Shown here: positions 1 through 64,000 of the stretch, in pieces
Numbering within the stretch: the stretch's first letter is position 1
How the letters are laid out: every line of letters begins with the position of its first letter
Assembly (NCBI GenBank): GCA_001874255.1
Contig: MPDC01000005.1
Location: 1 to 64,000 of the forward strand
Length of the DNA stretch: 64,000 bases
Source of the DNA: Alphaproteobacteria bacterium MedPE-SWcel
Lineage (GTDB): Bacteria; Pseudomonadota; Alphaproteobacteria; Rhodobacterales; Rhodobacteraceae
Reading direction: 5' to 3'
Program-made: the position numbers and the translations under genes
Notes under the pieces: generated by a model
Databases searched by the model: none
What the model was told of the DNA's origin: nothing
The model's input: the letters and a program-made list of their open reading frames with translations, nothing else

Positions 1-102
1 AAGCTCAGGCGGCGTAAATGAGAACTTGGGGCGGCACGTGAAAGGGACAGGTCCAGTTTGAGAACATGATTCACCCTCGGCACGGGAACGGCGGGGGTGA
101 TC

Positions 103-1275
103 ATGCGGGGGACGGACGAAACGAGCGGGTCGCTGTTCAGCTATGTCGATCTGGAAGAGCGCATTCCGCCGCGACACCCGCTGCGCAAGATCAGACAGGT
201 CGTCAATGACGCGCTCGCCAGCCTCGATGCCGAATTCGAGGCGCTTTACACCGATTTCGGCCGCCCTTCGATTCCACCGGAGCGGCTGATCCGGGCGAGC
301 TTGCTCCAGATCCTGTTCTCGATCCGATCCGAGCGGCAGTTGATGGAGCAGATGAATTACAACCTGATGTTTCGTTGGTTTGTTGGCCTTGGGATCGATG
401 ATCCCGTTTGGGTGCCGACCGTGTTCACGAAGAACCGCGACCGGCTGCTGAGCACGGAGATGTCGCGCAAGGTGATGGCTGCGATCCTGGCTCATCGCGA
501 GATTGCGCCCCTGCTGTCGGACGAGCACTTTTCGGTCGATGGCACGCTGGTCAAGTCATGGGCGTCGATGAAGAGCTACCAGCCCAAGGCCGATGCCGCC
601 CCGCCTGACGATGACGGGCCCGGCGATCCACCCGCCCCGGATACCCCTCTTGAGACCGCGCCTTCCGAGACCCCAGCAGAGACCGACCCGATGCCCCGCA
701 ACACCAAACCTCATCGCAATGCCGAGGTCGACTTCAAGGGCGAGAAGCGCTCGAACGCGACGCATGCCTCGACCACCGATCCGGATGCACGCCTTTACAA
801 GAAATCCCCCGGCACGGGTGCGGTGCTGTGCTTCATGGGCCATGCGTTGATGGAAAACAGGCACGGGTTTGTCGGGCAGGGTGATCTGACCCAGGCCGAC
901 GGTCACGCCGAGCGGCGCGCGGCGCTGGACATGATCCACCGCCATTCCCCCGGATCGACCCGGCGGCTGACGCTGGGTGCCGACAAGGGATATGACGCGG
1001 CCGGGTTCGTCGCCGACCTGAGTCAAGCCTGTGTCACACCCCATGTCGCCCAGAAATCGAGATACTCAGCGATCGACGGGCGCACGACAAGACACGCGGG
1101 ATATTCGCTGTCCCAGAAGCACCGAAAGAAGATCGAGGAATCGTTCGGCTGGGCCAAGACCATCGGAGGCATGGCACAGACCATGTATCGGGGCGTCGAA
1201 CGCGTCCGATCACGCTTCATCCTGACCATGGCCGCCAACAACCTTGCCCGGCTACCGCGGTTGCTGGGGGCATGA
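103..1275 (+). mobile_element. IS5-type DDE transposase
   Basis: Transposase of about 390 residues. The N-terminal part (roughly residues 15-115) is the helical DUF772-type domain of IS5/IS1182-like elements, with the run RLIRASLLQILFSIRSER. A DDE catalytic set can be read: D146 in FSVDGT, D294 in GADKGYD and E345 in EESFGWAK. A low-complexity Pro/Ala/Asp/Thr stretch near residues 165-215 sits between the first and second acidic residues. The ATG at 103 follows a G-rich tract; a GTG six bases earlier (97) is an alternative start. The frame is intact, so the enzyme may be active. I could not find matching terminal inverted repeats on both sides, so the element borders are unknown and the left end may lie outside the window. 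It lies next to the purine-type operon, which may have been moved with it. Confidence 0.9.
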
Positions 1276-1450
1276 CAGGAAAGATGGACCGAAGTGCGAG
1301 CCGCGGACGCGCCGACAGGCATGACCCATCAGACGAACCGGCCCTGATGACAGGACAGCGTTCCGGCTCAGCAACTATTTCAGCAACCTGTTAAATCATC
1401 ACAGAACCCTTCGGCAGAGCGGGTTCACCAAACGCTTACGACATTTCTAC

Positions 1451-1849
1451 TTGGTTGCAACACTCAGCCTAGCCTGCGCACGGGGAACCGTTTCGCGTGT
1501 TCTGAGATCCGAACTAAAAGCATTTTCATGCGTAAGACAGTTCCATAAGGTTAAAGAACTGGCCAACCCGCTGAGAGAACTCTTGTCAAAACTTCCGTAT
1601 TCAACCCAGCCCCAAATATTCATCCTGGCAGGAATGCTGCAACGCCCATCATTTCTACCCTGGATTGCCCGCCATAGTCACAGGCTTGGTTTGACGTGTG
1701 AGACACTTCACCTGGATGCGAGCAAGGCTGTGTTCAAGATAGAAGGGCAAGCCGATCTGATCGACGCATTTGAGGTTGCTTGTCTTCTTGGGCCTTTCGA
1801 TGTTTGGGTTGAGACGATTGAACGCCTTCCTGCGACATCTGAAGGATGA
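1451..1849 (+). CDS. Degenerate acylphosphatase-like small protein
   Basis: Small protein of up to 132 residues. Residues about 56-126 follow the acylphosphatase fold pattern: a beta strand, then AGMLQRPSFLPWIARHSHRLGLT in the place of the G-R-V-Q-G-V-F-F-R loop and first helix, then the closing segment FKIEGQADLIDAFEVACLLGP with the family's typical spacing. The two catalytic residues are missing: the loop arginine aligns with Leu69 and the asparagine of the G-W-V-R-N strand aligns with His87. So it probably does not hydrolyse acyl phosphates; the fold may have been kept for binding. The start is uncertain: only a TTG is available at 1451 and no ATG exists before the domain, so the 5' end may have been replaced by the adjacent IS element. 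The assignment rests on pattern alignment by eye. Confidence 0.5.
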   Translation: MVATLSLACARGTVSRVLRSELKAFSCVRQFHKVKELANPLRELLSKLPYSTQPQIFILAGMLQRPSFLPWIARHSHRLGLTCETLHLDASKAVFKIEGQADLIDAFEVACLLGPFDVWVETIERLPATSEG

Positions 1850-1937
1850 ACGTTTTTTCAGCACGCCGTTGAAGAAATGGGCGATCATCTGATCTTTCTT
1901 AAATATCCGTGGGTCAGCTAGGCCCTTTAATCACACA

Positions 1938-1951
1938 GCGCTGTACAGCGC
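1938..1951. promoter_or_regulatory. 14-bp perfect palindrome upstream of the Rieske operon
   Basis: GCGCTGTACAGCGC is its own reverse complement. It lies about 110 bases before the first ATG of the purine-type operon, in a spot suited to an operator for a dimeric regulator. No regulator gene for the operon is visible in the window. The role is inferred from position and symmetry only. Confidence 0.4.
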
Positions 1952-2060
1952 ATGTCGAGGTCCCTCTGCTCGAGTGTGTTTTCAGGGAACCGGTAAACGC
2001 ATGCGGTTGAGATCCACGCGTCACGTCGGTGATCGCGGAGGGGTTGGGGGACAAAAGAAC

Positions 2061-2702
2061 ATGGCTATTGAAACCGAGGCACGTTGGGTTCCGATTGCAG
2101 TATCTTGTGACATTTTAGACGGAACAGTTATTCCGGCGAGGCTGCCAACGGGTCCCATAGCGGTTTGGAGATCGGCCTCAGGCTCTCTCTACGCGAATGG
2201 AGACCGTTGCCCACATCGGGGGATGCGTTTGTCACAGGGGTTTGTACGGGGTGAAACCCTGTCTTGCATCTATCATGGTTGGCGCTTCGGAGCCGATGGC
2301 GCCTGTCAAAAGATTCCAGCGCACCCCAAAGTCTCGCCCCCCAAAACCATCAATTGTGGTCCTTTACCTGTGACAGAGGCAAATGGGGTTGTCTGGGGGG
2401 CTGCGACGTCACCTGTCGACGCACCTGATCAATTCGTAGGCCATGACGCTCTGCGCAGCCTTGTGGTGGCCGCATCAACAGACGCCATTGCATCAGCCTG
2501 CGAAGGTGAGTGGGTTGGTGAAGCGATTGCAGTGACGCTTGGCGGGCAGAATACGATCTTGCTTTTAAATCCTTATGGGCCAGCCGAGGTCCTCGTGATT
2601 GCCCTGGTCCCGAGAGGGCTTACTGCGCCAGATCTGGTAAGGGTTTCCACCGCCCTTGAGGCCTTGCGGCGCAGCGCCGAAGCTGTGGGAGAGGCGGCAT
2701 GA
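2061..2702 (+). CDS. Stand-alone Rieske [2Fe-2S] protein
   Basis: Protein of 213 residues. The N-terminal half is a Rieske ferredoxin domain with the cluster ligands C50-x-H52 (RCPHRG) and C69-x2-H72 (CIYHGW). Residues about 110-213 form a second region I do not recognise, with no iron-site motif of a Rieske oxygenase. The start is the ATG at 2061, after GGGGGACAAAAGAAC; an upstream in-frame start at 1974 would add 29 unlikely residues. The stop overlaps the next ATG (ATGA), and the next gene encodes an oxygenase catalytic domain that lacks a Rieske domain. I infer that this protein supplies the missing cluster in trans and passes electrons to it. No flavin reductase is encoded nearby, so a shared cellular reductase would be needed. 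Confidence 0.85.
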   Translation: MAIETEARWVPIAVSCDILDGTVIPARLPTGPIAVWRSASGSLYANGDRCPHRGMRLSQGFVRGETLSCIYHGWRFGADGACQKIPAHPKVSPPKTINCGPLPVTEANGVVWGAATSPVDAPDQFVGHDALRSLVVAASTDAIASACEGEWVGEAIAVTLGGQNTILLLNPYGPAEVLVIALVPRGLTAPDLVRVSTALEALRRSAEAVGEAA

Positions 2703-3541
2703 CCCCTGATTCAGTGCGCAACGCATGGTATCCCGTGGGTCTTTTGTCCGACCTGAACCCAGATGGAAAAGAGAGCCTCCTGCTGGGGGAAACGATCACA
2801 ATCTTCGGATCTGATATGGGGGAGCCAAGGGTTGAATGCGGTGGACGCGGTCTTCCCGTTGTGCCGCGGTTTGGCCACCTTTGGACGAGCCTTGGCGCAC
2901 CCGACAAAGACCTCTTCACAATCCCTGAAGCAGATCACCCAGACCGGACCTTGGTCGACGTTGGCGTCGTGCGGGTCAAATGCTCACCGCTGCGCGCGGT
3001 GGAGAATTTCCTCGACATTGCCCATTTTCCCTTTGTTCACACAGATATTCTGGGGGCTGAATCACATCCCGAGGTCAGCGACTACCAGGTTAAGATTCGC
3101 GACGATGTAGATGAGGTCTGGGCGACAAAGGTTGAGTTTTATCAACCACAAGCCGCCAAATCGGCGGGTGGTGGAATCATGACGGAATATATGTACCGAG
3201 TGCCCACGCCTACATGCTCTATTCTGTACAAGACTTGCCCACCGCGCCCCGGGGAATGGGATGTTATTGCCCTTTTTGTGCAACCCCTCACCGAAGACCT
3301 CTGTGATGTTTGGCCTTGGATGGCACTTTTCGACGACGAAAGCGCGATGACGGACCTGATCCATTTCCAGCAGCTGATCTTCCTGCAAGATCGATCTATT
3401 CTGGAAAGCCAGATCCCCAAAAGACTGCCCCTTGATCCCGCAATGGAAACCCCAACGCGGGCTGACCTTACGTCCGTCGCGTATCGGCGTTGGCTCAAGC
3501 GTCAAAATTATACGTATGGCGCGCAATTGGTGGCCGGATGA
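2699..3541 (+). CDS. Rieske-less oxygenase catalytic subunit (NdmC-like)
   Basis: Protein of 280 residues matching the C-terminal, non-haem iron domain of vanillate-demethylase/N-demethylase type Rieske oxygenases. The iron-site segment is E102-N103-F-L-D106-I-A-H109-F-P-F-V-H114, the usual N-x2-D-x2-H-x4-H pattern; a later acidic residue in FLQDRSILESQ (near residue 230) is the likely third ligand. No C-x-H or C-x2-H Rieske motif is present, so the protein is about the length of a catalytic domain alone. NdmC of caffeine degradation (7-methylxanthine N7-demethylase) is also a Rieske-less subunit and works with a GST-like protein; a GST-like gene follows here with an ATGA overlap. A hydroxylation or N-demethylation of a purine-like ring is therefore the leading inference. 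The substrate is not shown by sequence. Confidence 0.8.
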   Translation: MTPDSVRNAWYPVGLLSDLNPDGKESLLLGETITIFGSDMGEPRVECGGRGLPVVPRFGHLWTSLGAPDKDLFTIPEADHPDRTLVDVGVVRVKCSPLRAVENFLDIAHFPFVHTDILGAESHPEVSDYQVKIRDDVDEVWATKVEFYQPQAAKSAGGGIMTEYMYRVPTPTCSILYKTCPPRPGEWDVIALFVQPLTEDLCDVWPWMALFDDESAMTDLIHFQQLIFLQDRSILESQIPKRLPLDPAMETPTRADLTSVAYRRWLKRQNYTYGAQLVAG

Positions 3542-4194
3542 TCCTGTATGATTACATTCTATCCCCGAGTTGCTACAAACTGCGGCTTTTGGCGTCACTG
3601 TTGGATGTGCCGCTTGAGCTGCGCGCGGTCGACTTCCATCCGGGACGCGAACACAAGGGTGCTGCACTTTTAGCCCTCAACCCCGCCGGGTGCCTTCCGA
3701 TCCTTGTGGATGGCGACCTCGTCCTCACAGAAAGTGCGGCGATACTTGCCTATCTAGCAGCCCAAAGCGGCCCCAACTGGCTGGCCGATGGAGATCCACA
3801 GGCCATAGCGCTCCAACAGCAATGGTTGTCGTTTTCTCACCGGCTTGCCGAAGCCTTGGGGGGCGCCAGACTAGTGGAGATGTTGCATTTCGACGGTGAT
3901 CTGGAGGCGCTTCAATCCGACGGGATCGCAGCCTTGCGAGAGTTGGAGGCAGCTCTATTCACACGTCGGATCGCCGGCGGCACCTTCCTTGTGGGAGACA
4001 TGCCTTCAATTGCCGACATCGCTTGTTTTCCATATGTGGCACTGGCCCCTGACGGCAGCATCTCGCTTGATCCTTACCCGTCCATTCGACTCTGGATGCG
4101 GGCTCTGCGCTCCTTGCCCGGGTTCATTGAAATGCCCGGAATTCACCGTCTGCACGAACTGGCCCCTGACCCGTTTGCGAAGGATTTGTCGTGA
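3538..4194 (+). CDS. GST-like protein (NdmE-like position)
   Basis: Protein of 218 residues with a thioredoxin-fold N-terminus (ILYDYILSPSCYKLRLLASLLDVP), the glutathione-site segments GCLPILVDGDLVLTES, and an all-helical C-terminal domain with the GST signature-like G-D-M-P-S-I-A-D-I-A. The start at 3538 overlaps the previous stop as ATGA. It could be a conventional maleylacetoacetate-isomerase-like enzyme. However, there is no ring-cleavage pathway here, and the direct neighbour is a Rieske-less oxygenase. In the NdmCDE N-demethylase the GST-like NdmE has a structural role in the complex, and the same gene pairing here suggests a similar scaffold role. The GST fold is clear; the function is inferred from context. 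Confidence 0.8.
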   Translation: MILYDYILSPSCYKLRLLASLLDVPLELRAVDFHPGREHKGAALLALNPAGCLPILVDGDLVLTESAAILAYLAAQSGPNWLADGDPQAIALQQQWLSFSHRLAEALGGARLVEMLHFDGDLEALQSDGIAALRELEAALFTRRIAGGTFLVGDMPSIADIACFPYVALAPDGSISLDPYPSIRLWMRALRSLPGFIEMPGIHRLHELAPDPFAKDLS

Positions 4195-5558
4195 CCGGTG
4201 TGCTCTTTAAAAACTGTGCCGCAGTCGTCGTTGACTTTGGCAATGGGGCAGAGACCCTGCGACACGTAGATCTGCTGACCGAAGGCTCCGCTATCAGAGC
4301 CATCGGACCAAACCTGAGCGCGTCGGGTGCTATAGTCAAAGACGCGAGCGGTTGGTTCATCTACCCTGGCCTCGTGAACACACATCACCATTTCTTTCAG
4401 ACTTTTGTGCGCAACCGTGCTGATCTGGATTGGACGAAACTGTCTGTGATCGAATGGCTTGACCTGATCTACCCGATTTTCTCGCGCTTGACCGAGGATT
4501 GCTTCTATCACTCGTCCCTCACTGCTATGGCGGAGTTGATCAAACACGGCTGCACCACAGCTATGGATCACCAATATTGCTTCCCACGTCACGCAGGGAA
4601 GCGGCTGATAGATCGCCAGTTTGAGGCAGCAGACCTGCTCGGCCTGCGCTTTCATGCTGGGCGTGGCGGCAACACATTGCCGAAATCCGAAGGGTCCACG
4701 ATCCCCGATGAAATGCTTGAGACCACCGACGAATTCATCGCCGATTGTGAACGGGTCATCGACACCTACCACGACCCAAGCCGTTTCAGTATGCGACAGG
4801 TGGTGGTCGCACCCTGCCAACCCGTCAATTGCTACAAGGACACGATGGTGCAGTCCGTGGCGCTCGCCCGTGACAAGGGCGTTGTTCTGCACACGCATGT
4901 CGGCGAAGGTGAAAGCCCGGTTTTGGAGGCGCGGACAGGGCAGCGCACCGTCGCCTATCTCGAAGACATTGGCTTTGCTGGGCGGGATACGTTCTACGCG
5001 CATTGCTGGGAACTCAGTCATGACGAGCTGAAACGCCTTGCCGCCACTGGCACGGGCGTGTCGCATTGCCCGGAACCGGTGTATCTGGTGGGGGCAGAGA
5101 TCACGGACATCCCAGCGATGCAATCTTTGGGTGTTCGCATGAGCCTTGGCGCAGATGGGGCCGCTTCGAATGACAACTCGAACCTGATGCATTGCGTCCA
5201 CTCGGCCTATATGCTGCAGTGTCTTGCGGCCAGCACCCGCCAGCACCCGGTGCCAAGCCCTGCGACCTTCCTCGACTATGCCACCAAAGGCGGGGCTTCG
5301 GCTCTTGGCCGGGATGACATTGGCCACCTCGCGCCAGGCATGGCGGCTGATCTCTTCGCAATTGATACGCGCCGGATGGACTACGTCGGCACCCGTCACG
5401 ATCCCCTGAGCTTGATCCCAAAGGTCGGAATTGGAAGCCCAACCGACCTGACCATGATCAACGGCCAAATCGTGTGGGAGGACGGCGCATTCACCAATGT
5501 AGACGAACGAGACCTGTTCCAAGACGCGGAACGAGCACTTGCAACACTTGATGATTAG
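4191..5558 (+). CDS. Amidohydrolase, 8-oxoguanine-deaminase-like
   Basis: Metal-dependent deaminase of 455 residues in the TrzN/AtzB/guanine deaminase branch of the amidohydrolase superfamily. The metal site is complete: H65-x-H67 in NTHHHF, H236 in HTHVGEGE with E239, H271 in YAHCWEL, and D322 in LGADGAASND. The N-terminal flow (YPGLVNTHHHFFQTF, then GCTTAMDHQYCFP) is that of 8-oxoguanine deaminases. It differs after strand 6: CPEPVYLVGAEI replaces the usual CPSSN-M-x-L-A-S-G, so the substrate may differ. The start is GTG 4191 in a GTGA overlap with the GST stop. Deamination of an exocyclic amino group on a guanine-like ring fits the nucleoside-type importer downstream. 7-Methylguanine or 8-oxoguanine are possible substrates (inference). 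Confidence 0.8.
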   Translation: MTGVLFKNCAAVVVDFGNGAETLRHVDLLTEGSAIRAIGPNLSASGAIVKDASGWFIYPGLVNTHHHFFQTFVRNRADLDWTKLSVIEWLDLIYPIFSRLTEDCFYHSSLTAMAELIKHGCTTAMDHQYCFPRHAGKRLIDRQFEAADLLGLRFHAGRGGNTLPKSEGSTIPDEMLETTDEFIADCERVIDTYHDPSRFSMRQVVVAPCQPVNCYKDTMVQSVALARDKGVVLHTHVGEGESPVLEARTGQRTVAYLEDIGFAGRDTFYAHCWELSHDELKRLAATGTGVSHCPEPVYLVGAEITDIPAMQSLGVRMSLGADGAASNDNSNLMHCVHSAYMLQCLAASTRQHPVPSPATFLDYATKGGASALGRDDIGHLAPGMAADLFAIDTRRMDYVGTRHDPLSLIPKVGIGSPTDLTMINGQIVWEDGAFTNVDERDLFQDAERALATLDD

Positions 5559-5580
5559 ACCCCAAAAACGGAATATTGCT

Positions 5581-6684
5581 ATGACTGACACTCTCAACCG
5601 CAGAAACTTCATCGCTGGCGCGTCGCTCGCGACGATGGTCGCGACACTCGGCGCGCGTGCCAGTGCCGCTACAGCAGACGATCCCCTGATCGTCACACTT
5701 ATCATTCCCTCACCTGTGGCAGATGTGGGCTGGGGCCACGCGCTTTTTGAGGCGCTGGAAACCGTGAAAGCGGACTATGGCGATGCGATGCAGCTCTCCG
5801 TCATTGAGAACATCTACGAAGGCCCAGATGCTGACCGTATCATGAACAAAGCCGTGGCCGAAGGGACGAAAGTCTTGGTCGCAGGCTCTTTCGGCTACCA
5901 AAACGGAGCGATGCAGATCGCACGACGGAACCCAGATGTGACTGTATTGCACGCCTCGGGCTATATGGTTGCACCGAATTTTTCACCCTTCGCAGCACAG
6001 TACAGCCAAGGCACCTATCTGATGGGTATGGCAGCTGCGGCGCTATCGAAAACAGGTAAGATTGGCTCTGTCTCAGCCTTCGCAATTCCCGAGCTGATCA
6101 CCTCGTTGAACGCCTTTGTGCTTGGCGCACAGCGGATCAACCCCGACATCGAACTGTCGGTTGTCTGGCTAAACTCGTGGTTCGACCCGGCCAAAGCACA
6201 AGAATCGACCGAAGCACTGGTGGCACAAGGGTGCGATGTGCTGTTCTCGAATGCACAGGATACCCCTTCGGTGGTCGCAAAGGCTGAAGAGCTGGGCGTC
6301 TACTCTTTCAATCTTAATTCATCCATGAAGGCCTATGCGCCAAACACCTATCTAGGTTGCGTGCTGACCGATTGGTCGCCATTCTTCCGTGCCTCGATCA
6401 AAGCGCATCTTGAGGGCAGCTTCCAAGGGGCGAATGCTTTCCTCGGCGTGAGCGATGATGTGGTGAACGTCGTGGATTGGAGCCCAGACATCCCTGAAGA
6501 CGTCGTGGCCCAGATCACAGAGGTCGAGGCCGCGATCGCGGATCGGTCCTTCTCTCCCTTCACCGGCCCGATCATGAAGGCTGACGGGTCTGAAGGCGTC
6601 GCGGCAGGCGTCACGATGACCGATGCAGAAGTGATCAGTATGGATTGGCACGTTAAAGGCGTCACCACGCCACTGCCGGGCTGA
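5581..6684 (+). CDS. BMP-family ABC substrate-binding protein, Tat-exported
   Basis: Periplasmic binding protein of 367 residues in the BMP/PnrA/Med family, which binds nucleosides, purines and related compounds. The N-terminus has a twin-arginine signal (NRRNFIAGASLATMVATLGARASA), with cleavage expected after the Ala-x-Ala near residue 28. Internal features are the family type: IENIYEGPDADR, VAGSFGYQNGAMQIARRNPDV, and SQGTYLMGMAAAALSKTGKIG. The start is ATG 5581, since the upstream in-frame ATG at 5539 lies inside the deaminase gene and before the Tat motif. It follows the deaminase by 22 bases and precedes the ATPase by 3, so it belongs to the same operon. It probably captures the operon's N-heterocyclic substrate. 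Confidence 0.88.
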   Translation: MTDTLNRRNFIAGASLATMVATLGARASAATADDPLIVTLIIPSPVADVGWGHALFEALETVKADYGDAMQLSVIENIYEGPDADRIMNKAVAEGTKVLVAGSFGYQNGAMQIARRNPDVTVLHASGYMVAPNFSPFAAQYSQGTYLMGMAAAALSKTGKIGSVSAFAIPELITSLNAFVLGAQRINPDIELSVVWLNSWFDPAKAQESTEALVAQGCDVLFSNAQDTPSVVAKAEELGVYSFNLNSSMKAYAPNTYLGCVLTDWSPFFRASIKAHLEGSFQGANAFLGVSDDVVNVVDWSPDIPEDVVAQITEVEAAIADRSFSPFTGPIMKADGSEGVAAGVTMTDAEVISMDWHVKGVTTPLPG

Positions 6685-6687
6685 CCT

Positions 6688-8199
6688 ATGGTCGAACCCC
6701 TTCTCTCTTTGCGTGGCGTCACAAAGCGCTACGGTACGATCCACGCCAACTCTGGCGTGGATCTTGACGTGATCCCGGGTGCGATCCACGCAATTTTAGG
6801 AGAGAACGGCGCAGGGAAATCGACCCTGATGAAGCTGATCTACGGGGTTCAAACACCTGACGAAGGCTCAATTGAATGGCAGGGGGAGGCAACGCATATC
6901 AGCTCTCCTGCGATGGCGCGACGCCTGGGCATCGGCATGGTTTTTCAGCATTTCTCGCTGTTCGAGACGCTGACTGTCGTTGAAAACGTGTCACTGCTCG
7001 TGCCCGGCAAAAAGAAAGAACTGACCGAGCGCATCTTCGAGCTGGGGAAGGCCTTCGGGCTTGAGGTCGACCCCCTCGCGCATGTCTATTCACTCTCGGT
7101 GGGGGTACGTCAACGGGTCGAGATTATTCGCTGCTTGATGGCAGACCCGAAACTCCTCATCTTGGATGAGCCAACCTCTGTCCTGCCGCCACAATCGGTC
7201 GAACTCCTCTTTGATACGTTTCGCCGACTGTCGGCGCGAGGGGTGTCGATCCTCTTTATCTCCCACAAACTTGAGGAAATCCGCTCTATCTGTACGCACG
7301 CGACAATCCTGCGCGGCGGCAAGGTCATGGGCAATGTCACGCCAAAGGACTTTGACGCGCATGCCTTGGCCACCATGATGATCGGGCACGGCATGTCGAC
7401 TGTGTCGCCTGCCAAACCCGTCGCGCGTGGCGCAAAACAGCTGGAGCTGAACAACCTTTCGCGCGCCTCGGATGACCCATTCGGTGTCTCTCTCAAAGGC
7501 ATCTCGCTCCATGTCCGAGGGGGCGAAATTCTCGGAATCGCGGGGGTTTCCGGCAATGGTCAGTCAGAACTCGCAGCCGTGATCTCAGGGGAAAGATCTT
7601 TACCCAAAACGGTGCAGGGTACCATATCAATGCTGGGGCAAGCCGTTGGCCGGCTCAACCCTGCGGCACGGCGCAAACTGGGCTTTGCATTTGTACCCGA
7701 AGATCGCCTTGGCCAAGGCGCGGTGCCTGAATTGTCACTGATCAAGAACGCGATCCTTACCGCCCATGGCCATGGCATGACCAACAGGGGGATGATCCGG
7801 CGTGCCCGCGCCGAAACCTTCGCCCAAGACTGTATCGTCAGGAACGACGTCCGCACAACCGGCCCCGAGGCTGAGGCTGGCTCGCTTTCAGGTGGAAACC
7901 TGCAGAAATTCATCATTGGACGTGAGCTGGCGCTGGAACCCAAGCTGCTGTTCCTAAACCAACCCACCTGGGGCGTGGATATCGGCGCTGCCACGGCCAT
8001 CCGCAAACGGCTGATCGAGCTGCGGAATTCAGGCTGTGCGATCATTGTGATATCGGAAGAGTTGGAAGAACTTTTTGAGCTGACAGACTATATACAGGTT
8101 CTGAGTGAGGGCCGCCTCAGCCCCCGTTTCTCGACAAACGAGACACGCCCCGAAGACATAGGGCGCGCAATGATTGGCGCGAGTGAGGGATCAGCATAG
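6688..8199 (+). CDS. BMP-type ABC importer ATPase (duplicated)
   Basis: ATPase of 503 residues with two ABC domains in tandem, as in nucleoside importers (NupA/YufO) and sugar importers (RbsA). The first half has a full Walker A (GENGAGKST, residues 38-46), the signature LSVGVRQRVEIIRCL and Walker B LLILDEPTSVL. The second half has the usual degenerate P-loop GVSGNGQSE and a strong signature LSGGNLQKFIIGREL followed by LLFLNQPTWGVD. It starts 3 bases after the binding protein, and its TAG shares one base with the GTG of the first permease. It powers uptake together with the two permeases. Confidence 0.92.
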   Translation: MVEPLLSLRGVTKRYGTIHANSGVDLDVIPGAIHAILGENGAGKSTLMKLIYGVQTPDEGSIEWQGEATHISSPAMARRLGIGMVFQHFSLFETLTVVENVSLLVPGKKKELTERIFELGKAFGLEVDPLAHVYSLSVGVRQRVEIIRCLMADPKLLILDEPTSVLPPQSVELLFDTFRRLSARGVSILFISHKLEEIRSICTHATILRGGKVMGNVTPKDFDAHALATMMIGHGMSTVSPAKPVARGAKQLELNNLSRASDDPFGVSLKGISLHVRGGEILGIAGVSGNGQSELAAVISGERSLPKTVQGTISMLGQAVGRLNPAARRKLGFAFVPEDRLGQGAVPELSLIKNAILTAHGHGMTNRGMIRRARAETFAQDCIVRNDVRTTGPEAEAGSLSGGNLQKFIIGRELALEPKLLFLNQPTWGVDIGAATAIRKRLIELRNSGCAIIVISEELEELFELTDYIQVLSEGRLSPRFSTNETRPEDIGRAMIGASEGSA

Positions 8200-9272
8200 T
8201 GGAATTTCCGAAGCTTGCACGCCGCGAACACGCGTCCGTGTCGGTCCTGATCGCAGCCCCCTTTGTGGCATTCGCAATGGCTGCGGTCAGTAATCTTGTG
8301 CTCTATGCCGCGATTGGCGTGGACCCTTTGGCGGTGTTCAAGGCGATGCTTCTTGACCCATTCACAAGCTATTTCTCATTTTCCGAGATCTTGTTGAAGG
8401 CAGGTCCTCTGCTGTTGATCGCGCAAGGGTTGGCAATTGGCTTCCGGGCCAAGATCTTCAACATCGGCGCAGAAGGGCAGTTCGTGCTGGGCGCCATCTG
8501 CGCCTCTGCAATCCCTGTCTATATGCCGCAAGCCGCAGGCCTCTGGGTCTGGCCCACTATGCTTGTGTTCGGGGCGCTTGGTGGGCTCGCCTGGGCCTCG
8601 ATCACTGCGTTCTGGCGGGTGCGGTTGAACGCGAACGAAATCCTTGTCTCCCTCATGCTGTCCTTCGTGGCGCTACAACTGTTGAACTACCTGTTGCTCG
8701 GGCCTTGGAAGGACCCGATGGGCTTTAATTTCCCACAGTCAGTCATGTTCCCCTTGGATGCTCTTTTGCCCACCCTGCTGCCCGGGACCCGGGTCAACGT
8801 TTCCCTCATCCTGGCCTTTGTCGTGTCTTTTATGGCCTGGGTTTTTGTGCAACGCAGCTTTGCCGGTTACCAACTTGAAGTTGGAGGCTTGGCCCCCAAT
8901 GCCGCGCGCTATGCAGGGTTCTCCCAAAGCGGCGCAGTCTGGATCTCGCTCCTGATTGGGGGTGCGGCTGCGGGGTTAGCCGGCGCTGCCGAGGTTGCCG
9001 GACCGGTCGGACAGCTGCAGCGATCGATCTCAACTGGCTATGGCTATGCTGGGATTATCGTGGCCTATCTGGGTGGCCTGCACCCGATCGGTATCATTTT
9101 CTCCGCATTCCTGATGGCGACGCTCTATATTGGCGGAGACAACGCGATGGTGTCAGCCGGCCTGCCGATTGCGGCCGTCAACGTTTTTCAGGGAAGTTTG
9201 CTGCTAGCTTACCTGATCGCGGTGACTTTCGTAAGACGCAAGCTGATCTGGCCAAAAAGGGCACCCGCATGA
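8199..9272 (+). CDS. BMP-type ABC importer permease 1
   Basis: Integral membrane protein of 357 residues with about ten hydrophobic segments, in the YufP/NupP branch of the branched-chain-type permease family. Typical elements are FRAKIFNIGAEGQFVLGAICAS, the motif of this permease class, and the coupling segment YQLEVGGLAPNAARYAGFS. The start is a GTG that shares one base with the TAG of the ATPase gene, so translation is probably coupled. The stop overlaps the next ATG (ATGA). Confidence 0.9.
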   Translation: MEFPKLARREHASVSVLIAAPFVAFAMAAVSNLVLYAAIGVDPLAVFKAMLLDPFTSYFSFSEILLKAGPLLLIAQGLAIGFRAKIFNIGAEGQFVLGAICASAIPVYMPQAAGLWVWPTMLVFGALGGLAWASITAFWRVRLNANEILVSLMLSFVALQLLNYLLLGPWKDPMGFNFPQSVMFPLDALLPTLLPGTRVNVSLILAFVVSFMAWVFVQRSFAGYQLEVGGLAPNAARYAGFSQSGAVWISLLIGGAAAGLAGAAEVAGPVGQLQRSISTGYGYAGIIVAYLGGLHPIGIIFSAFLMATLYIGGDNAMVSAGLPIAAVNVFQGSLLLAYLIAVTFVRRKLIWPKRAPA

Positions 9273-10180
9273 CAGCCATTTCATTTATTCTGGCGGGCAT
9301 GCTGGCCGCTGCGACACCCTTCCTGCTCGCCGCATTGGGCGAGTTGGTCGCCGAACGTTCTGGCGTGCTGAATCTTGGCGTGGAGGGGATGATGGCATTG
9401 GGGGCCGCCGTTGGGTTCATCACCGTCTATTCCGGGGGCGGGCATGTAATGGGCTTTGTTTTCGCGGGGCTGAGCGGCAGTGCTCTTGCACTTGTCTTTG
9501 CGTTTGTGACGCTCGGCCTGCATGCCAACCAAGTCGCCGCAGGCTTGGCGATCGGAATTCTGGGCCTTGGGCTTTCGGCATATTTTGGCAAGCCATTTGA
9601 GAGCTTCACCGTCACGGGTGTTGGCAAGATTGGGATCAACGGACTGGTCGATCTGCCGGTGATAGGCGGCCTGTTCAGGCAAGACATTGTCGTTTGGTTG
9701 TCGCTGATTTTCGCGCCGTTGATGTTTTACACCCTCAAAAATACCAAATTGGGACTTGTACTGCGGGCCGTGGGCGAGAATCCGGAGGCAGCTGACGCCA
9801 TCGGATATCCAGTAACCCTAATCCGTCTGTGTGCCGTTGCGTTTGGTGGCTTGATGGCGGGTGTAGCCGGAGCCTATGCTTCAACAATCTATACCCCTCT
9901 CTGGGCCGACGGCATGATCGCGGGACGCGGGTGGATCGCTGTTGCATTGGTCGTCTACGGGACTTGGATGGTGGGGCGTGTGTTTGTCGGGGCCTGTCTC
10001 TTTGGCGCAGTGTCGCTTGGGGGTATCGCTGCTCAAACTGTTGGCTTAGCAATACCGTCGCAACTGTTGGCAAGCCTGCCCTATGTCGTAACGATTATCG
10101 TACTCGGCATCATCTCATCCAATAGGCGTTTGCTGCAACTGAATGGAATCAAATCTTTAGGTGAGGTATTCGAAAAATAA
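9269..10180 (+). CDS. BMP-type ABC importer permease 2
   Basis: Membrane protein of 303 residues in the YufQ/NupQ family. The N-terminal helices lead into LAALGELVAERSGVLNLGVEGMMALGAAVGF, the signature of this family, and LRAVGENPEAADAIGYPV is the ATPase-contact loop. It is the last gene of the operon and pairs with the preceding permease to form the channel. No clear terminator follows it; the next 560 bases carry no gene. Confidence 0.9.
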   Translation: MTAISFILAGMLAAATPFLLAALGELVAERSGVLNLGVEGMMALGAAVGFITVYSGGGHVMGFVFAGLSGSALALVFAFVTLGLHANQVAAGLAIGILGLGLSAYFGKPFESFTVTGVGKIGINGLVDLPVIGGLFRQDIVVWLSLIFAPLMFYTLKNTKLGLVLRAVGENPEAADAIGYPVTLIRLCAVAFGGLMAGVAGAYASTIYTPLWADGMIAGRGWIAVALVVYGTWMVGRVFVGACLFGAVSLGGIAAQTVGLAIPSQLLASLPYVVTIIVLGIISSNRRLLQLNGIKSLGEVFEK

Positions 10181-10747
10181 TGCGTCTTGTGGGGACTGTT
10201 GCGCTGTTGGGTGAGGTCGAATTGGAGCGATGTCGATTTCCTGGATCATGAGACCGCGAATACCTGGCTGATGAACTGTATCTCCCCTGAAACGCCTGAT
10301 TTCTTGTGATGAATGTGGCCGCGTAAGTTCTACGTCCAAACCCCCGCAAACACAGGGGCATTACCGGACCTGTCGCAACGTGACTTGCGAGGCCAAGTTG
10401 CAAACCCAGTCCAATACGAGATCGTAGGCAAGCGCCCCATTAGACATCGCCTGTGCCTGTTCCTTGCGGGTTCTGTCGGCTGCCAGAGCGTCACCGGCCC
10501 CCGTCGGCACTGACGCACCAGAGTTGTGTCTGCACAAAGCCACACAGGCCGACGATCACCTAACGCGGCTCACAGAATCTTTACAGAATCGTTGACTGAT
10601 TTTATTAAAATATGTTACATTTTTCGAATACAAAGAGACAGCTTAGAACGTCCACTGGTTAGTGAATATGGTGTCGCCCGTAACGGCTTAAATTTTTAGT
10701 GGACGCGCGGGCGGAAGTAAATTGTGTTTAATTGGAGATTAAGAACT
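10181..10747. other. Gene-free region, possible IS scar and RTX promoter
   Basis: No open frame here resembles a known protein. The left part starts with GGGACTGTTGCGCTGTTG, loosely like an IS6-type end, and 10520-10550 holds GTTGTGTCTGCACAAAGCC, loosely like an IS5-type end. These hints are weak, but broken frames between them fit a decayed insertion. From about 10575 the DNA becomes AT-rich. An inverted repeat, CGTCCACT (10649-10656) with AGTGGACG (10698-10705), lies just before the RTX gene and could form a leader stem or an operator. Confidence 0.35.
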
Positions 10748-11299
10748 ATGACTTTTGTGGAACCAAACGGAAACGAAAGCGGTGTTATCGAAGCTGACAA
10801 CGGCGACAACCTAATTCACGGCCGAGGCGGTGATGACGTTGTCAACGGCCAAGGTGGCGATGACTACCTCCGAGGGGGCACAGGTAACGACGTCATGAAG
10901 GGCAACGTCGGTGACGACAAGCTCGCTGGCAGCGAAGGCAATGACAAACTTATTGGCGGTGGCGGCGACGACCATCTGACTGGCGGCAACGGCAACGACC
11001 ATCTGGTCGGTGGCGCGGGTGACGATATTCTGTCCGGTGGTCCCGGCAACAACAAGCTGACTGGCGGATCCGGTTCCGATACTTTTGTATTTGGCCCCAC
11101 CAGCGATGGCAAAACCAAGATCCTTGACTTTGAAATCGGTATCGACGAGCTGCGCCTGAACGGCGGCCTCGACGCAGATGGCTTCCGGGAATATGCGGGC
11201 GGCACGTACGCGGACCTGGATAATGGCGGCATCATCGTCTTCCAAGGTCTGACCGTTGCGGAAGTTGAGGCCATTTTTGACGAGTTTGTCATCATCTGA
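10748..11299 (+). CDS. Small RTX calcium-binding protein
   Basis: Protein of 183 residues. About residues 15-115 are a run of nine or more RTX nonapeptides (GGxGxDxUx type, for example GRGGDDVVN, GGTGNDVMK, GGNGNDHLV, GGAGDDILS), which fold as a calcium-loaded beta roll. The last 60 residues hold an acidic RTX C-terminal segment (TFVFGPTSDGKTKILDF), typical of type I secretion signals. There is no N-terminal signal peptide and no catalytic domain, so it is likely a secreted or surface-attached calcium-binding protein. The ATG at 10748 has GGAG upstream; a GTG at 10724 is an alternative start. No type I secretion genes lie in the window. It stands alone with its own terminator and precedes a polysaccharide locus. 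Confidence 0.85.
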   Translation: MTFVEPNGNESGVIEADNGDNLIHGRGGDDVVNGQGGDDYLRGGTGNDVMKGNVGDDKLAGSEGNDKLIGGGGDDHLTGGNGNDHLVGGAGDDILSGGPGNNKLTGGSGSDTFVFGPTSDGKTKILDFEIGIDELRLNGGLDADGFREYAGGTYADLDNGGIIVFQGLTVAEVEAIFDEFVII

Positions 11300-11346
11300 G
11301 CGGCCTCTGTGCAGTCCTTTTTCGGACCACTTTAGATGAGATATTC

Positions 11347-11385
11347 AAATACCCCTCCCCGAATTCGGAGGGGTATTTTCTGTTT
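11347..11385 (+). terminator. Rho-independent terminator of the RTX gene
   Basis: Perfect 12-bp stem AAATACCCCTCC / GGAGGGGTATTT around an 8-base loop, followed by a T-rich stretch. It lies about 48 bases after the RTX stop. Confidence 0.9.
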
Positions 11386-11511
11386 TAATTTTAAGCACGC
11401 ACGACCCAATGCCCGACATCACAGCCCCAATGTGACCAGTTCCCGGTGTCCGTTGCCGGATCTCGTTGTATAGAACTGTATAGGCATAGGGAGCGCGAGT
11501 TCGCGAGAATT

Positions 11512-12597
11512 ATGGCATCGGTTAGCGCACGGGATCATCTGCCAATTTTGGACGGGCTGCGAGGGCTGGCTGCTCTGGTGGTTGTCATCTCACATTGTGC
11601 CAATGCACAGCTCCTGCCCGCGATCCTGGGGCAAGGGTTCGGCCAAATGGGGGTGGGCCTGTTCTACGGTCTCAGCGGCCTGTTGATGGGGCGGCTTTAT
11701 CTGGCGCGTGCGTTCAACCGAACCGAGATCACCGACTATGCCTGGCGGCGCGGCGCCCGCGTGTTGCCGCTCTATTATGCCGCTCTTGCCGTCGGGGTGA
11801 TCTTGCTCTTTGGCTTTGATCTCAGCCCCTATCATCTGCAGGATATTCAGGACGTGCTCTGGGCGGCGGGCCTCTTGCAAGGGACAGGCGTGCTCTGGTC
11901 CATTCCCGCAGAAATCCAGTTTTATGTCGTTTTTCTGGGACTTTGGTGGGCCGCGCAGCGCAGGCTGTTGCTATGGGCGATCGTCGGACTTTTGCTGCTG
12001 CAGGGGCTGGTGGCCACTGCGATCTACAGCCTCCACGGAATGAAATATACCTATTCTCTGGCCTTTTGGATGCATCTCTTTCTGGCCGGAACGCTGCTTG
12101 GACAGATCTCGACCCGTCCCTGGTTTGACGCCGTTCAGGACCGCCTTCGGCGGCGCAAGGAACCGCTCCTTGTGCTGGGCACCGTGGTGCTGCTGCTGGC
12201 CGGAGTTCTGGCCCCACCGGGGGTGCGCAACGCCATCGGAGTGCCCAACACCTATCCATTTGCAGATCCTTTAAGCGTCGGCTATCCGCTCGCCCTTTTG
12301 GTGGCAGGGCTCTTTGGCGCGGGGGTGATGCATGTGTTTGCCGCCCCGATCTGGCGCTGGCTGGGGAAAGTATCTTTCAGTGTCTACCTTGTGCATATGC
12401 CGGTCTTGCTTGCCGTGGTGACGATCCCCGGCACAGCCGCGCTTGCGCCTGCGCTGCAGGTGGTGCTGGTATTCGCGATCACATTTGCCATCTCGGCCTG
12501 CACGCAATCATGGATAGAGGTCAAAGCGCAGCGGGCAATTTTGAAACTTGAACCCAGAAACAGACCCCGTGTTCCACAGAGGTCATCAACGTATTGA
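11512..12597 (+). CDS. Acyltransferase family 3 membrane protein
   Basis: Membrane O-acyltransferase of 361 residues (acyltransferase_3 family, OafA/NodX type). The N-terminal motif LPILDGLRGLAALVVVISHC carries the conserved R and H of the active site. About ten transmembrane segments follow, including VGLFYGLSGLLMGRLYL and FSVYLVHMPVLLAVV near the C-terminus. It lacks an SGNH domain. Proteins of this family move acetyl or other acyl groups across or onto surface glycans. The start is taken at ATG 11512, just before the conserved domain; ATG 11446 is an alternative. It is the first of three acyltransferases within 7 kb, which points to decoration of an exported polysaccharide. Confidence 0.85.
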   Translation: MASVSARDHLPILDGLRGLAALVVVISHCANAQLLPAILGQGFGQMGVGLFYGLSGLLMGRLYLARAFNRTEITDYAWRRGARVLPLYYAALAVGVILLFGFDLSPYHLQDIQDVLWAAGLLQGTGVLWSIPAEIQFYVVFLGLWWAAQRRLLLWAIVGLLLLQGLVATAIYSLHGMKYTYSLAFWMHLFLAGTLLGQISTRPWFDAVQDRLRRRKEPLLVLGTVVLLLAGVLAPPGVRNAIGVPNTYPFADPLSVGYPLALLVAGLFGAGVMHVFAAPIWRWLGKVSFSVYLVHMPVLLAVVTIPGTAALAPALQVVLVFAITFAISACTQSWIEVKAQRAILKLEPRNRPRVPQRSSTY

Positions 12598-12734
12598 AAC
12601 GCTGGCAGTGCCCGAGAAGTGAGCGCGCCAGCCCCGAGAATTTGAAAACAGCCCGACTCCTGCACGGCAAGGTTCGTCAACGGGCAAAACGCATATAGAA
12701 CATACGGGAGTGGTGTTGCTGCAGCCGCAGCAAT

Positions 12735-14732
12735 ATGCGCAACCAGCAAGAAGACGGGCAGAAAACTGTGACCCATACCCCTTCGACATACCGCCCCGAA
12801 ATCGATGGGATCCGCGCCATCGCTGTCAGCGTGGTTCTGCTCTATCACTTGAAAATTGCCACCGCGCAGGGCGCGTTCCTCAGTGGCGGCTTCCTCGGCG
12901 TTGATGTGTTTTTTGTGCTGTCGGGCTTTTTGATCACCGGCATTCTGGTGGATGAGTTTCAGAGGACGGGGCGCATCAGCATCACCCGGTTCTACGGGCG
13001 CCGCGCCCGACGTATCTTGCCGCCGCTGCTGATGGTGATGCTTGTGGCGCTGCCTGCGGCCTGGCTGATCCTGCTGCCCTCAGAGCTCGACCGCTTCATG
13101 TTTTCACAGGTGGCGGCGCTGGCGTTCTTCAGCAATATCTTCTGGTTCTTTGAACTCAGCGAATATGGCGCGCAATCGGGGTTGCTGCAGCCCTTTTTGC
13201 ATACCTGGAGCCTGGCCATCGAGGAACAGTTCTATCTGGTGTTCCCGCCATTGCTGATTGTCTTGATGCGCCGCTTTTCTGTCCGCTCTGTTCTGTGGTG
13301 CGTGGCCGCACTGACACTCGCAGGTTTTGGCGTGGCGATGCTCACCACCGCACTGCACCCGGCATTTTCCTTCTACACCCCCACCAGCCGGGCGTGGGAA
13401 ATGCTGCTGGGCTCTTTTATGGCCATTGCCCTGCGTGCAGGCTACCGGCCGCGCCTTGACGGTGTGTTTCGGGGCGTGCCGGTCCTGTCGGTTCTGGTGC
13501 TGGTATGGGCCTTTGTCTCTCAGGATCTGGTCGAGATGCGCCACCCCGGAGTGGACACAATCCCCGTGATCCTCGCCACCTGCGGCCTGATCTGGTGCGC
13601 CAATCCGAAAGAGCCGGTCACGCGGCTGTTGTCCTCCGGACCTTTTGTCTGGGTCGGCAAACTGTCCTACTCCCTGTATCTGTGGCATTTTCCCGTCTTT
13701 GCCTTCGGGCGTGTCCTGTCGGTGGGCGTGCCCAGTGTCGCGGAAATGGCGCTGTGGATCGCGCTGACCTTTGCGCTGTCGATCGCGGGCTATCATCTGG
13801 TGGAAAAGCCCTTTCGGTTTCATCTGGCGCCGCGGCCCTTCGGGCTGCTCATCGGGCTGGCCATTCTGCCCGTATTGGGGCTCGCGGGGTTCAGCGCGGT
13901 CAATGACGGGGCGCAGTCGGGCCGGGCCCAGGCCCTCGCCGCGCTCTACGGACCAAATGAGGTCGACAATTCCGTGCTCGCCCGCGCCAGCTGGCAGTTG
14001 ATCAACCGCCGCTTCCCGGATGAGGACATTGGCCCCTGGAATGCGCAGCGCCCGTCGGTGTCGGGCACGACAAAGCTCTGGTTTGAAGGCGGTGACACCC
14101 ACAAGGTGCTGCTGATTGGCGACAGCCTGTCCAAGGACATCTACAATGCGCTGACCCTCAATGCCGATCAGTTCCAGGGGTTTGAATTTGCCCGCTTCAA
14201 CCTGCACCGCCAATCCCTGGCCGAAGATCTGAAGATCCTGGTCACCACTCCCAATTTCGCGGCCGCGGATGTGGTGCTCGTTGCGCCCAATTATTACCGG
14301 GAATACCGCCGGGCTCTGGATCAGATGCTGGGCGCCGTGTCGGGACGGGGCAAACACATCGTGGTTCTGGGCAATACCGCCAAATTCAATGCCGGCGGGG
14401 CGCAGCCGCTGTTTGACTGGTATCTGATCAAAACCGGCGACAGATCGGCCCTGGAGACGCTGAACGCTTTGGCCCCGAAATACGAGGACAAGCGCTCCCG
14501 GGTGCAAAACGCCGATATCCGCACTATCGCCGAGGCCGCAGGGGCCACCTATTTGCCGCGCCGCACCCTTGTCTGCCCACAGGAAGACCTCTGTACGCTG
14601 GTCACCCCGGAGGGGATGAAAACGATGTATGACGGTGTCCACTGGACCCTTGAGGGCGCGCGCCTCTTTGGTCGGCGCGCCGCCGAAGCAGGCTGGTCAG
14701 AGGCTTTGCGGCCAGACCATATCGGCGGATGA
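12735..14732 (+). CDS. OafA-type acyltransferase with SGNH domain
   Basis: Two-domain protein of 665 residues. Residues about 10-360 are an acyltransferase_3 membrane domain (YRPEIDGIRAIAVSVVLLYHL, GVDVFFVLSGFLITGIL, FYGRRARRILPPLL). Residues about 420-655 are a periplasmic SGNH hydrolase-like domain with the catalytic Ser in LLIGDSLSKD and the late Asp-x2-His in YDGVHWTLEGA. In OafA-like enzymes the membrane domain delivers the acyl group and the SGNH domain places it on the sugar. The stop is about 10 bases before the next start, so it is likely cotranscribed with the polymerase and flippase. The target is probably the exopolysaccharide handled by the neighbours. Confidence 0.92.
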   Translation: MRNQQEDGQKTVTHTPSTYRPEIDGIRAIAVSVVLLYHLKIATAQGAFLSGGFLGVDVFFVLSGFLITGILVDEFQRTGRISITRFYGRRARRILPPLLMVMLVALPAAWLILLPSELDRFMFSQVAALAFFSNIFWFFELSEYGAQSGLLQPFLHTWSLAIEEQFYLVFPPLLIVLMRRFSVRSVLWCVAALTLAGFGVAMLTTALHPAFSFYTPTSRAWEMLLGSFMAIALRAGYRPRLDGVFRGVPVLSVLVLVWAFVSQDLVEMRHPGVDTIPVILATCGLIWCANPKEPVTRLLSSGPFVWVGKLSYSLYLWHFPVFAFGRVLSVGVPSVAEMALWIALTFALSIAGYHLVEKPFRFHLAPRPFGLLIGLAILPVLGLAGFSAVNDGAQSGRAQALAALYGPNEVDNSVLARASWQLINRRFPDEDIGPWNAQRPSVSGTTKLWFEGGDTHKVLLIGDSLSKDIYNALTLNADQFQGFEFARFNLHRQSLAEDLKILVTTPNFAAADVVLVAPNYYREYRRALDQMLGAVSGRGKHIVVLGNTAKFNAGGAQPLFDWYLIKTGDRSALETLNALAPKYEDKRSRVQNADIRTIAEAAGATYLPRRTLVCPQEDLCTLVTPEGMKTMYDGVHWTLEGARLFGRRAAEAGWSEALRPDHIGG

Positions 14733-14742
14733 GGCACAGACC

Positions 14743-16035
14743 ATGACCGTCACCACACCCGAATACGATCTCCCCAAGCCCCACCCCGACTACAACCTGT
14801 GGGCCGGGGTTGATGCGATGCTGCTGGTCCTGATCCTGATGCTCAGTGCGGATATGCTGGTGCAGGTCCGGGTCTTTCAGTCGCCGCTCTGGATGCTGTG
14901 CTATGCGCTGACCACGTTGCGGCTGGCGGCGGTGTGGCCCAAGTTCTTTCCGGTCTTGTTGCGCAACTGGGTGGTGCTGCTCTATCCGGCGATTTGCGTG
15001 ATTTCCGTCTTGTGGTCGCGCACGCCCTCCTATTCGCTGACCGCGAGCTTTCAGTTGACCATGACGATGATGATGGGGATCTTTCTGGGCTGGCGCTATT
15101 CGCTGGCGGTGCTGCTGAAAGTGATGGCAGTGGTCCTGTCCATCGGGGTGGGCCTGTCGATCCTGCACTGGGCGACGGGGATTTTCCCATGGCCGGTCTA
15201 CACGCCCATTGGCGGGCTGGCGGGGCTGTTCTCCTCGAAGAACATGCTGGGGCTGCGGGCCCTGTTTGCGGTCATTGCCATCTGTGCCTTGCTGTTGATG
15301 TCCCGCCGGGATGTGGGACCGGTTTTCCGGCAACTGGCTTTGCTGGCGCTGCTGGGCAATATCTTTGCGATCTCGCTCTCCTTGTCGATCACATCCGTGT
15401 TGTTGCTGCCCTTCATGACCGGCATCTTGATGACCCTGTGCTGGCACCGCATTCCGCCGGTTCTGGTCTCGGCGGGGCTGTTGGGCGCCCTGCTGGCACT
15501 CTCCGCAGGGCCGGTCATGCTGGCGATCTACGGGATCAATCCGATCGATGCGCTGCTCGGTGCGGTGGGCAAAAGCTCCACCCTGACGGGGCGCGTGTAC
15601 CTGTGGCAGATCGCCCTGGATGCCTATCCCGACCAACCCCTTCTGGGGCTTGGCTACCGTGCCTTCTGGCAGGCACCTGAATTTGCCAATGAACGGCTCG
15701 CTGCCGAAGCCGCGGGCGCCACCACCAGCCGCTCGTTTCACAATTTTGCGCTGGAGATCCTGGTCTCTGTGGGGCTCGTGGGGTTGCTGGCCATAGCCGC
15801 CCTGATCTGGGCCGGATTTTCCCGGCTCTGGCGGCTATTCTACCTGACACGCTCGCCGGTTGTGGCGGGGACCCTGTCTTTGATGGTCGGTCTTGTGATC
15901 GCGTCTTTGCTGGGAACAAACCTCTATCGGGGCCATGAAATCATGAATGTGCTTGCGGTGGCCTTTGCGGTCAGCGCAGGCGAGGACCTCGTCCGTTTGC
16001 GGATGAGACAGGACGGACCTGAGCAACAGATATGA
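14743..16035 (+). CDS. O-antigen ligase / EPS polymerase (Wzy/ExoQ-like)
   Basis: Polytopic membrane protein of 430 residues with the O-antigen-ligase architecture: many hydrophobic helices and a large periplasmic loop after GRVYLWQIALDAYPDQPLLGLGYRAFW (residues about 285-310), ending in SFHNFALEILVSVGLVGLL. The conserved GLG.R..W and the H in SFHN are hallmarks of ExoQ and WaaL-type proteins. It would polymerise or ligate lipid-linked repeat units in the periplasm. ATG 14743 is preferred because GAGG precedes it and the first helix follows; an upstream in-frame start at 14629 lies inside the acyltransferase gene. The stop overlaps the flippase ATG. Confidence 0.85.
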   Translation: MTVTTPEYDLPKPHPDYNLWAGVDAMLLVLILMLSADMLVQVRVFQSPLWMLCYALTTLRLAAVWPKFFPVLLRNWVVLLYPAICVISVLWSRTPSYSLTASFQLTMTMMMGIFLGWRYSLAVLLKVMAVVLSIGVGLSILHWATGIFPWPVYTPIGGLAGLFSSKNMLGLRALFAVIAICALLLMSRRDVGPVFRQLALLALLGNIFAISLSLSITSVLLLPFMTGILMTLCWHRIPPVLVSAGLLGALLALSAGPVMLAIYGINPIDALLGAVGKSSTLTGRVYLWQIALDAYPDQPLLGLGYRAFWQAPEFANERLAAEAAGATTSRSFHNFALEILVSVGLVGLLAIAALIWAGFSRLWRLFYLTRSPVVAGTLSLMVGLVIASLLGTNLYRGHEIMNVLAVAFAVSAGEDLVRLRMRQDGPEQQI

Positions 16036-17378
16036 AAAAACACATTTTGAATTCGGGCGCTGTCGGGATGTTTTCCACAGCAGGTCTCATGTTGGTCGTG
16101 CGTGTAGGCGGCACGCTGTTGACCCTCACCTATACGCTCCTGATGGTCGGCGTCGCCCCCCCCGAAGAGGTCGGCCGCGCCTTTGCGGCGCTCTCTGCGG
16201 GGTTTTTGCTGTCGGTTGTGGCCTCGCTCAATATCGAGGCGGGATCGATCCGGTTCCTGCCGCTCTATTTCGAAAAAGAACGGATGCCGGATGCAGCGGG
16301 CTATGTGAAATTCTGTCGCCGCACCGTGTTGGTGACCTGCTGCGTGCTGATGCTGCCTGCGGCCTGCGTCTTGCTCTGGAGCAAAGGGGTCGTGGATCTG
16401 GGGCCGTTTCTCATCAGCTTTGCCGCCGCTCCGATTATCGCCAACGGGCGCATCAACAGCCGTCACGGGGTGGCCATGGGCCGGGTACTGCGGGCCGCCC
16501 TGCCCCGTACACTGGTGCGTCCCGTTGTAATGAGCAGCTTTCTGGGGATCGCCAGCTGGCAGGGCTGGAGCCTGAGCGCCATGGAAATCATGGCCGCCTT
16601 CTTCGTGGCCTCCTCTCTGGCCACCGGGCTGCAATGGCTGATGATCCGGGACGCCATGGCCTTTCGCAACGAGGTCACACCCCGATTTGACGCCGCGCGC
16701 GACTGGCTGCCCTTTGGCCTCATGCTGAGCCCGATGCTCATTATGAATGAATATATGCGCAACCTGATTATCCTGACCTCCGGGCTGGTGCTGGACGCCA
16801 GCGATGTGGCGCGGCTGGGCATTTCACTGTCGATGATCAGCATTCTGAATTTTGGTCTCAATGCCTTTGATCTGGTGTTCAGCCCCAAGATCTCGCGCGC
16901 AACGGCAGGAGAGCGCCCCGCGGCGCGGGCCAAGTTCCTGAGCATCTGCGGAGCGGGCAAGTTCTGTGCCCTGGTGGTCGGCGTGCCGGTGGCGATTCTG
17001 CTGATCCCCAAAGTGCTTGCGCTCATGGGCGCCGCCTATAGCGGTATTGAAGAGATGTTCCTGGTGCTCGCCCTGATCCCGGCCTCCAAGGCGGTGTTTG
17101 GCCCGGCGAGCCTGGTTCTCAACATCACCGGTCACAAGCGCATCCTGTTTGTCGGGGCGCTGGCGGGCGCCGGCGCCATTGTGCTGGGCACCCTGCTCGG
17201 GGATCATCTTGGCGGCGCCCCTGGCGTGATCATCGGTGTCGCCATAGCCGCGGCGGCCTATCAGGCGTTGCTGTTCGGAATGTGCCGCCGGACGACCGGG
17301 ATTGATACCACTGTTTTCTCCGTCTTCTGGGAGCGCCGCCGCGCGGCCTCCTCCTCCTCCTCCTCCTCTTCGTCCTGA
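16032..17378 (+). CDS. Polysaccharide flippase (Wzx/MATE-like)
   Basis: Membrane protein of 448 residues with about 12-14 hydrophobic segments, in the polysaccharide biosynthesis/flippase class (MOP superfamily). It starts with a helix carrying GMFSTAGLMLVVRVGGTLLTLTYTLLM and includes paired motifs such as GLNAFDLVFSPKISRA. It should move lipid-linked repeat units across the inner membrane for the polymerase upstream, with which it has an ATGA overlap. The C-terminus is odd: it ends in nine serines encoded by a (TCC)6 tract plus TCT-TCG-TCC (17349-17375). That triplet repeat could vary in copy number without changing the frame. Confidence 0.85.
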   Translation: MKKHILNSGAVGMFSTAGLMLVVRVGGTLLTLTYTLLMVGVAPPEEVGRAFAALSAGFLLSVVASLNIEAGSIRFLPLYFEKERMPDAAGYVKFCRRTVLVTCCVLMLPAACVLLWSKGVVDLGPFLISFAAAPIIANGRINSRHGVAMGRVLRAALPRTLVRPVVMSSFLGIASWQGWSLSAMEIMAAFFVASSLATGLQWLMIRDAMAFRNEVTPRFDAARDWLPFGLMLSPMLIMNEYMRNLIILTSGLVLDASDVARLGISLSMISILNFGLNAFDLVFSPKISRATAGERPAARAKFLSICGAGKFCALVVGVPVAILLIPKVLALMGAAYSGIEEMFLVLALIPASKAVFGPASLVLNITGHKRILFVGALAGAGAIVLGTLLGDHLGGAPGVIIGVAIAAAAYQALLFGMCRRTTGIDTTVFSVFWERRRAASSSSSSSSS

Positions 17379-17438
17379 AATTTTTCATCAGCCCCCCAGG
17401 ACAGGGCCCCCGAAACTGAAAAGGGTGATTGGTTCAAT

Positions 17439-18458
17439 ATGTTTGGAATTTGGCGTTTCATCCTGGCCATGCTGGTGGTCGTCGGGCATCTTTGGGGCTT
17501 CTGGTTTGCGGCCTCTCATGCGGTGTTTTCCTTTTACGTGCTGAGCGGCTTTCTGATGACCTTGGTGCTGAACGAGAAATACGGCTTCTCCGGCACGGGC
17601 TTTCGCAGCTTTTGGATTGCACGGTTGAGCCGCCTGTTGCCCACCTATTGGGTGGGCTGCGCGCTCACGATCGGGCTGATCCTGATGTTGTCGGTAGAGG
17701 TCACAAGCGCGTTCAACGCCAAACTCACCTGGCCCGAGACCCCCTTTCAGCTCCTTGCCAATGCCACCATGGCGGGGCTGATCCACCCGCGGGCAGATCT
17801 CGGCCTGGTCCCGGATCAATTTCCGACCCTTGTTCCCCCGGCCTGGGCGCTGTCGATCGAGCTGTTCTTCTATCTCTGCCTGTCGGTATATTTCGCCAGA
17901 ACCCTGATGCGCAGTTTTGTCCTGCTGGGCCTCGGGGTGCTTTATGTCGGGGCCGTCTTTGTCCTGAACCCCAACTTCTATTGGCTGTATTTCTTCTTTC
18001 CCGCCGCCGCCATTCCCTTTGCCACGGGGGCGATCCTGTATTTTCTGCTGCAACGGGACCGCGTCCGGGCTCTGTTTCAACCCAGAGCAGCCCTCGCGGT
18101 CGTGCTGTTCCTCTATCTGAGCCTCTATCTGGTGGCAAACTGGGCCCCTGCACTGGGCCTGAACCGGGCCTTTATTCTCTATCTCAATATCGGCACAAGC
18201 GCGCTGCTGATCGCCTGTCTCTATACGCTCAAGGCAGACCGCCCGGCGCGCAAACTTGATGCCTTTTTCGGCGATCTGTCCTTCCCGGTCTATATCCTGC
18301 ACTGGCAGGTCGGCTTGCTCATAGCCTCGTTGCTGAACCTGGAAAAAGGCACCGTCACGCTGTTTTTGGCCAGTGTGCCGCTGATTTTGGCCTTCTCGGT
18401 ACTGGATCGCGCCTATGTCTCCGGCCCGGTGGAACGACGGCGGCGCCAACAGCAATAG
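17439..18458 (+). CDS. Acyltransferase family 3 membrane protein
   Basis: Membrane O-acyltransferase of 339 residues. The N-terminus is short: instead of the usual D-G-x-R-x-x-A start it begins MFGIWRFILAMLVVVGHLWG, keeping the R and H. Then come HAVFSFYVLSGFLMTLVLNEKYG, an active-site-like arginine region FRSFWIARLSRLLPTYWVGC, and late LSFPVYILHWQVGLLI. It is the third acyltransferase of the 11-18 kb polysaccharide locus. It starts 60 bases after the flippase and may be in the same transcript. Its substrate is not predictable. Confidence 0.85.
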   Translation: MFGIWRFILAMLVVVGHLWGFWFAASHAVFSFYVLSGFLMTLVLNEKYGFSGTGFRSFWIARLSRLLPTYWVGCALTIGLILMLSVEVTSAFNAKLTWPETPFQLLANATMAGLIHPRADLGLVPDQFPTLVPPAWALSIELFFYLCLSVYFARTLMRSFVLLGLGVLYVGAVFVLNPNFYWLYFFFPAAAIPFATGAILYFLLQRDRVRALFQPRAALAVVLFLYLSLYLVANWAPALGLNRAFILYLNIGTSALLIACLYTLKADRPARKLDAFFGDLSFPVYILHWQVGLLIASLLNLEKGTVTLFLASVPLILAFSVLDRAYVSGPVERRRRQQQ

Positions 18459-18567
18459 GCGCCCCAATCTGCCGCTTCAGCCCAGCCTCCACCAGCCGCT
18501 GCGCTCCACCACAGGGACCACGGCAGACACCCTTTCGCTGCAAACCCGGCCTTACATATTCCTCCGA

Positions 18568-18591
18568 TTGAGTTACCATTCATTAACTCAA
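18568..18591. promoter_or_regulatory. Inverted repeat upstream of the GH16-RTX gene
   Basis: TTGAGTTA, eight bases, then TAACTCAA: perfect 8-bp arms in an AT-rich stretch, 65 bases before the start codon. Size and spacing fit a regulator operator. No dedicated regulator gene is adjacent. Confidence 0.5.
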
Positions 18592-18656
18592 CTAAATATA
18601 TTATTTAAAAATGTTCCTGTCTGACGACAGATTTTTTCCCTGATAGAGGCCAGATT

Positions 18657-21311
18657 ATGATCCTCAAATCCACGCAAGCCCGAGAAACCCTGCAGGCCGG
18701 AGCCGGCAAAGACGTTCTCGTCGCAAAACATGTTGATGTGACCTTGATCGGAGGGGCAGGCAATGACCGCTACCGAGTCGCCCGCGACGGCGTCGAGATT
18801 GTCGAAACCGAAGACGGTGGCCATGACGTGGTGGACGCCTGGCGGTCGATCTCTTTGGCCGATCACGTCGAAGACGTCACCTTTCACCGCACCAACGGCT
18901 GGCACTATGTGGAAGGGAATGATCAGAACAATAAAATCACCGCCGGAGAGGGGCAGCAGGCTCTTGCCGGGCGGGGGGGCAATGACATCCTGACCGGTGG
19001 CGGGGGCGCTGACGGTTTCCACTTCGGTGCCGGGGACGGGCATGATGTCATCACCGATTTCGATCCCGAGGTCGATACGCTCTATCTCTGGGGGGATGTG
19101 GGCGATTTCGATACGCTGCTCGCGAACGCGACTGAAACCGACGAAGGTGTGCGGCTGTCCCTGCCAACCGGGGACGCCAACAGCCTGCTGCTGCAGGGGT
19201 TGACGATTGAGGCGCTGGCAGGGGCCTCGGTGCGCCTCGAGGCCCCGGGCGGCCCGCCCGAGGGCGCAGAACTGACCTTTGCGGCAGAGTTTGACGGCCT
19301 CGACGATGTCTATGATCTCTGGGCCGTTGCCCCCCTCAACACCCATCACGCGCTCGTGCAGACCGGGTCCAAACGGGAACAGGCCTATGTGGACAACCTG
19401 GAACTGGACCAGGGCAACGTCTTCAGCCCTTTTGCCGTCACCGATGGCGTGCTGGAGATCAGCGCCCAGCGGGCACCGGAGGCCCAACAGGAGGATCTCG
19501 GCGCTGAATGGCTCTCCGGGTCGCTCAATACGCGGGGGCAGTTTGCCCAGACCTACGGGTATTTTGAAATCAGCGCCCGGCTGCCCGAAGGCCAGGCTCT
19601 GTGGCCCGCGTTCTGGCTGGTCAATGAAAACCGCTCCTGGCCTCCGGAAATTGACCTCATCGACGTGATGGGAGATGAAACCCAGGTGTTGAATTCCGCC
19701 GTGCAATCCGGCCTCTGGGGAACCAAGGTCACTTCGGGAGAGCGCACCCTGGTCCCTGATATGGCCGGGGATTTTCATGTCTATGGGATGCTGTGGACCC
19801 CAACCGAGGTGATCTTTACCTTTGACGGGCTGGAAACCCGCCGGACCGCGACCCCGGCGGATATGCATGATCCGATGATCATGATCCTGAACCTCGCGAT
19901 CGGAGGCTGGAACGGGGCGTCGGATGACACCACTCCCGAAGATGCCCCCTTCGAGATCGACTATGTCCGCGCCTATCAGATCCCGGGCATCACGGATCTG
20001 CCCCGGGCCACGGACCAATCCGACTATGCCGATGTGGAGGCAGGCGTGCTGCACCCCTCCTCCTACGGGACCCTCGATCTCTATGGCGACGAGATCCGCA
20101 GGGCCACCGCCGACCAGCCGAGCCTTGCTCTGTCGGCGACAGAAACCACCACCCTTGTGGGCCATGCAGGCGCCAACCTGCTGATCGGCAACGGGCGGGC
20201 CTCTGTCATGAACGGCGGGGCGGGGAACGACACGCTGATCGGTGGCGCAGGCCATGACACGCTGATCGGCTCTGACGGCGATGATGTGCTGGAGGGCGGC
20301 GCCGGTCTGGACAGTCTCGCAGGCGGCATGGGCGATGACACCTATGTGCTGCGCCGGGGGGATGGCGCCGCGGGCCCGCTGGGCGAGATCATCAAGGAAC
20401 AGGCGGAGCAGGGGCAGAACACGCTGCATTTTCCCGACATCGCCCCCGAAGACATCCGCATGTATGTGGCCGGGGCGCGCCTGATCATCACGGTTCTGGA
20501 CGCCAGTGGCGCCGAACAGGAGTATTTTGCCGCCAAGGTCGGAAATGGTCCCGACGGGCATAATGTGGCGGATTATTTCCACCAGATCACCTTTGGCGAC
20601 GGCACCGTCTGGGATCTGGGCGCGGGTCTGCATTTGCAGGGCAATAGCGCGGCCAACCGCAGTGCCGGCACCCAGTTCGACGACACCATGACCGGCGGTG
20701 CGGGGGATGACATCATGGCCGGCATGAACGGCAATGACCTGATGGATGGCGAGGCCGGACAGGACGATATCTATGGCTGGAACGGCAATGACACGCTGTC
20801 CGACAGCGGCAGCGAGGGGGGCGACCGTTTGTTTGGCGAAGCAGGCGACGACCTGATCACCGGCGGCGCGGGCCGGGATTTCCTCTATGGCGGGACAGGC
20901 GACGACACGCTCGTGGCCAGCGCCGATGGGGACGCGCTGGAGGGCGGCGCGGGCCGGGACCGGCTGGTGGGGGGGCGGGGCGCCGACCTCCTGCTCGGCG
21001 GCGAGGGTCATGATTGGCTCAGCGGCGGCAACGGCGACGACACGCTGGATGGCGGGGCCGGCCGGGACAAGCTGCGCGGGGGCAACGGCGCCGATGTCTT
21101 CCAGTTCCAATGGGGAGAAATCAACAGGGACCGGATCTTTGACTTTGACGCGGGCGAAGGCGACCGCATCGAGGTGGCAGGCCTCACCGACCCGGCGCAA
21201 GTCTCTGTCAGGCTGCTCGCCACCGGCCTGTCGATCACGGATCTGCTCTCGGGCCAAAGCGCCGAGATCAGGGCGAGCGGTGTGACGCTGGACGATCTGA
21301 TCCTGCTGTAG
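18657..21311 (+). CDS. Secreted GH16 glycanase with RTX repeats (ExsH-like)
   Basis: Protein of 884 residues in three parts. Residues 1-195 hold an N-terminal calcium-repeat region (GGAGNDRYRV, GRGGNDILTGGGGADGFHF). Residues about 205-445 form a GH16 domain (ELTFAAEFDGL, then EISARLPEGQALWPAFWLVNE). Residues about 485-884 carry further RTX nonapeptides and a C-terminal secretion-type end. The GH16 catalytic motif reads E331-I-D333-L-I-D336, where the family consensus is E-x-D-x-x-E. The last acid, normally the acid/base glutamate, is Asp here, so activity may be weak or altered. ExsH/ExoK-type glycanases trim exopolysaccharides, which suits the locus upstream. ATG 18657 has GAGG before it. 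There is no signal peptide, so type I export is expected. Confidence 0.88.
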   Translation: MILKSTQARETLQAGAGKDVLVAKHVDVTLIGGAGNDRYRVARDGVEIVETEDGGHDVVDAWRSISLADHVEDVTFHRTNGWHYVEGNDQNNKITAGEGQQALAGRGGNDILTGGGGADGFHFGAGDGHDVITDFDPEVDTLYLWGDVGDFDTLLANATETDEGVRLSLPTGDANSLLLQGLTIEALAGASVRLEAPGGPPEGAELTFAAEFDGLDDVYDLWAVAPLNTHHALVQTGSKREQAYVDNLELDQGNVFSPFAVTDGVLEISAQRAPEAQQEDLGAEWLSGSLNTRGQFAQTYGYFEISARLPEGQALWPAFWLVNENRSWPPEIDLIDVMGDETQVLNSAVQSGLWGTKVTSGERTLVPDMAGDFHVYGMLWTPTEVIFTFDGLETRRTATPADMHDPMIMILNLAIGGWNGASDDTTPEDAPFEIDYVRAYQIPGITDLPRATDQSDYADVEAGVLHPSSYGTLDLYGDEIRRATADQPSLALSATETTTLVGHAGANLLIGNGRASVMNGGAGNDTLIGGAGHDTLIGSDGDDVLEGGAGLDSLAGGMGDDTYVLRRGDGAAGPLGEIIKEQAEQGQNTLHFPDIAPEDIRMYVAGARLIITVLDASGAEQEYFAAKVGNGPDGHNVADYFHQITFGDGTVWDLGAGLHLQGNSAANRSAGTQFDDTMTGGAGDDIMAGMNGNDLMDGEAGQDDIYGWNGNDTLSDSGSEGGDRLFGEAGDDLITGGAGRDFLYGGTGDDTLVASADGDALEGGAGRDRLVGGRGADLLLGGEGHDWLSGGNGDDTLDGGAGRDKLRGGNGADVFQFQWGEINRDRIFDFDAGEGDRIEVAGLTDPAQVSVRLLATGLSITDLLSGQSAEIRASGVTLDDLILL

Positions 21312-21499
21312 CCCCTGCCCTTGCGGTCCCCGCCTTGCCCAAAGCTGGGCGGCAGAAACGACGCAGCAGAAACGACAATGGCATGCGCGTGACAATCATG
21401 TTAAAAGTCCCCGCGCCAGATTGAAATCCTCAGTCCAGCTACGCACCGCATGGCGATGTGGTGATTGGGTCCTGCGGGACGATTGGATCTGAGGGTGTC

Positions 21500-22357
21500 A
21501 TGAGTTTCCATCCGCGCATGCTTGCCGCTATCCGGGGCTTCACCGTCATGGGAGAAAGCTCGTCCTTCTCTGCCGACGGTATGGCGGTGGACTATTGGCA
21601 CGTGTCCAACAAGGCCAACGCCGGCGGACACTATGTGTCGATGTTCCCGCGGCTCGTGATCATTCTCGATGGCAAGAAAATCCCGCTCGCCGCGCAGCGC
21701 ACCGGCGCCCCTCTGCCCTGTGCTGCCTGCTATGTTCCCGCAGGCACCGAGGTCTGGAGCCGCTTTGACCGCGCAGGCGACCTGCGGCATGTGGACATTC
21801 ACCTGTCACAGGACCGGTTTCAGTCGCTCGCCGGACCGGGACACCCGGCGCAAACCCCCGCCTTTCTCCAGGACGCGCGGGATCTGGGCACATTGGTCAA
21901 CCTGCTCGCCGATCGCGACAAGAGCCTGCTGCATCGCGAAAAACTGGCGGAATGCGTGGTGCTGGAGCTGCTGCATTCCCTGCAGACCGGCGTGACCCGG
22001 CGCGACGACACCGATCTGATCCGCCACCTCGAAGCCTTCGTGGCAGACAACCTCGGGCGCCGGATCGATGTGCAGGAGCTGGCCGAGGTCGGAGAGGCCT
22101 CCCGCAGCCAGCTGAACCGGGTCATGCAGCGCGCCACCGGATGCTCCCCCTATCGGTGGGTGCTGCTGAAACGGATTGAACGGGCGCAGGCTCTGCTGGC
22201 GCAGGGCTGCCGTTTCGCGGATGTGGCCATGATGACCGGGTTTTCGGATCAGGCCCATTTCAACCGCGTGTTCAAATCCGTGACCGGCCAGGTCCCCAGC
22301 CTTTGGATGAATGAACAGAACAGCGGCGTGTTGGCTCAAAGATCCAAGACAGCCTGA
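21500..22357 (+). CDS. AraC-family transcriptional regulator
   Basis: Regulator of 285 residues. The N-terminal part (1-165) is a ligand-sensing region of the siderophore/quorum type with KKIPLAAQRTGAPLPCAACYVPAG. The C-terminal 100 residues are a double helix-turn-helix AraC domain: RIDVQELAEVGEASRSQLNRVMQRATG and FADVAMMTGFSDQAHFNRVFKSVTGQVPS. It precedes a TonB-dependent siderophore receptor in the same direction by about 100 bases. This pairing is common for AraC activators that turn on uptake of a particular siderophore. GAGGG lies just before ATG 21500. Confidence 0.88.
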   Translation: MSFHPRMLAAIRGFTVMGESSSFSADGMAVDYWHVSNKANAGGHYVSMFPRLVIILDGKKIPLAAQRTGAPLPCAACYVPAGTEVWSRFDRAGDLRHVDIHLSQDRFQSLAGPGHPAQTPAFLQDARDLGTLVNLLADRDKSLLHREKLAECVVLELLHSLQTGVTRRDDTDLIRHLEAFVADNLGRRIDVQELAEVGEASRSQLNRVMQRATGCSPYRWVLLKRIERAQALLAQGCRFADVAMMTGFSDQAHFNRVFKSVTGQVPSLWMNEQNSGVLAQRSKTA

Positions 22358-22454
22358 TCCGGGCGCAGTATCCAAGCGCAAATGCCCGGTTCGGACTCAC
22401 CCTTGTGGCAGGCGGCCGGGCACCCTCTTTCCAGCTTTGATCCGGGGATGTCGC

Positions 22455-24605
22455 ATGACCGCGCTTCACAGACACTTTCACCGCAACCTGTTCAACCGAC
22501 TGGCCACCAGCACCGCGCTGTGCAGCTGTCTCGCCTTGTCCACCCTGCCCGCACTGGCGCAGGAGGGCGAGATCATTGTTCTGGATGATATCGACGTCAC
22601 CTTCACCGAGAACGCCACCGGCTCTGTGGACCAGCAGTCCAACCCGCTCACCGTCACCGGCGGCAAAGTCCCGCTGTTGCTGAGCGAGGTGCCGCAATCC
22701 GTCAGCGTTCTGGGCCGCGAAGAGATCGAGACATTTGACGCCACCCGCGTCTCCGAGGCGCTGCGCTATACCGCCGGGGTCACCGCCGAGGTCTTTGGCG
22801 ATGACAACGACTATGACTGGCTGCGCGTGCGGGGGTTCCAGGCCGATCAGACCGGCATCTATCTCGACAATGCGCAGAACCTGTCCTTCGCCTTTGGCTC
22901 CTTCTTCGTCGATCCCTACACGCTGGAGCGGATCGAAGTGCTGCGCGGCCCGTCCTCCGCGCTCTATGGCGGCTCCAACCCCGGCGGCATCGTGAACTAT
23001 GTCACCAAACGGCCCGGCGGCCATGTGGGCGAGATGTCGTTCAGCCTCAATGATGCGGGCCGGGCCGCTGTCGCATTCGATCTTGGCGAGGACCTGGCGG
23101 GCGATCGCGCCTACCGCGTGACCGGGCGTCTTGAGGCAGGCGAGCACCACGATGACATCAACAGCGGCTGGCGCGGAACCCTGTCCGGCGGCTACAAGCT
23201 GACAACCGATGCAGGCACCGAGCTGACCTTCCTCACCACCCTGCACAAGGCGGACGAACAGCACAACGGCAGCACCTTCCTGCCCTATGACGGCACCGTT
23301 GTGCCGACCACGGAATTCGGGTTCATCGACCCGGATGCCAACTTCTCCGATCCGGACTGGGACAGCTACGCGCGGGATCAGGCCACAGTCTCCGCCATCG
23401 CCGAGCATGAATTCGCCAATGGGTTCACCCTGACCGGGATCGGTCGTCTGGGCTATGTCTCGCTGGAGGAAAGCTACTACTACCCCTACGGCTACTCCGG
23501 CTACGCCCTGTCTCCCTCCGATGCGGACGGCACCCTCAGCCTCGTCGCCTTTGAGCACGACACCACCGTGCGGACCGCACAGGCGGACATTCGCTACTTC
23601 GGACGCGTCAATACCGGGGCAGTCGAACACAATCTTCTGCTCGGTCTGGACGCCCGCAGCTACACGCTGGACGAGACCCAGGCCTCCGGTTTTGGCAGCA
23701 ACACGGTGGTCAACCCCACCGCGCCGGGCACGCCGGTGACCTCCATCTATCAGGATGCGGAAACCAAGCAAAAACAACTGGGTATCTATGCGCAGAACCA
23801 AATCGGCTGGGGCGCCGGATGGCGCGCCACCTTCAACCTGCGCCACGATTGGGTCGACACCGAACAGGTTGGCACATCGAATTTCTCGCGCAGCGACAGC
23901 GAAACCTCCTACCGGGCGGCGCTGGCATATGAATTCGCGGGTGGCTTCACCCCCTATCTGAGCCTGTCGAGCTTCTTCAACCCGCTGATCTCCTCTCCCT
24001 CCAGCGGCGTCACCCAGCCGGAAAGCGGCGATCAGATCGAACTGGGCTTCAAATGGATGCCACAGGGCAGCAACTTTTCGGTTTCCGGGGCGCTGTTCCA
24101 GATCGATCAGGAAAATGTCGTCACCGGCGCCTTTCCCAGCTACAACCAGCTGGGCGAGGTCCGCATGCGCGGTCTCGAACTCGAAGCCGCCTATGATTTC
24201 GGCAACGGCCTGCGCGTCAAAGGCGCCGCCACCACGCTCGACGCCGAGATCACCGCAGACAGCGACAGCAGCCTGATCGGCCTCTCCCCGACCCTGGTGC
24301 CCGAGCTGGAACTGAGCCTGCTGGCGGAATACGCCTTCGCCGGTCCGCGCCTGACCGGCCTGAGCATCGGCGGCGGCCTGCGTCATCGCGGCGAGAGCTT
24401 TGCCAATGATGCCAACACCCTCAGCGTTCCCAGCTACACGGTCTATGACGCCTATCTGCAATATGCGCTTGCAGCCGATACCGATCTGCGCCTCTCGGTG
24501 ACCAACATCGGCGACGACCGCTATGTGACCGGCTGTCAGACCGCCTATGTCTGCTCCTATGGCGCGGGCCGCGAATTTGCACTGACCCTGACCAAGACGT
24601 TCTGA
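22455..24605 (+). CDS. TonB-dependent siderophore receptor
   Basis: Outer-membrane receptor of 716 residues, FhuA/FoxA type. A signal peptide (LFNRLATSTALCSCLALSTLPALA) ends near residue 35. A TonB-box-like stretch follows (DDIDVTF), then the plug domain (VPLLLSEVPQSVSVLGREEIETFDATRVSEALRYTAGV, RGFQADQTGIYLDN, LRGPSSALYGGSNPGGIVNYVTKRP) and a 22-strand barrel ending in REFALTLTKTF, with a terminal Phe for barrel assembly. It imports a ferric siderophore with TonB-ExbBD energy. No siderophore synthesis or inner-membrane uptake genes lie nearby, so it probably scavenges siderophores made by others. The AraC gene upstream is the likely regulator. Confidence 0.93.
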   Translation: MTALHRHFHRNLFNRLATSTALCSCLALSTLPALAQEGEIIVLDDIDVTFTENATGSVDQQSNPLTVTGGKVPLLLSEVPQSVSVLGREEIETFDATRVSEALRYTAGVTAEVFGDDNDYDWLRVRGFQADQTGIYLDNAQNLSFAFGSFFVDPYTLERIEVLRGPSSALYGGSNPGGIVNYVTKRPGGHVGEMSFSLNDAGRAAVAFDLGEDLAGDRAYRVTGRLEAGEHHDDINSGWRGTLSGGYKLTTDAGTELTFLTTLHKADEQHNGSTFLPYDGTVVPTTEFGFIDPDANFSDPDWDSYARDQATVSAIAEHEFANGFTLTGIGRLGYVSLEESYYYPYGYSGYALSPSDADGTLSLVAFEHDTTVRTAQADIRYFGRVNTGAVEHNLLLGLDARSYTLDETQASGFGSNTVVNPTAPGTPVTSIYQDAETKQKQLGIYAQNQIGWGAGWRATFNLRHDWVDTEQVGTSNFSRSDSETSYRAALAYEFAGGFTPYLSLSSFFNPLISSPSSGVTQPESGDQIELGFKWMPQGSNFSVSGALFQIDQENVVTGAFPSYNQLGEVRMRGLELEAAYDFGNGLRVKGAATTLDAEITADSDSSLIGLSPTLVPELELSLLAEYAFAGPRLTGLSIGGGLRHRGESFANDANTLSVPSYTVYDAYLQYALAADTDLRLSVTNIGDDRYVTGCQTAYVCSYGAGREFALTLTKTF

Positions 24606-24710
24606 TCCCGCCCCAGACCCCAGCCCTGCCCTTCTCGGCTCAGTTCGGCAGGCTCAGTCTGGCAGGCTCGGCGCGACGGGCCCGGCTGCAGCGATTACGC
24701 CACCGACGTC

Positions 24711-24743
24711 AAAAGGGCGCATCCACCTGGGATGCGCCCTTTT
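24711..24743. terminator. Bidirectional terminator between receptor and TRAP operon
   Basis: Perfect 14-bp stem AAAAGGGCGCATCC / GGATGCGCCCTTTT with a 5-base loop. The A and T tracts flank both sides, so it can stop the receptor transcript and the converging TRAP transcript. Confidence 0.9.
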
Positions 24744-24770
24744 GTCTGTCACATTCAGACCCCCGCAGGA

Positions 24771-26126
24771 TCAGCCGTAGACCAGCCTCGGCAGCCAGGT
24801 GATGATCTCGGGAAAGACCATGCACAGCACCAGCCCGAAGATCTGCAGCGCCAGGAACGGCAGCGCCGCCTTGAAGATATCCGTCATCGGGATTTCCGGC
24901 GGGGCCACCCCGCGCAGATAGAACAGCGCATAGCCGAAGGGGGGCGACAGAAAGCTCATCTGCATGTTGACCAGATAGAGCACCCCGAACCACAGCACCA
25001 GATCCTCGGGCGTCTCCAGCCCGAAGGCCTGCGCCCCCAGGGCCTTGATGATCGGCACAAAGATCGGCACGCACAGCAGCAGGATGCCCACCCAGTCGAG
25101 GAACATCCCGAGGATCACCAGCAGCATCTGCATCAGGATCAGGATCCCCCAGGGACCAAGCCCGGTCGCCGCCAGCGCGTCCTGTACGAACTGCTGCCCG
25201 CCCTCCAGCACATAGAGCCCGACAAAGATCGTCGCGCCGAACATGATCCAGATCACCATCGCCGAGGCCTTCAGCGTGGTGATGCAGGCCTCGCGCACCG
25301 TCGGCCAGTCCAGCTTGCGGTGGATCGCCGCCACCACAAAGGCGCCAAAGGTGCCGATGCCCGCGGCCTCGACCGGCGTTGCGATGCCGGAAAAGATGAT
25401 GCCCAGAACCACCACGACCAGCGTGATCGGCGCCGTCATCTTGCCGACCAGCCGCGCCTTTTCACGGTTGGAGATGCGCTCCTCGACCGGGATCGCCGGA
25501 CCGAGGTCTGGATTGATGTAGCAGCGGGCGGTGACGTAGAAGATATACATCCCCGACAGCAGCAGCCCCGGGATTACCGCACCGATGAACAATTCGCCCA
25601 CCGACTGTTCGGCCACCACCGCGTAGATGATCGCCAGGATCGACGGCGGGATCAGGATGCCGAGCGTGCCGCCCGCCATGATCGACCCCATCGCGATCTT
25701 CGGATCATAGTGGCGTTTCAGCATCGCAGGCAGTGCGATGATCCCCATGGTCACCACCGCCGCGCCGATCACACCGACCATCGCCGCCAGGATCGTCGAG
25801 GCGATGATGGTGGCCGAGGCCAGCCCGCCCTTCACGCCGCCAAGCACCTTGTAGATCACATCGAACATATCGTTGATGATCCCTGCCCTCTCGAGCATGG
25901 CGGCCATGAAGATGAACAGCGGAATTGCCGAGAGCTGATAGTTCGTCATCAGCGGAAAGATCCGGCTGGGCACGATATTCAGCGCCCGCGCATCGCCCAG
26001 CACAAACAGGAACACACAGGCCAGACCGCCGGTCACAAAGGCCAGCGGCAAACCGGCCATCAACAGCGCCAGAAGGCTGCCGAACATGATGAGCGTGAGA
26101 AGCTCGATACCAATATCAATTCCCAT
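24771..26126 (-). CDS. TRAP transporter large permease (DctM)
   Basis: Membrane protein of 451 residues, DctM family, with about 12-13 hydrophobic segments. Family landmarks include NYQLSAIPLFIFMAAMLERAG, the scaffold repeat SIMAGGTLGILIPPSILAIIYAVVAEQSVGELFIGAVIPGLLL, and the late NMQMSFLSPPFGYALFYLRGVAP. It carries the substrate by sodium coupling after delivery by the binding protein at 27.5-28.6 kb. It lies 2 bases downstream of the DctQ gene and is the last gene of the operon. Confidence 0.93.
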   Translation of the reverse strand: MGIDIGIELLTLIMFGSLLALLMAGLPLAFVTGGLACVFLFVLGDARALNIVPSRIFPLMTNYQLSAIPLFIFMAAMLERAGIINDMFDVIYKVLGGVKGGLASATIIASTILAAMVGVIGAAVVTMGIIALPAMLKRHYDPKIAMGSIMAGGTLGILIPPSILAIIYAVVAEQSVGELFIGAVIPGLLLSGMYIFYVTARCYINPDLGPAIPVEERISNREKARLVGKMTAPITLVVVVLGIIFSGIATPVEAAGIGTFGAFVVAAIHRKLDWPTVREACITTLKASAMVIWIMFGATIFVGLYVLEGGQQFVQDALAATGLGPWGILILMQMLLVILGMFLDWVGILLLCVPIFVPIIKALGAQAFGLETPEDLVLWFGVLYLVNMQMSFLSPPFGYALFYLRGVAPPEIPMTDIFKAALPFLALQIFGLVLCMVFPEIITWLPRLVYG

Positions 26127-26128
26127 GC

Positions 26129-27442
26129 TCAGTTCCCCCGTGCGATTTCACGGATGTCTTTCGACAGTTTCGACACGCCTTGCAGCACCAGCAGCACTCC
26201 GCCTATCACCATGACCCATTTCATCGGCCACAGCGGGACCTCCCATTCGTTAAAGCTGATTTCGCCCCAGCGGACGTTCGGATCGGTCCATTGTCCGGCG
26301 TTCAGCCCGGCAATCATCTGGCCAAACCCGATCTCGTCCCGCGCCCAGGCCGACAGGATCGAATTGCCCGAGGGCACCGCAATGGCATCCATCGCAAAGA
26401 TCCATGACGTCGCCAGCAAGGTGCCCGCGAAGATGAAGAAGAAGATCGAGGTCAGCAAATCCACCCAGGCCTTTTTCGGCCGCGACAGCGGCGCGTAAAA
26501 GATGTCCACCCGCACGTGGCTCTCGGTCATCATCGCGTAGGAGCCGGAGATCAGATATTGCATGCCGAACATCAGATACATCGCCTCATGCGCCCAGTTG
26601 GTGGGCGAGCCGAAGACATAGCGCGCGATCACCTCGTAGTAGTAGACAAAGACCGCGATCACCGCCCAATAGGCGACAAATTCACCGCAGAACAGCGACA
26701 GACGGTCGATCCAGTTTTCGGCGTATTCGTGATCCTCTTTCGGCCGGTCTGCCGCTTCGGCCGCCAGCAGCGCCTGCTCGGCCTCACTCAGCTCCTCATG
26801 CGGGGGCAAGGCGGCATTGGCCCGCGCCACCAGTCCCGGCAACAGCACCAGATCCACCGCCAGCAGGATGAGGATGGCGTAGAATGCATAGGCCGCGGCG
26901 TTTTGCCAGAAGGCCCGTGTCGCCGCCGCCGTATCGCGCAGCGGCGTGACGTCCACCATGGTTTGGCGGGCCTCGATCAGACGCGCCTCGCCCTTTTCAA
27001 TGGTGTCCAGCGCCCGTTGCAGACGTTTTTCCGCGCTCTTTTGGGCAAAGGATCCGGCCTCGGCGGCCGCAACGCGAGCCTCCAGATCGGACAGCCCGGC
27101 CCGCGCATCCTCGACCCGGCCGACCTCGCGCTCCAGCACCCGTTCCGCGACGCGGATCTCATTGGCGTGGTTTGACAGCACGGTGCGCGCGTCATGGGTC
27201 TGACCGTTGGCATAGAGCACAAACAGGAAGATCGGGAGATAGACAATCCCGAGGAGGTTTTTCAGATAAAAGCGATGCAGACCGATGATGCCGCCGGTGA
27301 CGGCAATCATATAGGCCAGCGCAAGAGTGTAGCGCCGCTCTTTTGGCTGTGGACGGCGCGAAAGCACCATCGCCACGATCGGGAAGACGATCAGCCCGAC
27401 CCAATACAGCCAATGCGGCAGCGTAAAGCTGAGACCCGGCAT
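26129..27442 (-). CDS. TRAP small permease fused to TM2 and coiled-coil domains
   Basis: Protein of 437 residues, about twice the length of a normal DctQ. Residues about 250-437 are the DctQ core (FCGEFVAYWAVIAVFVYYYEVIARYVFGSPTNWAHEAMYLMFG). Residues 1-80 are two membrane helices with the TM2-domain signature GGIIGLHRFYLKN (50-62) between them. Residues about 88-165 are strongly charged and heptad-like, a likely coiled coil, followed by one or two more helices (about 180-205). The DctQ core also has a 40-residue insert before its last helix (DAIAVPSGNSIL through EISFNEWEVPLW). The extra parts may oligomerise or tether the transporter. The frame is continuous, so this is a real fusion. Confidence 0.85.
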   Translation of the reverse strand: MPGLSFTLPHWLYWVGLIVFPIVAMVLSRRPQPKERRYTLALAYMIAVTGGIIGLHRFYLKNLLGIVYLPIFLFVLYANGQTHDARTVLSNHANEIRVAERVLEREVGRVEDARAGLSDLEARVAAAEAGSFAQKSAEKRLQRALDTIEKGEARLIEARQTMVDVTPLRDTAAATRAFWQNAAAYAFYAILILLAVDLVLLPGLVARANAALPPHEELSEAEQALLAAEAADRPKEDHEYAENWIDRLSLFCGEFVAYWAVIAVFVYYYEVIARYVFGSPTNWAHEAMYLMFGMQYLISGSYAMMTESHVRVDIFYAPLSRPKKAWVDLLTSIFFFIFAGTLLATSWIFAMDAIAVPSGNSILSAWARDEIGFGQMIAGLNAGQWTDPNVRWGEISFNEWEVPLWPMKWVMVIGGVLLVLQGVSKLSKDIREIARGN

Positions 27443-27473
27443 TGGGATCCTCTTTCTGGGTATGTGTCAAAGA

Positions 27474-27502
27474 CCGCCCGACGCGCGCAGGGCGTCGGGC
27501 GG
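27474..27502 (-). promoter_or_regulatory. Stem-loop between DctP and DctQ genes
   Basis: Perfect 11-bp GC-rich stem CCGCCCGACGC / GCGTCGGGCGG with a 7-base loop, followed on the minus strand by TCTTTG. A hairpin after the binding-protein gene commonly stabilises its mRNA or attenuates transcription, which gives more binding protein than permease. Confidence 0.6.
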
Positions 27503-27539
27503 CATGGTCAATGATGGTCGCCCGTCACCGGGCCGGACC

Positions 27540-28640
27540 TCAGAGCTTCAGCTCGAGCCCCTCGATCAGCGCCGGATCCACATAGCCGAGCGAGCCCGAC
27601 AGCATGTAATCCAACTGGATCTTGAACACCCGCGCCGCATTCGGATCGCGGTTGGCGTAATCGAACCAGATCGGCACGGCCACCTCGGTCATCAGCTCCA
27701 CATCGTCCTGGCTGAGGCGCGTGACCTCGGTACCGTCGGCGGCGAACTTGCCCCAGGCCTCCTGGTCGGCCGCCTGAATCGCGGCGTGGTGCATGTCGGA
27801 ATAGACGTGGGTTTCCATCTCGACAAACTGCTGCATCTGCGGCGACAAGGCATCCCAGGCGGCCCGGCCGACAGTGATGTCCATGATATCGACCGGCTGA
27901 TACAGCGACATGAAACCCGGAGGGCCCATGACGATATAGTCGGTCACCTGGCTGAAGCCGAGCGCATAGTTCACCGCCGGGCCCACATAGTCGGCCACGT
28001 CGATGGTGCCCTTCTCCAGCGCCGGGAAGATCTCCGAGCCCGGCAGAACCGTGGTCTCGGCGCCGATGGCGTTGAATATTTCCGCCACCATACCGCCGGG
28101 CAGACGCATCTTGCGGCCTGCGAAATCGTCGATCGACCGGATCGGCACCTTGGAGTGGATGATATTGGGCCCGTGATGCACCGGCCCGACAAAATGCAGT
28201 CCCTGCGCCGCATAGAGTTCGCGCGCGATGTCGATACCGCCCAGACCGTAGTAGAACACGTCGAATTCATGCGGATTGCGCAGACCCAGCGGGATCGAGG
28301 TCAGGAATGTGGCCGCCGGAATGATGCCCTGCGCGTAGATGGTGAAGGGGTTCACCGCCTCCAGCACGCCGTTCTTCACCGCATCATAGAGCTGGAAATC
28401 CCCGACGACGTCATTGGCGCCAAAGGGTTGAAATGCCAGCTCGCCGCCGGTCTTCTCTTCGATGGTGGCGCACCACTCCTTGAAGATCTGCAGCCCGGCG
28501 CCGCCCGGCCAGCTGGTCTGGATCTTCCAGGTCTTGGTCTGCCCCTGCGCAGTCGCAAGATAGGGCGCGGCCACGGTGGCAGCCCCTGCCCCGGCAAGCG
28601 TGCGCAATGCCGCACGACGGTTGGTGATCAGTTTTTTCAT
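27540..28640 (-). CDS. TRAP substrate-binding protein (DctP), Tat-type signal
   Basis: Periplasmic binding protein of 366 residues. The N-terminus is MKKLITNRRAALRTLAGAGAATVAAPYLATAQ, a twin-arginine signal. The mature part has the DctP features QLYDAVKNGVLEAVNPF and the specificity helix region RKMRLPGGMVAEIFNAIGAETTVLPGSEIFPALEKGTIDVADYVGP. Overall it resembles the subgroup that includes TakP and lactate-binding proteins, which take 2-oxo or 2-hydroxy acids. The ligand is not certain. It is the first gene of the three-gene TRAP operon. Confidence 0.88.
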   Translation of the reverse strand: MKKLITNRRAALRTLAGAGAATVAAPYLATAQGQTKTWKIQTSWPGGAGLQIFKEWCATIEEKTGGELAFQPFGANDVVGDFQLYDAVKNGVLEAVNPFTIYAQGIIPAATFLTSIPLGLRNPHEFDVFYYGLGGIDIARELYAAQGLHFVGPVHHGPNIIHSKVPIRSIDDFAGRKMRLPGGMVAEIFNAIGAETTVLPGSEIFPALEKGTIDVADYVGPAVNYALGFSQVTDYIVMGPPGFMSLYQPVDIMDITVGRAAWDALSPQMQQFVEMETHVYSDMHHAAIQAADQEAWGKFAADGTEVTRLSQDDVELMTEVAVPIWFDYANRDPNAARVFKIQLDYMLSGSLGYVDPALIEGLELKL

Positions 28641-29112
28641 GAAGTTCCTCCCTGTTTTTGTCGGGCCGACAGATCAGTCTCCTCCAGGATCTCCGGCTGA
28701 CGCGGTCACGGTAGCGCGAAAAAGAAAAAATTGGTAAGAAAATTCTTCCAACAATCATTATTTCGATAAATCCGCGCGGCAGCCTCTTGATCCGAACCCC
28801 TGTGCCGGAACCACATTCCACGGCCAGAAACGCCGTTTTTCAGTGATAAACGGCACCCGCCCGCCAGTGCGGCGACTGCCACGCCCCGCAGATGCCGCGC
28901 GCCATCCGGACTCCGGTCGGTCAGATAACCTATCCAATTTCAGCCAGCACAAATCGGCCCGGCTCCGCAGCGGAGTTTCGGGAATGTTTGCGCCAACAGT
29001 CTTGCGCCCGCAAAACGATCCTTCCAGCCTGCCCGAAGGGGGGCCGAACAGAGACCATCAGGGCCACCATCTGCCTGTCGACCGCACCGGCAGCGGCAGG
29101 ACCTGCGGCGGA
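28641..29112. other. Gene-free region upstream of the TRAP operon
   Basis: No coding region is supported. The stretch next to the DctP start (28720-28770) is AT-rich with A and T tracts and is the likely promoter of the TRAP operon. A short inverted repeat, GCCGTTT / AAACGGC near 28831-28853, could end the matR transcript, but it has no T tract. The rest is GC-rich without visible signals. Confidence 0.5.
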
Positions 29113-29769
29113 CTACTCGGCGGCGCTCTTCAGCGAGGCCATCAGCTGGTGGAACTTCTCGCCCTGAACCGCCACGTGATTGCGCAGCGCCTCAGCCGCC
29201 GTGTCGGCCGCGCCGTTTTCCAGCGCCCGCACGATCTCTTCATGCTCGGCCATGGATTGCCCCATCCGACCGCGAAACCGCAGTTGCTGACGGCGAAAAG
29301 GCTGCAACCGTTTGTGCAGTTTCGCCGCTTCCTGCGCGAGGAAACCATTGCCCGATTGCTGATATATGATTCTGTGAAAGCGTTCGTTCTCAAAGTAGTA
29401 GGCATCCGCATCGCGGGCCTCCACCGCCTGCTGGCAGCGCTCATTCGCCTGCCGCAGCTCGGTCAGTGCCAGATCCGAAATCCGCCGCGCCGCAAGCCGC
29501 GCACAGGCCGCCTCAAGCTCCGCCATGACCTCGAACATCTCCAGCAGCTCCACCGGTCCCGGCTGGCGCACAAAGGCCCCGCGACGGGGGATCAACTCCA
29601 CCAGGCCGGACAGGGCAAGTCGTTGAAATGCTTCACGAAGAGGCGTGCGCGAGACGCCGAACTGCTGCGCCAGACGCACCTCGTCCAGACGATCCCCATC
29701 GGCATATGCGCCGCTGAAAATCAGCTCCTCCAGCTCTTCGGCTATGGTATCTGCGCGGCGGTGCTCCAT
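29113..29769 (-). CDS. matR: GntR/FadR-type regulator, MatR-like
   Basis: Regulator of 218 residues with an N-terminal winged helix (residues 8-75: GDRLDEVRLAQQFGVSRTPLREAFQRLALSGLVELIPRRGAFV) and a C-terminal all-helical FCD ligand domain (residues about 85-205), in which Asp/His residues usually bind a metal and an organic acid. It is divergent from a TRAP operon that ends with malonyl-CoA decarboxylase and malonyl-CoA synthetase. In rhizobia, MatR of the mat genes is this kind of GntR protein. The 138-base divergent region holds TTGTATACAA, a GntR-type operator. It probably represses the mat operon until malonate or a derivative binds. Confidence 0.87.
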   Translation of the reverse strand: MEHRRADTIAEELEELIFSGAYADGDRLDEVRLAQQFGVSRTPLREAFQRLALSGLVELIPRRGAFVRQPGPVELLEMFEVMAELEAACARLAARRISDLALTELRQANERCQQAVEARDADAYYFENERFHRIIYQQSGNGFLAQEAAKLHKRLQPFRRQQLRFRGRMGQSMAEHEEIVRALENGAADTAAEALRNHVAVQGEKFHQLMASLKSAAE

Positions 29770-29773
29770 GATG

Positions 29774-29783
29774 AATGATCATT
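29774..29783. promoter_or_regulatory. Palindrome at the matR start
   Basis: AATGATCATT, a 10-bp palindrome lying 4 bases upstream of the matR start codon. It could be an autoregulatory site; short, so weak evidence. Confidence 0.3.
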
Positions 29784-29817
29784 AACATCGCGAACATAAA
29801 ATTCAAGCGGGCTGTTC

Positions 29818-29827
29818 TTGTATACAA
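29818..29827. promoter_or_regulatory. Putative MatR operator in the mat divergent region
   Basis: TTGTATACAA is a perfect 10-bp palindrome of the type bound by FadR-subfamily GntR proteins. A TTGACT box at 29833-29838 follows at once and could be the -35 of the mat promoter, with a weak TACCCT-like -10 about 18 bases on. The operator would then lie against the -35, which fits repression. Confidence 0.65.
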
Positions 29828-29906
29828 AAGTGTTGACTTGAAAAACACCTAATGCCTACCCTGACGTCACCTCCGGCCAGATCGGGGGGACAAAAGGGAG
29901 GATACC

Positions 29907-30893
29907 ATGAATAAATTTCTGAAGGCCGCAATTGCGGGCCTCGCCATGACGGCTGCCGGTTCAATGGCCAATGCCACCGAGCTGCGCCTGTCTCATCAGT
30001 GGTCCAACAATGATATTCGCCACAAGGTGGCCCAGATGGTCGCGGATGATGTGGCCGCCGCCGACGTTGACCTGTCGATCAAGATTTTCGGCTCCAAATC
30101 GCTGTTCAAACCGCGCGAGCAGTACAAACCGCTGAGCCGGGGCCAGCTCGACATGACTGTTCTGCCGCTGTCCTATGCCGGCGGCCAGCAGCCTGCCTAC
30201 AACCTGACGCTGATGCCCGGTCTGGTGAAAAACCACGATCACGCCGCCCGTCTGTCCGACTCTCCCTTCATGGAGGCGCTCGAGGCCAAGATGGCCGAGG
30301 ATGACGTCATGGTTCTGGTCCACGGCTATCTCGCCGGTGGATTTGCGGGCAAGGACAAATGCATCACCTCCCCCGAGGACGTGTCCAGCCTGCAGACCCG
30401 CGCGGCGGGCAAGTCGTTTGAACAGATGCTGGCCGGGGCGGGCGCGTCGATCGCCTCCATGGCCTCGTCCGAGATCTACAACGCCATGCAGACCGGCGTC
30501 TTGCAGGCCGCAAATACCTCGTCATCCTCCTTCGTGTCCTATCGGATCTACGAACAGGTCAGCTGCTACACCCCGGCAGGCGACGTGGCACTGTGGTTCA
30601 TGTATCAGCCGATGCTGATCAACAAGACCGCCTTCGAGGGTCTGAATGACGCGCAGCAGGCCGCCCTGCTGGCCGCCTCCGAAAAGGCCCAGGTCTTCTA
30701 TCTGGAAGAAGCCAAGAAGGAAGACGCCGCCTCTGCCAAGGTCTTTGCCGAGGCCGGTGTCGAAATCGCCGAGATGTCCACAGCCGATTTCGAAGCCTGG
30801 CGCGAGCTTGCCAAGGACACCTCCTACAAGAAGTTCGTCGAGGATGTGAAGGACGGCCAGACGCTGCTCGATCTCGCCCTGGCGGTCAAGTGA
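29907..30893 (+). CDS. matP: TRAP malonate-binding protein
   Basis: Periplasmic DctP-family protein of 328 residues with a Sec signal peptide (FLKAAIAGLAMTAAGSMANA, cleavage near residue 23). The mature protein keeps the DctP order: QMVADDV, then YKPLSRGQLDMTVLPLSYAGG, then the arginine helix region SLQTRAAGKSFEQMLAGAGASIASMASSEIYNAMQTGVLQAAN, where R would grip a carboxylate. GGGAGG lies before the ATG. Malonate is inferred as ligand because the operon continues with matQ, matM, malonyl-CoA decarboxylase and malonyl-CoA synthetase, as in the rhizobial matPQMAB arrangement. Confidence 0.85.
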   Translation: MNKFLKAAIAGLAMTAAGSMANATELRLSHQWSNNDIRHKVAQMVADDVAAADVDLSIKIFGSKSLFKPREQYKPLSRGQLDMTVLPLSYAGGQQPAYNLTLMPGLVKNHDHAARLSDSPFMEALEAKMAEDDVMVLVHGYLAGGFAGKDKCITSPEDVSSLQTRAAGKSFEQMLAGAGASIASMASSEIYNAMQTGVLQAANTSSSSFVSYRIYEQVSCYTPAGDVALWFMYQPMLINKTAFEGLNDAQQAALLAASEKAQVFYLEEAKKEDAASAKVFAEAGVEIAEMSTADFEAWRELAKDTSYKKFVEDVKDGQTLLDLALAVK

Positions 30894-30899
30894 TCAACC

Positions 30900-30928
30900 G
30901 CGCCGCAGCGTTCTGACGCCTGCGGCGC
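30900..30928 (+). promoter_or_regulatory. Stem-loop after matP
   Basis: Nine-base-pair stem GCGCCGCAG / CTGCGGCGC around a loop that can pair further. It begins just after the matP stop, and a second hairpin follows 30 bases later. It may protect the matP message from 3' decay. Confidence 0.6.
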
Positions 30929-30956
30929 AATTCCACCAAACACTCCGGCAAATTCT

Positions 30957-30984
30957 GGAGCGGCCGCCGCGCCGCTCCATTTTT
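30957..30984 (+). terminator. Internal terminator/attenuator between matP and matQ
   Basis: Perfect 8-bp stem GGAGCGGC / GCCGCTCC with a 6-base loop, followed by ATTTTT: a standard intrinsic terminator inside the operon. Partial read-through would make much more binding protein than membrane subunits. Confidence 0.75.
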
Positions 30985-31020
30985 CCCGACCCTCTGACCC
31001 ATAAATTTCTGGAGGCGATG

Positions 31021-31563
31021 ATGGCGAGCCACAGTTCGGCAGCTATAGCCCATACGGGCAACAACCCTTTTCTCCGCTTTGTTGCGGCCCTTTCCACCCT
31101 GGCGGGCTGGTGCTCCGCTGCCATGATCGTCGCAGCCGTTGCCATCACCTGCCAGATGATCGTCATCCGCTTTGTGCTGAACGGCTCGACCATCTGGCAG
31201 ACCGAGGCCGTGATCTATCTTGTGATCGCCGCCACGCTGGTCGGCCTGCCCTATGTGCAGCGGCTGCGGGGCCATGTGAATGTCGATCTGGTGCCGCTGT
31301 CCCTGCCTGCGCGTGCGCGCTTCGTGCTGGCGATTGTCACCTCCGTCCTGTCGATCACCATCATCGCGATCATGCTGTGGTACGGCTACGAATACTGGCA
31401 CTACGCGATGGATCGCGGCTGGCGGTCCGATACCGTCTGGGGCGTCCGCCTGTGGATCCCCTACCTGTCCATTCCTGTCGGCCTTGGCCTGCTGCTGCTG
31501 CAGCTGATCGCCGATTTCATTGCCCTGCTGACGGGCATCGATAAACCCTTTGGTCTGGAGTAA
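31021..31563 (+). CDS. matQ: TRAP malonate small permease
   Basis: Membrane protein of 180 residues with four helices, of normal DctQ length. The first helix is ALSTLAGWCSAAMIVAAVAITCQMIVIRFVLNGSTIWQTEAVIYLVIAATLVGLPYVQRLRGHVNVDLV, which holds the family's R-x-V-x-x-x-x-x-W-x-x-E pattern. GGAGG at 31011-31015 suits the ATG at 31021; the adjacent ATG at 31018 is only two bases from it. It pairs with matM, 5 bases downstream. Confidence 0.87.
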   Translation: MASHSSAAIAHTGNNPFLRFVAALSTLAGWCSAAMIVAAVAITCQMIVIRFVLNGSTIWQTEAVIYLVIAATLVGLPYVQRLRGHVNVDLVPLSLPARARFVLAIVTSVLSITIIAIMLWYGYEYWHYAMDRGWRSDTVWGVRLWIPYLSIPVGLGLLLLQLIADFIALLTGIDKPFGLE

Positions 31564-31568
31564 CGGAC

Positions 31569-32885
31569 ATGGACCCGCTTTTGCTGGGCGGCCTGGTTGC
31601 CGTCGTCACTATCCTCGTCCTGTTTTCCGGCGTCTCCGTGGCCATTGGCCTGCTGATCGTCTCCGCAGGCTTCCTCATCATCTTTGACGGCCCCCGCGCG
31701 CTGGAGCTGATGCCCGAAATCCTCTTTGGCAAGCTCGACAATTTCGCGCTGCTGTCGATCCCGATGTTCATTATCATGGGGGCCTCCATTGCCTCCACCC
31801 GGGCCGGCGCTGATCTCTACGAGGCGCTGGAGCGCTGGCTGACCCGTCTTCCCGGCGGCCTGCTGATCTCCAATCTGGGGGCCTGCGCCCTCTTCGCCGC
31901 CATGTCCGGCTCCTCGCCCGCGACCTGTGCCGCCATCGGCAAGATGGGCATCCCCGAGATGCGCAAACGCGGCTATCCCGATGGCGTCGCCGCGGGTTCC
32001 ATCGCGGCGGGCGGCACCCTGGGAATCCTGATCCCGCCCTCGGTCACGATGATCGTCTATGGCATCGCCACCGAGACCTCGATCGGGCGTCTGTTCCTTG
32101 CGGGCGTCATCCCGGGGCTGCTGCTGGTGGTGCTGTTCATGGCCTGGTCGCTCTATTCCACCTGGCGCTCGGGCGATTCCGCGCTCTTGGCCTCGGGCAG
32201 CTACACCTGGGCCGAACGGTTCGAGATCCTGCCCCGTGTGCTGCCGTTCCTGGCGATCATCCTCGGCGTTCTCTATGCCATGTACGGCGGTATCGCCACA
32301 CCCTCCGAAACCGCCGCCGTCGGAGCCCTTCTGTGCCTGTTGATCGCGGTGATCATCTACAAGCTCTGGAACCCGCGCGATCTGTGGGTGGTGCTGCGCG
32401 ACAGCACCAAGGAGTCGGTGATGATCCTCTTCATCATCGCCGCCGCCGGTGTGTTTTCCTACATGCTGTCGTCGCTGTTCATCACCCAGTCCATTGCCGA
32501 ATGGATCGGCACGCTGGATGTGAACCGCTGGGTCCTGATGGGGGCGGTGAATGTGTTCCTGTTGATCGCGGGCTTCTTCCTGCCGCCGGTTGCGGTGATC
32601 CTGATGGCCGCGCCGATCCTGCTGCCGATCATCACCACCGCCGGGTTTGACCCGATCTGGTTCGCCGTGGTGCTGACCATCAATATGGAAATCGGGCTGA
32701 TCTCGCCGCCGGTGGGTCTCAACCTCTATGTCATCAACGGCATTGCGCCGGACATCTCGCTGCGCACCATCCTCACGGGCTCCCTGCCCTTCGTGGCCTG
32801 CATGATCCTGGCCATCGTGCTGCTCTGCCTGATGCCCGGGCTGGCGACCTGGCTGCCCAACCTGGTGATGGGAACCGCGATATGA
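31569..32885 (+). CDS. matM: TRAP malonate large permease
   Basis: Membrane protein of 438 residues in the DctM family: NFALLSIPMFIIMGASIASTRAGADLYEAL, then GSIAAGGTLGILIPPSVTMIVYGIATETSIGRLFLAGVIPGLLL, and late NMEIGLISPPVGLNLYVINGIAPD. It forms the sodium-coupled translocation unit with matQ. Its stop overlaps the ATG of malonyl-CoA decarboxylase (ATGA), which links transport to catabolism. Confidence 0.92.
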   Translation: MDPLLLGGLVAVVTILVLFSGVSVAIGLLIVSAGFLIIFDGPRALELMPEILFGKLDNFALLSIPMFIIMGASIASTRAGADLYEALERWLTRLPGGLLISNLGACALFAAMSGSSPATCAAIGKMGIPEMRKRGYPDGVAAGSIAAGGTLGILIPPSVTMIVYGIATETSIGRLFLAGVIPGLLLVVLFMAWSLYSTWRSGDSALLASGSYTWAERFEILPRVLPFLAIILGVLYAMYGGIATPSETAAVGALLCLLIAVIIYKLWNPRDLWVVLRDSTKESVMILFIIAAAGVFSYMLSSLFITQSIAEWIGTLDVNRWVLMGAVNVFLLIAGFFLPPVAVILMAAPILLPIITTAGFDPIWFAVVLTINMEIGLISPPVGLNLYVINGIAPDISLRTILTGSLPFVACMILAIVLLCLMPGLATWLPNLVMGTAI

Positions 32886-34141
32886 GCATTCTGGCGGAAC
32901 TCCTCTCCACCGTTTTCGAACGCCGCCAGCGTATGGTTCAGGCCGCCACATCCGATGGTCGCCCCCTGGAGGAGCTGGCCAATGCGCTGGTCGGCTCCGC
33001 CGGGGAGACCTCGGGGCTGGCGCTGGCGGGCGAAATCCTCGCCCGGTTCAAAACCCTCGACGATGACGGCAAGCTGGCGTTCTTTCGGCATCTGGCAAGC
33101 GAGATGAACATCGCGCCCGAAGATGTGCGGCAAACTCTTGATACCTATGAAAAAAATCCGTCTCGCGGATCCTATCGCGCCTTCATGGCGGCCTCGGAAC
33201 CCCGCCGTCAGGAGCTGGTGCGTCGCCTCAACCGGCTGCCCAATGCCACCGGCGCCTTGGTGCGGATGCGGGCGGATCTGCTGCGGCTGGGCCGGGGCGA
33301 GCCGGAACTGGAGGCGCTGGATATCGACTTCCGCCACCTCTTCCTCAGCTGGTTCAACCGGGGCTTTCTGGTGCTGCGCCCGATCAACTGGGAAAGCCCC
33401 GCGCATATCCTCGAAAAGATCATCGCCTATGAGGCGGTGCATGCCATCGACAGCTGGGACGACCTGCGCCGCAGGCTGGAACCGGAAGACCGGCGCTGTT
33501 TTGCCTTCTTCCACCCCTCGATGCCGGATGAGCCGCTGATTTTCGTCGAGGTGGCCCTGACCAAGGGCATTCCCGGCTCCGTGCAGGCGCTTCTGGCGCA
33601 GGACCGTGCCGCCATGCCCGCCGCCGAGGCGGATACCGCGACCTTCTATTCGATCTCCAACTGTCAGGCCGGGCTGGCCAGCATCTCCTTTGGCAATTCC
33701 CTGATCAAACAGGTGGCCTCCGATCTCGCGGCGGAACTGCCGGGGCTTTCGACCTTTGTCACCCTCTCGCCCATTCCGGGCCTGATCACATGGGCGCAGT
33801 CCGAGGGGCTGGCGCAGGAGATCACCGGCTCCGATGCCACGCCCGAGACCCTGCGCGCCCTTGCCGCGCACTACCTGATCAACGCCAAACGCCCCGGCGG
33901 CCTGCCCTATGATCCGGTCGCCCGCTTCCATCTGGGAAATGGCGCCATCGTCCACAAGGTTCACGCGGATGCGGACACCTCCGACAAAGGCCGGGCGCAG
34001 TCCGGTGGCGCGATGGTGAACTATCTCTACGATCTCCAGAATGTCGCTCAGAACCACGAACGGTTCGCGACCACCCAAGACGTGCCCGCCTCCTCCGAGG
34101 TCAAAAGCCTCGCAGCCGCGGCACGCAGCCTCCAGGCATAG
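32882..34141 (+). CDS. matA: Malonyl-CoA decarboxylase
   Basis: Enzyme of 419 residues converting malonyl-CoA to acetyl-CoA and CO2 (EC 4.1.1.9). The N-terminal helical domain (residues about 1-120) and the C-terminal GNAT-like catalytic domain both follow the family. Conserved catalytic segments are seen: FYSISNCQAGLASISFGNSLIKQVA with the catalytic Ser, FVTLSPIPGL, and the HIS segment DPVARFHLGNGAIVHKVHADADTS. The length is normal for bacterial MatA. With matB it forms the malonate degradation route in the cytoplasm. Confidence 0.95.
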   Translation: MSILAELLSTVFERRQRMVQAATSDGRPLEELANALVGSAGETSGLALAGEILARFKTLDDDGKLAFFRHLASEMNIAPEDVRQTLDTYEKNPSRGSYRAFMAASEPRRQELVRRLNRLPNATGALVRMRADLLRLGRGEPELEALDIDFRHLFLSWFNRGFLVLRPINWESPAHILEKIIAYEAVHAIDSWDDLRRRLEPEDRRCFAFFHPSMPDEPLIFVEVALTKGIPGSVQALLAQDRAAMPAAEADTATFYSISNCQAGLASISFGNSLIKQVASDLAAELPGLSTFVTLSPIPGLITWAQSEGLAQEITGSDATPETLRALAAHYLINAKRPGGLPYDPVARFHLGNGAIVHKVHADADTSDKGRAQSGGAMVNYLYDLQNVAQNHERFATTQDVPASSEVKSLAAAARSLQA

Positions 34142-34154
34142 AAAGGCTAGACCT

Positions 34155-35669
34155 ATGGCAAATCCGTTGTTTGACCGCCTGTTCGGCACCCACGCCGGAA
34201 AAGCGACCCCCTTTATGCGTCTGGCCGACGGCACCGTTCTGACTCATCAGGACTTTCTCGGCACCGCCGCGCAGATTGCCCATGTGCTGACCCAGACCGG
34301 GCTGACCCCCGGCGACCGGGTGGCGGCTCAGGTGGAGAAATCCCCCGAGGCGCTGGCGCTTTATGCCGCCTGCGTTCAGGCCGGGTTGATCTTTTTGCCG
34401 CTCAACACCGCCTATACTGCCGACGAGCTGTCCTATTTCATCGAAAACAGCGGCGCCTCTGTGGTGATCTGCGACAGTCGCAACGAGGCCACCCTGACCC
34501 CGATCGCCAAATCGCTTGGCGCCGGGTTGGAGACGCTGAACGCCAATGGCTCCGGCACGTTGATGGATCAGGCCTCCGCGATGCCGCTGTCCTTTGTCAC
34601 CGTGGACCGCGACGGCAGCGATCTGGCGGCCTTTCTCTATACCTCCGGCACCACGGGCCGATCCAAGGGCGCGATGCTGACGCAGGACAACCTACTCTCC
34701 AATGCCGTGACCCTGGCGCAGGAATGGCGCTTCACCGCCGACGATGTGCTGCTGCATGCGCTGCCGATCTTTCACACCCACGGGCTGTTCGTGGCCAGCA
34801 ATGTCACCCTGATCGCGGGCGGCAGCATGATCTTCCTGCCGAAATTCGACCTTGAGACGGTGCTGGCGCGGCTGCCGGAGGCCACCACGATGATGGGGGT
34901 TCCGACCTTCTACACCCGGCTTCTGGGGGAGGACCGTTTCAACCGCGATCTGACCGCGCATATGCGGCTCTTCGTGTCCGGCTCCGCGCCGCTTCTGGCG
35001 GAAACCCATGTGCAGTTCGAAACCCGCACCGGCCACCGTATCCTCGAACGCTATGGCATGACCGAAACCAACATGAACACCTCCAACCCCTACGCGGGCG
35101 AGCGCCGCGCGGGCACTGTCGGCTTTCCCCTGCCCGGCGTGGAGCTGAAGATCACCGATGCCGCCAACGGCGAACCGCTGCCGCAGGGCGAAGTCGGCCA
35201 GATCGAGGTGCGCGGTCCCAATGTGTTCAAAGGCTACTGGCAGATGCCCGAAAAGACCGCTGCCGAACTGCGCGCGGACGGGTTTTTCATCACCGGCGAC
35301 CTCGGCCTGATCGACGCGGACGGCTATGTCCATATCGTCGGGCGCAACAAGGATCTCATCATTTCGGGGGGCTATAATATCTACCCCAAGGAGATCGAGC
35401 TGGTATTGGACGACCAGCCCGGCGTTCTGGAAACCGCAGTGATCGGCGTGCCGCATCCCGATTTCGGGGAAACCGTGCTCGGCGTGGTGATCGCCGCCCC
35501 CGGACAGACCCCCGACACCGAGGCCATGATGGCCAGCGTGCAGAAACAACTGGCGCGGTTCAAACATCCCCGCAAGCTGATCGTGATCGACGAATTGCCC
35601 CGCAACACCATGGGCAAGGTGCAGAAGAACATCCTGCGGGACAGCTACAAGGACATGTTTCAGCCCTAG
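34155..35669 (+). CDS. matB: Malonyl-CoA synthetase
   Basis: AMP-forming acyl-CoA synthetase of 504 residues that makes malonyl-CoA from malonate, ATP and CoA (EC 6.2.1.76 class). The ATP-binding motif is YTSGTTGRSKGAML. YGMTETNM, ITGDLGLIDADGYVHIVGRNKDLIISGGYNIYPKEIE and the C-terminal lysine region PRNTMGKVQKN complete the ANL-family signatures. ATG 34155 follows 13 bases after matA; the longer in-frame start at 34041 lies inside matA. The stop codon overlaps the converging rep stop by 3-4 bases, and no terminator is visible between them. Confidence 0.95.
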   Translation: MANPLFDRLFGTHAGKATPFMRLADGTVLTHQDFLGTAAQIAHVLTQTGLTPGDRVAAQVEKSPEALALYAACVQAGLIFLPLNTAYTADELSYFIENSGASVVICDSRNEATLTPIAKSLGAGLETLNANGSGTLMDQASAMPLSFVTVDRDGSDLAAFLYTSGTTGRSKGAMLTQDNLLSNAVTLAQEWRFTADDVLLHALPIFHTHGLFVASNVTLIAGGSMIFLPKFDLETVLARLPEATTMMGVPTFYTRLLGEDRFNRDLTAHMRLFVSGSAPLLAETHVQFETRTGHRILERYGMTETNMNTSNPYAGERRAGTVGFPLPGVELKITDAANGEPLPQGEVGQIEVRGPNVFKGYWQMPEKTAAELRADGFFITGDLGLIDADGYVHIVGRNKDLIISGGYNIYPKEIELVLDDQPGVLETAVIGVPHPDFGETVLGVVIAAPGQTPDTEAMMASVQKQLARFKHPRKLIVIDELPRNTMGKVQKNILRDSYKDMFQP

Positions 35670-36955
35670 ACTTCTGTCACCTCAAAGGCCTCCGGCTCCA
35701 TTTCCTGCCAGAAGGCGATGATTGCACCGGCATTGAGAGCCGAGCGCCAGCCGTGTTGCCGGAAATGCTCCCGGTCAAGCTCGCTGTCGAGACGGGACAG
35801 GAACAGGCGTTTGTCGGCGTCGCGCTGGGTGGGGTTTCGCCGCGAAACCAGGGTCTCGACAATATCGAGATGCCGCGCCCGGTCGCGACGTTCGGCAACA
35901 CGCGCCTCAAAGGCGGCCGCCTCGGCTGCGGCTTCGGCGTCGCGGGCGGCGCGGGCGGCGGCCAGCCGGGCTTCGGTTTCGGGATCCGGGGGCGGTTTTG
36001 GCGCGGCTGTGGTTCCGGGATCGAGATAATCCCCCTTGATCGCCGCGCGCAGATAGCCCGCGCGGGATTTCACCTCCCCCTGCCCCGCCACATAGTCCAG
36101 CTTTTGCTGCACATATTCCGGCCCGTGTTCCGTGATCCATTGCCGCGCCAACCGGTCCGAGATCCCCTGCCCGCGCAAGGATTTATAGACCGCAAGATTG
36201 CGCACCCCGTCGCTGTCGTCGATCTGGAACATCGCCATCTGCGGGTTTTCGCGGATCAGAAACCGGATCTCGCTGACAGCGCGTCCCTTCTTGCGCGTTT
36301 GTGGTTCAATGATGATGTCGGAGTTCTTGTTCACCTCGGCAACAGAGGGTTTGATGATCTTCGCATTGAGATGCTTGAAAGTCTCGTAATAGGCGGAGCC
36401 ATCCACCCCCATCAGCTTGCGGAACATATCGAGCGTCCACCAGCCGGTCGATCCCGTGCGCACGAACCGATAGCAGTTCTCATAGAGCGCCAGCCCGTGG
36501 CCGGAGGTGAAATTGCGCTGGATCTTGACGTTGATCAGCGCATAGATCTTGGGGTCGTGCAGCTTTTGCGCCAGCGCCGGGGAATAGGCATATTCACAGA
36601 TCCCGTTCTTGAGCTTGGCAAAGCTCAGCAGCGCCGAGACCCCCCATTCCTGATGCCCCTGCTCGTCCAGCATGTCCCATTCGGCGACGGTTTCCGCCAG
36701 CGCCCGCAGGCTGGATCGCAGGCTGTCCATATCGTTGGAATTGTAGCCGACCATCATCGCCAGCGTTCGCGCGTCGATGGTGTGGCTGCGGGCCGAGGTC
36801 AGCGTGTCATAGGCGTTGAGCAGCAGCACATTCGACAGCTTGCGTTGCAGCAAGGTCAGCTTGCCACTGATGTGAATTGCGGCCACGTTCTTTTTCACCG
36901 TCTCGCGCGTCAGCGCACCGGTCAGGCGATCCGTGTCGAAACCCTGCTCTGCCAT
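35666..36955 (-). CDS. Plasmid replication initiator (Rep_3-like)
   Basis: Initiator of 429 residues. Residues about 20-250 show the tandem winged-helix pattern of Rep_3-type proteins: GKLTLLQRKLSNVLLLNAYDTL, then WGVSALLSFAKLKNGICEYAYSPALAQKL, then YYETFKHLNAKIIKPSVAEVNKNSDIIIEPQTRKKGRAVSEIRFLI. A charged Ala/Arg/Glu-rich helix (about 330-390) follows near the C-terminus. The start is taken at ATG 36955 (MAEQGFD), because the 41-residue extension to 37078 would be read from iteron-like DNA. It should bind the iterons at 36.99-37.39 kb and open the origin. It is divergent from parAB, so the replication and partition genes form one module. A parS-like palindrome lies inside its 3' part. Confidence 0.88.
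   Translation of the reverse strand: MAEQGFDTDRLTGALTRETVKKNVAAIHISGKLTLLQRKLSNVLLLNAYDTLTSARSHTIDARTLAMMVGYNSNDMDSLRSSLRALAETVAEWDMLDEQGHQEWGVSALLSFAKLKNGICEYAYSPALAQKLHDPKIYALINVKIQRNFTSGHGLALYENCYRFVRTGSTGWWTLDMFRKLMGVDGSAYYETFKHLNAKIIKPSVAEVNKNSDIIIEPQTRKKGRAVSEIRFLIRENPQMAMFQIDDSDGVRNLAVYKSLRGQGISDRLARQWITEHGPEYVQQKLDYVAGQGEVKSRAGYLRAAIKGDYLDPGTTAAPKPPPDPETEARLAAARAARDAEAAAEAAAFEARVAERRDRARHLDIVETLVSRRNPTQRDADKRLFLSRLDSELDREHFRQHGWRSALNAGAIIAFWQEMEPEAFEVTEV
35834..35848. promoter_or_regulatory. parS-like palindrome, copy 1 (in rep)
   Basis: GTTTCGCCGCGAAAC: seven-base arms around one central base, fully symmetric. It is the first of four exact copies within 3.3 kb around parAB and is embedded in codons for SRRN of the initiator. 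Confidence 0.75.
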
Positions 36956-36992
36956 GGAATCATCTGCCTCGTATTTTTTTCCATACTCTGCC

Positions 36993-37085
36993 ACAAAAGG
37001 CACCCAGGAGACAATCGCAACCGGGTTCCTTTGGCATGGATCAACAGGCAGAGCGTCGAGGGAGCGAAAGGTACCCATGAACGGG
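36993..37085. repeat. Degenerate iteron copies near the rep start
   Basis: Three imperfect 22-23 bp copies related to the main iterons: about 36993-37014 (AAAAGGCACCC), 37016-37038 (AACCGGGTTCCTTTGG) and 37064-37085 (GAAAGGTACCC). The first and third are in the opposite orientation to the main array. Such split, inverted copies near the initiator promoter often serve autoregulation. Confidence 0.5.
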
Positions 37086-37279
37086 ATGAAAGATCGAAAC
37101 CCGCGTCCCTGCCCGAATCGCCGCCATCAGCGGGAGCCGTCGCAGAGGCCTGAGCGCGCCGGAACGCGCCGCAGAGCGTAGGGTCTAAAAAGGGTGTTCA
37201 GACTCTCACAAAGGGCATATCACAGGCCTGTGGCGCGCTTAGGCCGGAGCTGGGTCCGTCGGAGGCGCACCCTCCCCGT

Positions 37280-37389
37280 CCCGAGAATCGGCACCTTTGG
37301 CCCTGTGTTTCGGTGCTCTTTATCCCGCAAACGGGTACCCTTCATCCCGAGAACGGGTGCCTCTGGTCCTGAATACGGGTCCCAAATGC
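37280..37389 (+). repeat. oriV: Iteron array: five tandem 22-bp repeats, likely origin
   Basis: Five directly adjacent 22-bp units begin at 37280, 37302, 37324, 37346 and 37368. The shared core is CC(C/T)G-x(3)-a-CGGGT-x-CC; for example CCCGCAAACGGGTACCC and CCCGAGAACGGGTGCC. The first two units are the most diverged. The exact 22-bp spacing puts each unit on the same DNA face, which is typical of initiator iterons. A DnaA-box-like site and an AT-rich stretch follow directly. Confidence 0.85.
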
Positions 37390-37392
37390 AGG

Positions 37393-37401
37393 TTATCCAA
37401 T
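37393..37401 (+). promoter_or_regulatory. DnaA-box-like site beside the iterons
   Basis: TTATCCAAT matches the DnaA consensus TTATCCACA at seven of nine positions. It lies four bases after the last iteron, at the start of an AT-rich region (to about 37510) suited to duplex opening. That region also has the tandem AAAGACTCT AAAGACTCT near 37425-37443. Confidence 0.5.
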
Positions 37402-37513
37402 TGATTTACAATGACTATATCAGAGCAAAGACTCTAAAGACTCTGAAAGAACATAAATGTTTCGTTGCCGTTGATATTCAGGAATTCAAGGGAAAACAGT
37501 CCTTTGGCGCCAG

Positions 37514-37528
37514 TTTCGCGGCGAAACC
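37514..37528. promoter_or_regulatory. parS-like palindrome, copy 2 (upstream of parA)
   Basis: GTTTCGCGGCGAAAC, 39 bases before the parA start. This copy is intergenic and is the best candidate for the primary ParB loading site and for autoregulation of parAB. Confidence 0.8.
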
Positions 37529-37566
37529 TCCTGTAGGCACCCAAGAAATTTCGCGGAGAGGTGCGT

Positions 37567-39021
37567 ATGGCCTATGCAGAGGCCAAGATGTTCACTACTC
37601 TGGGCCATATAATCAAAAACATAACACACGAGCAGAGATCGAGCACCGTCATGACATCTCCGACGTTACCTCCCTATTTCAATCTGGACCCTGAAAAAGC
37701 CGCTGGCAAGCTGCCGGACCCCATTCAGACCAGCCGGTTTGCCAAGGCGGCCGCGCTCTGTGGCAAGGGGCGCGAGGATCTGGCCCGGCGCGGCTATGCG
37801 CCTGATGGCGAAAAAAGGCTGCGCAAATTCTCCACCTGGGAAATAACCCGCTACCTGATCCCGGTCGCGGCACAGCATTTGCGCCGGGTGCTGAAGGCGC
37901 ATCCCGAATTGCCGCAGGGCGAAGGCGAAGGCGGCTCCAAATGGTTCACGCTGGAGGAGGTGCTGGTGCTGCGGCAGCATTTCGCCAGCGAGGGGGTCTC
38001 CACCAAGGAGTACCTGCCCTACCGGCCCAAGGGCGTGCCCGCCAAGGTGACGGCAGTCGCGAATTTCAAAGGCGGCGTCGGCAAGACCTCGACCGCGGCG
38101 CATCTGGCGATGTCGGCGGCGCTCGACGGCTACAAGGTGCTGGTGATCGATCTGGATTCCCAAGGCTCCATGACGTCGATCCTCGGCGGCAAGGTGGAGG
38201 ACGAATGGTCCACCATTTTTCCGATGATCGCGCGCGACTATGCCCGGTCGGTGGTCGAGGAAAACGCAGTGCGGGCGGCGGCGGGCGATCCGGAACTGCC
38301 GCTGGACGAGACCCTGAGCGAGGCCCTGACGGTTTCGCCGCGAAACGTCATCCAGAAAACCCACTGGCCCAATATCGATCTGATCGGCGCGCAGCTGAAC
38401 CTCTATTGGGCGGAGTTCCAGATCCCGGTCTGGCGTATGGGGCTGCGCAGCTGGCCGCTGTGGGATGCGCTGAATAATTTCCTGCAGGACGATGGCGTGC
38501 TGGATGACTATGACATCGTCTTCCTCGACACCCCGCCCGCGCTTGGCTATCTGACCATCAACGCGCTGGCGGCCGCCGATATCCTGCTGGTGCCGCTGGG
38601 GGCGTCGTTTCTGGAATTCGACTCGACGGGGCGGTTCTTTGACATGCTCTATTCCACCTTCGCCTCGATCGAGGAGGGCGAAAACCTAGCACAGCGTGCG
38701 GCCGGTTTGCCTGAAATTAAGTTCGAATGGGATGTAGTAAGGGCGCTGATCACGCGCTTTGACGCCAGTCAGCAGACGGATATGGCGAATGTGATCCAGG
38801 CCTATTTTGGCGATTTCATGAATGCCTACCGTCAGGATGTGACGGCCCTTGTGGGCCAGGCGGGAGAGCAGGTGAATGGGATCTATGAGGCGGATTATCG
38901 CGACTTCAACCGCGATACCTACGTTCGTGGACGGGAAACCTTTGACCGGACCTATGCCGAGTTCAAAGAGCTGCTTATCGGCAGCTGGTGGCGCGACGTT
39001 CAGATGGAAGGGGCAGAGTGA
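37567..39021 (+). CDS. parA: ParA/RepA-type partition ATPase
   Basis: Partition ATPase of 484 residues. An N-terminal DNA-binding region (residues about 45-150: RLRKFSTWEITRYLIPVAAQHLRRVL, then SKWFTLEEVLVLRQHF) precedes the ATPase core. The core has a deviant Walker A KGGVGKTST with the signature lysine, LVIDLDSQGSMTS (A') and DIVFLDTPPALG (Walker B). This long form with a winged-helix N-terminus is the type found on alphaproteobacterial plasmids, where it also autoregulates the operon. ATG 37567 is preferred, with GGAGAG spaced before it; GTG 37561 is an alternative. parB follows after one base. One parS-like palindrome lies within the gene. Confidence 0.93.
   Translation: MAYAEAKMFTTLGHIIKNITHEQRSSTVMTSPTLPPYFNLDPEKAAGKLPDPIQTSRFAKAAALCGKGREDLARRGYAPDGEKRLRKFSTWEITRYLIPVAAQHLRRVLKAHPELPQGEGEGGSKWFTLEEVLVLRQHFASEGVSTKEYLPYRPKGVPAKVTAVANFKGGVGKTSTAAHLAMSAALDGYKVLVIDLDSQGSMTSILGGKVEDEWSTIFPMIARDYARSVVEENAVRAAAGDPELPLDETLSEALTVSPRNVIQKTHWPNIDLIGAQLNLYWAEFQIPVWRMGLRSWPLWDALNNFLQDDGVLDDYDIVFLDTPPALGYLTINALAAADILLVPLGASFLEFDSTGRFFDMLYSTFASIEEGENLAQRAAGLPEIKFEWDVVRALITRFDASQQTDMANVIQAYFGDFMNAYRQDVTALVGQAGEQVNGIYEADYRDFNRDTYVRGRETFDRTYAEFKELLIGSWWRDVQMEGAE
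38332..38346. promoter_or_regulatory. parS-like palindrome, copy 3 (in parA)
   Basis: GTTTCGCCGCGAAAC, read as VSPRN in parA. Same 15-bp palindrome as the other three copies. Confidence 0.75.
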
Positions 39022-39022
39022 A

Positions 39023-40120
39023 ATGGCAAAACGCAGACGACTGACCGCCCCGGATGCCGCCGAAATCGAAAAGATCGAGGAAGGTTTCGCGGCGAAACCG
39101 GGGGTGAACCCCTTTGAAAATCCGCAATCTGGCAGCCTGCCTGGGGCGCTGGCCAAGGCGCCGCCGATTGCGAAAGTCTCGGCCGAGGCGGCGCAGCTAC
39201 ACGGGATGACGGCGGTGGCGGACCGGGTCGAACAGGCCCGCGACAAGGCCGATGCGCGCAAATGGCGCGAGGCCGAGGAGGTCGGTCAGGTGGTGGTCAT
39301 GGTGCCGCTGGTCAAGATCGACCGCGATTATCTGCGCCGCGACCGGATGCAGGTGGCTGAGGATGAGCTGCAGGAGCTGATTGCCTCCATTCGCGACAAC
39401 GGCCTGCGCAGCCCGATCGAGGTGGTGGCGCTGGAAGATGGCGGCTATGGTCTGGTGTCCGGGTTCCGGCGGCTGGAGGCCTATGCACGGCTCAACCGCA
39501 GCCGCGAGGGGTTCGAGGATATTCCGGCCTTCCTGCGGCAAGGCGCCGAACGCGCGGATGCCTATGTGGCGATGGTCGAGGAAAACGAACTGCGCGCCAA
39601 TCTTACCCCCTATGAACGCGGCCGGGTTGCGGTGCTGGTGGCGGGGCAGGGGGTGTTTGCCACCGTCGAGGAGGCGGTCGAGGTGCTGTTTGCCGCGGCC
39701 TCCAAGGCCAAACGGTCCAAGGTGCGCAGCTTTGCCGCCGTGCATGAGGGGCTAGGCGATCTGCTGCACTATCCGAACATGATGTCGGAAAAGGTCGGGC
39801 TGAAGCTGGCGGCGGCGTTGCGCTCCGGCGGGCAGGGGCGGTTGCGCAAGGCGCTGGCAGGTGCCACGCCCGAAGATGCCCGTGCCGAGACCCGCCTGCT
39901 GGAGGTGACCCTGGCCGCATTGGAGCCGGCACCGAAGGAAAAGGCCCGTGGAGGGCGCCCGCGTCAGGTCACCCGCATGGCGCCTCGGGCGCTGGCCGGT
40001 GGCGGTGACCTGAGCGCAGAGATCGGCGTCGATGCGCTGCGGATCGATCTGAAGGGGCGCGAGCTGGACGCGACAGAGATCGAGGATCTTCTGGGGCTGA
40101 TCGAACGCCATCTCGGCTAG
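39023..40120 (+). CDS. parB: ParB partition protein
   Basis: Partition protein of 365 residues. The N-terminal region (about 90-190) holds the ParB nuclease-like/CTPase fold: VPLVKIDRDYLRRDRMQVAEDELQELIASIRDNGLRSPIEVVALEDGGYGLVSGFRRLEAYARL, followed by the VEENELRANLTPYERG box. A helical DNA-binding part follows (VRSFAAVHEGLGDLLHYPNMMSEKVGLKLAAALRSG). The C-terminus (about 335-365) is a likely dimerisation segment. It should bind the GTTTCGC-x-GCGAAAC sites. The start at 39023, one base after the parA stop, replaces an implausible longer frame from 38876. A parS-like palindrome lies near its own 5' end. Confidence 0.92.
   Translation: MAKRRRLTAPDAAEIEKIEEGFAAKPGVNPFENPQSGSLPGALAKAPPIAKVSAEAAQLHGMTAVADRVEQARDKADARKWREAEEVGQVVVMVPLVKIDRDYLRRDRMQVAEDELQELIASIRDNGLRSPIEVVALEDGGYGLVSGFRRLEAYARLNRSREGFEDIPAFLRQGAERADAYVAMVEENELRANLTPYERGRVAVLVAGQGVFATVEEAVEVLFAAASKAKRSKVRSFAAVHEGLGDLLHYPNMMSEKVGLKLAAALRSGGQGRLRKALAGATPEDARAETRLLEVTLAALEPAPKEKARGGRPRQVTRMAPRALAGGGDLSAEIGVDALRIDLKGRELDATEIEDLLGLIERHLG
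39084..39098. promoter_or_regulatory. parS-like palindrome, copy 4 (in parB)
   Basis: GTTTCGCGGCGAAAC, read as GFAAKP near the parB start. Identical to copy 2. Confidence 0.75.
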
Positions 40121-40248
40121 GGCAGGGGCCTGCTGCGCGCGCGATGCTTCAGGTGACACGGCTGCGCCGACCGAGGCCACGCGCCTGCAATCTGCCAGGG
40201 CGAGGCCTCGCGGATCTTCGCGATATGCAGGGCCCGTTTGCGCGGTTT

Positions 40249-40713
40249 TCAGCCGCGACCGCGGTAGGGCGGGACACCTTGATCCGGGATCCAGACGCCT
40301 TCGGGCAAGGGCCCTGTTTGCCAGAATACGTCGATCGGGATGCCTCCGCGCGGATACCAGTAGCCACCAATCCGGAGCCACTGCGGGTCGAGGAACTCGG
40401 CCAGGCGTCGGGCGATGGAGACGGTACAATCCTCATGGAAGGCGCCGTGATTGCGAAAGGAGGTCAGAAAGAGCTTGAGCGACTTTGACTCAACCAGCCA
40501 GGGCCCTGGCACATAGTCGATCACCAGATGGGCAAAGTCCGGCTGGCCGGTCATGGGGCAGAGCGAGGTGAACTCCGGCGCCGTAAAACGCACGTTATAG
40601 GCCACGTCCGCCTGCGGGTTGGGCACGCGTTCCAGTTCAGCCTCTTCGGGGCTGGTGGGAATGCGGGTCTCGCCGCCAAGCTGCTTGAGATTGCTGTAGA
40701 TGTCTTCGGACAT
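40249..40713 (-). CDS. queF: preQ0 reductase (QueF)
   Basis: Unimodular QueF of 154 residues, reducing 7-cyano-7-deazaguanine to 7-aminomethyl-7-deazaguanine with NADPH (EC 1.7.1.13). The active-site cysteine is in [16 protein letters not shown], the QueF motif in [22 protein letters not shown], and [12 protein letters not shown] near the C-terminus completes the T-fold. ATG 40713 follows an AAGGAG box; a longer frame to 40740 overlaps queE. It is the last gene of the queC-D-E-F operon. Confidence 0.95.
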
Positions 40714-40729
40714 AGAGGTCTCCTTCAGG

Positions 40730-41437
40730 TCAGACGCCACGCTTGTTGCCCCAGATCAGGACATGGAGCTGCGGCAGAATTCGGGGGGCGAACCAGCCAT
40801 CGGTCATCGCCTTGTCAGTGAGCCAGCCCAGACGGTCGGCCAGCGCATGCAGATCCACCGGCATCGCAGGGTCGACCTCGGAGTTTCCGGGCTGAAGATA
40901 GAGCGGAAGGTCGCTGTGACGGGCGTGGGCCTCTCGGGCCCATTGGTAGTCAGTTTCGTCAAAAATCACGATCTTCATCACCTGCTGGCGCGCGCCGACC
41001 CCGAGCGTGCGACAGGCGTCGAAAGCCTCCCAGTCCACCTGCTCACCGCTCGACGGTGGCTTGGGCGAGAGCACCAGCGTATCGAGATCGCCAAACCACG
41101 GGCGGGCGATCGAGCCCTGCGTCTCGCAGGCAAAGCGGTACCCGGCTGCGCGCCCCATCGCGATCAGCGGCCCGAAGTCCTGAATGGCGGGGTTGCCGCC
41201 GGACAAGGAGACGGTCAGGGGCCTGCCCCCAGAGAGCTGCCGCACCTGTGCCCAAACCTCATCCGAGGTCATCGGGCTCCAACTGTGACGGTATTGACTG
41301 TCCACCGCATGCAGGCTGTCGCACCAACTGCACCGGTAATCGCAGCCGCCCGCGCGGACAAAGACCGTCGGTTCGCCAATCAAGGCGCCTTCGCCCTGTA
41401 TGGTCGGGCCGAAAACCTCGGCGATGCGCAGCGTCAT
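40730..41437 (-). CDS. queE: 7-carboxy-7-deazaguanine synthase (QueE)
   Basis: Radical SAM enzyme of 235 residues that contracts 6-carboxytetrahydropterin to 7-carboxy-7-deazaguanine (EC 4.3.99.3). The cluster motif is C-D-Y-R-C-S-W-C (CxxxCxxC), preceded by the typical [20 protein letters not shown] start. GGNPAI is the SAM-binding GGEP-like motif, changed to GGNP as in many QueE. The ATG at 41437 overlaps the queD stop (ATGA), so the longer frame to 41512 is not used. Confidence 0.94.
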
Positions 41438-41787
41438 GGCCGGTATTCCGCCCAGGTCTTGGGGGTCTCGCTGACCAGCACCGCGCTGGTTTCGGGCCAG
41501 CGTGCCGCGCACCAGTCGTAAAAATGCCGGGCCATGTTCTCGGCGGTTGACGGCCCCTCCATGACATCATTCAGGTGCCGGTGGTCAAAATGATCATCGA
41601 CATAGGTCTTGAGCGGTTTGAGGTCATGGTAGTCGCGCACGAAGCCATTTGCGTTCAGCGTCTCACCCGCCAGTTCGACCACGACAATGTAATTGTGCCC
41701 ATGCAGCCGCGCGCATTGGTGATCGTCCGGGAGATGGGACAACTGGTGCGACGCGGAGAAATGGAACTCCTTGCGAATACGGAACAT
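41434..41787 (-). CDS. queD: 6-carboxytetrahydropterin synthase (QueD)
   Basis: T-fold enzyme of 117 residues converting dihydroneopterin triphosphate to 6-carboxy-5,6,7,8-tetrahydropterin (EC 4.1.2.50). The zinc histidines are in FSASHQL and RLHGHNYIV, and DHRHLND with [14 protein letters not shown] completes the active site. Start and stop overlap the neighbours by one to three bases, so the whole operon is translationally coupled. No folE is present in the window. Confidence 0.94.
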
Positions 41788-42488
41788 CAGTTTTGCCCCC
41801 GTTTGGCCAGAGCCACGGTCCAATAGTCCGGATCGGCATAGAGCGTGGGATCGCTGACCCCTGCGAGGTGAAACGCCTCGCGCCGCTCAACGCATGTTCC
41901 ACAGCGTCCGCAATGGGTCTCGCCGCCTTTGTAGCAGGACCATGTCTGGTCAAAAGGGGTGCCATGCTCTGCGCCTTGGCGTACGATCTCGGCCTTGCTG
42001 TGCTCGACGAAAGGCGTGTGCAGACGCACCTCGGCATAGCCGTCGAGCGCCGCCTGCTGCATGGCGTCAAAGGCGCGGGTAAAGGCGGGGCGGCAATCGG
42101 GATAGATAAAGTGATCGCCGCCATGGACGGCCGTGGCCACGGCCTCATCCCCCTTTGCTGCCGCGATGCCGAAGCCGATCGACAGCATGATGGCATTGCG
42201 GTTGGGCACCACCGTGACACGCATCGTGTCCTCTTCGTAATGCCCGTCCGGCACGTCGATGTCGTCGGTCAGGGCCGAGCCAGAGAGGCTGGCGCCAATG
42301 CCGCGCATATCGATCAGGTGGAATGGCACGCCCAGCCGTCTGGCGGTGGTTTCAGCGAAATCGACCTCCTTGCGGTGGCGTTGGCCATAGTCAAAGGAGA
42401 CAAGCCGGGTGAGCTGATGCTCATTGGCGGTGATATGCGCAAGCGACACGGAATCGAGTCCGCCTGAGCAGATGACAAGTGTTTTCAT
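41787..42488 (-). CDS. queC: 7-cyano-7-deazaguanine synthase (QueC)
   Basis: ATP-dependent enzyme of 233 residues making preQ0 from 7-carboxy-7-deazaguanine and ammonia (EC 6.3.4.20). The PP-loop SGGLDS lies at residues 8-13; the zinc-binding cysteines are in CYKGGETHCGRCGTCVERREAF. It is the first gene of the operon. The promoter should lie within 42489-42540. No preQ1 riboswitch-like leader was recognised there. Confidence 0.95.
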   Translation of the reverse strand: MKTLVICSGGLDSVSLAHITANEHQLTRLVSFDYGQRHRKEVDFAETTARRLGVPFHLIDMRGIGASLSGSALTDDIDVPDGHYEEDTMRVTVVPNRNAIMLSIGFGIAAAKGDEAVATAVHGGDHFIYPDCRPAFTRAFDAMQQAALDGYAEVRLHTPFVEHSKAEIVRQGAEHGTPFDQTWSCYKGGETHCGRCGTCVERREAFHLAGVSDPTLYADPDYWTVALAKRGQN

Positions 42489-42539
42489 ATTGGGGCCCTT
42501 GTTTTGATGTCCGGGTAGGCTGCGACCGGATGGCGGCGC

Positions 42540-42740
42540 TTATGTCAGAAACTGCACGGAATGCAAGCGAGGTCGCTTCTGCCCCGTGTGGTGAGTGACT
42601 CGGTCGTTTTGCGGTGGACGGTTCTGCCAGTCGGTGCCCGAGAGATGTTGCATCTGATCGAGGTGGATCGGCGAAAGCCCTCGCTGCCGACCGATGGCGA
42701 CGGCGAGCGTGGACTTCCCGCTGTCATCAGGGCCAATCAC
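42540..42740 (-). pseudogene. Fragment of a P-loop nucleotide kinase-like gene
   Basis: The minus-strand frame reads IGPDDSGKSTLAVAIGRQRGLSPIHLDQMQHLSGTDWQNRPP. This resembles the start of topology-modulation/adenylate-kinase-like proteins, in which the Walker A (GxxxSGKST here) is followed by a helix and a P-x-x-H-L-D motif. The frame ends after 66 residues, against about 170 for the family. The only ATG upstream (near 42766) is in a different frame. A decayed or truncated gene is the best reading. Confidence 0.5.
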
Positions 42741-42934
42741 GAGACAAGTTTAGAATTCCTGCGCATGACGCCATGGGCTCGGAGCCACCTTGCGGCGGCG
42801 CTCCGTCAGGGTCGACCGATCCGTCCCGCGTTACCTGCGGCAGGCTAACTCATTTGACGGCCACCAATAGACACCTTCGGTTGTGCGCAGCGTCAGTAAG
42901 CGGCGTGGAGAAAAACATTCATCCCGATTTTGAA

Positions 42935-43588
42935 CTAATAATGACGTTCGTATATCCCTTCCAGGGATTTGTACTCTTGATCTAGATAGTCATCGAGGGA
43001 TGATCTTGTTTTCGCATTAAGATCAGAAAAAAGAAGTTGGGAAGATGATTTATTATATCGGGGAATTGTGATTTCTGCGCCTACCTTTTTGGAAAGGTCA
43101 TCTGCCAGAACTGGTAGCTCCTCAATCTTATATATTCTATCGAAAAGGTGAGGTATTGGGCCGATAAATAGCCGCACAGGAAGCGCGTGGTGTTTCACGC
43201 TCGATGCTGCTTTCATATACTCAGACAAGTGTTGAAAGAAGAAATCTGGATCTGGATCCATTGGCAAGAGGGCACCCTCTCGGCGTAACTTGCGGCTATT
43301 CCTTAATTGTTGACGATCAGCAACGATGTCTGAATATACGGACATCAACCTTTTCAGAGGGTCTCTTACGACAGCGAAGCGCCACCAGCCTTCATACTCT
43401 CTCCATCGGTGCAACCTGAACCTCCTAGTCTGATATAAAGAATGCACCAAGGCGGCATCGTTATTCAAGACGTCAAGATCAACTGAAACTTCTGGGTCGG
43501 TCTGAGCGAGACCTGCTTTCACAGATGTACATGCAGATTTTGGCACTGCCATGTAAGCAATTTTGTGGGTTTTAACAGCGATAACCAT
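42935..43588 (-). CDS. Sulfotransferase family protein (AT-rich)
   Basis: Cytoplasmic sulfotransferase-like protein of 217 residues (Sulfotransfer_2 type). The N-terminal VPKSACTSVK (15-24) fits the 5'-phosphosulfate loop for PAPS, and WRFAVVRDPLKRLMSVYSDIV is the 3'-phosphate site with R-D-P and a later S. The start at 43588 follows a GGAG box; a longer frame to 43648 adds an unlikely Cys/His-rich lead. Base composition is clearly more AT-rich than the flanking genes, which suggests recent transfer. PAPS for it can come from Sat-CysC at 56.7 kb. The acceptor is probably a surface glycan (inference). Confidence 0.8.
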   Translation of the reverse strand: MVIAVKTHKIAYMAVPKSACTSVKAGLAQTDPEVSVDLDVLNNDAALVHSLYQTRRFRLHRWREYEGWWRFAVVRDPLKRLMSVYSDIVADRQQLRNSRKLRREGALLPMDPDPDFFFQHLSEYMKAASSVKHHALPVRLFIGPIPHLFDRIYKIEELPVLADDLSKKVGAEITIPRYNKSSSQLLFSDLNAKTRSSLDDYLDQEYKSLEGIYERHY

Positions 43589-43776
43589 AGTCAGCTTGTC
43601 TCCTCGCGAAAGACATCCAGATTTATTGCAATGAGGATGAGGCATCAATGGGAATTCAATCGATATTTTCCAATCAGCTTGGCGTTGAGTGGCGATTGAC
43701 GGATTCTCGCGTTGTCTTCAAGCGCAGTGGACATCTGCTGGTCCGAGATATACTGAACGACCGAGACGCGCCGGGA

Positions 43777-44256
43777 TCAGAACACGCCGGGGGCGCATTG
43801 CAGGCAGATCAGCCCTTCGCCACGCCAGAAATCAACCACCGAGGCGCGGTCATCGAACACGATCCATGGCTCGAACCCGTCCTGACGCATCCGGGCGAGC
43901 AGGGCGCGTTTGACCTCCGGGTCGCTCATGTGATCCGACCCGTGCGGGCGCAGGTAGATGCCGTCGAAGGGCAGGTCGTTGGCCTCGAGCCAGGCGATGG
44001 TATGGCTGCTCCAGCCTTCGGGACGACCGGTACAAAGCACGATCTGCTCGCCCCCGGCTTTCAATTGCCGCAACACGCGGGCGACCGGGGAGATGACCTC
44101 TGTGGTGGACATGGCATGGTGAAAGGCGTCCCAGTGTTTTTCGACGCCATGCACCAGCGGCCCGAGGACCTCGGCATCGAATTCCGCCAATGTACCGTCA
44201 ATGTCGAAGACGGCGCAGCTGCGGGCGGTGGAGAGGGTGGGGGAGTCAAAGCTCAT
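43777..44256 (-). CDS. HAD-family phosphatase
   Basis: Protein of 159 residues with HAD motif I F-D18-I-D20-G-T-L, motif II near VLCTGRPEGW and motif IV in WIVFDDRASVVDFW. The cap is minimal, as in polynucleotide-3'-phosphatase-like HADs (PNKP/LNS2 group). The physiological substrate is unknown. Its start overlaps the end of the histidine phosphatase gene by 11 bases. The series continues with the MBL hydrolase and the ABC importer, which suggests dephosphorylation of an imported or derived compound. Confidence 0.85.
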   Translation of the reverse strand: MSFDSPTLSTARSCAVFDIDGTLAEFDAEVLGPLVHGVEKHWDAFHHAMSTTEVISPVARVLRQLKAGGEQIVLCTGRPEGWSSHTIAWLEANDLPFDGIYLRPHGSDHMSDPEVKRALLARMRQDGFEPWIVFDDRASVVDFWRGEGLICLQCAPGVF

Positions 44257-44800
44257 GAAGGTGTTCCTCGTGGTGACCGGCCTTTGGGCGGTAGTGGATC
44301 GGGGTGGCGTTGGGGGCGCGGGATCCGACGGTCTGCTGCCCCACAAGCAGCCGGGTGGCGCGGATCACGCCGGAATGGCAGACCAGCACCGGCAGGGCAG
44401 GGCCTGCGGCGGCGATACAGGCGCTGATGGCGCCATGGACGCGGCGGATCATCGCGGCCCAGTCCTCGCCGCCGTCGGGGGTGGTTTCGCGGGGTGGCAG
44501 CTCGGCGAGGGGGCGGCCTTCGAAGCGGCCCCAGTCCCGTTCGCGCAGGTCCGCGATGGGGCTGGCCACAAGGGTGGGAAAGGCCAGCGTCGCAGTGTCC
44601 CGGGCGCGGGTCATCGGGCTGCAGAACAGGGCAAGGGGGCGGGGCCACGACAGGTCGGCCAGAGCCCGGGCCTGGGCCTGCCCCAGATCGCTGAGCGCCA
44701 CATCCAGACGTCCGGCGATGAGGCCGTCGCGGTTGGCCGTCGTCTCGCCATGACGGATCAGGCAGAAGGGGCGGGGCGGCAGCTCCGGCAGGTCGGTCAT
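44246..44800 (-). CDS. Histidine phosphatase family protein
   Basis: Phosphoglycerate-mutase-like phosphatase of 184 residues. The catalytic histidine is H17 in LIRHGET, the second arginine/glutamate set is in SPMTRARDTA and ERDWGRFEG, and the second histidine is in VLVCHSGVIRA. The start at ATG 44800 shares bases with the MBL stop (TGATG). The family removes phosphate from small phosphoesters; the exact substrate cannot be read. Confidence 0.9.
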   Translation of the reverse strand: MTDLPELPPRPFCLIRHGETTANRDGLIAGRLDVALSDLGQAQARALADLSWPRPLALFCSPMTRARDTATLAFPTLVASPIADLRERDWGRFEGRPLAELPPRETTPDGGEDWAAMIRRVHGAISACIAAAGPALPVLVCHSGVIRATRLLVGQQTVGSRAPNATPIHYRPKAGHHEEHLHEL

Positions 44801-45870
44801 CACAGAGCCACCGTGTCATGCAGGAAGACCTGCGCGCCAAAGCCGTTTTCCAGCAGATAGTCCTCGGGCAGGGTGCAGAAGGCGGGCGCGAAACGGCGCG
44901 CGCCAAGGCGGCGGATCATGGCGATCTGGTCCGACAGCGGCGGATGCACATTCCAACGGCGGAAATAGCCGCCCTCGACGGTTTCGATCCCGCGGGCGTG
45001 GGCGGTCATATGCCCGGTAAACACCACATGGGCGTCGCGGCCCAGACGTCCGCTCTCGCGCCAGGCGCGCACATAGGCCCAGGCGGCACCGCCATCGGCG
45101 TTGGGAGTGTCGCAGATCAGGAAGCGCGCCGCGTCAAGCGGGCCCCGTTCCAGCAGCGGCGCGATCTCCTGCGCGCCGAGGGCCACCCCGCCGGAGGCCA
45201 GCCCGGCGCGCAGGGTCATGCAGCATTCGGGGTCCAGCAGCACGGCCTCCGGTCCGAAGCGGCGCATCAGGTGCAGGGCCAGTTCGCCCGCACGGCCGGA
45301 GGGCGGGACGGGGAACAGGATCTGCCCCGGCAGCGCGTCGATCAGAGCGTCCAGTTCTGCCAGTCGTCGGGACTGTGGCACATCGCTCAGGTGGTAGGAG
45401 CAATCGATGATCGCGGTCTCGGCGGGGGGCGGGGTGTCAAAGGCGAACCAGTCGGATTCCTCGGACCAGTCACCGGAATAGAACAGCCCCGCGCCAAGGT
45501 CGAAATGGAACCAGACTCCGCCGAGCGCATGGCCGTTGCGCCCTGTCGTCAGGCGGATACCGTCGAGGAGGGTCTCGCCCTGTTCCGGCAGGTCGATCAC
45601 CTGCGCCGAGGGGGGCAGGGCCTGGGCGGTGCGGCGGGTGGCGTAGATCGGCAGGCCGGCCTCTACTGCATAGGCGGCGCCGCCGATATGGTCGATATGG
45701 TCATGGGTCACAAAGACCGCGTCGACCCCGTCGAGCCAGGCAGGATCGAAATTGGCATTGGCTTCGGGGCCGAAGCCGCAATCCAGCAGCCAGCGCCGGT
45801 GGCCGGTGTCCAGACGCATCGCGGCAGGTCCCTTGTCGCCGATGCCGGACAGGACGGTGATGGTGCTCAT
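44800..45870 (-). CDS. MBL-fold metallo-hydrolase
   Basis: Hydrolase of 356 residues with the metallo-beta-lactamase motif T-H-D-H-I-D-H-I-G-G, a downstream aspartate in YSGDWSEES, and a late VVFTGHMTAHARG that fits the beta-CASP-like H motif. Such proteins cleave phosphodiesters, RNA or cyclic phosphates. In this setting, next to two phosphatases and an importer, it may open a phosphodiester so that phosphate can be released. It is separated from the ABC genes by 177 bases that carry a short tandem repeat. Confidence 0.85.
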   Translation of the reverse strand: MSTITVLSGIGDKGPAAMRLDTGHRRWLLDCGFGPEANANFDPAWLDGVDAVFVTHDHIDHIGGAAYAVEAGLPIYATRRTAQALPPSAQVIDLPEQGETLLDGIRLTTGRNGHALGGVWFHFDLGAGLFYSGDWSEESDWFAFDTPPPAETAIIDCSYHLSDVPQSRRLAELDALIDALPGQILFPVPPSGRAGELALHLMRRFGPEAVLLDPECCMTLRAGLASGGVALGAQEIAPLLERGPLDAARFLICDTPNADGGAAWAYVRAWRESGRLGRDAHVVFTGHMTAHARGIETVEGGYFRRWNVHPPLSDQIAMIRRLGARRFAPAFCTLPEDYLLENGFGAQVFLHDTVAL

Positions 45871-45955
45871 TTGGGTCTCCTGCTGTCAGGGAATGCCGGC
45901 GCATGTTCGGGGCATGTTCGGGGGGTGTTCAGGGTGACTTCAGGGCGCGCCCGAG

Positions 45956-46010
45956 GGATCAGACAGGGGGATCAGACAGGGGGATCGGACGGGGGGATCA
46001 GACGGGCGGC
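45956..46010. repeat. Short tandem repeat between MBL and ABC genes
   Basis: Four near-identical units of 13-15 bases, GGGATC(A/G)GAC(A/G)GG. Just before it are copies of GCATGTTCGGGG (45900-45925). Non-coding. Confidence 0.75.
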
Positions 46011-46047
46011 TCATGGGGGCGGATCACGGCGGAAGATCTCGGGCGGA

Positions 46048-47091
46048 TCAGGCGGCGGCAAAGGCCCAGGGCGGCGACAGGGCAAGGCCGATCTGACTGC
46101 CGGGGGCGTAGCGGGTCTTGCTTTGGGCCACGAGGGCATCACCGGTGGCGGCCACCAGATCGAGCCGGTAGCGCCCGCCCAGATAGGTCACACGTTCCAC
46201 CCGCGCCCGGATATCGCCGGTTTCAGCGATGATCAGGTTCTCGGGGCGCAGACAGGCCAGCGCGGGGCTCTGCGTGTCGGTTTCCACCCGCAGACGGGTG
46301 CCCAGCAGGGTGGCCTCGCAGGTGGTGTCGGACTGGCTGTGGCCGCTCAGCGGAACCACCGAACCTTCGCCGATGAACTCGGCGACAAAGCGGCTGCGGG
46401 GGCGGGCATAGAGCGCCTCGGGCGTGTCGAGCTGCACGATCTCACCGGCGTTCATGACGGCGATGCGGTCGGCCATCGCCATCGCCTCGGCCTGATCGTG
46501 GGTGACATAGACCATGGTGGCGCCGGTGCGCTGGTGAAAGTCGGAAAACACCCCCTGCATCGAGGCCCGCAGCGCCACGTCGAGGTTCGCCAGCGGTTCA
46601 TCCAGCAGCACGGCGGTGGGATCGGAGACCAGACAGCGGGCCAGCGCAACCCGTTGCCGTTGCCCCCCCGACAGATCCGAGGGCATGCGGTCGCCATAGG
46701 GGGTCAGCGCCGTGGCGGTCAGGGCAGCGTCGATGCGGGCCGCGCGATCTGCCTTGGAAAGCCCCCTGATTTCAAGCGGGTAGCCCACATTCCGGCGCAC
46801 AGACATATGCGGCCAGAGGGCGTAGGACTGGAACACGAAGCCGATGTTGCGCGCCTCGGGGGGGACATGGCTGCCGGTCGCGGCATTGGCGACCTCGCGC
46901 GGGCCGATGCGGATCTCTCCGGCGGTGGGCTGGTCAAAGCCCGCCAACAGGCGCAGGAGGGTGGATTTGCCACAGCCGGAGGGGCCGAGCAGCGCCAGGA
47001 ACTCGCCGTCGCGGACCGTGGTGGTGACGGATCTGAGGGCAGGGGCATCGCCAAAATGCTTGGCAACGCGCGACAGGGTCAGCTCTGCCAT
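46048..47091 (-). CDS. ABC importer ATPase (Fbp/Pot type)
   Basis: ATPase of 347 residues with Walker A GPSGCGKST, Q-loop in FVFQSYALWPHMSV, signature LSGGQRQRVALARCL and Walker B VLLDEPLANLD. A C-terminal TOBE-like regulatory region (about 235-347) follows. It overlaps the permease gene by 13 bases. It energises the fused permease and is shared only with that system as far as can be seen. Confidence 0.93.
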   Translation of the reverse strand: MAELTLSRVAKHFGDAPALRSVTTTVRDGEFLALLGPSGCGKSTLLRLLAGFDQPTAGEIRIGPREVANAATGSHVPPEARNIGFVFQSYALWPHMSVRRNVGYPLEIRGLSKADRAARIDAALTATALTPYGDRMPSDLSGGQRQRVALARCLVSDPTAVLLDEPLANLDVALRASMQGVFSDFHQRTGATMVYVTHDQAEAMAMADRIAVMNAGEIVQLDTPEALYARPRSRFVAEFIGEGSVVPLSGHSQSDTTCEATLLGTRLRVETDTQSPALACLRPENLIIAETGDIRARVERVTYLGGRYRLDLVAATGDALVAQSKTRYAPGSQIGLALSPPWAFAAA

Positions 47092-48785
47092 GGGACAACT
47101 CCTTTGGGCAGGCGGCGGGAGATCAGCTGGATCGCCGCCATCAGGATCATGACGACACAGACGATGGTCATGGCGACGGCCGAGGCCATCACCGTCTCGC
47201 CGCTGTCGTCGAGGTTGAAGATCACCACGCCGAGGGTTTCGGTGCCCGAGGACCACAGCAGGGCCGAGACGGTGAGCTCGTTGAACGCGGTGAGAAACAC
47301 GAGGATCGCGCCGGCCGCCGCCGAGGGGGCCGAGAGCGGCAGGATGATGTCACGCAGCCGTCGCCGGAGCGGGGCGCCAACGGATTGCGCGGCCTCGTCC
47401 ATGGCGGGGTCCAGCTGTCGCAGGCTCGATTGCACCGGGCGGAACATCACCGCAAAGAAGCGGGCCAGATAGGCGAGGAAGATGATCCAGAGGGTGCCAT
47501 AGAGGGTGGCTTCGGTGAAGGGCAGGTTGATCAGCAACAGGATCATCGCGATCGCCAGCACCACGCCGGGTAGGGCATAGGGCAGGTCCAGGAGGCTGTC
47601 AAAGATGCGCCCGAGGCGGGTTTGGTGCCGGTCCATCAGCCAGGCCAGAGGCAGGCACAGGGCCATCAGAACCGCCGCCGCACTGACCGAGAGCAGGAAG
47701 GAATTCACAAAGGCGCGCCGGGTGGCGGGCTGGCGCAGCAGCGCCTCGTACCAGCCCTCGAGCGAGATCGTGTCGGGGCGCAGCGGCACACCGTAGGCAG
47801 GCACCAGCGAGGTCGCCAGAAGGCCCAGCATCGGCAGCACCAGAATGGCGGCGATCACCAGCCAGAGGGCGATTTCCACCGGCAGGCGGGCGCGGCCCAG
47901 CGGGATCGCGAGCGGCCGCCCGACGGAGCCCACAAGATGCACCCGCTGGCGTCGTTGAAAGAACCGCTGCAGCAGGATGCCGCCGGTGGCGACCAGACCG
48001 ATGACGATGGCGAGCACCGCTACCTCGGCCAGAACGGTGGGGCCCATGCCTGCAAGTCGTTGATAAATCAGGGTGGGCAGGGTGGCATAGCCCGCCGGAA
48101 TGCCGAGCATGGCCGGAATGCCAAAATTCCCCAGCGCGGTGACAAAGGTGATGGCAATGCCCGCAGCGAGGCTGGGCAGGGTCAATGGCAGCACCACCTG
48201 CCACCAGATCCGCAGGCCCCGGGCGCCGGAAATCCGTGCCGCCTCGACCACTTCTTGCGGGATGGCGCGCAGGCCCGCGCGCAGGGTCAGAAAGATGATC
48301 GATGTGTGCTGTATGCCCAGCAGCAGAATGATCCCGCCCGCCGAATAGAGCGGCTGCGGCGCGCCGAGGGGCGGCGCCAGGCCGAGCGTTTTGAGAAAGA
48401 CGGAAGAGGGCCCCATGATCTGGGTCCAGGACAGGGCGGTGATCTGCGGCGGGATCATCATCGGGATCATCAGGCAGAACACCAGCGCGGGTTTGCGCCG
48501 CAGATCGGTCAGCGCCACCAGAAAGGCAAAGAGGCCGCCGATCCCCACAGAGATCAGCGTGCCGAGCCCGGCCGTCACCAGCGAATGGCGCAGGGCCGAC
48601 TGGGTGGCGGGTTTTGCCATCACCTCGGCAAAGAAGCTCAGGTTCAGACGGCCTCCGGCGGTGATCCCTTCGAAGAACAGCCGCGCGACGGGGGCGAGGG
48701 TGATCACGATGGCCAGCCCGAGGACAAGCGACAGCAGCCGGCCCTCGGACCGGCTGCTGCGGGAATGTGTGTCGGCGAGGGTCAT
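47079..48785 (-). CDS. Fused two-domain ABC permease (FbpB-like)
   Basis: Permease of 568 residues with two homologous membrane halves (about 12 helices). Each half carries an EAA-type loop: EVVEAARISGARGLRIWWQVVLPLTLPS in the first and PAMDEAAQSVGAPLRRRLRDIILPLSAPS in the second. This layout is used by ferric-iron, 2-aminoethylphosphonate and related importers. Its start overlaps the binding-protein stop (ATGA). Confidence 0.92.
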   Translation of the reverse strand: MTLADTHSRSSRSEGRLLSLVLGLAIVITLAPVARLFFEGITAGGRLNLSFFAEVMAKPATQSALRHSLVTAGLGTLISVGIGGLFAFLVALTDLRRKPALVFCLMIPMMIPPQITALSWTQIMGPSSVFLKTLGLAPPLGAPQPLYSAGGIILLLGIQHTSIIFLTLRAGLRAIPQEVVEAARISGARGLRIWWQVVLPLTLPSLAAGIAITFVTALGNFGIPAMLGIPAGYATLPTLIYQRLAGMGPTVLAEVAVLAIVIGLVATGGILLQRFFQRRQRVHLVGSVGRPLAIPLGRARLPVEIALWLVIAAILVLPMLGLLATSLVPAYGVPLRPDTISLEGWYEALLRQPATRRAFVNSFLLSVSAAAVLMALCLPLAWLMDRHQTRLGRIFDSLLDLPYALPGVVLAIAMILLLINLPFTEATLYGTLWIIFLAYLARFFAVMFRPVQSSLRQLDPAMDEAAQSVGAPLRRRLRDIILPLSAPSAAAGAILVFLTAFNELTVSALLWSSGTETLGVVIFNLDDSGETVMASAVAMTIVCVVMILMAAIQLISRRLPKGVVPWQS

Positions 48786-49750
48786 TCGGCGCCGAAGAGG
48801 TCGGCGAATTTCGCCTTGTTGGCGTCTGCATCAGTCAGCGCCTGCGCCGGGTCGAAGGACATCAGCCGGATCTCGTCTCGGGCGGGAAAGCCTGCGGGCA
48901 CGCCCATGCCGTTGCGGGCCGGGATATAGCCCATGTCGAGCACCAGATCCTGGCCCTGCTGCGACAGCACGAAATCGACGAATTTCTGCGCCGCATCGAC
49001 GTTTTTCGCCGTCTCCAGGATCGCCACCGGCTCTGTCACGTAGCTGACGCCTTCCTCGGGAAAGACGAATTCCACGGGAGAGCCGTCGGCCTTGTTGCGG
49101 ATGGCGAGGAAGTCGACCACGACGCCATAGGGTTTTTCGCCCGATGCGACGGCCTTGAAGGTGCCGCCGTTGCCGCCCTGGGCGCGGGCGTCATTGGTGG
49201 CGAGGTCGGAATAGTAGTCCCAGCCGAGATCCTTGTCGCCGGTCAGGGTCGCGAGATGGATCAGCGCGGCGCCGGAATAGAGCGGCGAGGGCATGGCGAC
49301 CTGACCCTTGAGCGCGGGGTCTGCGAGGTCGGACCAGGAGGTCGGTTTGGCCTCGACGCCGGTGTTGTAGACGATGCCGGTGGTGATCAGCTTGGTCGAG
49401 TGGTAGTAGCCCTCGGCGCTGAACAGGGCCGGATCATAGGCAAAGGATTCAGGCGAATGGTAGGATTTGAGCTGACCGGCCTGGGCCATGCCTTCAAGGG
49501 TGACGGTGTCGGCGATCAGCAGCACATCGGGCTGCGGGCTGCCTGCCTCGATTTCGGCCCGCAGACGAGCCATCAGCTTGGTGGTGCCGTCGCGGACCCA
49601 GTCGACTGTGATGTCGGGGTTGGCGGCCATGAAGGCGTCGACGGTGACCTGCGCGTCGGCATTGGGCTGCGAGGTATAGAGGGTCAGGGTCTCGGCAAAG
49701 GACGCAGAAGCGGTCAGGGCGAGGGCGGCGGCAGACAATAGGGTTTTCAT
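48782..49750 (-). CDS. ABC substrate-binding protein (Fbp/AepX-like)
   Basis: Periplasmic binding protein of 322 residues with a Sec signal peptide (MKTLLSAAALALTASASFA). The mature sequence has the FbpA-type start LTLYTSQPNADAQVTVDAFMAANPDITV and the hinge segments PDVLLIADTVTLEGMAQAGQL and GIVYNTG. The family binds ferric iron or organophosphorus compounds. A DeoR regulator and three hydrolases of phosphoester type at the locus favour a phosphorylated organic ligand (inference). Confidence 0.88.
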   Translation of the reverse strand: MKTLLSAAALALTASASFAETLTLYTSQPNADAQVTVDAFMAANPDITVDWVRDGTTKLMARLRAEIEAGSPQPDVLLIADTVTLEGMAQAGQLKSYHSPESFAYDPALFSAEGYYHSTKLITTGIVYNTGVEAKPTSWSDLADPALKGQVAMPSPLYSGAALIHLATLTGDKDLGWDYYSDLATNDARAQGGNGGTFKAVASGEKPYGVVVDFLAIRNKADGSPVEFVFPEEGVSYVTEPVAILETAKNVDAAQKFVDFVLSQQGQDLVLDMGYIPARNGMGVPAGFPARDEIRLMSFDPAQALTDADANKAKFADLFGAE

Positions 49751-49769
49751 CCGAAATCTCCGGTGTTGG

Positions 49770-49783
49770 CTTTCGTTCGAAAG
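49770..49783. promoter_or_regulatory. Putative DeoR operator in the divergent region
   Basis: CTTTCG-TT-CGAAAG, an inverted repeat with 6-bp arms, lies 20 bases upstream of the binding-protein start. DeoR/GlpR proteins often bind repeats rich in TTTCG/CGAAA. The divergent DeoR gene starts 130 bases away. Confidence 0.5.
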
Positions 49784-49915
49784 TTGTGACGCGGCCGTTA
49801 TTTCCTGAGTCTGAAACCGTTTTGTGACAGTTTCCCAAAGATATTATTATCTTGCCGGGTGCTTTGACGAGTTGCTAGGAAAGATCCGACCCTGTTCACT
49901 TTCAAAGGAAAGCGA

Positions 49916-50713
49916 ATGCGCAAGGATGAAATGACCCGGCGGCGCGACGAGATCATCGGCCTGCTGTGCGAGGCGGGCGAGATGTCGGCCTCGGAGCTTG
50001 CGGCGCGGCTGGAGGTGTCGGTGCAGACCATCCGCACCGATCTGCGCGATCTGGACGAGGCGGCGCTGGTGCAGCGGCGCAATGGCGTGGTGCGCCTGCG
50101 GCAACCGTCCGAGAACATCGGCTACGCCCCACGTGGGAGCCTCGCACGGGCGGAAAAGCAGCAGATCGCCATGGCGGTGCGGGACCTGGTGCCCGATGGC
50201 GCGCGGGTTGCGCTGGGGACCGGGACCACGGTCGAGGCCTGCGCCCGGATGCTGGCGGCCAGTCGCGAGGGGCTGTTTGTGGCCACCAACAGCATTCACG
50301 CGGTGCTGGCGCTGCAAGGCGCGCCGGGGGCGGTGGTGGCCTTGGCCGGGGGCACGGTTCGGCTGCGCGACCTCGACATGATCGGGACGGCATCGAGCGG
50401 GTTCTTTGGCGACTATCTGGTGGATCTGGCGGTGTTCAGCTGCGGCGGGCTGTCGGCGGCGGGCGAGGTTCTGGACTACAACGCCGAGGAGATCGCCGCC
50501 CGCAGCGCCATTGCCGGATGTGCCCGCAAGACGGTGCTGGTGATGGACAAGGCCAAGCTGGGCCGGGACCTGCCCTGTCGCAAGCAGATGATCTGGGATT
50601 ATGACGTGGTGGTCACCGGCGCAGTGCTGCCGACAGAGAGCCTGGCGCGGTGTCGTGATGCGGGCTGCGCGGTCATTCAGGTGCCGACAGAAACCGAGCG
50701 GGACCGGCAATGA
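49916..50713 (+). CDS. DeoR/GlpR-family regulator
   Basis: Regulator of 265 residues. Residues 6-60 are the DeoR winged helix (RRDEIIGLLCEAGEMSASELAARLEVSVQTIRTDLRDLDEAALVQRRNGVVRL). Residues about 80-250 are the sugar-phosphate-sensing domain with LGTGTTVEACARML and the conserved DYNAEEIAARSAIAGCARKTVLVMDKAKLG. Such proteins are released by phosphorylated metabolites. It is divergent from the ABC importer and probably controls it and the downstream phosphatases. Confidence 0.9.
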   Translation: MRKDEMTRRRDEIIGLLCEAGEMSASELAARLEVSVQTIRTDLRDLDEAALVQRRNGVVRLRQPSENIGYAPRGSLARAEKQQIAMAVRDLVPDGARVALGTGTTVEACARMLAASREGLFVATNSIHAVLALQGAPGAVVALAGGTVRLRDLDMIGTASSGFFGDYLVDLAVFSCGGLSAAGEVLDYNAEEIAARSAIAGCARKTVLVMDKAKLGRDLPCRKQMIWDYDVVVTGAVLPTESLARCRDAGCAVIQVPTETERDRQ

Positions 50714-51416
50714 GGCGGTGATGACGCGGCTGCGATCCCGCTGACCTCTGCGTCGCGACCATCAGAGCCTCGCGGCGGTCAGGGTGAAGGCCTTTGGAGT
50801 TCCCGGGGCGTCAGGTCGGGCAAGGCGGTGGATGCGCCACCTAGAAGTCGCGAGGGCGCTGAAAGATCTGTCCAGCGACATGCGCCATTCCGCCGTGCGT
50901 CTGATTTTCCGTCAGGACCGAGAGTCAACATGCGCCTCCGGGAGAGCGGAGATAGGGGCTGCAAAAGCCGCAGGCTGGATTTCTGCATATTTCAAAAAAT
51001 GAAAACTGGTAATTCACCAAAGTTCCGTCGGGGAACTCCGGTCAGAAGATATGCAGGCTTATTTTTGGGGCCATTTGTTAACGGATTTTGCCGAGCCCGA
51101 GCGTCTTCCCAAAGCGAAATTTGACTATTTGACGGTGTAATAATTCGGCCGTCAAAGCTTCGAAAACCCATAAAAATAGGCGAAAATATGTTCCTTTTTT
51201 GAGAAAAAAGCGATTTTTCGCTCGCCAGCGCAACATCGACACAAAATTTCAAAAAAGGCTAGTGTTTCCGCTTTGTATTGACTAACCGCAGCCACTGTTT
51301 CGCCCCGATCGCTTCATAGATCGTTAACAGAAGCTACTCTCTCATTTTCGTAACTACAGAAGTAGCTGTTCTTGTTCCCTAGAACCCAAGGCTCCTTGCG
51401 TAAGGAGGGCGGGTTA
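50714..51416. other. Gene-free region before the secreted protease
   Basis: No supported gene. From about 50990 to 51370 the DNA is AT-rich and likely holds the protease promoter and a long leader. Inverted repeats include AGCGA / TCGCT near 51209-51222 and AGCTACT (51332-51338) with AGTAGCT (51361-51367). The last feature before the gene is a hairpin that covers the ribosome-binding site. Confidence 0.5.
51392..51407 (+). promoter_or_regulatory. Hairpin sequestering the protease ribosome-binding site
   Basis: CTCCTT-GCGT-AAGGAG: a perfect 6-bp stem with a 4-base loop whose 3' arm is the Shine-Dalgarno AAGGAG (51402-51407), 8-9 bases from ATG 51417. When folded, the ribosome site is hidden, so translation may be controlled by temperature or a factor that melts the stem. 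Confidence 0.6.
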
Positions 51417-54194
51417 ATGAGAAGGATTTTGAAAACCATGCCTGCCGAAAAGTCTGCGCAGAACTCCGTGAATGAGATGCTCTCCGATTCCGGCGTCAGC
51501 AAAAGCTGGTTCCTGGACGGATCCAATACCTCTACACCCGGCCTGCAGGTCGATGTCTCCAGTGTGTGGGACGATTATCGTGGCGAAGGCGTGTTGGTTG
51601 GGGTGCTCGATTCCCAGATCGATTATCATCACGCCGAGCTTGAAAGCGCCTATGATCTCGATCTGGACTACAACTTTGATTTCGGGACGGGTGATTTCAA
51701 CGTCAATTCCAAGAGCATCTCGGATTGGCACGGCACCATGGTCGCCGGCGTCATCGCCGCGGAAGGGGGCAATGAGACCGGCACGGTGGGGATCGCGCCT
51801 GAGGCCACCCTCGTGGGGCTGGGCATAAACTATAGCAGCTCGGATGTGCTGGACCAGATCCAGGACGGGCTGACCGCCGCCGCCGAGCTGGATGTGGTGA
51901 ACTGCAGCTGGAGCTTTACCCAGAACTTTGCCGATAATTTCAACCTGTCAGCCTACAGCCACCTTGGCGATACGCTGCAGTTTGTCGCCGAGACCGGGCG
52001 CGACGGGCTGGGCACCTCGATGGTGTTTTCCGCAGGCAACGGCGGCGCCACGGACACTTCCAACTATCACAACTTCCAGAACTCTCCCTATACGATCGCC
52101 GTGGGTGCCTTTTCGCAGGATGGCTCTGCCTGGGATAATTCCAGTATCGGCGCCAATGTTCTGGTTTCTGCGGCCGGGGACGACATCTTTACGACCCGTC
52201 CCAAAGGCGGGCTGACCACGACGGATGGCACCTCTTTCTCGGCGCCGGCGGTCTCTGCCGTGATTGCGCTGATGTATGAGGCCAACGAAGACCTGGGCTA
52301 CCGGGATGTGCAACAGATCCTGGCGTTCTCGGCGGAGCGTCAGCACCTCGGCGATTCCGCTCCCTATGGTCTTGGCTGGCAAACCAATTCTGCCGATACC
52401 TTCAATGGCGGCGGCATGCACTATAGTGACACCTTCGGTTATGGGGCGGTCAATGCCCATAATGCGGTGCGTCTGGCCGAAAGCTGGACCCAGCAGCAAA
52501 CCGCGCAAAACCGCGATACCGTTTCGGTGGCGCAGAATGTGGGTGCGCAATTGGTTGCGGGCACGACCGACCATGTCTCTATCGACATTCAGGTGGATCA
52601 GGACATTCTGGTTGAACATGTTCAGCTGACCATGGGCCTGACCTGGCGGTACACCGGGGATCTGGACATCTATCTGACCAGTGCCGAAGGCCAGCAGGTG
52701 CAACTGGTCTATGAAAATGAAGACAGCAGCCGTATCGGGAACCTGCGTGATTTCACCTTCGCCTCCGTTGCCTCCATGGGCGAGCTGGGCGCAGGCACCT
52801 GGACGCTGGACATATACAACCTCAATCTCGAAGCCGAAGAGCAAGGCGCCGCGATGACGGGCAATCTGATCAACGTGAACCTGGAGATCCATGGGGAAAC
52901 GGATGGTCTGGAAGACAATACATATGTCTATACGGATGAGTTCGGCGTCCTGTATGACGGGGATGATCTGGAGGCGCGCAGCCAATTGTCGGATACCGAC
53001 GGCGGCCATGATACCATCAATGCTGCGGCGGTGAGCTCTGACAGCTATATTGATCTCAGCGGCGCGTCCCTCAGCAATATCGCCAATACCGCGCTGGAGA
53101 TCCTGACCCCCGGAGCGATCGAATCGGCCTATGCCGGGGATGGCGACGATGTGCTGATCGGCAATGCTGCGGACAATCTCTTGTCCGGTGGGCGCGGAGA
53201 CGATCATTTCGAACTCAGTACCGGCAATGACACGATCGAGGGCGGTGCAGGCACCGACACGCTTCTGATCGGCGGCGCCCTCGCCAGCATCACCGCGACA
53301 TTGACCGATGCAGGCAGCTTTGTGCTGGGGTATCTCGGCGGCAGCTTCAGCACCGTATTCGGGGTTGAGTTCTTTGCCTTCACCGATGGTTCCTACAGTT
53401 GGGACAATATGGTCGCTCTGGTTGCCGACGGCACGGTTTCCCCGGTCAACCCGCTGCCGCCGGAAGACGAAGAGACGGATCCGGTCGATGTTCCGCCGAC
53501 AGTGGAAGACCCCGATGGGGACGATCCGGTGGGCGAAGATCCGACAGAGGATCCGGACATCGGTGATCCTATCAGCGTACCTCCGGGCAATCCCGGCGAC
53601 GATCCGCTCGCAACGGAAACCGGTGACAGCGGCGACAATCTCCTGGAGGGCGGCCGCGACAACGATGTCATGATGGGTCTGGGCGGCAATGACACGATCT
53701 TTGGCAACAAGGGCGATGACACCCTGGATGGCGGTACCGGCGATGATCAGCTGCGGGGCGGGGCAAACGATGACCTCCTGCTTGGCGGCGACGGACGCGA
53801 CCGTCTCTTTGGTCAGGCCGGGAATGACACGCTGGAAGGTGGTGACGGGCGCGATGTGCTCAAGGGTGGTGGCAATGACGACGTGCTCATTGGTGGCGCA
53901 GGGCGGGACCAGCTCTTTGGCGGGGCCGGGGCGGACAGTTTTGTCCTCTCTGTGGACCATCTGGAGGATTACGACCTTGTGCGGGACTTCAGCCAGAGCG
54001 ACGGCGACCGGATCATCGTGCAGGGGTCAGACCTCTATGATGCGGACGATCTGATCTTCCGCCAGTCGGGCGCCGATACCTACCTGGGGCTTGCCACTGG
54101 ATCGGGTGTCGTCGACATCGCCCGGATCGAAGATACCGCCGTGGGGGATCTCAGCCTGTCGCATGCGGACAACGGCGATCTGATCCTGATCTGA
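51417..54194 (+). CDS. Subtilisin-like protease with P domain and RTX repeats
   Basis: Secreted serine protease of 925 residues. Residues about 45-330 are an S8 domain with the triad D65 (VGVLDSQID), H105 (DWHGTMVAGVIAA) and S273 (GTSFSAPAVSAVIAL), and oxyanion Asn208 (FSAGNGG). Residues about 400-500 are a proprotein-convertase P domain (VEHVQLTMGLTWRYTGDLDIYLTSAEGQ, GTWTLDIYN). An isolated RTX block (about 575-610), an acidic Pro/Asp/Glu linker (about 680-745), then two dozen RTX half-repeats and a type I secretion-like C-terminus follow. No signal peptide is visible. The Kex2/furin-like pairing with RTX suggests an exported, calcium-dependent protease. It stands alone, with a hairpin over its ribosome site. 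Confidence 0.9.
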   Translation: MRRILKTMPAEKSAQNSVNEMLSDSGVSKSWFLDGSNTSTPGLQVDVSSVWDDYRGEGVLVGVLDSQIDYHHAELESAYDLDLDYNFDFGTGDFNVNSKSISDWHGTMVAGVIAAEGGNETGTVGIAPEATLVGLGINYSSSDVLDQIQDGLTAAAELDVVNCSWSFTQNFADNFNLSAYSHLGDTLQFVAETGRDGLGTSMVFSAGNGGATDTSNYHNFQNSPYTIAVGAFSQDGSAWDNSSIGANVLVSAAGDDIFTTRPKGGLTTTDGTSFSAPAVSAVIALMYEANEDLGYRDVQQILAFSAERQHLGDSAPYGLGWQTNSADTFNGGGMHYSDTFGYGAVNAHNAVRLAESWTQQQTAQNRDTVSVAQNVGAQLVAGTTDHVSIDIQVDQDILVEHVQLTMGLTWRYTGDLDIYLTSAEGQQVQLVYENEDSSRIGNLRDFTFASVASMGELGAGTWTLDIYNLNLEAEEQGAAMTGNLINVNLEIHGETDGLEDNTYVYTDEFGVLYDGDDLEARSQLSDTDGGHDTINAAAVSSDSYIDLSGASLSNIANTALEILTPGAIESAYAGDGDDVLIGNAADNLLSGGRGDDHFELSTGNDTIEGGAGTDTLLIGGALASITATLTDAGSFVLGYLGGSFSTVFGVEFFAFTDGSYSWDNMVALVADGTVSPVNPLPPEDEETDPVDVPPTVEDPDGDDPVGEDPTEDPDIGDPISVPPGNPGDDPLATETGDSGDNLLEGGRDNDVMMGLGGNDTIFGNKGDDTLDGGTGDDQLRGGANDDLLLGGDGRDRLFGQAGNDTLEGGDGRDVLKGGGNDDVLIGGAGRDQLFGGAGADSFVLSVDHLEDYDLVRDFSQSDGDRIIVQGSDLYDADDLIFRQSGADTYLGLATGSGVVDIARIEDTAVGDLSLSHADNGDLILI

Positions 54195-54226
54195 ACCTGA
54201 CGAAACGCCGGAGCGGACGGATGCAC

Positions 54227-55099
54227 CTATGCCGTCCGCTCCATCGGCGCAGGGGTAAATCGCGGCCAGGGCACACCACGCCCGAGCCGTTGCTCCAAAG
54301 CGGCAACATCATCGGCGTAGAATTCCCGTAGCCGTACCTCTGTCTCGGCCTCCATCGGGGCCACGGTATCGCGCAGAGCCTGGCGATTGGACTGACGCAT
54401 CTGACGCACGCCGGGGGCTGCCTTGATGGCCTCCACCACCCGGCCCAGGCCATTCTTGCGCGCGTAATTGCCGATCTTCCACAGCCGTTCGCCCAATGCG
54501 GCATTGCGATACTGGACACTTTCATTGGCCTTGAGGTCCAGAAACTCCGCCAGCGGCTCCAGCCCGAGCGCCTGCATGACCTCTTCTGCGGCCCCGACAC
54601 GGTCGCGTCGGATATCCTCCTGAAACATCACATGGATCTGATCGGCAGGGAAATGATCATACCAGGGGCCGAGGTGCTTTGCGTAAAGCCCCTGTTCCCG
54701 GTAGAGCGGATTATTGTCGAGGGCGGTCTCAAACCGCAGGTTCGGCCCGGAAATATGGCCTTTGCGCACCTCATGCAGGTGATTGGAAAAAATCCGGTCC
54801 ACCGGGTCGCGCAGCGCCACAAAGATCTGCAAATCCGGATTATAGGTGGCCGCCCGCGCCGCTGCGGCCGGGTGGATCAGGTATGACGGTGAGATTTCTC
54901 CGCGATGGCGATGCGGCGACGGGGAGTCAAAGTTGCGCTCGTACCATTCATAGCCACGATCGAAGTAATAGCTGAAGAAATCGACCTCTTTTACCTCGCT
55001 CACCCGCACATCCGGGCTTTGTTGCAGAACCCCATAGAGCCAGGTGGAGGCCGATTTTTGCGCGCCAATTCCGATAAAACTCGCCTGCAAAGGTCGCAT
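54227..55099 (-). CDS. Sulfotransferase domain protein
   Basis: Protein of 290 residues in the heparan-sulfate-sulfotransferase-like family (Sulfotransfer_1). The PAPS 5'-phosphosulfate loop is G-A-Q-K-S-A-S-T-W-L (12-21), the 3'-phosphate site is VALRDPVDRIFSNH, and EISPSYL with YAKHLGPWYDHFP are family hallmarks. The ATG at 55099 follows AAGGACAAG; a TTG-initiated longer frame is less likely. It is next to an initiating sugar transferase and near Sat-CysC, so it likely sulfates an exopolysaccharide. Confidence 0.88.
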   Translation of the reverse strand: MRPLQASFIGIGAQKSASTWLYGVLQQSPDVRVSEVKEVDFFSYYFDRGYEWYERNFDSPSPHRHRGEISPSYLIHPAAAARAATYNPDLQIFVALRDPVDRIFSNHLHEVRKGHISGPNLRFETALDNNPLYREQGLYAKHLGPWYDHFPADQIHVMFQEDIRRDRVGAAEEVMQALGLEPLAEFLDLKANESVQYRNAALGERLWKIGNYARKNGLGRVVEAIKAAPGVRQMRQSNRQALRDTVAPMEAETEVRLREFYADDVAALEQRLGRGVPWPRFTPAPMERTA

Positions 55100-55351
55100 C
55101 TCTTGTCCTTCCAAGGCCCTTCAGATCTTCCTGCTGTGCCGCATCATTGCCTTGTGCGGCCACTCCCCGCTGCCCCTGTCCCCGCGGCCAGTCCCCTGGT
55201 CATCCGTGCCCCCGGTCATCCGTGGGGACTTGGAGCGGTCAGGGTTTGGGACTTCAGACCAGCCGCCCGCCAGATCCGGCGTCTGCGGCTGGTCTCTTGC
55301 TGGCGAAAGCCCCAAACCAATGCTGCAATGCGTCCTTCTGGACGTCCCGCC

Positions 55352-56029
55352 TCAGCGTCCGGTACATCCCAGCACCGACAGACCCGTCCTGACAATGATC
55401 CCGAGGTCGGCGCGCAGGCTGCACATGGACAGATAGGCCACATCCAGCGCCACCCGTTCATTGTAGCTGATGTCATTGCGCCCTGACACCTGCCACAGAC
55501 CGGTGATTCCGGGCTTCTGAGCGAGATAGGAGGGCAGGCTGTCGCGATATTTTTCCAGCTCTTTGGTGACCACGGGGCGCGGCCCCACAAAGCTCATTTC
55601 ACCCTTCAGGACGTTCCAGATCTGGGGCAGTTCATCGAGGCTGGTTTTGCGGATGAAATCACCAAATCTGGTGATCCGCGGATCATTGGTCAGCTTGTGA
55701 TCGCGGTCCCACTCGGCGGCAGCTTCGGGATTGCATTTCAGGTAGGCCTCAAGGCGTGCCTCGGCGTCGATCACCATGCTGCGCACTTTCCAGCATTTGA
55801 AAGTCTTGCCGTTTCGGCCCACCCTCTGATGGCCGAAAAAACCGGCTCCGCCGTCTCTGCGCGCAATCAGCCAAAGGCCCAGAATAATCGGAGCCACGAT
55901 CGGCAGCAGCGCCAGCGCGAAACATATATCAAACAAGCGCTTGCCGAACCGAAGGTAGAGACCAGAGACATCGCCTGCGCGCCGGCCCTGTGCATGTTGG
56001 GCTGATAAAGCAAAGTCTTGCATCGTCAT
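55352..56029 (-). CDS. Undecaprenyl-phosphate sugar transferase (ExoY-like)
   Basis: Initiating glycosyl-1-phosphate transferase of 225 residues. One N-terminal membrane hairpin ([31 protein letters not shown]) is followed by the catalytic core: [24 protein letters not shown], then [27 protein letters not shown], then [29 protein letters not shown]. It places the first sugar on undecaprenyl phosphate. It is short, lacking the N-terminal four-helix domain of WbaP-type proteins. The start is the first or third codon (MTM). Together with the 11-18 kb genes it could start the same polysaccharide. Confidence 0.92.
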
Positions 56030-56692
56030 ATTAAAAACCCCTTAGAAAAATACATCGAAATATTGTGGCGACTCTCTTTCAAGCAGATCGTCGCTTACGC
56101 CTTATGACCAATTCATACTAAATTTATGTTTAATATTCACGACTTTTGACACAGATAGTTAACGAATGCACCGGAAATCTCCTAAAAAAGTTGCGGCTGC
56201 ACATCGTTCCAGCACTGCTCCTCATTGAAAACTCTGCGGTTTTCAGCGGACTCCTGGGCTGTTGGCGAGCCTCAATTTTGAGCATTGAAATCAGACGAGG
56301 CCCGAAGGGGGCGGGTCTGGCAGGCCGGATCGGAGAGCTGCGCCCCCGATTCTGTCGGGCGTTTCCGGCCTGTTTCAGGGGCTCTGCGCTGCGCTTGGGC
56401 ACCTGCATATGCCTGCGATTGGAATCATCACCAGTGGCAGTCTGGGGTGCCGGTCGAGCGTGCCGGAGTAGCCGCCTATGGTCGAGGATCCACGGGACGC
56501 AGGGGACGCGCGGCGCGCCAACACCGCCCTGGTGACCCGACTGGTTTCAGGAAATGGGTCTCTCGTACCACAGTTGCGCGCAGGCTGCCCTGTTCCCCGG
56601 CGGCGACTGGACAAGGCCCTGCCTCACTCGGTATCTCTCGGGGACGTATTTTCAGTTCCTCGCCTTTGGGCGCTAAACGATAGAGTTTATTT
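56030..56692. other. Gene-free divergent region
   Basis: About 660 bases between the sugar transferase and Sat-CysC genes without a supported frame. The first 130 bases are AT-rich and probably hold the sugar transferase promoter. A small inverted repeat GAAAAC / GTTTTC lies at 56227-56244. The second half is GC-rich and unremarkable until the Sat-CysC leader. Confidence 0.5.
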
Positions 56693-58411
56693 ATGACCAT
56701 GTTGAAAAATTTGGCTCCGATCCCGGAGCTCTACGTATCTTATGACTCGGCTCAGAAACTGAAGGTCGAGGCGGGCGATCTGACCAGTCACGATCTCACC
56801 CCGCGCCAGATTTGCGATCTCGAGCTCTTGATGAACGGTGGCTTCAACCCGCTCAAGGGCTTCCTGAGCGAAGAAGACTACACCGGTGTGGTCGACAATA
56901 TGCGCCTCGCCGACGGCCAGCTCTGGCCGATGCCCGTCACCCTCGACGTGACCGAGGATTTCGCCGCCTCCATCGAAATCGGCCAGGATATTGCCCTGCG
57001 CGATCAGGAAGGCGTCATCCTCGCCACCATGACCGTCACCGACCGCTGGGAGCCGAACAAATCCCGCGAGGCCGAACAGGTCTTTGGCGCCGACGATCTG
57101 GCGCATCCGGCGGTGAACTACCTGCATCATACCGCCGGCAAGATCTACCTCGGCGGCCCGGTGACCGGCATCCAGCAGCCCATCCACTATGATTTCCGCG
57201 CCCGCCGCGACACGCCGAACGAGCTGCGCGCCTATTTCCGCAAGCTGGGCTGGCGCAAGGTCGTGGCCTTTCAGACCCGCAACCCGCTGCACCGCGCGCA
57301 TCAGGAACTGACCTTCCGCGCCGCCCGCGAGGCCCAGGCCAACCTGCTGATCCACCCGGTCGTGGGCATGACCAAACCCGGCGATGTGGACCATTTCACC
57401 CGCGTGCGCTGCTACGAGGCGGTGCTGGACAAATACCCGGCCGCCACCACCTCCATGAGCCTGCTGAACCTGGCGATGCGCATGGCCGGCCCGCGCGAGG
57501 CGGTCTGGCACGGGCTGATCCGCAAGAACCACGGCTGCACCCATTTCATCGTCGGCCGCGACCACGCAGGCCCCGGCAAGAACTCCGCCGGCGAGGATTT
57601 CTACGGCCCCTATGACGCGCAGGAGCTGTTCCGCACCCATCAGGAGGAAATGGGCATCGAAATGGTCGATTTCAAACACATGGTCTATGTGCAGGAACGC
57701 GCCCAATACGAACCCGCCGATGAAATCGCCGACAAGGATGACGTGACCATCCTCAATATCTCCGGCACCGAATTGCGCCGCCGCCTGGCCGAAGGTCTGG
57801 AGATCCCGGAGTGGTTCTCCTTCCCCGAGGTGGTGACCGAGCTGCGCAAGACCAAGCCGCCGCGCTCGAAACAGGGGTTCACGGTGTTTTTCACCGGGTT
57901 TTCCGGCTCTGGCAAATCCACCATCGCCAACGCGCTGATGGTCAAGCTGATGGAGATGGGCGGCCGCCCGGTGACGCTGCTGGACGGCGATATCGTGCGC
58001 AAGAACCTCAGCTCGGAGCTGGGATTCTCAAAAGAGCACCGTGATCTCAACATCAAACGCATTGGCTATGTGGCCTCCGAGATCACCAAGAACGGCGGCA
58101 TTGCGATCTGTGCTCCGATTGCGCCCTATGCCTCCACCCGGCGTCACGTGCGCGAAGAGATCGAGCAGTTCGGGGCCTTTGTCGAAGTGCATGTCGCGAC
58201 CACGCTGGAGGAATGCGAACGCCGTGACCGCAAGGGGCTCTACAAGCTGGCGCGCGAGGGCAAGATCAAGGAGTTCACGGGGATTTCCGACCCTTACGAC
58301 GTGCCGGAGGTGCCGGAGCTTCGGGTCGAGACCGAAAACGTCGAGGTCGACAACTGCGCCCATCAGGTGCTGCTGAAGCTCGAGAGCATGGGGCTGATCA
58401 GCGCCAGCTGA
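56693..58411 (+). CDS. Sulfate adenylyltransferase / APS kinase fusion
   Basis: Bifunctional protein of 572 residues (Sat-CysC) that makes APS and then PAPS from sulfate and ATP (EC 2.7.7.4 and 2.7.1.25). Residues about 1-385 are ATP sulfurylase with QTRNPLHRAH (194-203), the GRDHAGPG loop and ISGTELRRRLAEG. Residues about 395-572 are APS kinase with P-loop GFSGSGKST, LLDGDIVRKNLS and GFSKEHRDLNIKRIGYVASEI. The fusion of the single-chain sulfurylase with the kinase, rather than CysDN, suits PAPS supply for sulfation. Two sulfotransferases lie in the window. The start is ATG 56693 or the third codon (56699). Confidence 0.95.
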   Translation: MTMLKNLAPIPELYVSYDSAQKLKVEAGDLTSHDLTPRQICDLELLMNGGFNPLKGFLSEEDYTGVVDNMRLADGQLWPMPVTLDVTEDFAASIEIGQDIALRDQEGVILATMTVTDRWEPNKSREAEQVFGADDLAHPAVNYLHHTAGKIYLGGPVTGIQQPIHYDFRARRDTPNELRAYFRKLGWRKVVAFQTRNPLHRAHQELTFRAAREAQANLLIHPVVGMTKPGDVDHFTRVRCYEAVLDKYPAATTSMSLLNLAMRMAGPREAVWHGLIRKNHGCTHFIVGRDHAGPGKNSAGEDFYGPYDAQELFRTHQEEMGIEMVDFKHMVYVQERAQYEPADEIADKDDVTILNISGTELRRRLAEGLEIPEWFSFPEVVTELRKTKPPRSKQGFTVFFTGFSGSGKSTIANALMVKLMEMGGRPVTLLDGDIVRKNLSSELGFSKEHRDLNIKRIGYVASEITKNGGIAICAPIAPYASTRRHVREEIEQFGAFVEVHVATTLEECERRDRKGLYKLAREGKIKEFTGISDPYDVPEVPELRVETENVEVDNCAHQVLLKLESMGLISAS

Positions 58412-58458
58412 CGTGCCGCGACGGCCGGTGCATGGCCCTGTGTCCAGCGACAGACATG

Positions 58459-58488
58459 AACGGTCCGCCCCCTGGCGGGCCGTTTTTC
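58459..58488 (+). terminator. Terminator after Sat-CysC
   Basis: Eleven-base-pair stem AACGGTCCGCC / GGCGGGCCGTT (one T-G pair), 4-base loop, then TTTTT, 48 bases after the stop. Confidence 0.85.
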
Positions 58489-58513
58489 GGTTGCGCCAGA
58501 GGTCAGAGCCGCG

Positions 58514-58584
58514 TTCAGGCGAGATCCCGATCAGTCTTCGGGCCAGTGATCGGGCCAGCGATCGGGACCGGACTTCAGGCGAGA
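58514..58584. repeat. Short tandem repeats at the end of the phzF-like gene
   Basis: Three 12-base units related to GATCGGGCCAGC (58536-58571) lie between two copies of TTCAGGCGAGA (58514 and 58573). The second copy holds the stop codon of the minus-strand gene. Confidence 0.6.
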
Positions 58585-59471
58585 CGGTCCAGCCGCTCTG
58601 GCAGGTCGACCGTGCCGCGCATCATCACATATCCCTTGCCACCGACCCGCACGCCGGCAATCGCATCCGCCGGGCCGACCCGGCTCACCTCGGCCTGCCC
58701 CGGCCGCCCCATCAGATGGCCCTGTTCGGCGGTGAAACTGGTCTTCGGCATCAGGCCGTGACGCCACAAATAGGCAGCCATCGCCCCCGTTGCCGAGCCG
58801 GTAAAGGCGTCCTCCGGCGGGCTTGGCGGCATCAGCAACAGCCGAGAGAACGTATCCCCCGTCGCGCTCATGCCCTGCAGCGTCACCAGAAAAGGCTCCA
58901 TCATGTCGCTGCCGTCGCTGCCAAGCGCATGGCCGAGATCCGCCATTGCCGCGCCCTCCAGCCGCGCGGACTTCAGCGCCGCGTGATCGCGCAGGACGGT
59001 GATGCAGAATGGCAGGCCGGTGGAGACAAGTTGCGGCGGTGCCACGATCGCATCGGGCGGCAAGGAGATGGCCCGCGCCACCAGATCCGCAGGGGGCATG
59101 GGGCCGAACTCCGGCGCCACCTGCTGCATGACGATCCGGTTCCCCTCCAGATCCACCGGCACGATGCCGGCCCCTGTTTCCAGCGTGATCTGGTCACCCG
59201 CGATCATGCCCCGATCGCGCATCGCCGCAACCGTCGCAATCGTGGGATGGCCGGCAAAGGGGATCTCGCGGCTGGCCAGATAATAGCGCACCCGGATATC
59301 CGCGACCTCCGAAGGTCCCGTGAAGGTGCATTCCACCAGCGAGGTCTCGCGCACATAGGCGCAGGCCACCGCCTCCGGCAGATGGGCGCCGCCATGCACC
59401 ACCGCGCATCCATTGCCCCCAAAGGGGCTGTCGGTAAAGGCATCGACCCAATCAAACGGAAACTCAGGCAT
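58575..59471 (-). CDS. PhzF-family isomerase-like protein
   Basis: Protein of 298 residues with the diaminopimelate-epimerase-like fold of PhzF/YddE. Landmarks are DWVDAFTDSPFGGNGCAVV at the N-terminus with a conserved Cys-type turn, REIPFAGHPTIATVAAM (the PhzF motif) and EDAFTGSATGAMAAYLWRHGLM in the second half. The catalytic glutamate found after the N-terminal beta hairpin in PhzF may correspond to E47 in SLVECTF. Members are mostly uncharacterised isomerases. No phenazine genes accompany it. Confidence 0.88.
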   Translation of the reverse strand: MPEFPFDWVDAFTDSPFGGNGCAVVHGGAHLPEAVACAYVRETSLVECTFTGPSEVADIRVRYYLASREIPFAGHPTIATVAAMRDRGMIAGDQITLETGAGIVPVDLEGNRIVMQQVAPEFGPMPPADLVARAISLPPDAIVAPPQLVSTGLPFCITVLRDHAALKSARLEGAAMADLGHALGSDGSDMMEPFLVTLQGMSATGDTFSRLLLMPPSPPEDAFTGSATGAMAAYLWRHGLMPKTSFTAEQGHLMGRPGQAEVSRVGPADAIAGVRVGGKGYVMMRGTVDLPERLDRLA

Positions 59472-59573
59472 CTTGCGCTCCTACTGGTTCTGAACTCTGC
59501 GCAGGCAAGCATCTGCGCCCGCAACGCTCAAGCCGTAGCGCCTGTGCCGATACAAAGTTTATCAATCGCCCCG

Positions 59574-59609
59574 TTGCGCGTCCGGTTGCGCGTCCGGTTG
59601 CGCGTCCGG
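59574..59609. repeat. Tandem 12-bp repeat, three perfect copies
   Basis: TTGCGCGTCCGG occurs three times head to tail, with a partial degenerate copy after it. Non-coding, about 100 bases upstream of the PhzF-like start. Confidence 0.9.
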
Positions 59610-59724
59610 TCGCGTGCCCCGTCGTGGGCGCATCCCGAAGCCGACAAGACGCCGCCTCTCTGGCCGGAAGGACGGCCCCACCTCGGCGGCCGGAGGGACA
59701 CCCCGCCTCTGCGGGCTGAACGAC

Positions 59725-59759
59725 AAAACCCCGCCGCTCCGGGCGGAGGGCGGGGTTTT
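59725..59759 (-). terminator. Terminator of the hsp20-DUF1150 transcript
   Basis: Eleven-base-pair stem AAAACCCCGCC / GGCGGGGTTTT with an inner CTCC / GGAG pairing in the loop. On the minus strand it ends in TTTT, about 90 bases after the DUF1150 stop. Confidence 0.85.
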
Positions 59760-59847
59760 CATTTCAACCGTCAACAGTGCGGTCGGCGCGCCCAGCGACG
59801 CCCCAAAGACGCGCCTGCTCCGCTGCGCGCTGCGCTGCGGGTTCGCT

Positions 59848-60072
59848 CTAGTGTACGGGAACCGGCGCGTAGTCGTGCTGGCGCGCCAGTACGAACGCCA
59901 TGTGGCGATCCGCCACCAGAGCAAGCTGTTCGCCCGCCTCATCGTGCACGGCATAAAGCTGCTTGCGGCCGGGGACAGTGGCCTGAACCGTCTCTGGCAG
60001 ATCGGCAACCTCCACGGTTTTCACGTAAACGGTGCGTCCGCCGGTTTCTGCGAAATCTACTGGTGTCTGCAT
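59848..60072 (-). CDS. DUF1150 family protein
   Basis: Small protein of 74 residues with the family's pattern: TVYVKTVEVADLPETVQ, then QLYAVHDEAGEQLALVADRHMAFVLARQHDYAPVPVH. The family is confined largely to alphaproteobacteria and lies next to a small heat-shock protein, as here (3-base gap). Function unknown; a partner role for Hsp20 is plausible. Confidence 0.88.
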   Translation of the reverse strand: MQTPVDFAETGGRTVYVKTVEVADLPETVQATVPGRKQLYAVHDEAGEQLALVADRHMAFVLARQHDYAPVPVH

Positions 60073-60075
60073 GAT

Positions 60076-60489
60076 TTACCCCTTTCTTATGTTGATAGTC
60101 TGGACAACGGTCTCTGGTCGCGAGCGGGTCAGATCCACGTGCAACAGCCCGTTTTCCATCACCGCTTCGCCGACTTCGACGCCATCGGCCAGCACGAACA
60201 TGCGCTGGAACTGACGCGCGGCAATGCCACGATGCAAAAAGATCCGCCCATCGGAGTCATCGCTTTGACGCCCGCGAATCACCAATTGCCGGTCTTCGAT
60301 GGTGATCGCGAGATCCTGTTCCGCAAATCCCGCCACCGCCAGCGTGATGCGGTAGGAATCATCGGAGGTCTGTTCGATATTATAGGGGGGATAGCCTTCA
60401 TTGCCGGATTTGGCAGAGCGCTCCAGCAAGCGTTCGAGCTGTTCAAAGCCCAACATATGCGGATATGCGCCCAAGGTAAGTTTCGACAC
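60076..60489 (-). CDS. Small heat-shock protein, Hsp20 family
   Basis: Chaperone of 137 residues with an alpha-crystallin domain (about 38-130): NIEQTSDDSYRITLAVAGFAEQDLAITIEDRQLVIRGRQ, then FLHRGIAARQFQRMFVLADGVEVGEAVMENGLLHVDL, the G-L-L-x-V-x-L-like motif near the end. It holds unfolding proteins in oligomers (IbpA type). A sigma-32-type promoter lies 70-97 bases upstream, so heat induction is expected. Confidence 0.93.
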   Translation of the reverse strand: MSKLTLGAYPHMLGFEQLERLLERSAKSGNEGYPPYNIEQTSDDSYRITLAVAGFAEQDLAITIEDRQLVIRGRQSDDSDGRIFLHRGIAARQFQRMFVLADGVEVGEAVMENGLLHVDLTRSRPETVVQTINIRKG

Positions 60490-60558
60490 TGTTTCTCGTC
60501 CTTAATTCGAAAGCGACGTTTTCTTTCGGTCCCATTCAGGCAACCGCTGTGCTATAGG

Positions 60559-60586
60559 ATATGGGATGTATTTGCCGTTTCACAAG
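60559..60586 (-). promoter_or_regulatory. Heat-shock (sigma-32) promoter of hsp20
   Basis: On the minus strand CTTGTGA (60586-60580), 14 bases, then CCCATAT (60565-60559). The -10 matches the RpoH consensus CCCATNT exactly and the -35 matches its CTTG core. Confidence 0.75.
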
Positions 60587-60683
60587 TCCCAGGTTCAGCT
60601 TTCCGAACAAAGGTGCCTTTGGCGCCCCGATCGGACTGAGCCTACTGCCCCTATCGTTTCACTGTCCTTAACAAGAGTCGCAA

Positions 60684-60908
60684 ATGAACAAGCGGTCTGA
60701 TTTGTCGATGGCCACCGACGACGTGCTGAAAGTCGAGCTGGAGGTCTTTCGCCGGGAACACAGGGATCTGGACGAGGCGATTCAGGCGCTCGAGGAAAAG
60801 GGCACGGCCGATCCGCTGACCATCCGGCGCCTGAAAAAGCAAAAGCTGAACCTCAAGGACAAGATCTCCCTGATCGAGGATCGGCTGCTGCCTGACATCA
60901 TCGCCTAG
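60684..60908 (+). CDS. DUF465 (YdcH-like) small protein
   Basis: Protein of 74 residues made of two charged helices, typical of the family: VFRREHRDLDEAIQALEEKG, then DPLTIRRLKKQKLNLKDKISLIEDRLLPDIIA. It probably forms a helical hairpin or oligomer. Function unknown. It lies upstream of purE, as in many Rhodobacterales genomes. Confidence 0.87.
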   Translation: MNKRSDLSMATDDVLKVELEVFRREHRDLDEAIQALEEKGTADPLTIRRLKKQKLNLKDKISLIEDRLLPDIIA

Positions 60909-60943
60909 ATCACAGCCCTGCCGATCGCGCCTCCCTGCCGAGC

Positions 60944-61020
60944 GGTCATTCGGGCCAATCGAATATCTGGGCCGAGCAGACATTCGGGCCGGGCGGGCAT
61001 TCGGGCCAAGCAGATATCGA
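60944..61020. repeat. Degenerate tandem repeat upstream of purE
   Basis: About four or five imperfect 16-20 base units built on CATTCGGGCC (for example near 60946, 60980 and 60998), mixed with ATATCTGGGCC and CAGATATCGA. Non-coding. Confidence 0.6.
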
Positions 61021-61162
61021 CCAGGCCAGGACCTCCACCGCCACGACCGGCCGTCCGGTGCGCCACAGGCCGTCCGGGAGACGATAAAATGCAATGGGGG
61101 ACGGATTGCCATTTTGGTCATTTTCGCTAAGGTGCGCGCTCCTTCCACAGAGAGGCGTACAG

Positions 61163-61651
61163 ATGGCCGAAATCAAAGTAGGGATCATCATGGGAAGCCA
61201 GTCCGACTGGCCCACGATGAAGGAGGCCGCCACGATTCTGGACGAGCTGGGCGTCGCTTACGAGACCCGAATCGTCTCGGCCCACCGCACCCCCGACCGA
61301 CTGTGGGACTACGGCAAGACGGCTGCGGACCGCGGCCTGCATGTGATCATCGCAGGCGCCGGCGGCGCGGCCCATCTGCCGGGCATGATGGCGTCAAAGA
61401 CCCGCATTCCGGTGGTCGGCGTGCCGGTCCAGACCCGCGCCCTCTCCGGTGTCGACAGCCTGTATTCCATCGTCCAGATGCCGAAGGGCTTTCCCGTCGC
61501 CACCATGGCCATCGGCGCCGCCGGAGCCGCCAATGCGGGCCTCATGGCCGCAGGCATCCTCGCCGTCAGCGATCCCGATCTCGCCCGGCGCCTCGACACC
61601 TGGCGCGCCGCCCTTGCCGCCTCCATTCCGGAGACCCCATCCGATGACTGA
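61163..61651 (+). CDS. purE: N5-CAIR mutase (PurE)
   Basis: Class I PurE of 162 residues, converting N5-carboxyaminoimidazole ribonucleotide to CAIR (EC 5.4.99.18) in purine synthesis. Active-site segments [24 protein letters not shown] with the catalytic His, [14 protein letters not shown] and [28 protein letters not shown] are all present. The start at 61163 follows AGAGAGGC; the longer frame from 61094 has no support. purK starts within its last codons. Confidence 0.96.
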
Positions 61652-62744
61652 CGATCTCGCAGCGCCCTTGGCCCCCGGTGCCACCATCGGCATTCTCGGC
61701 GGCGGTCAACTGGGGCGCATGCTCTCGGTTGCGGCCTCCCGCCTCGGGTTCCGGACCCATATCTTTGACCCTTCGGTGGCCCCGCCCGCAGGCCATGTGG
61801 CCGATCGTATCACCACCGCCGGATATGAGGACGAGGCCGCCCTGCGCAGCTTTGCCGCCACCGTCGATGTCATCACCTATGAGTTCGAGAATATCCCGAC
61901 CACGGCGCTGGATGTGCTGGAGGCGCTGAAACCGATCCGCCCCGGACGCGAGGCGCTGCGGATCTCGCAGGACCGCCTGACCGAGAAAACCTTCCTGCAG
62001 GATCTGGGTCTCGCCACCGCGCCCTTTGCCGAGGTCAGCGATGCCCGCAGCCTGGACGCCGCGCTCGAACAGGTCGGCACGCCCTCGATCCTGAAGACCC
62101 GCCGCTTTGGCTATGACGGCAAGGGCCAGGCGCGGCTGATGTCCCCCGAAGAAGCCCCCGAGGCCCTCGCGGCGATGCGGGGGGCGCCCGCGCTGCTCGA
62201 AGGCTTCGTGGCCTTTACCCACGAGGTCTCGGTGATTGCCGCCCGCAGTCTCGATGGCAAGGTCGCCTGCTACGACCCCGGCGAGAATGTCCACCTCGAA
62301 GGCATCCTCCACACCACCACGGTGCCCGCCAACCTCAATACCGGACAGAGCATGGATGCGGTGCTGATGGCCGGCAAGATCCTGAACGCGCTGGACTATG
62401 TCGGAGTGCTTGGGGTCGAGATCTTTGTCACCGGCCACGGTCTGGTGGTCAATGAGATCGCGCCGCGGGTGCACAACTCCGGCCATTGGACCCAGCAGGG
62501 CTGCGCCATCGATCAGTTCGAACAGCATATCCGCGCAATTGCCGGCTGGACCCTGGGCAATGGCCAGCGCTATGCGGATGTGGTGATGGAAAACCTCATC
62601 GGCGACGACATCGCGCGCCTTGGCGATCTCGCGCGCGAGCCCGATTGCGCCATTCACCTCTATGGCAAATCCGAAGCCAAGCCCGGGCGCAAGATGGGCC
62701 ATGTCAACAGGCTGGTGCGCACAGAGGGCCGCGACGGCTGGTAG
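61644..62744 (+). CDS. purK: N5-CAIR synthetase (PurK)
   Basis: ATP-grasp enzyme of 366 residues making N5-CAIR from AIR, bicarbonate and ATP (EC 6.3.4.18). It starts with [23 protein letters not shown]. The ATP-grasp core carries [19 protein letters not shown], and the metal and substrate segments are [43 protein letters not shown]. The ATG overlaps the purE 3' end by 8 bases, which ties their translation. Confidence 0.96.
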
Positions 62745-62826
62745 CGGCCCCCCGTCCTTCCGCCCATGGCGGATGGACCGCGCCGCAAGGAGGGCCCGCA
62801 GGGCCTGACGCGCGGCGCCCGCCCCG

Positions 62827-62910
62827 CCCGCCGCAGGCGCAAACCTGACCGCCGCAGACGCATACCCGCCTGCCGCAGGCGCGAACCCGCCCGCCGCAGG
62901 CGCCCCCCTG
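62827..62910. repeat. Four tandem 21-bp repeats between purK and phnM
   Basis: Units start at 62827, 62848, 62869 and 62890, based on CCxGCCGCAGGCGCxAACCxG. They sit in the convergent gap between purK and phnM, 14 bases from the phnM stop. Confidence 0.85.
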
Positions 62911-62924
62911 GATCACATCCCTGC

Positions 62925-64000
62925 TCAGGCGAGAAACCGCGCCGCAACTGGGCCACTCATATAGCTGACCCGCCCGCCCGACAGCGTCGCGGCCACCTGG
63001 TCCTGCGCATCCAGCACCACCAGATCCGCGCGATGGCCGGGGATCAACTCACCCCGATCCGAAAGCCCCAGCACACGGGCCGGACCAGAAGACACCAGCC
63101 CCCAGGCCGCCTCCAGTGGCAAGACGCCCGCCTTTGCCAGCATCAGCGCGGCCCGGCGCGGGCTCGGGTAGTGATAATCCGACGCCAGCGCATCACAGAG
63201 CCCCATGGCGATCAACTCGATGGCCGAGGCATTGCCCTTGTGCGATCCGCCCCGCACCACATTGGGCGACCCGAGGATGACATGGTCGCCCCCCGCCCGC
63301 GCGGCCTCTGCGGCCTCCGCCGTTTCCGGGAACTCCGATATCGCCGCCCCGCGCCCACGCCAGAGGCTGCGGTCCGCCGCGCTGCGGTCATCGTGACTGC
63401 CAAGGCGCACACCCGCCGCCCGCAGCCGCGCACAAAGCGCATCCAGCGCCCCCGGCACCTCGTGGCGGCGGGCATGCAGCTCCAGCAGCATCTCGAAATG
63501 CCGCTCGGGATTGCGCCCTGCCTTCAGGGCCTGCCCGGTCAGGCGCGGCGGCTTCTTGCCCGCCGCCAGCCGGTCGTGCGGCAGATGGTCGTTGAACACC
63601 ACATAGGGCACGCCCCATGCCGCGATCTTTGCCGCCAGCACCTCATAGGCCTCCAGCAGATGGATTTCGAACCGCAACTGCGGCAGCAGATCCGTGACCA
63701 GCTGCTGCCGCACCTCGGCAATCCCCGCAAACACCTGTTCCGCAAAATCCGGCCCGCGCAGGCCCCCCTCCCAGGAATAGAACTGCGCCAGAACCCCGGT
63801 GGTGATGCCATTGGCGGCCAGCTCGGCCTCGGTGGCGCGGATCCCCTGCGCCATCTGCTTCATCGCCCCACGGCGCGGCGCCACATGGCGCTCGAAACCA
63901 TCGCCGTGCAGATCAACGATCCCCGGCAGGATGCGATAGCCGCGCAGGTCCACCTCACGGCCACCAGCGCCGTCCTGCACGACGCCCTCCGCCAGACACA
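62925..64000 (-). CDS. phnM: RPn triphosphate diphosphatase (PhnM), 5' end cut
   Basis: C-terminal 358 or so residues of PhnM, an amidohydrolase that removes diphosphate from ribose-1-phosphonate 5-triphosphate in the C-P lyase pathway (EC 3.6.1.63). Metal-site segments LPGIVDLHGDGFERHVAPR, FNDHLPHD, LGSHDDRS, EFPETAEAAEAARAGGDHVILGSPNVVRGGSHKGN and ALASDYHYPSP are present. The frame stays open through the window edge and lacks only the expected first 20-30 residues. Other C-P lyase genes may lie beyond. It links the region to phosphonate use. Confidence 0.93.
   Translation of the reverse strand, partial: CLAEGVVQDGAGGREVDLRGYRILPGIVDLHGDGFERHVAPRRGAMKQMAQGIRATEAELAANGITTGVLAQFYSWEGGLRGPDFAEQVFAGIAEVRQQLVTDLLPQLRFEIHLLEAYEVLAAKIAAWGVPYVVFNDHLPHDRLAAGKKPPRLTGQALKAGRNPERHFEMLLELHARRHEVPGALDALCARLRAAGVRLGSHDDRSAADRSLWRGRGAAISEFPETAEAAEAARAGGDHVILGSPNVVRGGSHKGNASAIELIAMGLCDALASDYHYPSPRRAALMLAKAGVLPLEAAWGLVSSGPARVLGLSDRGELIPGHRADLVVLDAQDQVAATLSGGRVSYMSGPVAARFLA

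Follow-up and report, generated by a model that had tools for sequence, protein, structure and literature searches.

A split NdmCDE-type oxygenase encoded with an NdmH-type hydrolase and a BMP-family importer: a probable operon for the use of methylated guanines

Introduction

Which compound is handled by an operon that encodes a Rieske oxygenase in separate pieces, together with an amidohydrolase and an importer? The operon of interest lies in a stretch of 64,000 nucleotides from the Rhodobacteraceae assembly MedPE-SWcel (contig MPDC01000005.1; hereafter, the window). An earlier note on this DNA likened the oxygenase to NdmCDE, the 7-methylxanthine N7-demethylase of Pseudomonas putida CBB5, which has a Rieske-less catalytic subunit, a Rieske centre from another protein and a GST-like partner. 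Here, we ask what the operon shares with such systems, and which substrate best fits its hydrolase, oxygenase and importer.

Results

Gene content and conservation of the operon

The four overlapping genes and the BMP-type importer described in the earlier note are present, with the domains given there (Table 1). Junctions R/C, C/G and G/D each consist of a 4-base overlap, and B-A-P1-P2 then follow. The earlier note missed gene X, a conserved gene upstream of R.

Table 1. Genes of the operon, with window positions and the domain matches or homologues behind each assignment.
Gene	Product	Position	Strand	Basis
X	Small acylphosphatase-like protein, probably non-catalytic as judged from sequence	1583-1849 (start uncertain; open frame from 1451)	+	tblastn homologues
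R	Rieske-only protein	2061-2702	+	only PF00355 (Pfam)
C	Oxygenase catalytic protein, Rieske-less	2699-3541	+	only PF19112 (VanA_C)
G	GST-like NdmE homologue	3538-4194	+	PF02798/PF13410
D	NdmH-type amidohydrolase	4191-5558	+	PF01979/PF07969
B	BMP-family binding protein, probably purine-binding	5581-6684	+	PF02608
A	ABC importer ATPase, two ABC domains	6688-8199	+	PF00005, two stretches
P1	ABC importer permease	8199-9272	+	PF02653
P2	ABC importer permease	9269-10180	+	PF02653

A search of other genomes, which the earlier note had proposed, recovered the same gene set: among related loci, 69 extend 8 kb or more downstream, and 61 of these have the order R-C-G-D-B-A-P1-P2; plasmid pRL10 of Rhizobium johnstonii also carries the set. 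In the genome scan, the loci of which are the best 80 of 508 C relatives and hence were chosen on C, genes R, C and G occur in 80/80 loci. Strong matches to D were obtained in 11 of 390 genomes of the order (own genome included), with C adjoining D in all 11. Because strong D matches always lie beside C, and R, C and G are together in every scan locus, the operon association is not a matter of chance.

Several loci count against a role in methylguanine use. Two (L110 and L124) have X-R-C-G together with the importer, but D is absent from the available stretches, and a third (L116) has only X-R-C-G in its available stretch. Plasmid pSymA of S. meliloti carries the importer, two copies of C, a fused NdmD-like gene and a GST gene, beside which no deaminase is annotated.

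The oxygenase is divided among separate polypeptides

The division of labour proposed in the earlier note is borne out by comparison with NdmC, NdmD and NdmE reference genes, which were named from cluster context (the caffeine-type cluster of a P. putida MT178 plasmid, L191) and are not published sequences. Firstly, C shares 44% identity with NdmC over 272 aa, against 31% with HpxD and 24% with NdmA. Secondly, the R profile matches NdmD residues 7-243 (138 bits). Thirdly, G and NdmE share 42% identity over 205 aa. NdmD consists of a Rieske domain fused to an FMN/NADH/ferredoxin reductase, whereas R, at 213 aa, has no reductase domain by Pfam; on these matches, R is the counterpart of the first ~240 residues of NdmD and lacks the reductase part. 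That the Rieske centre forms its own polypeptide, as also claimed earlier, follows from the single Pfam domain of each protein: Rieske and catalytic domains do not share a chain, and R and C are separate genes.

In a phylogenetic tree, C and NdmC fall into one Rieske-less clade (support 94/95, not starred), within a tree that also supports 25 split-R rows (99/97) and the NdmC group (99/96). Clustering of the catalytic subunit with aromatic-acid demethylases, named in the earlier note as an outcome contrary to its reading, was not found: C groups with NdmC. The tree omits L053, L064 and all 80 genome-scan loci, and also L037, L039, L040, L042, L043, L062, L179, L181, the L183-L186 copies and one of two L182 C copies (near-duplicate or not extracted). 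L192 was labelled fused by assumption. Two L180 rows on a branch of length 10 were an artefact, and were re-extracted by open frame.

All 49 C proteins compared share residues H109, H114, D231 and D106, of which D231 was also placed by alignment to the NdmA motif; we take the first three to be the iron ligands, and D106 the bridging Asp. In R, the presumed cluster ligands C50, H52, C69 and H72 are invariant in 46 R proteins. The pair N282/F286 of NdmA reads Q/F in C and NdmC, N/F in NdmA and Q/L in NdmB.

Single-chain models of R and C (pLDDT 96.3 and 87.7, respectively) gave query TM scores against SxtT/GxtA chains of 0.68-0.76 for R and 0.79-0.88 for C. The two proteins look as if one full-length oxygenase subunit had left two remnants that complement each other. 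In C, the iron site appears to be kept and the Rieske fold stunted; in R, the cluster appears to be kept and the catalytic fold stunted. For R, the stunted catalytic domain is seen in the predicted fold, whereas HMM and hhalign searches for its sequence in the C-terminal half gave noise level only.

The operon contains no reductase, a lack that the earlier note missed. In 78 of the 80 scan loci (best 80 of 508 C relatives) a reductase query had no match, and in the other two its matches were weak (24-27%). No dedicated NdmD-type reductase was found in the window's own genome, where the best match (38%) falls within an open frame of 1089 codons.

A homologue of X lies upstream of R in 78 of the 80 scan loci (tblastn; again the best 80 of 508 C relatives). 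PF00708 is above cut-off in three of eight X homologues, below it in one and absent from four, and the window copy has no Pfam match. Acylphosphatases carry a catalytic Arg directly after a conserved Phe. No Arg directly follows the conserved Phe in the 58 pattern-matched X homologues (of 78; 20 unmatched).

D carries the active site of NdmH

Characterised NdmH enzymes hydrolyse N2,N2-dimethylguanine to xanthine, and act on it 150-3600 times better than on guanine. Window protein D has 13 of the 13 active-site residues reported for these enzymes (from Pleomorphomonas oryzae, Haliea and a Rhodobacteraceae bacterium): 11 of 11 at a constant offset of -4, plus H271 and D322. The signature consists of (i) the CQNN motif, (ii) the substrate-flanking residues W85, W93, Y98, Y133 and P300, and (iii) the catalytic residues Q74, E243, H275 and D326. 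Of the 68 scan loci (of the best 80 of 508 C relatives) with a D match of at least 50% identity, one has a D too short to use; among the other 67 D homologues, 66 have the complete signature, and the exception, L072, is cut at an internal start. Window D is identical to a Pleomorphomonas homologue (L120) at 346 of 459 alignment columns, and the latter fits poNdmH numbering at 10/10 printed positions. These comparisons strongly indicate that D is an NdmH-type hydrolase, with the corresponding predicted activity.

The earlier note had called D 8-oxoguanine-deaminase-like and allowed 8-oxo purines as substrates, and here it needs revision. The active site is NdmH-like instead, which makes 8-oxo purines less likely substrates and brings N2-methylated guanines into consideration. 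As a candidate function, 8-oxoguanine deaminase was rejected because of the active-site signature and by a score of 383.4 against a cut-off of 532 bits (NF006055). The deaminases of two related loci are other purine deaminases, both above cut-off (L045, TIGR02967 guanine deaminase; L057, TIGR01430 adenosine deaminase), which counts for the methylguanine reading.

The binding protein resembles purine-binding relatives

The best solved relatives of B are 3s99 and AtzT (6pi5), at about 240 bits each. AtzT residues S97, F98, E165 and W194 are kept in B, and Y45 is replaced by W; the equivalents of W45, S97, F98, E165 and W194, which make up the aromatic sandwich and the Ser/Phe/Glu contacts to the purine, are found in window B and in 69/69 B proteins of at least 55% identity. 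This set, defined by B identity, includes two members without D (L110 and L124), and belongs to the 73 scan loci (of the best 80 of 508 C relatives) with a B match above 150 bits (69 + 4).

B differs from AtzT in having one extra residue in the loop of Asn218/Asn220, which in AtzT contact the guanine edge; two alignments disagree there. A candidate Ala at AtzT position 218 in all close B proteins was discarded: it appears in 69/69 by the first alignment, while the second put an insertion there and kept Asn. Since the insertion makes any residue-by-residue reading alignment-dependent, the raw loop motif was used. The motif is AQD in 69/69 (NAQD, as in B, in 64/69 and KAQD in 5/69) and YQD in the four other scan B proteins (LYQD in 4/4), and it matches the part of AtzT that adjoins the 2-amino group of guanine. 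The earlier note would have been contradicted by a binding protein specific for a non-purine ligand; with guanine-binding AtzT and purine-binding 3s99 its closest relatives, B probably binds a purine.

Discussion

A probable route from methylated guanines to xanthine

We consider it reasonably probable that the operon imports methylated guanines and converts them to xanthine, by way of the NdmH-type hydrolase D and the split NdmCDE-type N-demethylase X-R-C-G. The steps would be as follows: (i) B-A-P1-P2 takes up a methylated guanine base, as homology to AtzT and 3s99 suggests; (ii) D, judging by its active-site signature, would swap the 2-amino, 2-methylamino or 2-dimethylamino group for oxygen, giving xanthine or an N-methylxanthine; (iii) an external NAD(P)H reductase would reduce the Rieske cluster of R; (iv) electrons would pass from R to the mononuclear iron of C; and (v) C would hydroxylate a ring N-methyl group, which would leave as formaldehyde. 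The oxygenase substrate and methyl position, probably N7, are inferred. G, and perhaps X, may hold the demethylase assembly together. In ordinary Rieske oxygenases, electron transfer occurs between subunits; transfer from R to a neighbouring C would resemble this path. None of the genes in the operon was recognised as a formaldehyde or dimethylamine gene, which, like the failure to find a dedicated reductase, counts against this route.

Likely substrates are RNA-derived bases, among them 7-methylguanine, N2,N2-dimethylguanine and N2,N2,7-trimethylguanine. NdmH turns N2,N2-dimethylguanine into xanthine, and hence that substrate alone requires no oxygenase, which counts against the proposed route. 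A more specific proposal, which we offer tentatively, is a dedicated bacterial pathway that salvages bases of eukaryotic RNA caps and tRNA. N2,N2,7-trimethylguanine and 7-methylguanine would be imported and converted by NdmH to 7-methylxanthine, with release of dimethylamine or ammonia. A three-way split oxygenase, in which two halves of an ancestral subunit complement each other and GST-like and inactive acylphosphatase-like proteins serve as scaffolds, would then take off the N7 methyl and leave xanthine.

Other substrates

The native substrate could instead be 7-methylguanine alone, deaminated by D to 7-methylxanthine from which C removes the N7 methyl, as the earlier note proposed. This is doubtful, although C is closest to NdmC, an enzyme that acts on 7-methylxanthine, and although the deaminase of L045 belongs to a guanine deaminase type for which NH2 was the only leaving group seen, so that in that locus an oxygenase of this kind goes well with a guanine whose 2-amino group is free. 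The NdmH signature of D is complete, and a never-methylated 2-amino group makes little sense because NdmH so strongly prefers N2,N2-dimethylguanine over guanine.

Two further readings are unlikely. In the first, D would give xanthine from N2,N2-dimethylguanine, and R/C would be a C8 hydroxylase that oxidises it to urate in the manner of HpxDE. Xanthine is indeed the known NdmH product, and annotated HpxD (a Mo-independent xanthine hydroxylase) is related to C at the 31% given above. C is, however, much closer to NdmC, and has Q at the N282 equivalent, where HpxD has N. Related clusters also hold a candidate xanthine oxidiser, which in L048 is a molybdenum hydroxylase and in L063 a full-length oxygenase next to hpxO. 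The window genome has seven MoCoBD_1 matches, assigned at family level. In the second, another aminated N-heterocycle (a triazine, a pterin, or a guanine alkaloid of plant or marine origin) would be the true substrate, and RNA bases incidental. AtzT binds 2-hydroxyatrazine, AtzB descended from an NdmH-type enzyme, and plant-associated rhizobia account for many of the carriers; yet D has CQNN and not the SSII of AtzB, and the same C family adjoins purine deaminases and NdmA/NdmB relatives.

That D deaminates 8-oxoguanine, imported or oxygenase-made, to urate is very improbable: 8-oxoguanine deaminase is the best NCBIfam model for D and is among the names of 7ww2, its closest solved chain, but the score is far under the cut-off, and W81, N161, Q210 and N213 of D are D, M, S and S in 7ww2, the chain compared.

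Comparison with known systems

The NdmCDE type of demethylase is itself known; a three-way split form tied to NdmH is new. The operon differs from NdmCDE in having the Rieske centre as its own polypeptide, an extra gene X and no reductase. Its partners also differ: NdmCDE is accompanied by NdmA/NdmB and a nucleobase symporter, the operon's oxygenase by an NdmH-type hydrolase and a BMP importer. HpxD, although likewise a Rieske oxygenase acting on a purine (annotated copy L070), is full-length with its own Rieske domain, and its identity to C applies to the catalytic part. In the open literature searched, we found no report of bacterial 7-methylguanine catabolism, of a split Rieske oxygenase by that phrase, or of an acylphosphatase together with a Rieske oxygenase.

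The NdmH publication, in the sections consulted, does not give the gene neighbourhood, and 'Rieske' and 'operon' are absent from its main text; D lies within an oxygenase operon. The newly found NdmH-type enzymes thereby gain a genomic context and a partner. For the NdmC/E-like genes found in rhizobia and Rhodobacteraceae, a role other than caffeine breakdown can now be put to the test. If a Rieske oxygenase has indeed been split three ways into complementary remnants, separate proteins can reconstitute the inter-subunit electron path.

The earlier note also missed that relatives of NdmA and NdmB can adjoin the split form. In L047, split R/C/G genes adjoin NdmA-like (554 bits to 6ick) and NdmB-like (396 bits to 6icl) genes and a TIGR02818 formaldehyde dehydrogenase above cut-off; plasmid pKNA08 of kombucha Komagataeibacter nataicola (L193) likewise carries split R/C/G beside NdmA/NdmB-like genes. 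These clusters share the three-way split with X, and their C1 is 52% identical to window C; they differ in their added NdmA-/NdmB-like oxygenases and reductase, and no D homologue was seen in their available stretches. Elsewhere among the related loci, sarcosine-oxidase and PurU-like genes adjoin L036, and TPP/GMC enzymes are present in L048-type clusters.

Organization and conservation of the gene set

The window contains, as an earlier note described, four overlapping genes followed by a BMP-type ABC importer. Domain searches returned only a VanA_C-type catalytic domain for C, and only a Rieske domain—plus ~100 more residues—for R. The window begins at base 1 of its contig (C45). Since neither C nor a strong D match occurs in any of the five other sampled genomes of the host genus, the operon was probably acquired. 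Acyltransferase-like and membrane genes resembling polysaccharide synthesis follow the small RTX-like protein.

Features of the window, with positions in nucleotides
Feature	Position	Remarks
IS5-type transposase	97–1275	upstream of operon, at contig end
X (acylphosphatase-like)	1451–1849	probable start 1583; homology to small proteins near R
R (Rieske-only), C (Rieske-less catalytic subunit), G (GST-like), D (amidohydrolase)	2061–5558	four overlapping genes
B (binding protein), A (ATPase), P1 and P2 (permeases)	5581–10180	BMP-type ABC importer, after D
Small protein, by eye calcium-binding RTX-like	10724–11299	rich in GGxGxD-type repeats

Among 390 genomes of the order, 11 (the host included) match D at E ≤ 1e-100, with C adjoining D in all 11. 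Conversely, 12 C proteins in this sample reach ≥57% identity, and 11 are accompanied by this D; the twelfth locus (L045) has a guanine deaminase in its place. A scan of named genomes covered the best 80 of at least 508 relatives, to which all counts of scan loci below refer. R, C and G are present in 80/80 scan loci and X in 78/80, and the order R-C-G-D-B-A-P1-P2 is found in 61 of the 69 with at least 8 kb downstream. The other eight comprise (i) L110 and L124, which lack D, (ii) L116, a stretch with X-R-C-G alone, (iii) L135, L136, L142 and L151, with a different gene order, and (iv) L138, where matches fall in several pieces. In the L110 and L124 stretches, neither of which contains D, the importer starts 112 and 156 bases past G, respectively. 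Close or distant matches to C at E ≤ 1e-5 occur in 306 plasmid records (Rhizobium 128, Sinorhizobium 65); on pRL10 of R. johnstonii 3841 the genes run LysR, X, R, C, G, D, B, A, P1, P2.

The oxygenase is related to NdmCDE

The reference for NdmC, part of the 7-methylxanthine N7-demethylase of caffeine degraders, was obtained via the NdmA sequence from the PDB, which led to a P. putida plasmid whose NdmA is 91% identical. There, ndmB, ndmC, ndmD and ndmE were assigned from order and size beside NdmA; the record labels them merely oxygenase, Rieske and GST, and formaldehyde genes adjoin. This NdmC, assigned by context, is 44% identical to window C over 272 residues, whereas HpxD, NdmA and NdmB reach 31, 24 and 23%, respectively. 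The R profile matches NdmD along residues 7–243 (138 bits), and G shares 42% identity with NdmE, supporting the NdmCDE-like division of labour proposed earlier. Fused relatives have previously been noted in print, in passages that make no mention of the three-way split.

A single branch (94/95, not starred) of a 53-row tree separates the 40 Rieske-less proteins from the other rows. Among these 40, 25 split-type rows form one group (99/97), and NdmC and five relatives another (99/96). The two remaining split rows, second C copies of loci L047 and L193, fall outside the 25-row group; split versus fused requires a minimum of two changes on this tree. The residue pair distinguishing NdmA from NdmB, positions 282 and 286, is N/F in NdmA and Q/L in both NdmB and the NdmA QL mutant. 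It is Q/F in window C, as in NdmC, and N/F in HpxD; across the Rieske-less set, the first position is Q in 34, E in 4 and M in 2, and the second F in 37, S in 2 and L in 1.

Predicted structures of R and C (pLDDT 96.3 and 87.7) were both searched against the PDB. The R model matched best to entire subunits of the oxygenases SxtT and GxtA (query TM 0.68–0.76; 257–280 alignment columns, 4–7 Å), and the C model aligned to these chains with query TM 0.79–0.88. Since the Rieske part is only ~55% of R, part of the remainder appears to superpose on oxygenase subunits as well. We read R as a cluster plus a stunted catalytic fold, and C as an iron site plus a stunted Rieske fold; this reading rests on the models, because sequence signal for the stunted catalytic half of R is at noise level.

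Gene X

Two X homologues are annotated as acylphosphatase by NCBI, and PF00708 (Pfam) is above cut-off in 3/8 homologues tested. In acylphosphatases the catalytic Arg directly follows a conserved Phe; the residue at this place is not Arg in any of the 58 (of 78) X sequences matched by the pattern. Besides the scan loci, X occurs, unannotated, in a kombucha cluster (L193). With window X as sole query, X was not found in the fused-NdmD loci L056, L057 and L060–L064, a search that is insensitive because it also gave no X in the split-type loci L040, L044, L054 and L055. Four X queries found none in L177–L182 and one in L187. X likely accompanies the split form of the oxygenase.

D resembles an N2,N2-dimethylguanine hydrolase

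N2,N2-dimethylguanine hydrolases (NdmH) and their named residues are described in PMC13054789, whose main text contains neither "Rieske" nor "7-methylguanine". All 11 residues of a list given there are found in D at a constant offset of −4, and D H271 and D322 correspond to NdmH H275 and D326. All 13 NdmH residues are present in 66/67 scan D homologues examined. The Pleomorphomonas D (L120), identical to window D at 346/459 columns, contains CQPVN and agrees with the numbering of the P. oryzae enzyme, poNdmH, at all ten printed positions. The earlier description of D as 8-oxoguanine-deaminase-like did not hold: D scores 383 on that model against a cut-off of 532, its N161, Q210 and N213 are M, S and S in solved chain 7ww2 (named 8-oxoguanine deaminase among other names), and it carries the 13 NdmH residues. 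The D relatives of clusters L048 and L051–L053 are unlike NdmH, reading M, C, S, S in the CQNN columns.

The importer and a proposed pathway

Among solved proteins, B is closest to 3s99 and AtzT, in line with the purine-type ligand previously suggested. AtzT binds guanine at 0.11 uM, with Asn218 beside the guanine amino group, while adenine was the ligand modelled in 3s99 (PMC6834077). All 69 scan B proteins at ≥55% identity retain the sandwich and Ser/Phe/Glu positions, and in each of them the loop matching that of AtzT Asn218 ends AQD. It ends YQD in the other four, where D is distant (26–28%) in three loci and absent in one; that of the guanine deaminase locus L045 is also LYQD. This is suggestive of covariation between the B loop and the type of D, with few independent cases on the YQD side.

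The analysis establishes the operon's gene content, homology, active-site signatures and predicted folds. D would act on N2-methylated guanines; C would N-demethylate a ring position, probably N7, with R feeding C and X and G being structural. A substrate methylated at N2 as well as on the ring, or a mixture of RNA-derived methylated guanines, would explain why an NdmH-type enzyme is paired with an oxygenase; the simplest single molecule needing both enzymes would be N2,N2,7-trimethylguanine. The guanine deaminase of L045 and adenosine deaminase of L057 fit a common oxygenase with changing partners.

No reductase gene lies within the operon. The sole strong match in the host genome is inside a 1089-codon open frame (L201, 4700–7966; contig C43), with a C-terminal FNR/ferredoxin reductase and an N-terminal part that is reductive-dehalogenase-like by eye.

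Related clusters

L047, from a genome of the window's family, carries two split R/C/G sets, X and, by eye, a reductase-like gene. Relatives of NdmA (554 bits to 6ick) and NdmB (396 bits to 6icl) adjoin the split sets, and the cluster includes a formaldehyde dehydrogenase above the TIGR02818 cut-off. On pKNA08, a plasmid of the kombucha bacterium Komagataeibacter nataicola (L193), an NdmA match (68%) is accompanied by a second full-length oxygenase, two genes each for Rieske-only and GST proteins, a PDR/VanB reductase and formaldehyde genes. We infer that both clusters degrade caffeine. The two C proteins of L047 (9259–14118) are nearly identical to those of L193 (tree branches <0.02), which suggests that a methylxanthine-type cluster moved recently between widely differing hosts, L193 being from an acetic acid bacterium.

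Divergent clusters L048, L051, L052, L053 and L065 combine X-R-G with two different C genes, and at least one amidohydrolase (one of those in L048 and L051–L053 lacks the NdmH signature). They also carry a TPP enzyme in two pieces, a GMC oxidoreductase and a molybdenum hydroxylase, and would encode a longer purine-type pathway. In L188, L189 and L190, three genomes of one family (f43) in the same phylum, BMP importer genes and adenosine-deaminase-like and guanine-deaminase-like genes surround a full-length Rieske oxygenase, perhaps an unsplit version of the same arrangement. Finally, one-carbon genes adjoin the predicted demethylase in L036: upstream of the operon (2263–8356) are sarcosine oxidase beta (TIGR01373) and, by eye, an alpha-like and a formyltetrahydrofolate-deformylase-like gene.
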